Positions 1 through 37,417 of a stretch of 37,417 nucleotides of DNA are shown here, piece by piece. The stretch comes from an uncultured Thermoproteales archaeon. Its GTDB lineage: Archaea; Thermoproteota; Thermoprotei; Thermoproteales; Thermoproteaceae. The translations under genes and the position numbers were made by a program. The stretch lies in contig CALJAK010000006.1 in the NCBI GenBank assembly GCA_938027595.1, positions 1 through 37,417 on the forward strand. The letters run 5' to 3'. The notes below the pieces were generated by a model. That model was not told the DNA's origin. It saw nothing but the letters and a program-made list of their open reading frames with translations, and did not search any database. Positions within the stretch are counted from its first letter, which is position 1, and every line of letters begins with the position of its first letter.

Positions 1-567
1 ACATCGCCTAATTGTCTCTCTGTACATTAAGTAATCCACGCCGCAGTGGATGCATCTACCAACCTCGGGTAGCGTCCCGGCGGGTCCCACTTCGACTTCT
101 ACCCAACCGCTTTTGAGGAAAATTCCGTCTACATAAGGCGCAAAACGCGGCGCAGACTCGGGAGTAGAAACAGCTAACACGTCGAAAGGTTTTTTGACGA
201 CTTCGGCGATTTGTCTTACTGTGTTTACTAACTCCTCTATGCTGGGGGTTTCTAACAAGACGTATTTCGCCCCCTCGCTGTAATTACCGACTGACACTGC
301 GAGTTCTTCTAATACTCCATCGGCGCCGCCGGCGTACGCTGCGTCTACTCCGTCTTCTCCCAGCTCTCTGCTTATGAATACTTTAACTCCAGTTTGTTTA
401 ACTAGCCTAACTGACGTGGCGATGGACATAAGTCGCGCTATAGCTGGGTCGCAGTCCCCTAGCGGCTCTCCTAGAGCTATCGGCGTGCCGTCTAGCGGAG
501 ATTTGGAACAAAGCCAAGACCCGGCGAATACCGCCACTGGGGGGCCTTTGATATATGCTAAATTCAT
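1..567 (-). CDS. Conserved-looking protein of unknown function, 3' end cut by window edge
   Basis: I do not recognise this family. The reading frame is open for 189 codons from ATG at 567 to the window edge, so the C-terminus is missing. The visible part alternates hydrophobic beta-like stretches (VAVFAG near residue 12, VKVFISREL near 75, FDVLAVS near 135) with helices, which suggests an alpha/beta or TIM-barrel-like fold; that is inference. A CxxC pair (CIHC) lies near residue 173 and could bind metal. No signal peptide or membrane segment is visible. The ATG overlaps the stop of the upstream small gene by 4 nt (ATGA), so it is probably translated as the last visible gene of a three-gene unit starting at 1176. 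Confidence 0.7.
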   Translation of the reverse strand, partial: MNLAYIKGPPVAVFAGSWLCSKSPLDGTPIALGEPLGDCDPAIARLMSIATSVRLVKQTGVKVFISRELGEDGVDAAYAGGADGVLEELAVSVGNYSEGAKYVLLETPSIEELVNTVRQIAEVVKKPFDVLAVSTPESAPRFAPYVDGIFLKSGWVEVEVGPAGTLPEVGRCIHCGVDYLMYRETIRRC

Positions 568-875
568 TTAATTACGCCCAACTCTCTAGCTAATTGTACA
601 TACCAAAGAGCTATTTTCTTAGCTAAAATCTCTACGGCGGCCTCGCCCGAAGCCCCCACTACTTCTGCAGCTGTGTCTAAGTGTATGTTTTCCACAATTC
701 GCAAAGCGAGTGTTTTCACAACTTCTAACGCAGATTTTCCAGCCATAGCTTCAATTTCTCGAAAAATTTCTCTACTGGGGAAAATTCTATCGACCCAATG
801 CCCCAACCCCCTCTCTTGGAGTTTGTATATATACGCCAAAATCAAGGGGTCAATACTGTTGTTGTTCGTAAACAT
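564..875 (-). CDS. Hypothetical protein, 103 aa
   Basis: The product has 103 residues and I do not recognise it. It starts with ATG at 875, inside the end of the upstream membrane-protein gene (26-nt overlap), and ends in an ATGA overlap with the next gene at 564-567. The sequence is mostly helical and amphipathic, with no cysteines and no membrane span. Its place in a tightly overlapping three-gene unit supports it as a real gene; its role is unknown. A plus-strand ORF covers much of the same DNA but has no promoter or operon context. Confidence 0.65.
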   Translation of the reverse strand: MFTNNNSIDPLILAYIYKLQERGLGHWVDRIFPSREIFREIEAMAGKSALEVVKTLALRIVENIHLDTAAEVVGASGEAAVEILAKKIALWYVQLARELGVIK

Positions 876-1176
876 ACTGCTGGTAGTACTCTTGCCAAGC
901 TTTTTCCCTCTTCTCCGTTCTCCGCTCTGTGAGAGCTGTATCTATGAGCTTGGCGCCGATTAGTCCGATTACCAATAGCGTTATTGTTCTCACAATAGCA
1001 GAGGCGACGTAGTGGGGGTCGGGGACATCATTTATTTTCACGTCTTGCCTCCCCAAGATATACACCGTTACGTTGAGCGACGTCTTGGGAATTTCCGCGG
1101 AGTATATCCAAATTGCGTTTATTACCGCGAACGCCACTAACACCACGCCCGCCGGTAAGACATACTTCCAAGACAT
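850..1176 (-). CDS. Small membrane protein of unknown function, 108 aa
   Basis: This 108-residue protein has two predicted transmembrane segments: residues about 5-25 (YVLPAGVVLVAFAVINAIWI) and about 62-80 (IVRTITLLVIGLIGAKLI). Between them lies a roughly 35-residue loop, and the C-terminal tail is charged, then rich in Y and Q. I do not recognise a family. I chose ATG at 1176 rather than the TTG one codon upstream because a TATA-like box (minus TATAAATA, 1196-1203) is centred 23.5 nt before it, the spacing seen across this window. It heads a minus-strand unit with the two genes below it and is divergent from the amino-acid importer. Confidence 0.65.
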   Translation of the reverse strand: MSWKYVLPAGVVLVAFAVINAIWIYSAEIPKTSLNVTVYILGRQDVKINDVPDPHYVASAIVRTITLLVIGLIGAKLIDTALTERRTEKREKAWQEYYQQYVYEQQQY

Positions 1177-1195
1177 CAAGCCACAATTTTATAGA

Positions 1196-1268
1196 TATTT
1201 ATATATTTGTCACACGATATATTTATCACTTTCACAATATAGAGAATAAATAAAATTAAAGATAAATA
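1196..1268. promoter_or_regulatory. Divergent promoter region: small membrane protein / ABC importer operon
   Basis: The 111-nt gap 1177-1287 is very AT-rich. A minus-strand TATA-like box at 1196-1203 is centred 23.5 nt from ATG 1176. A plus-strand AT-rich element around 1253-1268 (GATAAATA at 1261-1268) is centred 23.5 nt from ATG 1288. Both imply leaderless or nearly leaderless transcripts. No repressor operator is obvious. Confidence 0.55.
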
Positions 1269-1287
1269 ACACTCAAATCTACACTCT

Positions 1288-2694
1288 ATGGCGCAGAAGT
1301 ACATCATATTTGCAATAGCAGTTGTAGCATTGGCAATCCTAGCGGCCGTCATATACACAACGTCACAACCATCCACACCCCCTCCACCTGCTTCCCCCTC
1401 ACCCTCTCCCTCGCCTACTCCTTCGCCCTCTCCGCCGCCCGCCTCTCCTTCGCCTTCTCCTTCGCCTAGTCCTCCGCCTTCGAGGTGTCCTGATGAGATT
1501 GTTATTGGGACTGCCATGCCGATTTCGGGTCGTTACGCTGCCGAGGGGCAGTACTCTCTTTGGGGGGCTCTGGCTGTGGTGAATTGGATAAACGACAGAG
1601 GGGGGTTGGACTGCGGTGGTAAGAAAGTGAGGGTGAGGCTTGTGTATAGAGACAGCGAGTCTAAGCTGGAGCTTGCCCAGAGTTTGACTGAGTCGCTAGT
1701 CACGCGGGATAAGGTGCACTTTTTGCTCAGTCCTTACGGTTCTGATTTGGCTATAGGCGTTTCGCCAATTGCCGAGAAGTACGGCGTTTTGATGGTTGTG
1801 GTGGGCGCTGCGTCTGACCGCATATTCCAACAGGGCTTTAAGTATGTGGTTGGGGTGGCGGCTGTGGCTAGTCAATACATGTGGTCTGTGTTAGACATGG
1901 CCAAGGCGGTGGATCCCAACGTGAAGACTGTGGGCATTTTGTACAGAGACAGCGAGTTCAACAGGATGGTGGCGGAGGGCGCCAAGACACATGCCGAGAA
2001 GTTGGGGTTGCGGGTTGTGGTGTATGAGCCGTATCCAGCCACGCCGAAGGACTTGACGCCGCAGATTCTCAAAGTCAAAGCTGCGAATCCAGACGTGTTG
2101 ATCGTGGCGTCGCACTTTGCCGACGGGCAGTTGGCTATTAGGCAGATGGCGGAGCAGAAAGTTGACGCTAAATTGATAGCTCTGTCGGTAGCGCCGTTGG
2201 TGCCCGAGTTTTACGACGCGTTGAAGAACTTGGCTGAGTGTGTAGTGGGGCCCTCTCACTGGGAGCCGCCCGTGCGCTACACGCCGGAGTTGGCTAGGCA
2301 GAAGGGCGTGGAGTGGTTTGGCCCCACGGCGGAGGAGTTTGCTCAGTACTTCAAGAGAGTGTCGAGAGAACTCGGCGGCAAGGAGATTGAGCCCGGTTAC
2401 CACGCCGCTTGGGCGGCGAAGGGTGTGTTAGCCATACTATACGGCGTGTACAAAGCTGCGGACGTAGATAGCGCCAAGGTGCTCTCGGAGTTGGGGAAGG
2501 CTCGCTTTATGACTTTCTTCAGCGAATTCAAGCTAGACCCAGCTACTAACGTAAATGTGGCTCACAGCATGGTGGCGATTCAGTGGCAAAACGGCGAGAG
2601 AGTGGTAATTTGGCCGTCGGAGGTCGCCACGGCTAAACTGCGCTACCCTTCGCTCACTTGGGACGAGAAATCTGCGGGGAAAGTCTGCAAGTAA
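1288..2694 (+). CDS. livJ: Branched-chain amino-acid-type ABC transporter, substrate-binding protein
   Basis: This is the extracellular binding protein of the importer encoded by the next four genes. Residues about 4-24 form a hydrophobic N-terminal segment that should act as an uncleaved anchor or signal. Residues 28-65 are a Pro/Ser/Thr-only linker, likely holding the domain away from the membrane and a possible site for O-glycosylation. From about residue 70 (EIVIGTAMPISG) it is a type 1 periplasmic-binding fold like LivJ. The ligand is inferred from the family; amides or short peptides are possible. It is 468 aa, longer than bacterial LivJ because of the linker. ATG 1288 is the first gene of the operon; livH starts 1 nt after its stop. 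Confidence 0.88.
   Translation: MAQKYIIFAIAVVALAILAAVIYTTSQPSTPPPPASPSPSPSPTPSPSPPPASPSPSPSPSPPPSRCPDEIVIGTAMPISGRYAAEGQYSLWGALAVVNWINDRGGLDCGGKKVRVRLVYRDSESKLELAQSLTESLVTRDKVHFLLSPYGSDLAIGVSPIAEKYGVLMVVVGAASDRIFQQGFKYVVGVAAVASQYMWSVLDMAKAVDPNVKTVGILYRDSEFNRMVAEGAKTHAEKLGLRVVVYEPYPATPKDLTPQILKVKAANPDVLIVASHFADGQLAIRQMAEQKVDAKLIALSVAPLVPEFYDALKNLAECVVGPSHWEPPVRYTPELARQKGVEWFGPTAEEFAQYFKRVSRELGGKEIEPGYHAAWAAKGVLAILYGVYKAADVDSAKVLSELGKARFMTFFSEFKLDPATNVNVAHSMVAIQWQNGERVVIWPSEVATAKLRYPSLTWDEKSAGKVCK
1369..1482 (+). repeat. Pro-Ser low-complexity tract within the binding-protein gene
   Basis: The DNA is a run of CC(T/C/G)-TC(G/T/C)-type codons giving about 38 residues made only of Pro, Ser, Thr and Ala, with a repeated Ser-Pro unit. 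The degenerate codons suggest selection for the protein linker rather than a recent nucleotide microsatellite. Such linkers are common on binding proteins anchored in archaeal membranes. Confidence 0.8.
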
Positions 2695-2695
2695 C

Positions 2696-3583
2696 ATGGA
2701 CTTTTTTTCGCAAATCTCTCCTTTTTTGCTCTCTGGACTTCTGCTTGGCTCTATCTATGGACTCTCCGCCACGGGGCTCAGTTTGATTTTCGGCGTGTTG
2801 AAAGTGGCTAACATTGCCCACGGCGCTTTCATCATGCTGGGGGCGTACGTGGCGTACTTCGCTTTGACTATGTGGGGAGTTGTGCCTTTCGTCTCTGCGA
2901 TTTTGGCGCTGGCGCTGGGTGGGGCGTTGGGTTATTTAGTGTACGTCGCGGTGGTGAAGCCCCTCGGCTTAAAAAACGAGTTGAACATACTAGTGGCGCT
3001 CTTTGCTCTCTTTCTCCTAATGGCAGAGGCAGCTCGCATATTGTGGGGCCCCGACTTTGTGGGTTACACTTGGACTATCGGTAGTTTCTCTCTGGGGGGC
3101 CTCATCATTGAGTACACCAAGCTAGCTGGGGCTCTGTTGGCTCTAGCTATTGTGATTTCTCTAGAGGTTTTCTTGAGAAAGACATACGCCGGCAGGGCGA
3201 TCCGGGCTGTGGTGCAAGACTCCGTGGGGGCTCAGGTAGTGGGTATAAACGTAGATAGAGTCTACGCACTCGCCGCCGCTGTGGGTATTGGAATTACCAC
3301 GTTAGCTGGGGTTTTCATAACTTTGTTCATACCAGTGGGGATAAATCCCTACATGGGGGGCCCCTACACGTTGATGGGTTTCGTAATTGCCGTCTTGGGC
3401 GGCTTGGGTTCCATAATGGGGGCGTACTTGGCGGGACTCGTCTTTGGCTTAATCACGTCAGTGGGTTACTTCGCCTTCTCTGAACTAGGCTTCGCGGAGC
3501 CTTCACAAATGGCGTTGTTCATCGCGTTCTTAATGTTGTTGTTGATACTACTCTTCAAACCCACCGGCCTGTTGAGGATATGA
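2696..3583 (+). CDS. livH: Branched-chain amino-acid-type ABC transporter permease, LivH family
   Basis: This 295-residue polytopic membrane protein is one of the two permease subunits. It has about eight hydrophobic segments, and the family hallmark near the N-terminus is clear (SGLLLGSIYGLSATGLSLIFG, then ANIAHGAF at about residue 38). It pairs with LivM to form the translocation pore and contacts the ATPases LivG and LivF. ATG 2696 follows the binding-protein stop by 1 nt. Its end overlaps livM by 4 nt (ATGA, 3580-3583), so the subunits are probably translationally coupled. Length is normal for the family. Confidence 0.92.
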   Translation: MDFFSQISPFLLSGLLLGSIYGLSATGLSLIFGVLKVANIAHGAFIMLGAYVAYFALTMWGVVPFVSAILALALGGALGYLVYVAVVKPLGLKNELNILVALFALFLLMAEAARILWGPDFVGYTWTIGSFSLGGLIIEYTKLAGALLALAIVISLEVFLRKTYAGRAIRAVVQDSVGAQVVGINVDRVYALAAAVGIGITTLAGVFITLFIPVGINPYMGGPYTLMGFVIAVLGGLGSIMGAYLAGLVFGLITSVGYFAFSELGFAEPSQMALFIAFLMLLLILLFKPTGLLRI

Positions 3584-4545
3584 AACCCTGGCTGCCTCTA
3601 GTTACTTACCTATCGCTAGCGGCTGTGGCGTTCTTCATGCCGGAGTACTCCAAAACCATCGCCACGATAGTCTTCTTCATGGCGCTGGGCCAAGCAGTGA
3701 ACATATTCGTCGGTCTCACTGGATATGTGGATTTTGGATATGTGGCATTCATGGCCATGGGGGCGTATGGACTTGGGGTTGTTCTCTACTACATGCCGCA
3801 GTTGGGGTTCGCCGCTCTCCCACTGGGGCTGGCGCTGGGGGTATTGATGTCGATATTGCTAGCGGCGGTGGTGGGGGGAGTGGCGCTGAGGTTGAGGGGG
3901 GCGTACTTCGCGATAGCTACCATAGGAGTAAACGAGGGAGTCAAACACCTCATCATTGGGGCTAACATATGGGGCGGCGGAGCTGGATTGATCCTGGGGT
4001 CGCGGGCGTTTGAGGCTTTCGGACGCGACACAGCTCTCTGGCTCGCCAACGTGGGGTCCGCCGTGTTGGTCATCGCCACTGGCTTCATGGCGGTGGTGGC
4101 TATGTATCTAATCCAAGTTAGCAAAGCTGGCTACGCCCTCGCTGCGATTAGGCAAGACGAAGACGCAGCTAAGGTGATGGGGATAAACCCCACTAAGTAC
4201 AAGCTGCTGGCTTTCATGACAAGCGCGTCGCTAGCTGGCTTGCTGGGCGCTGCGTATTACCCACTGGGGAATTTGCAAGTGTTTCCAGAGAACGTGTTCT
4301 TCATTGAGTACATTCTCGACGGGTTGGCGGTCATGTTCATCGGCGGCGCTGGCACAGTCACTGGGCCCATAGTGGGGGGAGCGTTGTACATAATTGTGAG
4401 GACAGTGGTGGGGGAACTCCTGCCGGGTTACCAAGTGTTCGTCACGGCTCTGGTGTTGATGACTACCGTTATCCTCCTGCCGAGGGGCATAGTGGGCACG
4501 CTCAGACTGCACTTGCCGCCCAAGCTGAGAGAGTGGTTGCCATGA
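3580..4545 (+). CDS. livM: Branched-chain amino-acid-type ABC transporter permease, LivM family
   Basis: This 321-residue membrane protein is the second permease. The LivM family is recognised by the early segment NIFVGLTGYVDFGYVAF (about residues 41-57) and by the cytoplasmic coupling stretch AIRQDEDAAKVMGIN (about 190-204), which contacts an ATPase. It has roughly eight to ten hydrophobic segments. The start overlaps livH by ATGA and the end overlaps livG by ATGA (4542-4545). Together with LivH it should form the heterodimeric channel. Confidence 0.92.
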   Translation: MKPWLPLVTYLSLAAVAFFMPEYSKTIATIVFFMALGQAVNIFVGLTGYVDFGYVAFMAMGAYGLGVVLYYMPQLGFAALPLGLALGVLMSILLAAVVGGVALRLRGAYFAIATIGVNEGVKHLIIGANIWGGGAGLILGSRAFEAFGRDTALWLANVGSAVLVIATGFMAVVAMYLIQVSKAGYALAAIRQDEDAAKVMGINPTKYKLLAFMTSASLAGLLGAAYYPLGNLQVFPENVFFIEYILDGLAVMFIGGAGTVTGPIVGGALYIIVRTVVGELLPGYQVFVTALVLMTTVILLPRGIVGTLRLHLPPKLREWLP

Positions 4546-5273
4546 GTCTGTTGATTGTCGACGGAGTTGTGAAGAAGTTTGGGGGACTCAGAGCGGTGGA
4601 TGGAGTCTCTCTAACGCTCGACAGGGGGGAAGTTCTCGCCATAGTGGGGCCCAACGGCTCTGGGAAAACTACTCTGTTGAATGTGATAAATGGCGTTTAT
4701 AAACCTGAAGAGGGCAGAGTAATCCTAGAGGGGCGCGACATTACCAAACTACCCCCATACCTCCGGGCGAGACTCGGCATTTCGAGAGCGTTTCAAGTGC
4801 CAAGGCCGCTGCCGGACTCCACAGTGTTGGACAACGTAGCTACCGGAGCTATATTCGGCGGTGGGTACGACATACATAGCGCCAAAGAAGCCGCCGAGGA
4901 GGCTCTCAGTTACGTGGGGCTCTGGGAGAAGAGACACCAACTAGCTGGCGCTCTGGCGTTTAGCGAACTGCGGCTTTTGGAGTTAGCCAGGGCGTTGGCT
5001 AGCCGGCCTAAACTACTGTTGTTAGACGAGGTGATGGCTGGCTTGAGCCCCTCTGAGATAGATAGATTTGTGGTGTTGATCAGGCGGATAGCTGAGGAGA
5101 AGAACATTGCGGCGCTGTCGCTAGTGGAGCACAGGATGAGAGCTGTGGTGAAGATGGCCGACAGAGCGCTGGTGATGCACCAGGGGAAGAAGATAATGGA
5201 AGGCCCGCCGGGGGTGGTCTTAAACGACCCGAAAGTGGTAGAGATATACCTGGGCAGACCATGGCGCTTTTAG
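4542..5273 (+). CDS. livG: Branched-chain amino-acid-type ABC transporter ATPase, LivG family
   Basis: This cytoplasmic ATPase subunit has Walker A GPNGSGKTT at about residues 36-44, Walker B LLLLDEVMAGLS and an H-loop histidine in LVEHRM. I placed the start at ATG 4542 (243 aa), which gives the same ATGA overlap used by its neighbours, rather than the in-frame GTG 9 nt upstream. One oddity: the ABC signature normally reads LSxGxQR, but here it is AFSELRLLELARAL, without the usual glycine pair. The partner LivF keeps an intact signature, so ATP hydrolysis could be asymmetric. Assignment to LivG rests on order and on the long helical insert typical of this subunit. Confidence 0.9.
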   Translation: MSLLIVDGVVKKFGGLRAVDGVSLTLDRGEVLAIVGPNGSGKTTLLNVINGVYKPEEGRVILEGRDITKLPPYLRARLGISRAFQVPRPLPDSTVLDNVATGAIFGGGYDIHSAKEAAEEALSYVGLWEKRHQLAGALAFSELRLLELARALASRPKLLLLDEVMAGLSPSEIDRFVVLIRRIAEEKNIAALSLVEHRMRAVVKMADRALVMHQGKKIMEGPPGVVLNDPKVVEIYLGRPWRF

Positions 5274-5965
5274 TGAAGAATTTGGAGTCTGGATACGGCA
5301 AGCTTAAGATACTCTTCGACGTGTCGCTCAAAGTAGAGGAGGGCTCCATAGTGACCCTCCTGGGTCCCAACGGAGCTGGCAAGACCACTACTCTCTTGAC
5401 TACCTTCGGCGTTGTGAAGCCGTGGTCTGGCAGTGTGTATCTAGGCGACGTGGACGTGACGCATCTGCCCCCACACAAGAAAGTAGACCTAGGCATAGCG
5501 CTAGTGCCAGAGGGCAGGAGGTTGTTTCCAGAAATGACAGTAGTGGAGAACTTGGCGCTTGGGGCATACGTGAAGAGAGCTAGAGACAAAGTCGACGACA
5601 CGTTGGAGTTAGTCTATGGATTGTTTCCCATCCTCAAAGAGAGGCGGTGGCAGAAAGCCGGCACGCTCAGCGGGGGGGAGCAACAAATGTTGGCGATAGC
5701 CAGAGCGCTCATGAGTAGACCAAAAGTGCTGTTGATAGACGAACCGAGCGCGGGGCTGGCGCCGAAGGTAGTGGAGTCAATATTCCAAGCCTTGAAGCAA
5801 CTCCGGAGTGAGGCGTCTGTCCTGCTGGCGGAGCAGAACGCCGGCGTGGCGCTGGAGATATGTGACTACGGCTACGTGTTGGAAAATGGGCAGATCGTGC
5901 TAGAAGGCGCCGCGGGCGACTTAGCCAATAACGAACACGTGAAGAAGTCTTACCTAGGCGTGTGA
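5261..5965 (+). CDS. livF: Branched-chain amino-acid-type ABC transporter ATPase, LivF family
   Basis: This is the second ATPase of the importer, 234 residues, a normal LivF length. Walker A GPNGAGKTT is at about 35-43, the signature LSGGEQQ is intact, Walker B is VLLIDEPSAGLAP, and the family-typical AEQN replaces the switch histidine region. ATG 5261 lies inside the end of livG (13-nt overlap). Its last 16 nt overlap the 3' end of kae1 on the other strand. It completes a five-gene importer operon running from 1288 to 5965. Confidence 0.92.
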   Translation: MALLVKNLESGYGKLKILFDVSLKVEEGSIVTLLGPNGAGKTTTLLTTFGVVKPWSGSVYLGDVDVTHLPPHKKVDLGIALVPEGRRLFPEMTVVENLALGAYVKRARDKVDDTLELVYGLFPILKERRWQKAGTLSGGEQQMLAIARALMSRPKVLLIDEPSAGLAPKVVESIFQALKQLRSEASVLLAEQNAGVALEICDYGYVLENGQIVLEGAAGDLANNEHVKKSYLGV

Positions 5966-6972
5966 CAGAGGCGGTGGAACCAATCCACCTCCACCTCGTC
6001 TAATCTCCACTTTTGTCTCACAAAACTCTCTCCAGGCGTCGTGGCGTGTCTGCCATATGCGTAGTACCCAGTGAGAGCTATCATGGCTCCGTTGTCTCCC
6101 GCATATTCGTCAGTGACGAACTTGACATCCGCGCCGTGTTCTCTACCCACAGCCGACAGCACAGTCTTCAGCCGGTTGCTCCTCGCCACGCCGCCGGCGA
6201 CGGCTAGCTCTTTCTTGCCAGTGTACGCCAGAGCTCTCTCCACCACCTCCGCCAGCATGTAGTAGCTAGTCTCCACTAGCGATTTACACACCACGGGGAG
6301 GGGGGTCCCACCCCTGGCTAACTGCACCGCGTGGCTGACTAACCCGGCGAAAGACAAGTCTTGCCCCACTATTGGCATTGGGAACTCCACTGTGGAGGTG
6401 GCTCTCTCTGCGCATTTCTCCACTGCCGGAACGCCGGGGAAACCCAACCCCACTTCCCTGGCGAAGGTGTCTAGGGCGTTTCCAATAGCCACGTCGAGAG
6501 TTTCGCCGAAGATTCTATACCTCCCGTCTGAAAAACTCACCACCGCCGTGTGTCCGCCGGATATCAAAACCACCAGGGGGTCACAAAATTGCGTCACGTA
6601 GCGAGTTATCTCAATGTGGGCAATTCCGTGGTGTACTGGCACTAGGGGAATCCCCAGCTTTATGGCTAGAGCTCTGGCGAAGACAGCCCCCACTCTCAGA
6701 GCTGGCCCCAGCCCAGGGCCGGCTGAGTAAGCCACGGCGTCGAAATCTCTGGGAGACAGTCTGTACTCGGCCAGTAGTTGTCTAAAGAGCGCCGGGGCGT
6801 ATTTAGCGTGGTGGTCAGCCGCCTCCCGTGGGTGTATCCCACGCCCAGGCGGTGGGTTGTAAGACTTACCCACCTGCCCCACTACCCGGCCGTTCTCAAC
6901 TACCCCCAAGCTGAAAGTGTGTGCGGTGGACTCTACGCCTAGAACTACCTCTGGAATTGGGTAAATCCGCAT
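5950..6972 (-). CDS. kae1: Kae1, tRNA N6-threonylcarbamoyladenosine transferase (KEOPS subunit)
   Basis: Kae1 transfers the threonylcarbamoyl group to A37 of ANN-decoding tRNAs as the catalytic subunit of the KEOPS complex, in the cytoplasm. The 340-residue product starts with the ASKHA-type motif LGVESTAHTFSLGVV and has the metal-binding histidines in HHGIAHIE, the strand LVVLISGGHTAVV, and the C-terminal AVAGGVARSNRL. It lacks the C-terminal Bud32 kinase found fused in some archaea, so Bud32 must lie elsewhere. ATG 6972 is embedded in the end of the S27ae gene (28-nt overlap), so it is coexpressed with two small-subunit ribosomal proteins, a common archaeal arrangement. Confidence 0.93.
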   Translation of the reverse strand: MRIYPIPEVVLGVESTAHTFSLGVVENGRVVGQVGKSYNPPPGRGIHPREAADHHAKYAPALFRQLLAEYRLSPRDFDAVAYSAGPGLGPALRVGAVFARALAIKLGIPLVPVHHGIAHIEITRYVTQFCDPLVVLISGGHTAVVSFSDGRYRIFGETLDVAIGNALDTFAREVGLGFPGVPAVEKCAERATSTVEFPMPIVGQDLSFAGLVSHAVQLARGGTPLPVVCKSLVETSYYMLAEVVERALAYTGKKELAVAGGVARSNRLKTVLSAVGREHGADVKFVTDEYAGDNGAMIALTGYYAYGRHATTPGESFVRQKWRLDEVEVDWFHRLCHTPR

Positions 6973-7121
6973 TTACCACAGTGCCAACGGGGCGTTGGCT
7001 CTCTGTGAAACGCCATCACAGAACCACACTTGGGGCAGAACTTGTTCCGGAACTTAAAAGTGCCCTCCATCTCGTACCAAGTGGCTGCCCTCGGGAGTTT
7101 TTTCGACTTCTTGGCTGTCAT
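6945..7121 (-). CDS. rps27ae: Ribosomal protein S27ae (eS31), zinc-finger protein, 58 aa
   Basis: This short gene is easy to miss. Translation from ATG 7121 gives 58 residues with a lysine-rich N-terminus (MTAKKSKK), then WYEMEG, and a zinc finger made of CPKC (about residues 29-32) and CGKC (about 48-51). This is the S27ae pattern: a basic tail followed by a C2-C2 finger. It is part of the small ribosomal subunit. The start overlaps the S24e stop by 4 nt (ATGA, 7118-7121) and its end overlaps kae1 by 28 nt. The gene order S24e-S27ae-Kae1 supports the call. Confidence 0.93.
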   Translation of the reverse strand: MTAKKSKKLPRAATWYEMEGTFKFRNKFCPKCGSVMAFHREPTPRWHCGKCGFTQFQR

Positions 7122-7438
7122 TTCTTCTTCTTCTTCGCCTCTAGCAATTTCTTACCCTCCTCGCCTAAATTCCTAGCGATTATGTAGAGAGGCTCGATTG
7201 CTTTTGCGACTTCTGGATTTTGGTATACGTGCACCTCGGCTTTAACCACGTCAGAGCCGCGGGTGGTTTCGATTTTCCTCACGTATACGCCGGCTATGTC
7301 GACCCCCAGCTGCCTCGCCACTAGCTCTCTCACGCTTTGTCTAGTGGGGGTGGTGTCGGTTTTCAACTCTAGTACTAACTCCCGCCGCGTTAGTAGTTTG
7401 TTCTCGCGGATTTTAGTTATGTTGAACTCCGCCGACAC
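7118..7438 (-). CDS. rps24e: Ribosomal protein S24e (eS24)
   Basis: This small-subunit ribosomal protein is recognised by FNITKIRENKLLTRREL at the N-terminus, the TPTRQSVRELVA segment and a lysine-rich tail. I set the start at GTG 7438 (106 aa). The frame stays open to an ATG at 7474, but that would add a hydrophobic extension foreign to the family and lies upstream of the TATA-like box CTTATAAA (7458-7465), which is centred 23.5 nt before the GTG. It leads the S24e-S27ae-Kae1 unit and is divergent from a radical SAM gene. Confidence 0.93.
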   Translation of the reverse strand: MSAEFNITKIRENKLLTRRELVLELKTDTTPTRQSVRELVARQLGVDIAGVYVRKIETTRGSDVVKAEVHVYQNPEVAKAIEPLYIIARNLGEEGKKLLEAKKKKK

Positions 7439-7457
7439 GGAGCCACAAATAGCTATA

Positions 7458-7493
7458 CTTATAAACATTACCACGTCGCCTCAGTAGTTAAAA
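7458..7493. promoter_or_regulatory. Divergent promoters: S24e operon / radical SAM gene
   Basis: CTTATAAA at 7458-7465, read on the minus strand, is centred 23.5 nt from the S24e GTG (7438). On the plus strand the A-rich element AGTTAAAA at 7486-7493 is centred 23.5 nt from the GTG at 7513. Both imply leaderless mRNAs in a 74-nt gap. Confidence 0.6.
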
Positions 7494-7512
7494 ATGGGAG
7501 TTAGGTACCTCC

Positions 7513-8916
7513 GTGAGGCGTAAGTACCGGAGGAGCGTTGTGAAAGTGGCGCTGGTGTACCCCTCCACGTACCGCGTGGCTATGTCATCCGCCGTGTTCC
7601 ACATACTTTACTTCAAACTACAAGACGTGGGGTTTTACGTAGAGAGATTCACAACTGACGGCGGCGCTAGGGGGATTGAGGAGGGCACCCCATTGAGTCA
7701 CTTTGACTACGTCTTGGCGCCGGTTCACTACGAGTTGGACTACCTGAACTTAATCAAACTACTGAGAGAGGGGGGGATAGAACTCTGGGCGAAAGTCCGG
7801 AGGGGGCCGAAAATAGTGCTGGGGGGACCGCCACTCACAGCAAACCCAGAGCCCCTGGCGGAGTTGGCCGACTTGATTGTGTTGGGCGAGCTTGAGGCAG
7901 TGTGGGGAAAGCTAGTGGATTACATGACTTCAGGCGTTGAGGTAGACGGCGTTGGGTTGTATTACCCAACTCACGGCGCTGTGCCGGTGTCGATTGCGTG
8001 GAGCGACAGCCCGGAGGTGGATTACAGGAGGCTGCCGGAGCCTCAGTCGGCTTTCAGTCTCTCTGTAGAGTTGGCTAGGGGCTGTCCATACGCTTGTCTA
8101 TTCTGTATGGAGAGTTACATCACTAAGCCGTACCGCCCGAGAGATGTGGAGAGAGTTCTAGAAGAGGCGGAGAGTTTGTACAAACGTGGCGTTAGACCCT
8201 CGTTGATTGCTCTCACCGCCAACGCACATCCCCAATTCAAGAAACTTCTAGAGAGTCTAACCGCCAGGGGGGTCCCCATGTCTTTCCCCTCGCTTAGGGC
8301 GGAGTTGTTAGACGAGGAGGCAGTAGAGCTCCTCTATAGAGCTGGACAGAGGACTTTAACCATCGCCCCGGAGACTGGCGAGAGGTTGAGAACTGCGCTG
8401 GGCAAGAGAATTACAGACACGCAAGTCTTGAGGGTGGTTGAAAAAGCCGCCGGGCTTGGGATGAAGATCAAAATGTACCTCATGGTGGGTGTCCCATGTG
8501 AGAGAGAAGAAGACCTCGCCGCCGTGGAGGAGTTAGTTAGAGAAGTGAAGAAGAGGGGGGCACGTCTATACCTAAGCGTAAACCCCCTAGTGCCCAAACC
8601 ACAGACGCCGCTGCAGTACCACCCCATGGCTCCCCTGGGCGAGCTGAAGAGGAAAATCCAGCGACTCCGCGAGACACCCCACGACCAATTTTCTCACTAC
8701 AACCCCAAACTGGCGGCGGTTCAAGCAGCAATCGCTCTGGGTGGCAGAGAGGTCTTCCAACGTTTGGTCGCGGGGAGCATCTCGCGAGGTGGTTGGTGGA
8801 GTTATGTCTTTTCCCCACGGCGGGAGCCACTGCCCTGGAGTCACGTCAGGGGGTATTACAGTCCAGAGAGACTGTGGGAAATGTACTTACGGTACTTGGG
8901 AGAGGCTTGCGGCTAG
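7513..8916 (+). CDS. Radical SAM protein with N-terminal B12-binding-like domain
   Basis: The protein has 467 residues. The iron-sulfur motif CxxxCxxC is at residues 191, 195 and 198 (GCPYACLFC), followed by the radical SAM barrel. The roughly 180 residues before it look like the Rossmann-type domain that binds cobalamin in related enzymes (VVKVALVYPSTYRVAMSS at the start, a GGPPLTANP turn near 98), but I see no clear DxHxxG cobalamin motif, so B12 binding is doubtful. The substrate is unknown. GTG 7513 is the first start after an in-frame stop at 7489 and fits an A-rich box 23.5 nt upstream. The last 30 nt overlap the convergent CPBP protease gene. Confidence 0.85.
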   Translation: MRRKYRRSVVKVALVYPSTYRVAMSSAVFHILYFKLQDVGFYVERFTTDGGARGIEEGTPLSHFDYVLAPVHYELDYLNLIKLLREGGIELWAKVRRGPKIVLGGPPLTANPEPLAELADLIVLGELEAVWGKLVDYMTSGVEVDGVGLYYPTHGAVPVSIAWSDSPEVDYRRLPEPQSAFSLSVELARGCPYACLFCMESYITKPYRPRDVERVLEEAESLYKRGVRPSLIALTANAHPQFKKLLESLTARGVPMSFPSLRAELLDEEAVELLYRAGQRTLTIAPETGERLRTALGKRITDTQVLRVVEKAAGLGMKIKMYLMVGVPCEREEDLAAVEELVREVKKRGARLYLSVNPLVPKPQTPLQYHPMAPLGELKRKIQRLRETPHDQFSHYNPKLAAVQAAIALGGREVFQRLVAGSISRGGWWSYVFSPRREPLPWSHVRGYYSPERLWEMYLRYLGEACG

Positions 8917-9372
8917 CCACAGCGCGTTGTTGGCGGAGTGCATGACCACCGCCGGCAGGTAACCGCCGCCTCGGTACGTCAACGAAAGCGCCACGCCGTA
9001 CAGCGTGGCCAAGACGGCGTTTTGGTGGAGAATTCCGAAAACCAGCGTGGCGAAAACCCACGACAGTGGATGCGGCATTAGGGAGAAAGCCAACGCTCTA
9101 AACACAAACTCCTCAGCCACCGGAGCCAAAACCACCACTTCCCACCACGTCGGTCTATCGCTCGGCGGACCCACAGTCACGTAATCTAACACAAAAACGG
9201 CGAGGTAAGTGGAGACTCCAGCCGCCAGCAGCTTTGGCTTTAGTTCAAGCCACACTACCCACCGCCTCAGTAGAAACATGGCGAAAATCACCACGGCATA
9301 TCCAACAGCCGGCACGGCTAACGCAGCGGCTAGCGCCAGGGGCAGCAGAGCGGCGTAGAGTTGTGAATTCAC
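8887..9372 (-). CDS. CPBP-family intramembrane metalloprotease (CAAX-protease-like), copy 1
   Basis: This membrane protein carries the CPBP (Abi/Rce1-like) signature: EExxxR in VAEEFVFRA, a histidine in FGILHQN and a second HxxxN in MHSANN, which together form the glutamate/histidine metal site. It has about five hydrophobic helices. Substrates of archaeal members are mostly unknown; CAAX processing is not implied. I chose GTG 9372 (161 aa): the T/A-rich box at 9392-9399 is centred 23.5 nt upstream of it. A longer frame to ATG 9432 would include the promoter. It is convergent with the radical SAM gene. Confidence 0.8.
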   Translation of the reverse strand: MNSQLYAALLPLALAAALAVPAVGYAVVIFAMFLLRRWVVWLELKPKLLAAGVSTYLAVFVLDYVTVGPPSDRPTWWEVVVLAPVAEEFVFRALAFSLMPHPLSWVFATLVFGILHQNAVLATLYGVALSLTYRGGGYLPAVVMHSANNALWLAASLSQVP

Positions 9373-9391
9373 AACGGCGTCTAGGTTGTAA

Positions 9392-9450
9392 AATAAAAAT
9401 GTGCAAGTCGGGGTCCCACGTGGCGGCCCCACTCCGTTGTATATTTAAAT
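9392..9450. promoter_or_regulatory. Divergent promoters: CPBP protease 1 / OCD-AlaDH gene
   Basis: On the minus strand TTTTTATT (9392-9399) is centred 23.5 nt from GTG 9372. On the plus strand TATATTTAAAT (9440-9450) lies 22-26 nt before ATG 9469. This supports the shorter start for the protease and a leaderless mRNA for the dehydrogenase. Confidence 0.6.
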
Positions 9451-9468
9451 AGAGTTGTCGTGTGAGTT

Positions 9469-10338
9469 ATGTATCTACTTCCAAATGTCGACTTCTTGGT
9501 CAACCCCGTCGAGGCTGTGGAGGCGATACGTGGGGCGTATTTGTCTGACGCAAGTTTCCTCCCCCGGCAGAGTCTCACAGTGGGTGACACTTGGTTCGCC
9601 CCAATGGTGGGCTTCATGGAGGGGGTGGGCATCGCGGTGAAGTTAGTTGGCATATATCCAGAGGCTAGACCCGCGGTGAGGGCTGTGGTGCTGGTGTTTC
9701 ACCCGAGGCGGGGCACGCCGCTTGCTTTGATAAATGGGACTCAACTCACTGCTTGGCGCACTGCCGCCGCCAGCGGCGTGGCGGCTAGAGCTATGTCGAC
9801 GGCGGTTGGACAAATCGGCGTGGTGGGGGCTGGACTCCAGGGCGAGTACCACGTGAGAGTATTCAAAGCGCTCTATCCAGAAGCCAAGTTCAAAATTTTC
9901 GACATTGTCGAGAGTCGGGCTAGAGAGTTGGCTGAGAGGTACGGCGCTTCTGTCGCTAGTCTGCGCGAGGCGTTGAGTAGCGATTTGATAATTACGGCGA
10001 CCACCTCCAGATCTCCGGTCGTTTTCGGCAGTGAGCTGAAGTCCGGCGCCGTGGTTATCTCAGTGGGGGCCCCAAAGCCAGTGAGGGAGCTAGACGACGA
10101 AGTGAAGCGGAGGGCTGGATGTATGTTAGTGGACAATCCACACGCCGCCGAGGAGTCCGACGACGTGAACGAGAAGTGGCTCTACATGGGGGATTTTCTG
10201 AGGGGGGCAAACTGCGGCTTTGGGGAGGTTAGAGTGTACAAGTCTGTGGGTAATCCACTGTTTGACGTAGCTATGGCTGGCTACATGCTTGAGAAAGCTA
10301 GAAAACTGGGAGTTGGGGTAGAGGTGGCGTGGGAGTAG
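9469..10338 (+). CDS. Ornithine cyclodeaminase / alanine dehydrogenase family protein
   Basis: This NAD(P)-dependent enzyme family includes ornithine cyclodeaminase, archaeal alanine dehydrogenase and related imine reductases. The 289 residues show the substrate-site lysine in AVKLVGIYP (about 58), the stretch TAWRTAAASGVAARAMS, and the Rossmann loop GVVGAGLQGEYHV (about 117-129). It is shorter than typical members (about 320 aa). Sequence inspection cannot separate alanine, ornithine or other substrates. ATG 9469 fits a TATA-like box 22-26 nt upstream. Its 3' end overlaps the XPB start by 10 nt, so it heads the unit containing xpb and bax1. Confidence 0.85.
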   Translation: MYLLPNVDFLVNPVEAVEAIRGAYLSDASFLPRQSLTVGDTWFAPMVGFMEGVGIAVKLVGIYPEARPAVRAVVLVFHPRRGTPLALINGTQLTAWRTAAASGVAARAMSTAVGQIGVVGAGLQGEYHVRVFKALYPEAKFKIFDIVESRARELAERYGASVASLREALSSDLIITATTSRSPVVFGSELKSGAVVISVGAPKPVRELDDEVKRRAGCMLVDNPHAAEESDDVNEKWLYMGDFLRGANCGFGEVRVYKSVGNPLFDVAMAGYMLEKARKLGVGVEVAWE

Positions 10339-11684
10339 CGATAAGTTGGGACAGAGGCACTCTCTTGATAGAGGGAGACTTACCCAGAGAACTGCGGCGT
10401 TTGTCTTTTGTGAAATTCGACGAGAGAGTGGGGAAGTTTAGAACTTTAGCTATGTACTACCCCAACTTACTGGCTGTAGCTAGGGCGGCTGGGTTGGGGG
10501 TGGAGGACAGAGTGTGGGCTCTCCACTGTCTAGAGGCTAGACCGGCCGTGGAGGTGGAGCTCAGGCCGTACCAGAGGCAAGCTCTCTCCTCTTGGGCGAG
10601 GACTAAACGGGGTGTGGTGGTTATGCCCACCGGGGCGGGGAAGACTCACGTGGCGATTGGGGCTATCTCTCTATTGAAGACACCTACTTTGGTAGTGGTG
10701 CCGACTGTCGAGTTGGTTCAACAGTGGCGGGCGAGGTTGGTTAAACACTTCCCGGGTAGAGTGGGAGTTTGGTACGGCGAGGAGAAGAGAGAGAGTTGCG
10801 TCACGGTGTCTACTTACGACTCTGCCTACGCGGCGGTGGAGAACTTGGGTAATAGATACAAATTCCTCATATTTGACGAAGTGCATCACCTCCCGTCGCC
10901 GGCGTATAGACAAATCGCCGAACTCAGCCCGGCGCCGTACAGACTTGGCCTCACCGCCACGCTCGAGCGCGCCGACGGGTTACACGTAGACGTGGAGTGG
11001 TTAGTGGGGCCCGTGGTGTACAAAATGACTCCCCAAGAAGCGCGGGGGGTCTGGACGGCAGATTACGAAATTGAAGTAGTGAAGGTGAGTCTAACTGAGG
11101 GGGAGCGGGAGATGTACAAAAAGCTGGAGGAGAAGTACTTGTCTCTCCTCAGGCGGAGGGGGCTCAAGTTCAAATCGTCCACTGACTTCCAGAAGTTAGT
11201 GATGATGTCCGGTAGAGACCCCCAGGCTAGAGAAGCGTTGGAGGCGTGGCGCGGCATGAGGCGTCTGTTGTTCGAAACTGAAGCTAAAGTAGAGGCCGTC
11301 CGGCAGATTTTGGAGAGACACAGAGAGTCTAGAGTGTTGATATTTACGGAGTACACTTCGCTAGCTAGGAAAGTTTCTGAAACTTTCTTAATCCCACTAG
11401 TGACTCACGACGTCAATCCACGGGAGAGAGAACAAGTCATGGCCATGTTTAAGAGAGGCGAGTTGAGAGCGTTGGTGACTGGCAAAGTCCTCGACGAGGG
11501 GGTAGACTTGCCGGACGTGGAGGTTGTGGTGATACTGGGCGGCACCGCCAGCGTGAGGCAGTTCGTCCAGAGGATGGGTAGAGCTCTGAGGCTAAAGCCA
11601 CAGAAAGCCAAGATATATGAAGTGATCACCGCCGGCACTCGCGAAGTGGCTACCTCCAAGAGGCGGAGGAGAGAGGTTAAGTGA
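10329..11684 (+). CDS. xpb: XPB-type DNA repair helicase (SF2)
   Basis: This is an ATP-dependent 3'-5' DNA translocase of the XPB/Rad25 family, used in archaeal repair with Bax1. The 451 residues include an N-terminal damage-recognition-like domain, Walker A TGAGKT at about 101-106, the DEVH box at about 183-186, motif III GLTATLERADG, the motif IV region VLIFTEY, motif V KVLDEGVDLP and motif VI QFVQRMGRALR. The GTG start at 10329 overlaps the preceding gene by 10 nt. The stop overlaps bax1 by GTGA (11681-11684). The xpb-bax1 coupling is a known archaeal pair. Confidence 0.94.
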   Translation: MGVAISWDRGTLLIEGDLPRELRRLSFVKFDERVGKFRTLAMYYPNLLAVARAAGLGVEDRVWALHCLEARPAVEVELRPYQRQALSSWARTKRGVVVMPTGAGKTHVAIGAISLLKTPTLVVVPTVELVQQWRARLVKHFPGRVGVWYGEEKRESCVTVSTYDSAYAAVENLGNRYKFLIFDEVHHLPSPAYRQIAELSPAPYRLGLTATLERADGLHVDVEWLVGPVVYKMTPQEARGVWTADYEIEVVKVSLTEGEREMYKKLEEKYLSLLRRRGLKFKSSTDFQKLVMMSGRDPQAREALEAWRGMRRLLFETEAKVEAVRQILERHRESRVLIFTEYTSLARKVSETFLIPLVTHDVNPREREQVMAMFKRGELRALVTGKVLDEGVDLPDVEVVVILGGTASVRQFVQRMGRALRLKPQKAKIYEVITAGTREVATSKRRRREVK

Positions 11685-12811
11685 TCCCCCTGGACTTTTT
11701 AAAAATCCAGCGGCGCGGCCGCGTCGTGAGGCCTCTATACCTCACAAACCCGGCGCCGGCCGGGTTAGTGTTAGAGCTGGCTAAGTCCTCGCGGACTGTG
11801 GGGGAGTTTAGGAAAGCCGTAGAGAGCGCCGGGGGAGATAGAAAACTCTTGAGCGGCTTGGCTCACATTGTCGAGCGTCTCTCCCACGTGGAGGAGGTGG
11901 ACGTTAAGCAAGTCGCCCGCGTGAGAGTGGAAGTTTTCAAAACCTCCGCCGAGGTTGGCCTCGCTCTGACGCCAGAGGCCAGGGAGAGAATCTTCCACGC
12001 GGCGGCCGAGAGACTCAAAATGGGAGTCGAGGAGGTCAAGAGAGTGTTTTACAAAGCTTACGAAGACAACCGCGTCATTGTCCAACCGCCGTCGGTAACG
12101 CCGAGCGAGTTGATGGAGATTTACAACTTGTCTCTACTCCAAGCGCTTCTCTTCAAATCGCTGTATGTAGACTTGTGGCTGCCTAACGTGGCTACGGTGG
12201 TGAAGAGTGTAGTGAGAGCGGCTAAGGGCCACCGGTTGATGTACATAGCTGAGGAGAGAGATGGGGGGCTGTGGATTCACTTCGAGGGCCCCGCCTCTAT
12301 TTTTAGACAGACAGAGCGCTACGGCGTTAAGTTGGCGAAGTTAGTGCCGTACATAACCGCCGCGGGGGTTTGGAGGATAGAAGCGGAGGTGAAGTTAAAC
12401 CAACGGAAGTACCGCCTTGACGAAAGCCACGAGAAAGCGCCGCCGCTGCCAAAACGAACTCCAGAAGTGGGGGAGTTCGACAGCACTGTAGAGTGGGAGT
12501 TCTACAGGCAGGTGAGTAGAGTCTGTTCAGTGGAGAGAGAACCGGAGGCGTTGGTAGTGGAGAGGCGGGTCTACATACCCGACTTCAAAATTGGCGATCT
12601 CTACATAGAGATCGTGGGGTTCTGGACGCCGGATTACCTACGGCGTAAGTATGAAAAACTGTCCAAGGCCAACCGCCCCCTTTTGATACTTGTAGACGAG
12701 GAACTCGCGGCGGCCACTTGGGGAGAGTTAATGCCAAACGTAGTTCTGTACAGAGGGAGGCCAAAACTCAGCGATGTGTATAAATACATAAAGCCACACT
12801 GTCGTCAATAA
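11681..12811 (+). CDS. bax1: Bax1, XPB-associated nuclease (DUF790)
   Basis: Bax1 binds archaeal XPB and acts as a structure-specific endonuclease, so helicase and nuclease form an NER-like machine. The 376-residue protein has a mostly helical N-terminus and a C-terminal restriction-enzyme-like nuclease domain: E at about 269 (VEWEFYRQ), then IPDFKIGDLYIEIVGF, which matches the PD-(D/E)xK pattern (D, E), followed by LILVDEELA. GTG 11681 overlaps the xpb stop by 4 nt. The last 7 nt overlap a convergent radical SAM gene. Confidence 0.92.
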   Translation: MIPLDFLKIQRRGRVVRPLYLTNPAPAGLVLELAKSSRTVGEFRKAVESAGGDRKLLSGLAHIVERLSHVEEVDVKQVARVRVEVFKTSAEVGLALTPEARERIFHAAAERLKMGVEEVKRVFYKAYEDNRVIVQPPSVTPSELMEIYNLSLLQALLFKSLYVDLWLPNVATVVKSVVRAAKGHRLMYIAEERDGGLWIHFEGPASIFRQTERYGVKLAKLVPYITAAGVWRIEAEVKLNQRKYRLDESHEKAPPLPKRTPEVGEFDSTVEWEFYRQVSRVCSVEREPEALVVERRVYIPDFKIGDLYIEIVGFWTPDYLRRKYEKLSKANRPLLILVDEELAAATWGELMPNVVLYRGRPKLSDVYKYIKPHCRQ

Positions 12812-13890
12812 TAATCGCCCAAAAGCCAAGAATTCCCCAGAGACACCTCCACAAGTCCATTCTCTCTCGCAATTTTCACAGACTCCTCCGCGTGGCGGAT
12901 GGAAGTTGGCGGCAAATCGTCTAGCAAATACGCCGGATAGAAGGCGAGAAATCGCGTGGGGACCTCCGGCTCTATGCGAGCTATGAATTTAGTCAAGAGA
13001 TCTACCTCCACACTGTCTACATAGCCGGGCACTAACAGTATGGAGGCCACCACCAACGGCACCTCCCCCCTCTCTCGAAACCGCTTGACGGCTCTCTTGA
13101 AATTACGCAGAGTTACGTCCACCTCGCCATCTGTAAGCGCTTTGTACACACTAGGCGTGAAAGCTTTCAAGTCAAACTTCACAATCCCCCCACTCTTCAG
13201 CGAAGTTTCCACAACGGCGTCTAGCAAGTGGGGAGCGAGCTGGCCAGAGGTTTCCCAACAAACCTTCACCCCCCTCTCCATGGCTTCCCTAGCCACCATC
13301 AACGCATGTGTAGTCTGGGGAGCCGGGTCGCCGCCGAAGAAACAAACACAGACAACACGCCTCTCCATCGCAGCCGCCAGCTCCCCCACAGAGACAAAAG
13401 TAGGTCTCGTGGGGTACTCTCTATAATGCCAATTCTGGCAATAGAGACAGTCAAGACTACAGCCACCGTAGAACACAGCCAAGTTGTAATACCCCACCTC
13501 CCCCCTGGGGGATTTGGAATACTTTGGATAACCCCTGCCAGTGGACGCCGGGCAGACCCAGTCAGCCACACAATTTGTAGGTATGGGGTCATGGTAATAC
13601 GTCAAGACACCCACGTCGACTCCGGGTCTGCGCAGTCCCCCCACGTTATGCACTAACCCACAGTAACCCACCGCTCCCTCTGGTATTGCGCAACCTCGGC
13701 CACAAACGCCGCAGAGAACGCCGCCAGTCGGCGGGGCGTGGGGCAGCTTGAACCGCAGTCGGCTGTGTCTATGTGCCACTGCGGCTATTTCAAGCGCTCG
13801 CCTAGGCTGCCTCCTGAGACAATCGACACAAACACCCAACCTGTCCGAGATCAAAATGTTTGAATTTTTACAAATTCTACAGACACCCAC
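12805..13890 (-). CDS. PflA-like radical SAM enzyme with N-terminal zinc-finger cysteines
   Basis: The 361-residue protein has the SAM motif CxxxCxxC at 144, 148 and 151 (GGCSLDCLYC) and a partial TIM barrel with the FGGDPAP segment near 187. Upstream are two cysteine clusters: C4, C7, C21, C24, and C60, C63, C67, C77 (CGVCGRGC). The second resembles the region before the SAM motif in the AmmeMemoRadiSam-type radical SAM proteins, but the usual partners are not next to it. It is similar to activating enzymes of glycyl radical proteins; the substrate is unknown. GTG 13890 directly follows the ferredoxin stop, so the ferredoxin is a plausible electron donor. Confidence 0.82.
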   Translation of the reverse strand: MGVCRICKNSNILISDRLGVCVDCLRRQPRRALEIAAVAHRHSRLRFKLPHAPPTGGVLCGVCGRGCAIPEGAVGYCGLVHNVGGLRRPGVDVGVLTYYHDPIPTNCVADWVCPASTGRGYPKYSKSPRGEVGYYNLAVFYGGCSLDCLYCQNWHYREYPTRPTFVSVGELAAAMERRVVCVCFFGGDPAPQTTHALMVAREAMERGVKVCWETSGQLAPHLLDAVVETSLKSGGIVKFDLKAFTPSVYKALTDGEVDVTLRNFKRAVKRFRERGEVPLVVASILLVPGYVDSVEVDLLTKFIARIEPEVPTRFLAFYPAYLLDDLPPTSIRHAEESVKIARENGLVEVSLGNSWLLGDYY

Positions 13891-14217
13891 TTAAACCGGC
13901 TCTGCAGAAACTCCAAACTTAGACCGCCACTCTTCAAACGCCGCTTTCTCTGCGTCTGTCAGACTCTTGCCAAATCTGTACCAACCTTTCTTACTCTTGA
14001 AGTCCGACGGCGCTTCGCTAGTTTTGTGAATTGCTTTTACTGGACAGACCGCTACGCAGGAGAAGTCGTCTTTACACATTTCCCAAATGAGTCTCGACTT
14101 TCCGTTTTCGTCTAATTCGAGAGCTTGGTATGGACACGCCGCTACACACGCGCCGCAGCTGATACATGTGTCTTGGTCTATCACTACCCTTTGGTAATTC
14201 ACCAATTCCGAAGCCAT
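13891..14217 (-). CDS. Dicluster 4Fe-4S ferredoxin
   Basis: This 108-residue electron carrier has the first cluster motif CISCGACVAACP (about residues 17-28) and a second set in CKDDFSCVAVCP, where the spacing between the first two cysteines is wider than the classic CxxCxxC. A C-terminal extension of about 40 residues is rich in lysine, serine and aromatic residues. I chose ATG 14217 over the in-frame ATG three codons upstream because the minus-strand box TTAAAATA-like element (14237-14244) is centred 23.5 nt from it. It abuts the radical SAM gene (TAA then GTG), suggesting it feeds electrons to that enzyme; this is inference. Confidence 0.87.
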   Translation of the reverse strand: MASELVNYQRVVIDQDTCISCGACVAACPYQALELDENGKSRLIWEMCKDDFSCVAVCPVKAIHKTSEAPSDFKSKKGWYRFGKSLTDAEKAAFEEWRSKFGVSAEPV

Positions 14218-14236
14218 AGCTAACATTTGTTTGGTG

Positions 14237-14244
14237 TATTTTAA
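14237..14244 (-). promoter_or_regulatory. TATA-like box of the ferredoxin-radical SAM unit
   Basis: The element reads TTAAAATA on the minus strand and is centred 23.5 nt upstream of ATG 14217. It lies in the 49-nt gap after the S30e stop, so the ferredoxin has its own promoter besides any read-through from S30e. Confidence 0.55.
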
Positions 14245-14266
14245 CTTAACTACAACGAAAAGGTAA

Positions 14267-14428
14267 TTACTCCACCGTGTTTTGTTGTGTAGAGGCGTAG
14301 AGTATTCTACGTTTGTAATTCCTAACGTTCCTCCTCTTTGGCGTTAGGTTTTTCCTAGGTTTCGCCGGTATCTTTGGCGTTTGGTTACGTACCTTCCCAG
14401 CTTTAGTCAACGACCCGTGAGACGGCAT
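14267..14428 (-). CDS. rps30e: Ribosomal protein S30e (eS30), 53 aa
   Basis: This gene sits in what at first looks like a 250-nt empty gap. From ATG 14428 the translation gives 53 residues starting MPSHGSLTKAGKVRNQTPK, followed by a very basic stretch with IPAKPRKN, KRRNVRNYKRR and a stop at 14267-14269. This matches archaeal S30e, a small-subunit ribosomal protein with the SLTKAGKVR core. The palindrome TTTATAAA (14448-14455) is centred 23.5 nt upstream. Two hairpin-like DNA patterns around 14296-14367 fall inside the coding region and need no separate explanation. Confidence 0.93.
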   Translation of the reverse strand: MPSHGSLTKAGKVRNQTPKIPAKPRKNLTPKRRNVRNYKRRILYASTQQNTVE

Positions 14429-14447
14429 GAAAACCACAACATGTAGC

Positions 14448-14455
14448 TTTATAAA
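14448..14455. promoter_or_regulatory. Single palindromic TATA box shared by S30e (minus) and tmk (plus)
   Basis: The perfect palindrome TTTATAAA is centred at 14451.5, exactly 23.5 nt from both the S30e ATG (14428) and the tmk GTG (14475). The gap between the two starts is only 46 nt. One TBP site may therefore serve both directions, with flanking BRE sequences deciding orientation. Confidence 0.65.
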
Positions 14456-14474
14456 TTTTTTGTAAAATCGTCAA

Positions 14475-15077
14475 GTGGGTCGGTGGCGTGGTGTCTTCAT
14501 AGCAGTAGAGGGCATCGACGGCTCTGGCAAGTCTACCGTAGTTAAAACTCTAGCCAACGCGCTGCCGGGGACATATGTGACTAGCGAACCCAGCGGGAGT
14601 CCCATAGGCAGATTAATCAGAGAGTGGGCTCTACGGGGGGGTTCCGTGAATCCACTAGTAGACGCCCTCCTCTTCGCCGCGGACAGACTGGAGCACTACG
14701 AGAGAGAGATAAAGCCCCACTTAGAGAGTGGACACGTAGTACTCTGCGAGAGGTACGTGGAGTCGTCTATCGCTTACCAAGGCGCGGCGGGGGTAGAGAT
14801 AGAATTCCTCGAGTTGATAAACTCCAAAGCGCCAAAGCCAGACTTAACCATAGTGCTGGACGTAGAGCCGGAGGAAGCCATACGCCGCATTTCCGACAGA
14901 CACAACGTAGAGAAGTACGAACGGCTAGATTTCTTGAAGCGAGTTAGAGCCATATACCTACAACGCGCCGTGGAGAGAGGCTACCCAGTAATAGACGCCT
15001 CGAAGTCAATAGACGCCGTGGTGGAGCAAGTGTTGAAAGTCGTGGAGGGGCTACTGAGAGAGAAAAGTAGAGATTGA
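14475..15077 (+). CDS. tmk: Thymidylate kinase
   Basis: Thymidylate kinase phosphorylates dTMP to dTDP for DNA synthesis. The 200-residue enzyme has the P-loop EGIDGSGKST (about 12-21), the substrate segment SEPSGSPIGRLIREW (about 37-51), the DR pair in AADRLEHY, CERYVESSIAYQG (about 90-102), and a LID region with RISDRHNVEKYE. Length is normal. GTG 14475 is leaderless with the shared TATA palindrome. The last 27 nt overlap the convergent GINS gene, so two DNA-replication genes are paired tail to tail. Confidence 0.93.
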   Translation: MGRWRGVFIAVEGIDGSGKSTVVKTLANALPGTYVTSEPSGSPIGRLIREWALRGGSVNPLVDALLFAADRLEHYEREIKPHLESGHVVLCERYVESSIAYQGAAGVEIEFLELINSKAPKPDLTIVLDVEPEEAIRRISDRHNVEKYERLDFLKRVRAIYLQRAVERGYPVIDASKSIDAVVEQVLKVVEGLLREKSRD

Positions 15078-15482
15078 AGTGTGTAGAGAAATCGCTAGAG
15101 CTCTCTCCTCTGGCGTGAGTTTGTCTAGAAAATCCAGCTCTTGTGCGGTCGTCATCAACTCCACCATCTTTCTCAACCTCTCCCGCGCCAAGTCTCTCAC
15201 CTCGCCGGCTAGAAGCCGGGCTTGTTTTGTATCCCCCCTCTTGTTCAAGAGATAGAGCGTGAGGCGCACTCTTGAGTAGAAGTCCTCCGGCAGTTTGACT
15301 AACTGCCGCTCTTTCTGCTCGCGGTATTTCAACGTCGCTACGTCTCCAGGTTTGACCATCTCACTATCGCCGATTTCCACTACTCCATACTCGTCTAGCT
15401 TTATCGCCATGTAGAGAGGCAACTCCACCTCGCCGCGGGAGAGGCCTATTTGAGCCACCTCCCTCTTGACCGTCACGCGCAC
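15051..15482 (-). CDS. GINS-family DNA replication subunit
   Basis: GINS links the MCM helicase and the primase or polymerase at archaeal forks. The product (143 aa from GTG 15482) has an N-terminal beta-rich part with ELPLYMAIKLDEYGVVEI (the small B domain) and then a helical A domain: LPEDFYSRVRLTLYLL, ARERLRKMVEL and LTPEERAL. B before A is the Gins23 order, although the LPxDFY and RLRKMV pattern also recalls Gins15/Sld5. I therefore do not assign a subunit. The frame is open upstream to 15566, but that extension crosses the promoter. The TATA-like box predicts a start near 15494, giving a roughly 12-nt leader before GTG 15482. Confidence 0.75.
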   Translation of the reverse strand: MRVTVKREVAQIGLSRGEVELPLYMAIKLDEYGVVEIGDSEMVKPGDVATLKYREQKERQLVKLPEDFYSRVRLTLYLLNKRGDTKQARLLAGEVRDLARERLRKMVELMTTAQELDFLDKLTPEERALAISLHTSISTFLSQ

Positions 15483-15513
15483 TTTGTGTAGAGAGACGCC
15501 GAACACACATAGA

Positions 15514-15523
15514 TATATATAAA
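15514..15523. promoter_or_regulatory. Shared AT-rich promoter core: GINS gene / CPBP protease 2
   Basis: The run TATATATAAAA around 15513-15523 is centred about 23.5 nt before GTG 15542 on the plus strand. On the minus strand it predicts transcription starting near 15494, shortly before GTG 15482. Gap between the start codons: 59 nt. Confidence 0.5.
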
Positions 15524-15541
15524 AAATTAAAAACTTATGCC

Positions 15542-16132
15542 GTGCGTCGTGTTGTAATACCGGCATTATTCATAGCGCTAGCGGTAGCCATGGCCCTAGC
15601 CAAATTCCCCATTTGTAGTCACCTATACCTAAGCACCTTGGCTTACGCCGCATTTCTCCCAGCCGGCAGATTGGCTAAGTGGCGCATTTCGAAATACTTC
15701 CCCCTAGCGTTCCCCGTGTATTTCCTCACTCTACTCGCCGCGGGGGCGGCGTCGCTTATCCCGCCAGTCGGCGCCGAGGTGGAGAAAGTGAGAGAGGCGC
15801 AGGGCAAGTTTTTCCACAAAGCCGCTACGTGCCAACTGGGCGAGACGCTAGTGGCGGTGAACGTCCTCGTCTTAGCTCCGTTGGTAGAAGAAATAATCTT
15901 CAGAGGGATACTTTTCGAGGTAGTGAGAGAGAGAGCCGGCGTCGCGGCGGCTTACCTAATCTCCTCGGCATTGTTTGCGGTAGTGCATGGAGTCGGCTTG
16001 GGAGCCGTGCCCATATTCATAGCTGCGTTGGGTTTGGCGTTTATATACCAAAAATTCGGACTGCCAACGGCAGTGTTGATACACTTTTTCCAAAACGCGG
16101 TGGCTTTCTGGATTATCCAAAATCCGCTTTGA
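15542..16132 (+). CDS. CPBP-family intramembrane metalloprotease (CAAX-protease-like), copy 2
   Basis: The 196-residue membrane protein has the CPBP signature: EExxxRG in LVEEIIFRGILFE (about 119-131), a histidine in FAVVHGVG and the HFFQN motif near the C-terminus. About six hydrophobic helices are visible; the first residues 5-20 could be a signal anchor. Function and substrate are unknown. It is clearly a different, longer paralogue of the gene at 8887-9372. GTG 15542 fits the promoter. The last 20 nt overlap the convergent LOG-like gene. Confidence 0.82.
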   Translation: MRRVVIPALFIALAVAMALAKFPICSHLYLSTLAYAAFLPAGRLAKWRISKYFPLAFPVYFLTLLAAGAASLIPPVGAEVEKVREAQGKFFHKAATCQLGETLVAVNVLVLAPLVEEIIFRGILFEVVRERAGVAAAYLISSALFAVVHGVGLGAVPIFIAALGLAFIYQKFGLPTAVLIHFFQNAVAFWIIQNPL

Positions 16133-16637
16133 CCCCAGCGCCGGCGGTGCAGACAGCTCTAGCGAGAGCCCGTGGGTCCTCCACATAATTCACTCTCACT
16201 ACCCGCCTCTCGTCGAAGTACTCCGGATACGCCTCTCTCAGTTTGTCTGTAGCCATCCCGCTGTTAGCCAACACGTACAGTGGTTTCCCCATGGCGTAAG
16301 CCATGAGTCCCTCTATGGCGGTCCCCACGCCGCCGCCCAACACAGCCACCACGTCGGCGGATCTAACCATCAACACAGACCTACATCTATATTCACAACC
16401 ACTCCTCACCGCAATGACGCCCGGAGGCAGCTCCACGTCCTCCCGCTCGATCGGCAGAAACACCACCACTACGAGACCGCGCTTTAAGGCGTGGTCAACC
16501 ACCTCCCTCATGTAACCCCAATAACCCCCAACTAAAACCACCGCTTCTGGACAGAGAGCAGAGAGCTCTGCCACGAATTCTTCAACTGCGAGACTACCGA
16601 CAGTGCTGCTGTGTACAGCCACCGCGATTTGCCTCAT
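16113..16637 (-). CDS. LOG-like / SLOG-domain protein (TIGR00725-type)
   Basis: The 174-residue protein has a Rossmann-like fold with the family motifs VLVGGYWGYMREVVDHA (about 35-51) and VAVLGGGVGTAIEGLMAYAMGKP (about 97-119). The PGGxGTxxE motif of LOG phosphoribohydrolases is present as GGGVGTAIE, with the proline replaced by glycine. Family members bind nucleotide ligands; the exact reaction of this archaeal branch is not known. ATG 16637 overlaps the moaB stop by 4 nt (16634-16637), so it is the last gene of the potD-moaB unit. Confidence 0.8.
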   Translation of the reverse strand: MRQIAVAVHSSTVGSLAVEEFVAELSALCPEAVVLVGGYWGYMREVVDHALKRGLVVVVFLPIEREDVELPPGVIAVRSGCEYRCRSVLMVRSADVVAVLGGGVGTAIEGLMAYAMGKPLYVLANSGMATDKLREAYPEYFDERRVVRVNYVEDPRALARAVCTAGAGVKADFG

Positions 16638-17143
16638 CGCACGAGGTAGAGGAGGTGAGAGACCTCCTCCAGCAGTATCCTCATCCCCACTTTCACTGCG
16701 TTCGGCGAGCCGGGGAGCGCCACGATTACCTTCCCCCCAGCGACGCCAGCCGTAGCTCTAGTGAGGAAAGCGGAGGTACCCACCTCCTGCACGCTGTATA
16801 TCCGGAAGACGTCTCCGAACCCCTCTATCTCTTTCTCAAACAACGGCCTCAACGCCTCAACTGTGAAGTCTGTCTTGGCGAGGCCAGTGCCGCCCGTGAA
16901 CACCACTACATCCACGTCGTCTCTAGACAGCAGCTCTAGAGCTTTCTTACGTATGGCGTACAAATCGTCGGGCAGTAAGTCGCGGCCAACTACGACGTGT
17001 CCAGCTTCAGCCGCCAGTTGGGCAGCCAAATCGCCGGACTCATCCACGATACTCCTGTCGTGATAACGGGAGGTGCTCACAGTGATTATATACACCCTGG
17101 CCGATTTTGGCCCCCGCTCTCTGTGGATTTTGTGTGAAGTCAC
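16634..17143 (-). CDS. moaB: MoaB/Mog-type molybdenum cofactor biosynthesis protein
   Basis: MoaB-family proteins adenylate molybdopterin before metal insertion; in Pyrobaculum relatives the metal may be tungsten. The 169-residue product has VYIITVSTSRYHDRS near the start, the molybdopterin-binding loop FTGGTGLAKTDFT (about 81-93), and ALPGSPNAVKVGM near the end. Length is normal. GTG 17143 overlaps the stop of the upstream binding-protein gene by GTGA (17140-17143), and its stop overlaps the LOG-like gene. Confidence 0.9.
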   Translation of the reverse strand: MTSHKIHRERGPKSARVYIITVSTSRYHDRSIVDESGDLAAQLAAEAGHVVVGRDLLPDDLYAIRKKALELLSRDDVDVVVFTGGTGLAKTDFTVEALRPLFEKEIEGFGDVFRIYSVQEVGTSAFLTRATAGVAGGKVIVALPGSPNAVKVGMRILLEEVSHLLYLVR

Positions 17144-18228
17144 TTCACCGCCTGTCTTATGGCCTCCACTGCTTTCAACATGGCTTCAGTGTAGTTTAGA
17201 TATATCAAGCCGGCGCCCTCCGGTGGATATATCGCTGGGTCTTCCAAAATCTCCCGCGGCAAGTGCCCAGCCACCAATTGCTTCTTCACCGCGGTGGGGT
17301 AATACGCAGCTAACGTAATCCTCGCCGCGTTTTCCGGCCTCAGCAAGAAGTTTATGAAGGCGTAGGCAGCCTCCACGTTCTTCGCGTCTCTCGGGATTAC
17401 CATGAAATCTACCCACTTATGCGTAATTGGCTTCGGCAAGAGGTATTGAAATTTGTCTACATATCTCTCGCCGAAGTTTTTCACAAACTCTTCCCGCGCC
17501 GCCAGGGCGTCTCCACTCCAAATTTGCGAAATCCACAACTCGCCAGCCGCCAGCGCCGGCACTATTATGCTTGCCCCCAGATAACCCCTGATGTATTCCT
17601 TCTGTCGCTTCAAGAGCTCTATCACTCTACTCACAGCCACCTCGCTCCAATCGTCTGGGTCTAGACCCAAGGCGTACTTGGCGGCCATGACTGGCTCTGA
17701 GAATTCCTCCAACATAGCCACTTTGCCCCTCAATTTCTCCAAAAGCGTGAAGTTGAACAAATCTCCCCAACTCTCTACCTCAACGCCGTTTTTCATCGCG
17801 TAGTAATTAACGGCGATGCCACTAGTGCCGTATGCGTAGGGAACTGAATACTGGAGACCCGGGTCGTTGGGGTTGTTGAAAAACTCCGGCTCTACGTTCT
17901 CCAGACTCAACTTGCCGTGGTTTATCCTCTGCACCAAGCCCCTGGCGATCACGTCTCTTAGATACATGTCTGGCAACACGACGAGGTCGTAACCTCCCCC
18001 ACCCCGCAACAACGCGGCGTACGCCTCCTCACCGCTTTCGAACTCTTGATATACAACTCTCACGCCGTGTTCTCTCTCAAACTCCGGCAGCAACTCTCTA
18101 TCAATGTAGTAAGAGTAGTTGTAGACAGCTAGCCTCTTCTCTTCGCCACGTAGGAAAAACAAACTACCCAACGCCGCCGCCGCGGCAACAGCCCCCACCG
18201 CCAGTATTAACTTCCGCCGCGTGACCAT
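17140..18228 (-). CDS. PotD-like (polyamine-type) ABC substrate-binding protein, no transporter partner nearby
   Basis: The 362-residue protein matches spermidine/putrescine-binding proteins: YNYSYYIDRELLPEFEREHG (about 35-54), FESGEEAYAALLRGGGGYDLVV and QYSVPYAYGTSGIAVNY. The N-terminus has an RR pair (TRRKLIL) before a hydrophobic Ala-rich segment, which resembles a Tat signal or an uncleaved anchor. No permease or ATPase is adjacent; instead it is overlapped by moaB. The ligand cannot be fixed. ATG 18228 has its own palindromic box TTTTAAAA (18248-18255) centred 23.5 nt upstream, inside the end of the DUF99 gene. Confidence 0.85.
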   Translation of the reverse strand: MVTRRKLILAVGAVAAAAALGSLFFLRGEEKRLAVYNYSYYIDRELLPEFEREHGVRVVYQEFESGEEAYAALLRGGGGYDLVVLPDMYLRDVIARGLVQRINHGKLSLENVEPEFFNNPNDPGLQYSVPYAYGTSGIAVNYYAMKNGVEVESWGDLFNFTLLEKLRGKVAMLEEFSEPVMAAKYALGLDPDDWSEVAVSRVIELLKRQKEYIRGYLGASIIVPALAAGELWISQIWSGDALAAREEFVKNFGERYVDKFQYLLPKPITHKWVDFMVIPRDAKNVEAAYAFINFLLRPENAARITLAAYYPTAVKKQLVAGHLPREILEDPAIYPPEGAGLIYLNYTEAMLKAVEAIRQAVK

Positions 18229-18233
18229 GGAGT

Positions 18234-18842
18234 TTAACTATCCCCACTTTTAAAAAATTGCCTCACGCCCCTAGCCACAATTTTCGCCACTCTAATAGGC
18301 TCCGGCAACTTGCCGTGTTTCATCAAGACTTGGGCAGCCACCCCCGCGTCGTGTGGGTCAATCCCCCAAGACCTGACATATATATAACCCCACTTAGTGT
18401 TGTGGCGAGTGGGGACACCCAGCCTCCTGTAGGCCTCCACTCGCCTCTCCCAATCGGCAAATAACTTCCTCACGGCGTCTTCCACCCTCCCCGCGGGGTT
18501 TTCAAAGACGTAGCAAGCCACCGGCTTGCCGTACTTCAACCAGAGCGCTTCTCCATCTATCCAATTGTAGAAAGAAACTACACAACCGTCCAACATCACT
18601 ATGCTAATGTCTGGCTTCAGCAACTTGTCTAATATCCTCATGGCGGCGGCGGTGCCGTCCACGCCGCCCAACTTCGCCATGTCTACAGCTACGTCTTCTA
18701 ACGTGCCGTCTCGCCTAGCCGCCACCCCGGCGTAGATAGAGAAACCGTCTTCTAGTCTAAAACTCTCGGCGATTGCTACAGTTTTGAAATTCTTCTGGAG
18801 GAAGCCCGGCGAAGAACGCCTCGAGTTCTTCTTCTGTCGCAC
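18234..18842 (-). CDS. DUF99 (UPF0215) family protein, endonuclease V-like fold
   Basis: DUF99 proteins are related in fold to endonuclease V, but their function is not settled. Here the family core runs from [14 protein letters not shown] through [31 protein letters not shown] and [12 protein letters not shown], with an arginine-rich [10 protein letters not shown]. The start is unclear: no ATG, GTG or TTG lies just before the core. I give GTG 18842 (202 aa); ATG 18890 (218 aa) is also in frame. Either start lies well inside the upstream gene (86- or 134-nt overlap), unusual for this window. It is the last gene of the carAB unit. Confidence 0.78.
18248..18255 (-). promoter_or_regulatory. TATA-like palindrome for the potD-moaB-LOG unit, inside the DUF99 coding end
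   Basis: TTTTAAAA is centred 23.5 nt from ATG 18228 and overlaps codons near the end of the upstream DUF99 gene. The downstream unit can therefore be transcribed independently of the car operon. Confidence 0.55.
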
Positions 18843-19656
18843 TAGTGAGACCCAACTTGACGTATCTCTCTCGTGAGTAGACACTCCCATCTACAGCGCC
18901 GTGTTTTAAATAAATTGACTTATCTCTAGCTCTATGCCAAGCGAAGTAAGGCGTCACTCTCCCACAGAGGTGTTTACTAGCTAAATCCGCTCTCCTAGTG
19001 AGTATGTCAAACACTCTCCACACAGCCCCCCTATCCACAGCTGTGTAGAACAAATACTGCATGTAAGTGGGGGGGTGGAGGTAAGAAACCTCCACCGCAG
19101 TTAGATATACCTCCAGTAGCTCTCTGGGGGCAGCCACGTAACCCAAGTGCAGACCTGGAAATAGCACGTCGAGAGAACCAATTACCACCACCGTCTCCCA
19201 AGCCGGCAGATCGTTAGCCACCAACAGTCCGTAAGTGAGGTCAAAAACAGCGAGGGGAGTAGACTTGGCGATTTCTGCAACTCTACGCCGTGGGTATATA
19301 TATCCGTCGGGGTCTCGCCAAATGGGTTGTATATACGCCAGCTTGCCGCCGGCGCACTGTTTGTAGCTAAATACCTCACGCCGCGTTGGGCGCTCTGCAC
19401 GTATACAATCGCCGGGGTTTAAGTGTGTCTCCACCACTATCTTGAAACTGTCGGACCAACTGTTTGTGAACAACACGTCGTACGCGCCGAACCCCGCTTT
19501 GGACAACAACTGTCTCAAAGTCTCTCTAGCTTCGGGAACCCCAGCCGTGTCTGTGTACTGAAGCGCAGAGGGGCCGAACTCTCTCAAAGTGTCTAGATGT
19601 ATCTCTCTCACGAGCTGCCGGTCGACGTTAAGCCACGAGCCGCTCAAATCAACCAT
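18757..19656 (-). CDS. Aminotransferase-fold (class I/II) protein lacking the PLP lysine
   Basis: The 299 residues follow the fold of class I/II aminotransferases: [34 protein letters not shown], an aspartate strand [10 protein letters not shown], then [21 protein letters not shown]. In active enzymes the last motif reads GSFSKxxxPGLRxGY. Here the Schiff-base lysine is absent (SLDV with one residue deleted) and the following arginine is histidine. The NPxNPTG loop is reduced to RDPDGY and the C-terminal substrate arginine seems to be lysine (YVKLGL). It is about 90 residues shorter than normal. It may be a non-catalytic or repurposed relative. ATG 19656 overlaps the ligase stop by 1 nt (TAATG). 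Confidence 0.8.
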
Positions 19657-20450
19657 TACCGCTTTTCCAAAGCGGCCACCTCCCGCACCAACGCCCCCGC
19701 CACGTCGACGCCGGTGGCTCTCACCAACGCCTTGAATTCCGGAATTCCATTCACTTCATTGACGTACAGCCCGTCGCCTATTAGAATGTCTACCCCAGCG
19801 TAAAACGCACCGACGGCTTCCGCAGCTTTCACAGCCAACTCCTCTAACTCGCTGTCTATCGCTTGCGGCACCGTCGCGCCGCCTCGGGCGGCGTTGCTAC
19901 GCCAATCGCCAGCCGGCGGTATTCTCCTCATAGCCGCCACAGCTCTGCCGTTGATTACGAAAACTCTAATGTCCTCGCCGGTTCCCACCATCTCCTGCAA
20001 CATGAGGACTTCCCCCTCGGCTGACTTCAGAACTAACTCAAGCTCCTCCCGGCTAGTCACTAGAGCCACCTTGCGGCCCCAACTGCCACTCACAGTCTTG
20101 ACGATAGCTCTGCCGCCGATCTCCACGTCGGCGCTACCGAAGAGAACGCTAGTCTTGGGAGTGGGCAACCCGGCGGCTCTGAGTTTCGTGAGAGCAATCG
20201 CCTTGTTCCAACAGAGATACATGGCTGAAGTTGAGTTTATGGCGACGCCGCCGTTCCCCTCCACCGCGGCCGCTGTGATAATGCCCTTGTTGTGACTGAG
20301 AGTTCTCACTAGATAAACCCCAGGCGTCCATTGACTCAAATCCACAGCCTCCCCCACTTTCCGCACCGCCAGCGCAACGCCGAGTTGCTCCGCCGCTTTT
20401 ATCACCATCTTCTCCTCTTCTCTAACCACGTCGTACACTAACGTCACCAC
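19656..20450 (-). CDS. lysX: LysX/ArgX-type ATP-grasp ligase (LysW-dependent lysine/arginine biosynthesis)
   Basis: LysX and ArgX attach aminoadipate or glutamate to the C-terminus of the carrier protein LysW. The 264-residue product (RimK-like ATP-grasp) shows AIVKTVSGSWGRKVALV (about 113-129), the adenine loop MLQEMV, FVINGRAVAAMRR, and the metal-site NEVNGIPEFKAL near the end. The context, immediately after carAB, points to arginine synthesis; the motif alone does not decide between lysine and arginine, and one enzyme may serve both. The start is GTG 20450 or GTG 20447, the latter giving a GTGA overlap with carB. No LysW gene is visible in the window. Confidence 0.85.
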   Translation of the reverse strand: MVTLVYDVVREEEKMVIKAAEQLGVALAVRKVGEAVDLSQWTPGVYLVRTLSHNKGIITAAAVEGNGGVAINSTSAMYLCWNKAIALTKLRAAGLPTPKTSVLFGSADVEIGGRAIVKTVSGSWGRKVALVTSREELELVLKSAEGEVLMLQEMVGTGEDIRVFVINGRAVAAMRRIPPAGDWRSNAARGGATVPQAIDSELEELAVKAAEAVGAFYAGVDILIGDGLYVNEVNGIPEFKALVRATGVDVAGALVREVAALEKR

Positions 20451-23400
20451 GGCTCTACTTTCAAAACTCCCTCACTATACCACATAAAGGCTTTAGCTAA
20501 CTCCACCGCCAACCTCGGCTCTAGGACAAGCGGCGTGTTGGTATCCGCAGCGGCTCTCCTTATGTGGAAATCTCTCTCTGGCGTGACTCCAGAAGTAAAC
20601 ACAATGTCTATCTTCCTCCACTTGAGCATATCCACCACCCCCGGCCCCAACTCCTCGGGCGTGTAGACTCTAAACTTAGACGAGAGTATAGACGCCACCG
20701 CCTGCACCCACTCCCGATCTACGTCGTAAGTGTAAACCAAAGCGGTGCTCTTCGGCAGTCTGTTAGGCGTCGCCGAGAGCCAACTCTTGAGGAGAGCCTC
20801 CTCGAAAGTAGAGCCGTTAGCCGCCACTTCGCCAGTGCTGTACATCACGGGCCCCAGCCGCGGGTACGCCCCCCTCAGTCTAGACCAGGAAAACTGCGGC
20901 GACTTCACCCACCACTTAGACGGCTTCAACGTGACTACCTCTTCGTCCACCGCCAGTCTGCCGTTAGTGAGGACGTCGGCTGTGAGAGACATGTAGTTGA
21001 CGCCGGTGGCTTTGCTCACGAAAGGCATAGACCTACTCACTCTCAAGTTGGCCTCAATAACGTAAACACCGCCGTCTATCAAAAACTGGACGTTCATGGG
21101 CCCCCTCACTTCCAGTTCTCTAGCTATAGAGTGAGTCACCTCCACCATCTCTCTCACTTGCCCCACCTCCAACCGCCTGTTGGGGAGCACCATAGTGGAG
21201 TCGCCGGAGTGCACCCCAGGCGGCTCTATGTGCTCCAGCGGCGTGGCCACTAGCCTCACGCCGTCTGACACTGCGTCTACCTCAGCCTCAATCCCACGCG
21301 GCATGAATTTAGACACCACCACGGGGTACCTACCGCTGACTTTGGCGGCGGAGTTGAGGAATTGCACTAACTCTCTCTCGTCTCTAGCTACAGCCATATA
21401 CGCGCCGCCCAACACGTAGCTGGGTCTCACGAGGACTGGGTAACCCAACTCCCCCGCGAGTTTTATAGCTTCCTCCACAGACGCCGCCGTGAACCACGTC
21501 GGTTGTCTTATGCCGAGTTTGTCCAACAGCTTGGAGAACTTCCGCCTGTCTTCAGCCACATCTATGGAGCTGGCTCTAGTGCCCCCCAGTTTCACTCCCC
21601 TGTTCTCCAGCTCTAGGTACAACCGCTGTCCGATTTGACCACCGGCGTACAACACCACCGTGGCGTCTTTCTCTCTCTCTACAATATCCAGAATTCTCTC
21701 GACAGAAATCTCGTCGAAGTATAATTTATCTACCACGTCCCAATCTGTAGAGACAGTCTCCGGGTTGTAGTTAAGTATCGCCACTTTGTAACCACGGTTT
21801 CTCAACTCAGTGGCTAAATTCACAGTAGACCAGTCAAACTCCACACTCACGCCGATTCTAAACACTCCAGCCCCCACTACCAAGAAATCCGCCTTCGGCG
21901 TTGGGTCGTCTGAAACACCGCCATATGTGAGATACAAGTAATTAGTGTCGGCAGGCCACTCACCCGCCAACGTGTCTATTTTTTTGACTACCGGCTTTAC
22001 GTCTCTACCTTTGAGCAATTCGTCGGGAAACCCCAACCTCTTAGCTTCCACAACGTCTACCTCCCCAGCCTCGATCGATTTGTACGTCTCTACAATACGG
22101 TTTATTGCGTTTAGGAAGAATTTGTCTACCTTAATCAGGCGGTGTATTTCGTCTATAGAAACGCCGAGGTAAATAGCTTTAGCAGCACAAATGGGCCAAT
22201 ACGGCTCATATTTCTCTAGACATCTCAACGCGGCCTCTCTATCCAACTCCTGGAAGTACCTCCCCCCAACTAACCCAGGCTCGCCGATGTCTATAGCTCT
22301 AGTCGCCTTCTGCCACGCCTCCTCCAACGTCCGCCCAATGCCCATAGCTTCACCGACTGACATCATTTCGGGCCCCAACCCCTCCGAAATGCCGAAACGT
22401 TGGTTTTCCCACCTTGGGTGTTTCACCACTATGTAATCCAACGCCGGCTCGAACGCAGCGACAGTGCGCCTAGTCACAGTGTTTAAAACCTCGTCCAACC
22501 TATACCCCAGCGCTAGTTTTGCCGCGACGTACGCCAGCGGATAGCCAGACGCTTTCGAAGCCAAAGCGCTAGAGCGAGACATGCGGGGGTTAGTCTCTAT
22601 GGCGTATTGCCTCCCCTCCCCCACCGCCACTTGCACGTTGCCCTCGCCCACTAACTCAATTGCTCTAACCACGCCGATGGAAATATCGCGAGCTGTTTGG
22701 TACTCCTCATCAGTCAAAGTGAGACAAGGGGCTACTACGATGGAGTCGCCAGTGTGTATCCCCATGGGGTCTATGTTCTCCATGCACACCACGGCGGCTA
22801 CGTTGTCGTATGCGTCTCTCACCACTTCGAACTCAACCTCTTTCCACCCCTCTAGATATTTCTCCACCAACACCTCCCCAATGGCGGATTGAGCGAAAGC
22901 TTTATACGCCTTCGTCTTGAGTTCCTCCCTATTCCTAGCTACAAACGCCCCAGCTCCGCCTAAGTTGAAACTAACTCTCACCACCACTGGGTACCCCAAC
23001 TCATCGCCGATAGACAAAACTTCTTCAAGCGACTTGGCGGGGCGGCTGGGGGGTATGGGTATCCCGGCGTCTCTCATAGTTTTTTGGAAGAGGTCTCTAG
23101 ACAACGCTTTCTTTATCCCACTTATTGGAGTACCCAAGACTCTAACGCCGTACTTCTCCAAAACGCCTCTTTCGTCTAGCTCTACACATGCAGACAACGC
23201 CGTCTGGCCGCCGAAGCCGCAGACTATGCCGTCTGGCCGCTCGCGCTCTATTACTTCGGATACGAATTGTATCGGGACGAAATACACTCTATCCGCCATG
23301 AGGCGAGACGTTTGTATGGTGGCTATGTTGGGATTCACCAAAACTGTCTCTATCCCCTCTTCTCTAAACGCCTTGAGCGCTTGCGAACCCGAGTAGTCGA

Positions 23401-23458
23401 ATTCCGCAGCTTCCGCAATTTTGATAGCGCCCGAGCCAATGATTAAAACTTTCTTCAT
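20444..23458 (-). CDS. carB: Carbamoyl-phosphate synthase large subunit
   Basis: CarB makes carbamoyl phosphate from ammonia (delivered by CarA), bicarbonate and two ATP, for arginine and pyrimidine synthesis. The 1004-residue protein has two homologous ATP-grasp halves: the first opens with VLIIGSGAIKIAEAAEFDYSG and contains PVVVRVSFNLGGAGAFV and ETNPRMSRSSALASKA, the second opens near residue 528 (VVGAGVFRIGVSVEFDWS) with PVLVRPSYVLGGAYMAV and EANLRVSRSMPFVSKATG. The C-terminal MGS-like regulatory domain is short (about 95 residues) compared with E. coli (1073 aa in total). ATG 23458 overlaps carA by ATGA. Confidence 0.95.
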   Translation of the reverse strand: MKKVLIIGSGAIKIAEAAEFDYSGSQALKAFREEGIETVLVNPNIATIQTSRLMADRVYFVPIQFVSEVIERERPDGIVCGFGGQTALSACVELDERGVLEKYGVRVLGTPISGIKKALSRDLFQKTMRDAGIPIPPSRPAKSLEEVLSIGDELGYPVVVRVSFNLGGAGAFVARNREELKTKAYKAFAQSAIGEVLVEKYLEGWKEVEFEVVRDAYDNVAAVVCMENIDPMGIHTGDSIVVAPCLTLTDEEYQTARDISIGVVRAIELVGEGNVQVAVGEGRQYAIETNPRMSRSSALASKASGYPLAYVAAKLALGYRLDEVLNTVTRRTVAAFEPALDYIVVKHPRWENQRFGISEGLGPEMMSVGEAMGIGRTLEEAWQKATRAIDIGEPGLVGGRYFQELDREAALRCLEKYEPYWPICAAKAIYLGVSIDEIHRLIKVDKFFLNAINRIVETYKSIEAGEVDVVEAKRLGFPDELLKGRDVKPVVKKIDTLAGEWPADTNYLYLTYGGVSDDPTPKADFLVVGAGVFRIGVSVEFDWSTVNLATELRNRGYKVAILNYNPETVSTDWDVVDKLYFDEISVERILDIVEREKDATVVLYAGGQIGQRLYLELENRGVKLGGTRASSIDVAEDRRKFSKLLDKLGIRQPTWFTAASVEEAIKLAGELGYPVLVRPSYVLGGAYMAVARDERELVQFLNSAAKVSGRYPVVVSKFMPRGIEAEVDAVSDGVRLVATPLEHIEPPGVHSGDSTMVLPNRRLEVGQVREMVEVTHSIARELEVRGPMNVQFLIDGGVYVIEANLRVSRSMPFVSKATGVNYMSLTADVLTNGRLAVDEEVVTLKPSKWWVKSPQFSWSRLRGAYPRLGPVMYSTGEVAANGSTFEEALLKSWLSATPNRLPKSTALVYTYDVDREWVQAVASILSSKFRVYTPEELGPGVVDMLKWRKIDIVFTSGVTPERDFHIRRAAADTNTPLVLEPRLAVELAKAFMWYSEGVLKVEPW

Positions 23459-24480
23459 AACATCTTCACAAATTTGTCAAATACCCAACGAGTGTCGCGG
23501 GGGCCTGGAGAAGCCTCCGGGTGGAATTGCGTAGTTAAGACTGGCGGATTTTCGCAGTAGAGCCCCTCCACAGTGCCGTCGTCTGGCTGGACAGCCCACA
23601 CTTTCAACTTCTGGCCGTCTCTCACCGCATAGCCGTGGTTGTGTACCGTGATGTAGACCTTGTCTGTAAACGCCAAATCTCTCACTGGCTTGTTACTAGC
23701 TCTATGTCCATACTTCATTTTGTATATCTCCCACTCAAAAGCCATAGCTGTTATCTGGTGGCCGAGACAAATGCCAAAGAGAGGTTTGCCGTACTCGAGG
23801 TACTGCCGCACTTTCTCCACAAGCGTGTCTAACAGCTTGGGGTTGCCCGGGCCGTTGCTTAAGAGTAACCCATCGCAATCGAAAGCCAACTCCGGGCGGC
23901 GGCACGGGACAACTCTCACTCTTACGCCTCTCTGTAACAACTCTCTCAAAATTGATTTCTTAACTCCGCAATCCACTACCCCCACGCACTTGTCCCCCTC
24001 CCCCAATTCCACCGGCTCTTTTACAGAGACGGAGTCTACGTAAGACACTTCGTCGTATTTCGGCGATTTTCTTATTTTCTCTAACAAAAACTGCGGTTCC
24101 TCAACGCCAATTGCCCCCATCATAACTCCATGCTCGCGTATTTTTTGGACTAGCGCTCTTGTGTCTACTCCAGCTATGCCAGGCACGCCAGAGGCAGACA
24201 GCCACTCCTCTAGAGACATGACCGATTTGTAGTGACTGGGTTTCGTGGCTTCAAACACCACCACTCCCTCCGCCTTGACGCCATCTGACTCCATTTGGTC
24301 TTCAGAAACGCCGTAGTTACCCACCAACGGCATGGAGAAAACGACAATCTGTCCCTTGTAACTGGGGTCTGTCAACGTCTGGGGGTACCCCACTACTGAA
24401 GTAGTGAAGATTACCTCGCCTACGGCTGTGGTCTCTGCCCCTATTGATATCCCCGTGTATACAGTGCCGTCTTCCAACAC
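23455..24480 (-). CDS. carA: Carbamoyl-phosphate synthase small subunit (glutamine amidotransferase)
   Basis: CarA hydrolyses glutamine and channels ammonia to CarB. The 341 residues (from GTG 24480) include the N-terminal LEDGTVYTG and GYPQTLTDPSYKGQIVVF segments, and the class I amidotransferase triad: nucleophile Cys in GICLGHQ, and His/Glu in QFHPEASPGP. The gene begins abruptly: relatives carry about 10 more residues before LEDG. GTG 24480 is the only start in frame after the stop at 24514-24516, and it has AGGAG 7 nt upstream. But the promoter points to ATG 24521 in another frame; one extra G in the G6 tract (24495-24500) would join the two. See findings. Confidence 0.92.
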   Translation of the reverse strand: MLEDGTVYTGISIGAETTAVGEVIFTTSVVGYPQTLTDPSYKGQIVVFSMPLVGNYGVSEDQMESDGVKAEGVVVFEATKPSHYKSVMSLEEWLSASGVPGIAGVDTRALVQKIREHGVMMGAIGVEEPQFLLEKIRKSPKYDEVSYVDSVSVKEPVELGEGDKCVGVVDCGVKKSILRELLQRGVRVRVVPCRRPELAFDCDGLLLSNGPGNPKLLDTLVEKVRQYLEYGKPLFGICLGHQITAMAFEWEIYKMKYGHRASNKPVRDLAFTDKVYITVHNHGYAVRDGQKLKVWAVQPDDGTVEGLYCENPPVLTTQFHPEASPGPRDTRWVFDKFVKML

Positions 24481-24521
24481 AAGATAACTCCTGGCCCCCC
24501 TATTGTTCGCCCCCTAGACAT
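24441..24521 (-). CDS. Possible 26-codon leader ORF overlapping carA, or displaced N-terminus of carA
   Basis: ATG 24521 lies exactly 23.5 nt from the centre of the minus-strand TATA-like box (24541-24548). It opens a 26-residue frame (MSRGRTIGGPGVILCWKTAL...) that runs out of frame across the carA start and stops at 24441, overlapping carA by 40 nt. Its first nine residues would make a natural CarA N-terminus if one G were added to the tract at 24495-24500. It is therefore either the true carA start broken by a one-base change or a genuine leader ORF. No homologue is claimed. Confidence 0.4.
   Translation of the reverse strand: MSRGRTIGGPGVILCWKTALYTRGYQ
24488..24492 (-). promoter_or_regulatory. 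Shine-Dalgarno-like AGGAG before carA GTG
   Basis: AGGAG on the minus strand ends 7 nt before GTG 24480. This is a rare visible ribosome-binding site at an operon head in a window where most first genes look leaderless. It would allow carA to be initiated internally if the transcript starts at 24521. Confidence 0.4.
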
Positions 24522-24540
24522 CACACTGTGGATTGGGTAG

Positions 24541-24574
24541 ATATATAAATTTTTCACAGATTTATGTTTATATA
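24541..24574. promoter_or_regulatory. Divergent promoters: carA operon / FBP aldolase-phosphatase
   Basis: The minus-strand box (plus ATATATAA, 24541-24548) is centred 23.5 nt from ATG 24521. The plus-strand box TTTATATA (24567-24574) is centred 23.5 nt from ATG 24594. The two boxes are 26 nt apart. Confidence 0.6.
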
Positions 24575-24593
24575 CCCCCCTTGAGTACACACC

Positions 24594-25790
24594 ATGGTTA
24601 CTGTGTCTATAATAAAGGCAGATGTGGGCGGATTCCCCGGCCACGCTTCTGTACATCCAAAAATGTTGGAACACGCCGCGGTTATGCTCAGAGATGCACA
24701 GAAGAGAGGCGTTGTGATTGATTACTTCGTCTACAACGTAGGTGACGACATATCGCTCTTGATGACTCACACGAAAGGCGAAGACAACTCAGACATCCAC
24801 GGCCTCGCTTGGGAGGTGTTTAGAGAAGTGACTGAAAAAGTGGCGAAGCGGTACAAACTATACGGCGCGGGTCAAGACTTGTTGAAAGAAGCCTTCTCGG
24901 GAAACATCAGGGGGATGGGCCCCCAGGTGGCGGAGATGGAATTCGACGAGAGGCCAAGCGAGCCGTTGATTGCCTTCGCCGCGGACAAGACTGAACCCGG
25001 CGCTTTCAACCTACCGCTTTACAAAATGTTCGCCGACCCCTTCAACACCGCGGGGCTTGTGATAGACCCAGCTATGCACGAGGGGTTCATATATGAAGTG
25101 TTAGACGTAGTGGAACACAAGGTGTATCTACTGAAGACTCCGGAGGAGTCTTACTTCCTCCTCGGCCTCATTGGCACCACTGGCAGATTCATCGTGCGGA
25201 AAGTCTTTAGAAAGACAGACGGAGCCCCAGCCGCCGCCAACAGCGTGGAGAGATTGTCTCTCATCGCCGGTAGGTACGTGGGTAAAGACGATCCAGTTAT
25301 GTTAGTGAGAGCGCAAGCAGGCTTCCCGGCGGTGGGCGAAGTGCTGGAGGCTTTCGCACATCCACACTTAGTACACGGTTGGATGCGTGGAAGCCACGCC
25401 GGGCCACTCATGCCAGCTCGCTTCAGCTCAATCGACGTAGAGAAGAAAATTGCTTTCGGGCCTAGAATGACTAGATTTGACGGACCCCCCAAAGTGGGAG
25501 CGCTGGGTTTCCAACTACATGAGGGGTATCTAGAGGGCGCGGTGGATCTCTTCGACGACCCGGCGTTTGATTACGTGAGGCAGACCGCGGCGTTTGTAGC
25601 TGACTACATTAGGAGGATGGGTCCCTTCCAACCTCACAGACTGCCGCCGGAGGAGATGGAGTACACGGCGTTGCCCAAGATATTGACTAAAATCACGGCG
25701 CTTCCGGCAGCTCAGTACGAGAAAGAGAGAAAGAAATATATAGATTCTCTAGTGAAGAAAGCTGTAGTTGGGGAGAGCCACGCCGATTAG
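24594..25790 (+). CDS. fbp: Bifunctional fructose-1,6-bisphosphate aldolase/phosphatase
   Basis: This archaeal enzyme (FBPA/P, class V FBPase) condenses triose phosphates and dephosphorylates the product to fructose 6-phosphate, making gluconeogenesis one-way. The 398 residues start MVTVSIIKADVGGFPGHAS, with the Asp/His metal site (D10, H17), and contain DDISLLMTH and KGEDNSDIHG. Y228 and K231 (RYVGKDDP) match the tyrosine and Schiff-base lysine described for the Thermoproteus enzyme (Y229, K232). ATG 24594 is leaderless with TTTATATA 23.5 nt upstream. The MarC-like gene follows after 32 nt. Confidence 0.95.
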   Translation: MVTVSIIKADVGGFPGHASVHPKMLEHAAVMLRDAQKRGVVIDYFVYNVGDDISLLMTHTKGEDNSDIHGLAWEVFREVTEKVAKRYKLYGAGQDLLKEAFSGNIRGMGPQVAEMEFDERPSEPLIAFAADKTEPGAFNLPLYKMFADPFNTAGLVIDPAMHEGFIYEVLDVVEHKVYLLKTPEESYFLLGLIGTTGRFIVRKVFRKTDGAPAAANSVERLSLIAGRYVGKDDPVMLVRAQAGFPAVGEVLEAFAHPHLVHGWMRGSHAGPLMPARFSSIDVEKKIAFGPRMTRFDGPPKVGALGFQLHEGYLEGAVDLFDDPAFDYVRQTAAFVADYIRRMGPFQPHRLPPEEMEYTALPKILTKITALPAAQYEKERKKYIDSLVKKAVVGESHAD

Positions 25791-25822
25791 TGACGAGGCG
25801 CGTGAGGGCTTAGAGATGCGGA

Positions 25823-26416
25823 ATGTCTCCCCTCGAATTCATAGCGTTAGTGGGGCAACTCTACTCCATAATGAACCCCCTCAGTACTCTAGCCATCGTG
25901 AGCCCCCTCGCTGTGGAGAAACCCAAATACGTCATGCGGATCACTGTAGTCACCATAGCGGCGGTTTACCTACTGGCGGCGCTCTTTGCGCTAAGCGGCA
26001 GCGTCATACTGGCAATCTTCGGCGTAAGTATTGACAGTTTCAGAATCGCCGGCGGGATCATCCTGATGACTATCTCAATCATGACGTTAATCTCCGGCTC
26101 TTACGTGGGCGAGGTGCAGATTAGCGAAGAACAAGCAGTGGTGCCGCTGGCTACCCCCCTAATTGTGGGCCCCGGCACTATCACTACCCTACTTGTAATG
26201 TCTACAGTGTACACACCGGCAGTGGCTTTTTCAGTTTCCATAGCCGCCTCGACGGCTGTAGCCATCACGTTGTTGTTGGGGATTAAGGCATTGCGATACG
26301 TGGGAGCCACGCCACTGCGGTTGTTAGCTCGCTTCTTTTCACTCATCATCGCCTCCGTAGCTACGGAGATGCTTCTCACGGGCCTCAAGAACTATTGGAA
26401 ATCGACATTTTGCTAA
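25823..26416 (+). CDS. MarC-family integral membrane protein
   Basis: The 197-residue polytopic protein has six hydrophobic segments and the MarC family pattern: YSIMNPLSTLAIVSPLA near the start (the NP motif) and PLATPLIVGPGTITTLLV about two-thirds along (TPLIxGPGTI). The function of MarC proteins is not established; the name comes from an old link to antibiotic resistance that was later withdrawn. The gene follows fbp by 32 nt with no promoter box of its own, so it is probably cotranscribed with it. Confidence 0.87.
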   Translation: MSPLEFIALVGQLYSIMNPLSTLAIVSPLAVEKPKYVMRITVVTIAAVYLLAALFALSGSVILAIFGVSIDSFRIAGGIILMTISIMTLISGSYVGEVQISEEQAVVPLATPLIVGPGTITTLLVMSTVYTPAVAFSVSIAASTAVAITLLLGIKALRYVGATPLRLLARFFSLIIASVATEMLLTGLKNYWKSTFC

Positions 26417-26529
26417 GTCAATTACGTCGCAGCTCAAAAAAATACTTATAAATATAGAATATATACATAAATACTACTTACTACATTTCTCTCCGCTGGA
26501 AAAACGTAGTGTTGATCAAATATGAAAAA

Positions 26530-26537
26530 TATATAAA
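26530..26537 (+). promoter_or_regulatory. TATA box of the 2-oxoacid:ferredoxin oxidoreductase operon
   Basis: TATATAAA lies 22-29 nt before ATG 26559. The gap 26417-26558 (142 nt) is otherwise very AT-rich, with no ORF or RNA gene that I can see; a second AT-rich stretch at about 26447-26476 may be an additional or upstream element. Confidence 0.6.
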
Positions 26538-26558
26538 TCTCACTCGAATATTATTTTG

Positions 26559-28427
26559 ATGGATATAAAATTTTTAATTGGGGGACCGCAGGGTAGGGGT
26601 GTAGAGACGGCTTCTTTTATGTTCATGTATGGCGTGGGGGCGGCTGGGTATTACATATACGCACGGAGAGAGTTCTGGAGTAACATAGCTGGAGGGAGAC
26701 ACAGCTACGTAGTGGGCACGTTGTCAAACCGCTGGCCAGCCCCCGCGCCGGGGAATTCAGTCGATTTAGCTCTAACTCTCGACGGACATGCAGTGTTAGA
26801 ACACATCCACCACTTGAAGAGGGGGAGCTGCCTCATATACAACTCAGAAGAGGAGGCGAAGACTCCAGATCAATACGTCATGATGTCGAGAGCGTTTGTG
26901 AAGAGGTTAGAAAACTTCGCCAGAGAGCTGGGCATAGAACCCACAGTGGGGGGATTTGTGAAGTACTTGAGAGAAATTGGAGTAGAGACAATCGGAGTCC
27001 CCTACGGTAAGCAGATTTCTGAAATTGGGCGGAAGCAAGGCATAGTCTCCCCCGCTCTCTTGGCGCGCTTCGTCAACACCTTCGTGGTGGCTCTTGGGAT
27101 GGGGGTGATGGGACTTGGCGAGGAGTACGTGACGAGAGGCGTAGTTTTCGCGTTGGGCAAGAAAGTGGAGGTGGTGGAGCAGAATAGGAAAGTGGCGGCT
27201 GAGGCGGTGAAGTTAGTACAACCCCGAATGGAGTTGAAACCCACAGTCCCCAAGAGCCGCCGGGTGTTTTGGAACGGCAACGAGGCGTCTGCACTTGGGA
27301 AAATCGCCGGCGGGATACGGATGTTGACTTACTACCCCATCACGCCAGCCACTGACGACGCCATGACTTTCGAGAAGAGCATCCCCCTGCCGGGAGACGG
27401 AGCTCAAACCGCCGTGGTTTTCCAAGCAGAAGACGAACTGGCCGCAGTGGCTATGGCCACCGGCGGCGCCGTGGCTGGAGTCAGGTCGGCAACGGTGACC
27501 TCCGGCCCGGGGTTCAGTCTCATGACTGAAGCCATCTCCATGGCTGGCATGGCTGAAGTGGGGCTGGTGGTCACTCTATGGATGAGGTCTGGCCCGAGCA
27601 CGGGGCAAGCCACTCGGCAGGGGCAGCAAGACCTCCTCCTCGCCATCGCGGGGCAGGGGGAGTATCCAAAAATAGTTTACGCAAGCGGCGACTTGGAGGA
27701 GGTTTTTCTAGACAATGTGAAAGTAGCCAACTGGGCGGAGCGTTACCGGCTGCCGGTGATACATCTGTTGGACAAAAACCTCTCGAACACTTTCGCCGTC
27801 ATGCCGCTGCCTGACTTCTCCAAGATAGAAGTCACGCCAGTACCGCCGGTGGTGTTCCCTCAGCTGAGAGAAGTGGAGGCGTACCCACTGGAGGAGGTCG
27901 TGCCGCCTAGACTCCTCCCCGGCATATCTAACGCAGTGTTTCACTTAAGTAGCTTAGAGCACGACCCAAGCGGCGACCCCGAGGAAGACCCCCAAGTAGT
28001 GGTGGAGATGTTCAAGCGGAGGATGGCTAAGCTGAAGCTGGCGGAGGAGGAGATCCCAACCGAGGACAAAGTGCAATACTTCGGCCCCCCCGACGCTAGA
28101 GAAGTGATCGTCGGCTGGGGGTCAACAAAACCGGCGGTGTTGTCGGCGTTGGAGGAATTGGAAGACGTGGGCTTTCTCTACGTCAAGATGTTGTTTCCAT
28201 TCCCCACGGCGGTTGTGGAGAGCTGGCTGTCTGGCCGGGTGGCTTTGTTTGTGGAGAATAACTACTTGGGTCAGTTGGCTATGTTGACTAAGGCGTGTAC
28301 GGACGTGAAGCCAGCGGCGGTGGCTGTAAAGTTCAACGGTAGACCAGTGACTACAGACGACGTGTTGGAGGCGTACCGCAAGTTCAAGAGGGGGGAGAGA
28401 GTGATAGAGATTGTGAGTGACTTATGA
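26559..28427 (+). CDS. 2-oxoacid:ferredoxin oxidoreductase, fused gamma-alpha subunit
   Basis: This enzyme oxidatively decarboxylates 2-oxoacids to acyl-CoA, reducing ferredoxin, or runs in reverse for CO2 fixation. The 622-residue subunit is a fusion: the gamma domain (about 1-190, opening with KFLIGGPQGRGVETA) and the alpha domain from about 235 with the family motif YPITPATDD (about 262-270) and TVTSGPGFSLMTEA. ATG 26559 is preferred to the TTG one codon upstream. It overlaps the beta gene by ATGA. The CoA-acid specificity (pyruvate, 2-oxoglutarate or others) cannot be read directly; the fused form is typical of archaeal enzymes with broad specificity. Confidence 0.92.
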   Translation: MDIKFLIGGPQGRGVETASFMFMYGVGAAGYYIYARREFWSNIAGGRHSYVVGTLSNRWPAPAPGNSVDLALTLDGHAVLEHIHHLKRGSCLIYNSEEEAKTPDQYVMMSRAFVKRLENFARELGIEPTVGGFVKYLREIGVETIGVPYGKQISEIGRKQGIVSPALLARFVNTFVVALGMGVMGLGEEYVTRGVVFALGKKVEVVEQNRKVAAEAVKLVQPRMELKPTVPKSRRVFWNGNEASALGKIAGGIRMLTYYPITPATDDAMTFEKSIPLPGDGAQTAVVFQAEDELAAVAMATGGAVAGVRSATVTSGPGFSLMTEAISMAGMAEVGLVVTLWMRSGPSTGQATRQGQQDLLLAIAGQGEYPKIVYASGDLEEVFLDNVKVANWAERYRLPVIHLLDKNLSNTFAVMPLPDFSKIEVTPVPPVVFPQLREVEAYPLEEVVPPRLLPGISNAVFHLSSLEHDPSGDPEEDPQVVVEMFKRRMAKLKLAEEEIPTEDKVQYFGPPDAREVIVGWGSTKPAVLSALEELEDVGFLYVKMLFPFPTAVVESWLSGRVALFVENNYLGQLAMLTKACTDVKPAAVAVKFNGRPVTTDDVLEAYRKFKRGERVIEIVSDL

Positions 28428-29344
28428 CGGCTGCGAAGTACAGGTGGGTTAGAGCCCCCGAGTGGTGCCCCGGCTGTGGACACTTCGGCGTGTTGCAGGC
28501 GGTGTACAACGCATTCGCCGAGTTGGATCTAGACCCAGCCAAGACGGTGTTGGTGTCTGGCATAGGGTGCTCTTCGAGACTTCCACACTATGTAAAGACT
28601 GTCAGTCTCCACGCCATACACGGCAGAGCGGTGCCCTACGCGATGGGGATAAAGTTGGCGAATCCAAGTCTCGAAGTGGTGGTAGTGGGGGGCGACGGCG
28701 ACCTCATGGCGATTGGGGGAAATCACCTCCTCCACTTGGGTCGGCGCAATGTAGATATGGCAGTCATCCTCATGGATAACTCAGTGTACGGCTTGACTAG
28801 GGGGCAGGCGGGCCCCACGCTGCCCGCCGGCCTTAAAGTCAAAGCGGTGCCCAAGCCTAACCTACAGACTGAGATAAATCCCCTACTGTTGGCGCTCACC
28901 GCCGGTTTTACATACATCGCTAGGAGTTATTCATACGACATTAAATACACGGCGAGGCTCATAGCCGAAGCCATTAGACACAGGGGGTCGGCGTTTGTAC
29001 ACGTCTACAGTCCATGCGTCACGTACAACAACATCATGACGCGGGAGTGGTACGAGAAGAGAGTGTACAAGCTAGAGGAGGCGGACCCCCAGTGGGACCC
29101 AGTAGTGCGGCACGAGGGAGAGACGGAGGCTAAGATAAGAAAGGCGTTAGACAAAATCGTAGAGGTGGACAGACTACCCCTCGGCGTTTTTTACAAAAAC
29201 GAACTCGTGCCCACTTTCGAGGAGAAGTACCGAGCTGTATACGACTCGACATATGGAAATACGCCCCCACCGCTCCAACCCATCGCCAGAGACGGAAAGC
29301 CGGCGGTAGATCTAGAGAAGTTAGTGGCGGACAGGCTGCTATAG
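28424..29344 (+). CDS. 2-oxoacid:ferredoxin oxidoreductase, beta subunit
   Basis: The beta subunit binds thiamine diphosphate and a 4Fe-4S cluster. The 306 residues show WCPGCGHFG (about 14-22) with two cluster cysteines, IGCSSRLPHY, the ThDP/Mg motif GGDGDLMAIGGNH (about 89-101), NSVYGLTRGQAGPT (about 120-133), and a further cysteine in YSPCVTYNN. Length is normal. It overlaps the alpha gene by 4 nt. No delta (dicluster ferredoxin) subunit follows, as expected for the two-subunit class. Its 3' end overlaps the convergent cysteine-cluster gene by 6 nt. Confidence 0.93.
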   Translation: MTAAKYRWVRAPEWCPGCGHFGVLQAVYNAFAELDLDPAKTVLVSGIGCSSRLPHYVKTVSLHAIHGRAVPYAMGIKLANPSLEVVVVGGDGDLMAIGGNHLLHLGRRNVDMAVILMDNSVYGLTRGQAGPTLPAGLKVKAVPKPNLQTEINPLLLALTAGFTYIARSYSYDIKYTARLIAEAIRHRGSAFVHVYSPCVTYNNIMTREWYEKRVYKLEEADPQWDPVVRHEGETEAKIRKALDKIVEVDRLPLGVFYKNELVPTFEEKYRAVYDSTYGNTPPPLQPIARDGKPAVDLEKLVADRLL

Positions 29345-29962
29345 CTTCACAGTGAAGTGGGGATACAGCCGGCGGATGAAAGCAAAGCCGTTAATCACTG
29401 GAAAGTGGGGATATCTCTCGCCGTCGTCTAACTCCACCACGCCGCTCTTCCAAAGGTCGGAGAGTATCCCAGCGTAGAGATATCTCTTCTCCAGTGTTTC
29501 TAGAGCTACCTCAGCCTCTCTGGGGGCGTACCCCAGCGCGGTTTTGAAATCAGACATGCGCGCCACTTCGCCGGCGTCTAGGTCTTTCCTAACTACGGGA
29601 CATAGGGTAGACATGACGAATTTCACGTCAATTCTCAACTCGCGAGCCGCCGGGTCTAGACTGTACCTAACCACTTTCGGCAGGTAGGGGAAAGACCTGC
29701 AAGTCAAAGGCTTGTAGAGGTTGTGTACCGCACACCTACCCCCCCTGAGGAAGGGGCAGCTCTCTTCCTCCAACTGCATTAAGTAGCTGAGAGCTATACG
29801 TGTAGCCGACACTAAATCCGCCACTTTGTACGCCGGGACAAACGACACGGAGACTCCCAACTCCCCCGCCAGCTTCTCCAAGATGTACACTTCGTGAGGT
29901 AGCACTGTGACTGGGCTCGCTCTACAGCACAAGTCACATCCACGCGCACAGCTAAACTGCAC
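29339..29962 (-). CDS. YkgJ-family cysteine-cluster protein
   Basis: The 207-residue protein has the YkgJ/CxxCxxCC-type pattern: C5, C9, C12, C13 at the N-terminus (CARGCDLCC), then CPF, RCAVHNLYKPLTCRSFPY and a further cysteine in STLCP. These cysteines likely bind zinc or an iron-sulfur cluster; the family's activity is not established. GTG 29962 is leaderless, with a box (minus AATTATAAAC) centred 23.5 nt upstream. It is divergent from a small membrane-protein gene across only 35 nt. Confidence 0.83.
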   Translation of the reverse strand: MQFSCARGCDLCCRASPVTVLPHEVYILEKLAGELGVSVSFVPAYKVADLVSATRIALSYLMQLEEESCPFLRGGRCAVHNLYKPLTCRSFPYLPKVVRYSLDPAARELRIDVKFVMSTLCPVVRKDLDAGEVARMSDFKTALGYAPREAEVALETLEKRYLYAGILSDLWKSGVVELDDGERYPHFPVINGFAFIRRLYPHFTVKL

Positions 29963-29970
29963 GTGGGTTA

Positions 29971-29990
29971 CATATATTTAGTTTATAATT
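29971..29990. promoter_or_regulatory. Interleaved divergent promoters in a 35-nt gap (cysteine-cluster gene / membrane-protein gene)
   Basis: ATATATTTA-like sequence centred near 29974.5 is 23.5 nt before GTG 29998. TTATAA-containing sequence centred at 29985.5 is 23.5 nt from GTG 29962 on the minus strand. The boxes are about 11 nt apart, and each lies between the other box and the gene it does not serve. Confidence 0.6.
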
Positions 29991-29997
29991 ATTTGGC

Positions 29998-30273
29998 GTG
30001 GAGTGGCTGTCCGTGGTCGGGTCTTTCCTCCTGGGGCTCCTAGTGGGGGCACTAGCCAAGAGGATACTGTCGGCGGCGTTGATTCTAGTGGCGTTGTTTA
30101 TAACACTCATGGCGTTTGGATACATATCGCATGACCAACTTGTCGAATTTCTACGGCAGATTGGCATGTCCGCCGCCAAAGTAGCCGAGTGGGTCGTGAA
30201 TTTGCGAAATGTAGTGCCCTACACATCAATCGCGTTCATAGCTGGACTCATTTTGGGTTTTTGGAAGGGATAG
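29998..30273 (+). CDS. Small membrane protein, possibly FUN14-like, 91 aa
   Basis: This 91-residue protein has predicted transmembrane segments at about 5-20, 24-43 (ILSAALILVALFITLMAFGYI) and 73-90 (YTSIAFIAGLILGF), with glycine-rich faces in the first and last. The layout and the GYIS segment after the second helix resemble archaeal FUN14-domain proteins, but the match is weak and I give it only as a suggestion. GTG 29998 fits the interleaved promoter. RNase P RNA begins 28 nt after its stop. Confidence 0.65.
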   Translation: MEWLSVVGSFLLGLLVGALAKRILSAALILVALFITLMAFGYISHDQLVEFLRQIGMSAAKVAEWVVNLRNVVPYTSIAFIAGLILGFWKG

Positions 30274-30274
30274 A

Positions 30275-30282
30275 CTTATATG
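30275..30282 (+). promoter_or_regulatory. TATA box of the RNase P RNA gene
   Basis: CTTATATG is centred 23.5 nt before 30302, the first base of the terminal helix P1. The spacing equals that used by the protein genes here, which helps fix the RNA 5' end. Confidence 0.6.
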
Positions 30283-30301
30283 CCTACAAGAGATATATAA
30301 C

Positions 30302-30509
30302 GAGGCGCCGAGGGGACGGGGAGAGCCCGGAGACGGGCCTCCTCTGGAACCTCCCGCACCGCCGCGGGGGCGGCTCGCGGGCCGCCGAGAGGCGGGGGTA
30401 AAAACCAACGAGCCGCCGGCCCCCAAAGTGGGTCTGTGAGGCCCCGCGGCGAGACCCAGGTAGGGGGTTAGATAGATACCCATACAGAAGCGGGGGTATG
30501 CGGCGCCTC
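30302..30509 (+). ncRNA. rnpB: RNase P RNA, short 'type T' form
   Basis: This GC-rich stretch of about 208 nt stands out from its AT-rich flanks. Its ends pair perfectly (GAGGCGCCG 30302-30310 with CGGCGCCTC 30501-30509) as helix P1. The catalytic core is visible: CTGGAACCTCCCGC (conserved region I, 30344-30357), AGATAGAT (region IV, 30470-30477) and ACAGAAGCGGGGG (region V, 30484-30496). CCTCCCG(C) at 30350-30357 pairs with GCGGGGG at 30490-30496 as P4. A P3-like hairpin is GCCCGGAGACGGGC (30325-30338). The length leaves no room for a normal specificity domain, as reported for Pyrobaculum. Ends are predicted from P1 and the TATA box. Confidence 0.87.
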
Positions 30510-30510
30510 A

Positions 30511-30518
30511 TATTTAAA
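30511..30518 (+). promoter_or_regulatory. TATA-like box of the BtuF-like/TiaS unit
   Basis: TATTTAAA, immediately after the RNase P RNA 3' end, is centred 23.5 nt before GTG 30538. The T/A-rich sequence could also serve as the RNA's termination site. Confidence 0.55.
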
Positions 30519-30537
30519 TGTTGGCTGTGGGAGATGC

Positions 30538-31329
30538 GTGATTCTAGTGGGTGAAGTCAGCGAAGTGCCCAAGAGAGTGATATCGCTAAATCCCTCAGTT
30601 AGCGAATTCTTGGCGCTGCTGGGCGTAGAGCTAGTGGGTAGAGACGTCTACTCCAAGAGACCCCGCGAGTTGTTGTCCCTGCCGAAGGTGGGCACTTTCG
30701 TGAAAGTGGAGTTGGAGACTTTGGCTTCTCTAAAGCCAGACTTAGTGGTGTTGTACTACCCAGTGCAGAGGGAGTATCTAGAGCCGGTGGCTAAATACGC
30801 CAAGGCAGTGGCGGCGGTGCCCACCCCCATGAACGTAGATCAGGTGGTGGGGGTGTTCAGAGCTATCAGCCGCATTTTCGATAGAGACGAAGAGGGAGAC
30901 AGACTGGCTGGGATTTACAGAGACCTCTTGAGGGGCCCCCCACTCTACGAAAACGTACTGGCGGTAATCAAATTCGACGTCTACCACGTGGCGTGTAGCA
31001 ACTCTTACATAGCAGACGCTCTGTCTAGAGTGGGGTTGAGATACATGCGGGGGCTGCCCTGCGTCTTTAGAGACAAACTACCCCCCTCGGCGGATTTCGT
31101 AGTGTTTGAATCCAGCGGGAGGTCTCTGATAGAGAGCGAAGTGGCGTTCCTCGCCGGCAGGCGGCACGTAGTGACTCCCAACGACACAATTGCCCACTAC
31201 GGCCCCTCCCTACCGCTAGACTTGCAGAGAGTGGCCAAAGCCGCGGCGGCTGGGGCTAGGTTCGTGAGCGAAGTGTCCAGCGTCCTCCTGCCTTGGTTGA
31301 GAGACAATTGGTACAAGCCATATCGGTGA
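30538..31329 (+). CDS. BtuF/FepB-like substrate-binding-fold protein without signal peptide
   Basis: The 263-residue protein has the fold of cobalamin or siderophore binding proteins: RVISLNPSVSEFLALLG (about 13-29), VGRDVYSKRPRELLSLPKVGTF, LETLASLKPDLVVLY, and the long central helix before FRAISRIF. Unlike exported members it starts directly with the first strand (GTG 30538, TATA 23.5 nt upstream) and has no signal peptide, anchor or linker, so it is probably cytoplasmic. No permease or ATPase is adjacent. It overlaps tiaS by GTGA. What it binds is unknown. Confidence 0.75.
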   Translation: MILVGEVSEVPKRVISLNPSVSEFLALLGVELVGRDVYSKRPRELLSLPKVGTFVKVELETLASLKPDLVVLYYPVQREYLEPVAKYAKAVAAVPTPMNVDQVVGVFRAISRIFDRDEEGDRLAGIYRDLLRGPPLYENVLAVIKFDVYHVACSNSYIADALSRVGLRYMRGLPCVFRDKLPPSADFVVFESSGRSLIESEVAFLAGRRHVVTPNDTIAHYGPSLPLDLQRVAKAAAAGARFVSEVSSVLLPWLRDNWYKPYR

Positions 31330-32561
31330 GAGTCGCCATTGGGATAGACGACACAGACAGCCCACTGGGTGGCTGCACCACCTACGTCGGTTACCAACTG
31401 GCTAGAGAAGTACTCAAGAGGTGGGGCCCCCGGGTCTTCGTTGATTTCCCCCGCTTGGTGAGACTCAACCCAAACGTGCCGTTTAAGACTAGGGGTAACG
31501 CAGCTGTGGCTCTAGAGCTGGACCTGCCGGAGAGCGACGTGGAGGAGCTCTGGAGGTTGGCGGTGGAGCTGGCGGCTGGGCTGTCCCGGCGGGAGGGCAA
31601 GACGGAGCCCGGCGTAGCCATGGCAGTGGGGGAGGTGCCCCAGCGGGTTAGGACACTGTACAGAATGGCTCTGACGCAAGTGGTGAGTCTAGAGGCGGCT
31701 GAGAGGTCTGGCTTGAGGACGTGGGGTGGCCGGGGGAAGATCGGCGCGGCTGCGGCGGTGGGGGCAGATTTGCGCTACTCCACCTTCGAACTGATTGCCT
31801 ACCACGGCGGCGAGCGTAGTGCAATACCGCCGCAGTTGGTTAGAGCTATGGAGGCGCTTACCTTCCCCTTCACTTTCCACAACGTCCACGGGGGGCGGGT
31901 TTTGATCCAGCCGAGGGGACCCGACCCGGTGCAGTACGGCGTTAGGGGTTTGACGCCGCATCACTTGCTCTACGCCAAGGCGTTGTTGAAGGTGGAGACG
32001 TCTGGCTGGGTTATCTACAGGACTAACCAAGCTACAGACGCGCACCTGGGGGGAGTGTTCTACAGCGAGCCGTTTCCCTACTCTCACTACAGAGCTAGGG
32101 GGTTGCTGGTGGAGACCCGCCGCACTGCCGCTAGGCATTTGTTGGGGAAGTTAGACACGGGGCTGCAGTTCGTGGTGTATAGACACATGGGCAGGTTAGC
32201 CTCCGACTTGGAGCGGTGTGTCATGTGCGACGTGGAGCTCGTGGGTGGTTTGAAACCCCGGGGGGGACGGCTCTATCTATACGTGGAGAGAGCCGTAGTG
32301 TGGGGGCGCTACGTGAAGCAGAGAGCGAGGTGTACTCACTGCGGTGGGTCTCTAGAGAGCGCCGGCAGGTCCGGGGGGTGGAGGTGTAGAAAGTGCGGCA
32401 CGGCGTACCGCAGTGTGGCGACGCGTTGGCTCTACGACGTCTCCGTGCGGAGGTACCTAACGCCCAGAGTCAGCCAGTGGAGGCACTTGCTGAAACCCCC
32501 AGAGTTAGACGTGGAGATCGCCAACTTCTTCAAACCGCAAGACGTGGAGTGGATTGGCTAA
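31326..32561 (+). CDS. tiaS: TiaS, tRNA(Ile2) 2-agmatinylcytidine synthetase
   Basis: TiaS attaches agmatine to C34 of the tRNA(Ile) with CAU anticodon, allowing AUA decoding. The product (411 aa) opens with the hallmark RVAIGIDDTDSPLGGCTTY, contains VPFKTRGNAAVAL and a WGGRGKIGAAAAVGADL segment, the TNQATDAHL motif near 240 and a C-terminal zinc ribbon (CTHCGG ... CRKCG). I chose GTG 31326, which overlaps the preceding gene by GTGA and starts right at the first strand; a frame open from 31293 would add 11 residues. Its last 57 nt overlap the convergent sufD gene. Confidence 0.93.
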   Translation: MRVAIGIDDTDSPLGGCTTYVGYQLAREVLKRWGPRVFVDFPRLVRLNPNVPFKTRGNAAVALELDLPESDVEELWRLAVELAAGLSRREGKTEPGVAMAVGEVPQRVRTLYRMALTQVVSLEAAERSGLRTWGGRGKIGAAAAVGADLRYSTFELIAYHGGERSAIPPQLVRAMEALTFPFTFHNVHGGRVLIQPRGPDPVQYGVRGLTPHHLLYAKALLKVETSGWVIYRTNQATDAHLGGVFYSEPFPYSHYRARGLLVETRRTAARHLLGKLDTGLQFVVYRHMGRLASDLERCVMCDVELVGGLKPRGGRLYLYVERAVVWGRYVKQRARCTHCGGSLESAGRSGGWRCRKCGTAYRSVATRWLYDVSVRRYLTPRVSQWRHLLKPPELDVEIANFFKPQDVEWIG

Positions 32562-33635
32562 CTCCAGCACTAACTCTCTAGCGGAGTCCGGCACAGCCGA
32601 GAGGTAAATGTCTATAAAGCTAGCCACCAACAACTTGCCGAGGTCTTCCCTCCTGACGCCTCTAGTTCTCAAGTAATACTCGCCGTCTTCGTCTAACGCA
32701 GCGTCGGCTGCCGAGTGCCGAGCGCCAGCCACTTCGCCAGTCTCTACGAGAATCACCGGCTGCGTGTTGGCGGTGGCCTCCTCGCTGGCGATGTAGACGA
32801 CGCCACTCACACTGTTTTCACTCAACACGCCAGACTTGGCGATTCTCCCCACGGCACGTTGAGATACGAAAGACTTGTCTGCAGCCACCGCGTAGAGACT
32901 GGCGGCTCCCCTACTCTCCCTCCCCTCGTTAATCACCGACACTACGTGGTCAATGCGGCTAGAGCCAAAACCAAGCTCCAACCCCACCACGTCCACGGCG
33001 GCTCTCTCGCCGAGGCGGTACTCTTCTCTAACTGCATTCATGACGCCACCCACCGCCAGCGGCCTCGCCCTCAGACTAGAGAAGACGGAGAGGGCTGAGT
33101 GTACATACTGAGGTCCCCCGCCTCTAGACACCATGACGTAATCCAACTGCCCCCAGACGTCGCCCTCCACCACGGCGGTGTGCATCACATCAGCCCCACT
33201 CTCCGCCACCACTACCACCACGCCGGAGGCCCCCGGCGCTGCGTGGAGCACTACGTGACTAGCCACGTGACCCCCGGGGGGCCCCGCCGCCTCTAGCCTA
33301 ACCACCAACGGCCTCTCCAGGGGGGCAGATATAGATATCTCCACGGCGTTTTGGAGAGCCGCCGCGTGGAGAGCCAAAATTCTACTGTTTATAGAGACTT
33401 CTCTAAACACTTGGCGCGCCGGCGTAACCACAACGCCGCTGCATCCAGCGAATTGACCAGAAGCCGACACTTCACACGGCCCCAACCGGCGGCTGGCGGT
33501 GGAGCCAGCTGGCTTAAACCCAGCGAACTTCTCCCAGTCAGTGTAGTACCTCACAGTGGGCGAGTCGGCTATCTCTTGCCAAGGCAGCTTAGACTGAAGC
33601 TCTAGACCTAATTTTTTCGCTTCGTCCAAATCCAC
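32505..33635 (-). CDS. sufD: SufB/SufD-family iron-sulfur cluster assembly protein
   Basis: SufD and SufB form the scaffold that, with the ATPase SufC, builds Fe-S clusters. The 376-residue protein has a helical N-terminus, the right-handed beta-helix core (VRLEAAGPPGGHVASHVVL, VVAESGADVMHTAVVEGD), and the C-terminal GARHSAADAALDEDGEYYLRTRGV, where the conserved histidine and the YLRTRG motif are seen. No SufC or second SufB lies nearby. I chose GTG 33635, about 23 nt from the TTTAAA box at 33655-33660. The in-frame ATG 33677 and an open frame to 33818 lie upstream of this promoter. The 3' end overlaps tiaS by 57 nt. Confidence 0.87.
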   Translation of the reverse strand: MDLDEAKKLGLELQSKLPWQEIADSPTVRYYTDWEKFAGFKPAGSTASRRLGPCEVSASGQFAGCSGVVVTPARQVFREVSINSRILALHAAALQNAVEISISAPLERPLVVRLEAAGPPGGHVASHVVLHAAPGASGVVVVVAESGADVMHTAVVEGDVWGQLDYVMVSRGGGPQYVHSALSVFSSLRARPLAVGGVMNAVREEYRLGERAAVDVVGLELGFGSSRIDHVVSVINEGRESRGAASLYAVAADKSFVSQRAVGRIAKSGVLSENSVSGVVYIASEEATANTQPVILVETGEVAGARHSAADAALDEDGEYYLRTRGVRREDLGKLLVASFIDIYLSAVPDSARELVLELANPLHVLRFEEVGDLHV

Positions 33636-33654
33636 GGCAGACTCTCGTTTATTC

Positions 33655-33668
33655 TTTAAATTTATATA
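33655..33668. promoter_or_regulatory. Back-to-back TATA-like boxes: sufD (minus) / hisE leader (plus)
   Basis: TTTAAA at 33655-33660 is about 22.5 nt from GTG 33635 (minus). TTTATATA at 33661-33668 is centred 24.5 nt before ATG 33689 (plus), not before the hisE ATG at 33772, so the hisE transcript should begin near 33689 with an 83-nt leader. Confidence 0.55.
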
Positions 33669-33688
33669 TTTCGACATTGCGGAAAACC

Positions 33689-33787
33689 ATGAGAGTTGCC
33701 ACATCGGCAGTTGTGGGGGACGGCAGACCTCCCGCGGCGGAGCGCTGTACACAACGCCACGTCGGCGTAGTATGTGCGATTTTTTGA
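33689..33787 (+). CDS. Possible 32-codon leader ORF overlapping hisE
   Basis: ATG 33689 sits at the predicted transcription start. It opens a 32-residue frame (MRVATSAVVGDGRPPAAERC...), stops at 33785-33787 and overlaps the start of hisE by 16 nt in another frame. It has only one histidine, so it is not a classic histidine attenuator peptide. It could couple translation to hisE or be non-coding leader. No homologue recognised. Confidence 0.3.
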   Translation: MRVATSAVVGDGRPPAAERCTQRHVGVVCAIF

Positions 33788-34053
33788 AAAAACTCGAAGA
33801 CGTAATTAACCAACGCATTGTGGAAAAAAACCCCGAGAGCTACACGTACAAATTGTACAACTCCGGTCTACACAACGTAGCTAGAAAAGTGGGCGAGGAG
33901 GCTGTGGAACTAGCCGTAGCTGCCATAGCTGAAAGCAGGGAGAGAGTAACCGCGGAGGCGGCGGATTTGGTGTACCACATGCTCGTACTGCTGCGGGCGA
34001 GGGAGCTCACGTTAGACGACGTGTGTCGAGAGTTAGCGAAGAGAATGAAGTAA
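33772..34053 (+). CDS. hisE: Phosphoribosyl-ATP pyrophosphatase
   Basis: HisE carries out the second step of histidine biosynthesis, converting phosphoribosyl-ATP to phosphoribosyl-AMP. The 93-residue protein matches the family: RIVEKNPESYTYKLYNSG (about 15-32), KVGEEAVELAVAAI (about 39-52, metal-binding glutamates) and ADLVYHMLVLL (about 64-74, the aspartate). ATG 33772 gives the expected N-terminus. No TATA box is at the usual distance; the nearest points to an ATG 83 nt upstream. It is not fused to HisI, and hisI is not in this window. It abuts the convergent hisD. Confidence 0.93.
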   Translation: MCDFLKKLEDVINQRIVEKNPESYTYKLYNSGLHNVARKVGEEAVELAVAAIAESRERVTAEAADLVYHMLVLLRARELTLDDVCRELAKRMK

Positions 34054-35175
34054 CTACCGCTTGTGTATCTGCAACGCGGCGTGGTGCCTTGGGAATTTTT
34101 CATACGCCGCCAGCGCCTCCGCTGCGTGTAACAATTCCAACTCGCCCACCGCCTCCGCTATGCCTACCGCTTTCATGAACGTAACTGGAGTCAACGCCCC
34201 CCTCCACCTAGCCGACCCGCCCGTCGGCAAAACGTGCGAAATGCCAGCTGCGTAATCTAAATACGGGCTAGTCATATTCACAGATATCGCCCCCACGTTT
34301 TTCACTAAATACGCCAACTCCCGCCGCCCCCACACTTCTAGATGTTCAGGAGCAATTTTGTCTATAACGCCAGCGGCTTCTCTATAGTCAGCCACTTTCC
34401 TCACTTCTAGAGGCCCCATAGTGGAGGTCCTCTCCCTCCGATATATCTCCAGAGCGGATTGCAGAAGTTCCACATCCGGAGACAGCAAGTACGCTATCGA
34501 CGCCGGGCCGTGTTCTAACTGTGCCAACGCGCCCGCCACAGCCACCTCCGGCGGCGTCCCCTCGGCGTATGTCACAAGCTCCGTGGGCCCCTCTATTCCA
34601 TCTATGCCCACGTATTGAGACAGGACGTACTTAGCAGCTTGTACGTAAAGCCCCCCCGGCCCCGCCACCATGTCTACCCCAAGGTGGAAAACTGCGTAAG
34701 CCAACCCATGAGAACCACCCAGTTGAAGCACAGCTCTCACACCCAACTCGCCAGCAGTGGTCAACAACTCCTCCGTCACGCCTCTAGGCGGCGTAACGAC
34801 GTAGATTTCGCCGACTCCAGCCACTCTAGCCGGCACCACCGTCATGACCAGGGTGGAGAGGTAGCCGGCGGGGACGTATATAGCTACGCTGTTTACAGCT
34901 TTCCAAACCACCGCCCGCATCACGCCGCCGTGGTAATCCACCACATTGCGAGGCGTAGTCTCTCTATACAACTTCTCTAGAGACCGCGCCACCTCAAGCG
35001 CGGCTTTCACCACGTCGCTTGGCTCCCCACGCCGCGGCTTAACTAAAGGCTCCTCTGGCCTCACGCCGTCCAGCCTCTCTGAGTACTCCAAAGCGGCAGC
35101 CAAACCCCTCTCCCCCACCTCGTCGATTATGGATTCCACAGCCTTAACAACTTCCCTGGGGATCGCCCCCCTCAC
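34054..35175 (-). CDS. hisD: Histidinol dehydrogenase
   Basis: HisD performs the last two steps of histidine synthesis, oxidising histidinol to histidine with NAD and zinc. The 373 residues include IYVPAGYLSTLVMTVVPARVAG, GIDGIEGPTELVTYAE, the zinc ligands in LAQLEHGP (Gln and His) and SPYLDYAAGISHVLPTGG (Asp), and the last His in KFPRHHAAL. It is about 50-60 residues shorter than bacterial HisD, mostly at the N-terminus. GTG 35175 overlaps the hisF stop by GTGA (35172-35175), so it is cotranscribed with hisF. Confidence 0.93.
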   Translation of the reverse strand: MRGAIPREVVKAVESIIDEVGERGLAAALEYSERLDGVRPEEPLVKPRRGEPSDVVKAALEVARSLEKLYRETTPRNVVDYHGGVMRAVVWKAVNSVAIYVPAGYLSTLVMTVVPARVAGVGEIYVVTPPRGVTEELLTTAGELGVRAVLQLGGSHGLAYAVFHLGVDMVAGPGGLYVQAAKYVLSQYVGIDGIEGPTELVTYAEGTPPEVAVAGALAQLEHGPASIAYLLSPDVELLQSALEIYRRERTSTMGPLEVRKVADYREAAGVIDKIAPEHLEVWGRRELAYLVKNVGAISVNMTSPYLDYAAGISHVLPTGGSARWRGALTPVTFMKAVGIAEAVGELELLHAAEALAAYEKFPRHHAALQIHKR

Positions 35176-35930
35176 AGCCTCACTTCCACCCCGCGTTCTT
35201 TCAAATATTTCTTCACCTCCGCTACAGACACAACGCCAAAGTGGAAGAGACTCGCGGCGAGAACTGCATCCGCGCCGGCCAACGCCGCTTCCAGGAAGTG
35301 TTTCAACTCGCCGGCTCCGCCGGAGGCAATCACGGGAATTTTCACAACAGACGTTATAGCCCTGAGGAGCTCCGTATCGTAACCCAATCTAGTGCCGTCT
35401 CTATCTATAGACGTCAATAGTATCTCCCCAGCGCCCAACTTCTCCACAGCCTCAGCCCACCGCACCGCGTCGAGATTTGTGGCTTCTCTACCACCCCCTA
35501 TGTAAACTTCGAACCTCCCGCCGGACCTCTTTGCGTCTATAGCCACCACGGTAGATTGCGTGCCGTATTCTCTAGCCAACTCAACGACTAAGTTGGGGTT
35601 TCTCACAGCCGCCGTGTTTACCGAAATTTTGTCCGCACCCGCTTTGAACAAAGCAGAGGCGTCCCCCAGACTCCTCACGCCACCGCCGACAGTCACTGGT
35701 ATAGTCACGGCAGACGCCACGTTTCTAACCACCTCGACAAACGTCCCCCGACCCTCCGGCGTAGCTGTGATGTCCAACACCACAATCTCGTCCGCCCCCT
35801 CCTCCTCATACCTCGCAGCCATGTCCACCGGATCTCCCACCTCCCTAACGCCGACGAAATTAACTCCCTTCACCACAACTCCCGCCTTCCCATCTACGTC
35901 GAGACATGGAATTACGCGCAACGCCGGCAC
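35172..35930 (-). CDS. hisF: Imidazole glycerol phosphate synthase, cyclase subunit HisF
   Basis: HisF joins PRFAR and ammonia (from HisH) into imidazole glycerol phosphate and AICAR. The (beta/alpha)8 barrel shows both catalytic aspartates: VIPCLDVDGKAGVVVKG (D at about 10) and LLTSIDRDGTRLGYD (about 125-139), with phosphate-binding TVGGGVRS and VIASGGAGEL. I chose GTG 35930 (252 aa), normal for HisF. The frame is open upstream to 36047, but that part is antisense to hisB and crosses the promoter. hisH is not in the window. Confidence 0.94.
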   Translation of the reverse strand: MPALRVIPCLDVDGKAGVVVKGVNFVGVREVGDPVDMAARYEEEGADEIVVLDITATPEGRGTFVEVVRNVASAVTIPVTVGGGVRSLGDASALFKAGADKISVNTAAVRNPNLVVELAREYGTQSTVVAIDAKRSGGRFEVYIGGGREATNLDAVRWAEAVEKLGAGEILLTSIDRDGTRLGYDTELLRAITSVVKIPVIASGGAGELKHFLEAALAGADAVLAASLFHFGVVSVAEVKKYLKERGVEVRL

Positions 35931-35938
35931 GTCTATAG

Positions 35939-35958
35939 TTTTTAAAGAAATTAAAAAA
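35939..35958. promoter_or_regulatory. Interleaved divergent promoters in a 35-nt gap (hisF-hisD / hisB-hisA)
   Basis: TTTTTAAA (35939-35946) is centred 23.5 nt before ATG 35966. On the minus strand TTTTTTAA (35951-35958) is centred 24.5 nt from GTG 35930. The two start codons are 35 nt apart, so the initiation complexes should compete. Both units belong to the same pathway. Confidence 0.65.
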
Positions 35959-35965
35959 CTAACCC

Positions 35966-36514
35966 ATGCCCTACGCCAGAGAGACGCGAGAGACTTACGT
36001 ATTCGTAGACATAACGCCGGGGGGGATGCCGGAGGTGGAAACCCCAATACCCCTCCTCACACACATGGTAGAGACTTTCCTCTTCTACGCCGGCTTGGGA
36101 GGCCGCCTGCGAGCCGAGGAAAAACGACGTTTAGACGACGGACATCACTTAATAGAAGACGTAGCCATCGCGTTGGGTAGAGCAATAGACAGTCTGCTAG
36201 ATAGAAAAGCCATAGCGCGATTCGGCTGGGCGGCGGTGCCCATGGACGACGCTCTCTCGCTAGCGGCGGTTGACTTAGGCGGGCGGGCCTACTGGGTTGT
36301 GAAAGGCCAGTTGCCAAACGCCACAATAGGCGGATATCCACTGTGGATGTTCCCACATTGGGTAAGGTCGCTAGCCACCGAAGCCAAAGCCACACTCCAC
36401 ATATACATCCGCGGCTCCGACCCACACCACAAGATAGAATCCGCACACAAAGCCCTAGGGCTAGCCTTCCGGCAAGCCACATCCCCAGCGCCAGCTCCGC
36501 AAACGACCAAATGA
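35966..36514 (+). CDS. hisB: Imidazoleglycerol-phosphate dehydratase
   Basis: HisB dehydrates imidazole glycerol phosphate to imidazole acetol phosphate using manganese. The 182 residues contain the duplicated metal motifs: LLTHMVETF (about 30-38; usually FFDHMLxQ), DDGHHLIEDVAIALG (about 57-71), and PMDDALSLAAVDLGGR (about 92-107), then HHKIESAHKALGLAFRQA near the end. It is monofunctional with a short Pro/Ala tail. ATG 35966 is leaderless, divergent from hisF, and overlaps hisA by ATGA (36511-36514). Confidence 0.93.
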   Translation: MPYARETRETYVFVDITPGGMPEVETPIPLLTHMVETFLFYAGLGGRLRAEEKRRLDDGHHLIEDVAIALGRAIDSLLDRKAIARFGWAAVPMDDALSLAAVDLGGRAYWVVKGQLPNATIGGYPLWMFPHWVRSLATEAKATLHIYIRGSDPHHKIESAHKALGLAFRQATSPAPAPQTTK

Positions 36515-37194
36515 TCATACCCTCCATAGACCTCGAAAGCGGCAAAGCAGTAAAGCGAATACAGGGGAGGAGAGGGCACTACGTATTCATCGGCGACCCG
36601 ATGGAATTAGCCGAGAAATTCAAGAAAGCGCCACTAGTGCACATAGTCGACTTAGACGGAGCCGAAGCCGGAAAGCCAATCAACCGAGAAGTCATACAGC
36701 AGATAGCCTCCGCCCTCGACGGCAGATGTCAACTAGGAGGCGGACTCAGAGATCTGGAGTCCGTGAAGTGGGCGCTTTCGCATTGCAATTACGCAGTAGT
36801 GGGATCCATGCCCTTCAAAACGCCGCACGTATTCAACCAAATCGCCGCGTCGTTCGCAGACAAACTCGCCATATCCATAGACCACGGCTGGGGGCGGGTG
36901 TTAACAGAAGGCTGGAGAGAAGCCACAGCGCCATTGGAAAAAGCCATCGAAACACTAAGACAACACGCGCCCTACGCAGCGATAATCGTAACGTCGGTAG
37001 AAGTAGAAGGCACAGGCAGCGGAGTAAAGATAGACATAGACGTAAACGCCCTAAAAAAACTAGCCAAAAAGCTGTACTACGCCGGCGGAATCAAAACATG
37101 CCAAGACATAGAAACAGCACTAGCGGCAGGCTTCCACGGAGTAATCGTAGGCTACGCGTTGTACAAAGGCGATTTAACCCAATGTTGGCAATAA
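36511..37194 (+). CDS. hisA: HisA, ProFAR isomerase
   Basis: HisA opens the ribose of ProFAR to give PRFAR. The 227-residue barrel starts MIIPSIDLESGKAVKRIQG with the catalytic base (D7), and keeps LVHIVDLDGAEAG, QLGGGLRD and the second catalytic aspartate in ISIDHGWGR. The last phosphate-binding part is YYAGGIKTCQDI. The usual TDIxxDGTxxG segment here reads TSVEVEGTGSG, with Asp-Gly changed to Glu-Gly, a divergence worth noting. It is somewhat shorter than the typical 240 aa. ATG 36511 overlaps the hisB stop by 4 nt; the frame open upstream to 36343 is antisense noise. Confidence 0.92.
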   Translation: MIIPSIDLESGKAVKRIQGRRGHYVFIGDPMELAEKFKKAPLVHIVDLDGAEAGKPINREVIQQIASALDGRCQLGGGLRDLESVKWALSHCNYAVVGSMPFKTPHVFNQIAASFADKLAISIDHGWGRVLTEGWREATAPLEKAIETLRQHAPYAAIIVTSVEVEGTGSGVKIDIDVNALKKLAKKLYYAGGIKTCQDIETALAAGFHGVIVGYALYKGDLTQCWQ

Positions 37195-37417
37195 AGGGCT
37201 AAGGGGTTTAGAAATAACCGCTGACCATACGTCGTTTTCAACGCCGCTAGTAAACCATCGCTTTAATAAACAACTCGACCGAACTGAAGTGCGAAGAAAA
37301 GTTTGAGTTAGTTCGGGTTTTGATTCCGCTAGGAGAATTGAAGGGGAGGCTGAAGAGGGTGGCTTAGCCTTTGACTACGCCTATTGGCCGTTGTCTTGTT
37401 ACTTTTTTGGCGAATCC
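37195..37417. other. Unassigned end region after hisA
   Basis: No RNA gene or complete ORF is evident in these 223 nt. A TATA-like TTTAATAA (37262-37269) points to a start near 37289. From about 37284 one plus frame stays open to TAG 37365-37367 and reads like protein (ELKCEEKFELVRVL...), but has no usual start. A second plus frame is open from about 37310 to the window edge and also reads plausibly (RRIEGEAEEGGLAFDYAYW). This could be a broken gene, the start of a gene with an unusual initiation codon, or chance. A single CRISPR-repeat-like 23-mer lies at 37322-37344. Confidence 0.3.

Follow-up and report, generated by a model that had tools for sequence, protein, structure and literature searches.

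Probable starvation-triggered −1 frameshifting at the start of carA in Thermoproteaceae, and a proposed regulon of like-built amino-acid genes

The window, the whole 37,417-nucleotide stretch of DNA analysed here, comes from a Pyrobaculum-type genome, the genus of which (g1) includes Pyrobaculum oguniense and strain WP30, and the question it raises is how its carA gene is translated. The carA frame contains no ATG, GTG or TTG from the upstream stop to the VLEDG motif, and relative to the ATG at 24521 the gene is open in the −1 frame (41 nt from this ATG to the V of VLEDG, i.e., 2 mod 3). The transcript start was predicted from the position of the TATA box to lie at or near the same ATG. A sequence-only reading of the window had described the TATA-like box, the out-of-frame ATG and the 26-codon frame opened by it, and all three were present as described, with the frame ending at 24441 (Table 1). 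That reading proposed a shift at a G6 tract (24495-24500) and named three options, namely phase variation, programmed frameshifting and internal initiation at GTG 24480. Since the carB ATG overlaps the carA stop, carB probably follows carA translation in the window.

Table 1. Features of the carA locus in the window and slip-site leaders found in the Thermoproteus-type relative G014
Feature	Position	Strand	Genes and end-product codons	Remark
carA TATA box ATTTATATAT	24550-24541	minus		Seen in the sequence; same box and spacing in relatives
Leader frame 0, ATG TCT AGG GGG CGA ACA ... stop (MSRGRTIGG...)	24441..24521	minus		26 codons, seen in the sequence
Slippery tetranucleotide G_GGG	24510..24513	minus		Glycine codon in the P site: GGG 24512-24510; re-pairing possible with GGG 24513-24511, shifted back by one base
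Proposed hungry codon (arginine), frame 0	24507..24509	minus	CGA	Directly after the slippery GGG
carA body, −1 frame, ANNRGARSYLVLEDG... to stop	23455..24510	minus		
carB, carbamoyl-phosphate synthase large subunit	20444..23458	minus		ATG overlaps the carA stop (ATGA)
Arg leaders, G014			argG, carA, carB: CGA	
Leu leader, G014			leuA: CTC	
Val/Leu/Ile leader, G014			ilvB: GTC, CTC, ATC	
Ile leaders, G014			citramalate synthase: ATC; ileS: ATT	
Lys leaders, G014			lysX: AAA; homocitrate synthase lysS: AAA	
Thr leader, G014			thrC: ACA	
Trp leaders, G014			trpE, trpB2: TGG	
Phe leader, G014			pheA (prephenate dehydratase): TTC	
Tyr leader, G014			aroD-chorismate mutase (aroD-CM): TAT	
Tyr/Trp/Phe leader, G014			transketolase: TAC, TGG, TTT	
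Cys leaders, G014			cysS: TGC; cysteine-synthase-like enzyme: TGC	

The start region of carA was compared in 19 genomes of the window's family, together with further genomes of the order and class. All 17 g1 and g2 genomes (Pyrobaculum- and Thermoproteus-type, respectively) had the TATA box, the near-5′ ATG, G_GGG_CGA and an out-of-frame carA. The distance from the ATG to the V of VLEDG was 2 mod 3 in 17/17, the shift needed was always −1, and in 14 of the 17 the carA frame lacked ATG, GTG and TTG between the upstream stop and VLEDG. Counterparts of the window leader MSRGR read MSKGR or MSQGR in relatives. Both g3 genomes contained ATG...GGGGCGA as in g1 and g2, followed by an in-frame ATG. 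The sequence-only reading had named a conserved GTG without leader homology in relatives as evidence against itself; the opposite was found, with the out-of-frame ATG conserved and the GTG lost. The G6 tract was not conserved either, and the invariant site proved to be G_GGG_CGA at 24513-24507, which was identical in 19/19 family genomes.

At this site, most species' leaders align as ATG TCN NNG GGG CGA, and the codon preceding GGG is variable (AGG, AAG, CAG, TTG, GTG, and ACG) despite the invariant GGGG. Upstream of the site, the frame-0 codons varied synonymously with no stops, and the other frames showed 15 and 65 stop-involving codon pairs. Downstream, the carA frame showed 1180 synonymous and 874 non-synonymous pairwise differences, no stops, and the most variation at third positions, whereas the other two frames showed 1590-1646 non-synonymous and 161-282 stop-containing differences; all of these figures are pairwise counts between genomes and not independent events. 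In these alignments, coding constraint switches frame exactly at G_GGG_CGA. GGG GCG was identical in all genomes, and none of the 67 fourfold-degenerate columns in the carA body was invariant, which indicates that the site is held at the nucleotide level.

The locus thus combines overlapping frames, a G_GGG that allows perfect re-pairing, and conservation beyond the need of protein coding, as expected for programmed −1 frameshifting. Among the three options named beforehand, this is the one that the invariant site and the frame switch of constraint support. Instead of the classical X_XXY_YYZ heptamer with a downstream structure, carA has a single-codon slip site, and its leader is no more than 4-5 codons long up to the shift. 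No unusual folding was detected in four carA leaders, and no known RNA family (Rfam) matched at carA. The alternative structures and terminator of leader-peptide transcription attenuation were not seen at carA, where no stable structure was found. CGA encodes arginine, to whose synthesis carA contributes, and is the rarest Arg codon in the relative G014 (2.6 per thousand vs 34.1 for AGG), and this rarity would sharpen the response to arginine shortage.

Outside the window's family, carA was preceded by other arrangements. The devices were not uniform among the genera of f3, the other family of the order. In g5, the short ORF MMGRA lies in the leader ATGATGGGACGAGCATGA, and its stop overlaps the carA ATG; this leader also carries G_GGA_CGA and is strictly conserved in five species (L074-L077, L080). 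In g8, carA is preceded by ATG ATT CGG or ATG CTT CGG, and the shift needed to reach the gene frame is the opposite one. The g8 upstream regions (L078, L079, L081-L086, L093-L095; ATG CTT CGG is that of L079) are +1 out of frame, several have no in-frame start, and the Arg codon CGG is conserved. No out-of-frame leader of such a type was seen upstream of carA in g6 and g7, and carA of families f4-f14 had ordinary in-frame starts in nearly all cases. The carA gene was fragmented in several draft genomes (L020/L021 of G011, L093 of G038, L094 of G034, L095 of G039, and L096 of G030), probably as a result of assembly errors.

A family-wide search for the pattern of TATA, ATG and GGGGCGA also matched carB in five g2 genomes (leader MSAGR) and argG in four g2 genomes (leader MPSGR). 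The carB of Thermoproteus-type relatives is a stand-alone gene with an MSAGR leader of its own. Both argG and the carB of G014 lie in the −1 frame without an in-frame start. G014, a complete g2 genome of 1,995,394 bp, was then scanned as a whole for near-5′ ATGs combining an in-phase G_GGG and a short frame 0 with a long −1 frame. To rank the candidates, a promoter model was trained on 268 leaderless genes with ordinary in-frame starts; the cut-offs were a score of at least 7, a frame 0 of at most 25 codons, and closure of the gene frame no more than about 210 nt upstream. Genes were named by NCBIfam and Pfam scans, except carA and carB, which were named by similarity to the window genes. ARAGORN gave many doubtful intron-containing tRNA calls on G014, and these were left out of the analysis.

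The scan yielded 18 top leaders, 17 of which precede nameable genes, and the codon after GGGG corresponded to the end product in 17/17 (Table 1). The probability that 21 such codons all match by chance was about 1e-27 based on codon use after GGG, with the acceptable end products having been chosen after the genes were seen. As a control independent of gene names, the phase of GGGG was counted: where a strong promoter was followed by a short frame-0 ORF, GGGG was in the GGG-codon phase in 23 cases vs 5 and 3 in the other phases (of 341), whereas with longer ORFs the three phases were equal (25, 23, and 22 of 633). Genes serving several amino acids, ilvB and transketolase, carry several slip sites in a row, and the frame-0 stop often follows the end-product codon immediately, as in MASGW, MSAGR, and MSGCL. 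The trpS leader (TGG) ranked lower in the list. As judged from the reading frames, carA and about twenty other amino-acid genes of Pyrobaculum and Thermoproteus appear readable only with a one-base slip back at GGGG.

Several other loci of G014 were noted. The leader at -382014 (contig C1, minus strand, L146) contains G_GGG_AAA, G_GGG_CCA, and G_GGG_CGA, for Lys, Pro, and Arg, respectively, followed by a 222-residue frame that had no Pfam or NCBIfam match and is perhaps a Lys/Arg/Pro-related gene. A proC-like gene (contig C1 1817004, minus strand, L217) lies behind an ATG that is out of frame and accompanied by CCC_CCA, which may be the arrangement in a +1 form for proline. Two candidates were dropped on inspection by eye, +1444310 being within a gene and +618701 at the end of livG.

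Conservation of the other members was examined across genomes. G_GGG_CTC of leuA was present in 17/17 family genomes, the Val site followed by the Leu site of ilvB in 18/18 (one with G_GGA for Val, and often with a third site for Ile), and the trpE slip-site leader in 6/6 g2 genomes. For hisG, 16 genomes had CCC_CAT (His) in a +1 arrangement, often with an in-frame ATG also present. At least seven members occur in the window's own genome: carA (Arg), leuA (Leu), ilvB (Val, Leu), lysS (Lys), trpB2 (Trp), trpD (Trp), and thrC (Thr). An in-frame start was also found just downstream in ileS, trpS, thrC of the window's genome, some hisG and 4/5 carB, and another start is therefore possible in these genes.

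In f3, hisG is preceded by a short leader with a His codon (L340, L342, L344; also L341, L343, L345, and L346), such as MNNLQHT or MSLEHA, each ending in a stop. In most of them the leader stop overlaps or adjoins the hisG ATG (TAATG, TGATG; ...CATACCTAATGG), and this leader is possibly a related sensor acting by re-initiation. Upstream of leuA in f3 (L307-L313, L315), the element GGTGGGTTAGATTGCTCA or a close version of it is conserved near the presumed transcript start, with Leu codons in one frame.

What the sequences establish is a pattern: an out-of-frame start that is conserved, a slip site that does not vary, a change of frame in coding constraint, and codons that match the gene products. 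From this pattern we infer that slippage occurs on the ribosome and not in the polymerase, that it is driven by a shortage of charged tRNA, and the direction in which expression is controlled. Ribosomes would start at the near-5′ AUG (24521) and read AUG UCU AGG GGG. With plentiful Arg-tRNA, CGA would be decoded and frame 0 followed to its early stop, without production of CarA. With scarce Arg-tRNA, the A site would stay empty and the peptidyl-tRNA-Gly would shift by one base from its GGG to the overlapping upstream GGG, after which GCG would be decoded next and full-length CarA made (MSRG joined to ANNRGAR-SYLVLEDG...). The leader codons ATG TCT AGG GGG and the carA body would together give a 355-residue CarA starting with MSRG joined to ANNRGARSYLVLEDG. 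In the other members, G_GGG would be followed by the codon for their own end product, with three or four codons read before GGG. The control would have the expected sense, a negative feedback. One-tRNA −1 slippage at a limiting aminoacyl-tRNA needs a vacant A site only and no downstream structure (PMC8211752).

On this basis, it is very likely that carA is expressed via a starvation-triggered −1 ribosomal frameshift sensing charged arginine tRNA and is one member of a like-built regulon. It is also likely that codon-specific starvation frameshifting serves in Thermoproteaceae as a general amino-acid sensor, consisting of GGGG and an end-product codon at near-5′ starts. At a minimum, this sensor would govern several tRNA synthetases and the enzymes for Arg, Leu, Ile, Val, Lys, Thr, Trp, Phe, Tyr, and Cys; His, and probably Pro, would be served by a +1 form (CCC_CAT).

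Four other explanations were weighed against frameshifting. The leaders may act as regulatory peptides without any frameshift, with stalling or termination on the leader controlling re-initiation at the start of the main gene. The stop/start overlaps in f3, at carA (ATGATGGGACGAGCATGA) and hisG (...CATACCTAATGG), speak in its favour, as does the nearby in-frame start of some f1 members. However, carA, leuA, ilvB, and argG of f1 mostly lack ATG, GTG, and TTG in the gene frame, and re-initiation would need neither GGGG nor its phase; we regard this explanation as unlikely. Slippage by RNA polymerase, which would lengthen GGGG by one G close to the start of the transcript and restore the frame (cf. 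nucleotide-sensitive reiterative transcription), appears less likely still. In its favour, the G tract is some 8-12 nt away from the presumed start, one more G would mend the frame, and carbamoyl phosphate feeds pyrimidines too. When carA alone was in view, CTP-sensitive transcript slippage was considered, and it was dropped once leuA, ilvB, trpE, and others appeared. Polymerase slippage leaves unexplained the end-product codon after GGGG in leuA, ilvB, trpE, thrC, lysS, cysS, and others, the three sites in ilvB and transketolase, and the invariant second base of CGA.

A start of carA within the gene's frame, either at GTG 24480 or at some non-canonical codon, with the upstream ATG irrelevant, is very improbable. 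In the window, the V-L of VLEDG is indeed encoded by GTG and TTG, but the GTG is replaced by GTC, GTA, or GTT in most relatives, which excludes the internal initiation proposed earlier, and the upstream codons in the carA frame share no start-like codon while the out-of-frame ATG is strictly conserved. Sequencing error or a phase-variable G tract, conceivable for a draft genome of 24 contigs, can be dismissed, because 17 independent genomes, several of them complete, share the same out-of-frame state and G6 is not conserved.

Parts of the proposed frameshift mechanism have known parallels. In prfB, encoding release factor 2, bacteria use an autoregulatory +1 frameshift in which shortage of the factor serving the A-site codon triggers the slip and full product is made, closing a feedback loop. 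The carA-type arrangement would share this logic and differs in that prfB involves a stop codon, a release factor and a +1 shift in one gene, whereas here the shift would be mostly −1 on GGGG, at sense codons for many amino acids in many genes. The bacterial trp, his, and ilv attenuators and the T-box riboswitches likewise read charged-tRNA shortage via end-product codons or anticodons, and the ilv leaders serve multiple amino acids. Unlike these, carA shows no RNA structure or family, and the frameshift would fuse its leader with the enzyme. The fungal CPA1/arg-2 peptide, which stalls ribosomes when arginine is present, is encoded by an ORF upstream of the small-subunit gene of the same enzyme. 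The analogy to it drawn in the sequence-only reading would hold for the arginine response and fails for the mechanism, the fungal system being a stalling peptide without a frameshift; no sequence similarity to the carA leader is claimed.

A parallel to the slip itself is the hungry-codon frameshifting of E. coli studied by Gallant and colleagues, in which one P-site tRNA slips next to an A site left empty under amino-acid limitation (PMC8211752, PMC5009743); it differs in having been studied as error or in constructs. According to a 2016 review of frameshifting, no case was known in which hungry codons make functional trans-frame proteins for starvation (PMC5009743). A review of archaeal recoding names fucA1 of Saccharolobus solfataricus as the one cellular archaeal gene with a demonstrated −1 frameshift, besides some predicted cases (PMC8211752). 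The fucA1 case is likewise a programmed −1 frameshift and differs in its A_AAA_AAT heptamer inside the gene, its restriction to one gene and its lack of an amino-acid link. Hungry-codon slippage, prfB autoregulation and end-product codons in leaders are known separately, but their combination in an amino-acid-specific regulon is not known from any system. No earlier description of such a regulon was found in the literature searched, which comprised papers outside subscription journals and bioRxiv.

The arrangement makes it testable whether hungry-codon frameshifting can sustain the expression of essential genes, and it offers an expression switch that can be programmed by codon choice. In many biosynthetic genes of these archaea, the annotated start is probably wrong or absent. 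If the proposed mechanism is true, these archaea possess a naturally occurring regulon that reads amino-acid supply through ribosomal frameshifting itself, an archaeal counterpart of the bacterial attenuators and T-boxes that would work without a regulatory protein or an RNA fold.
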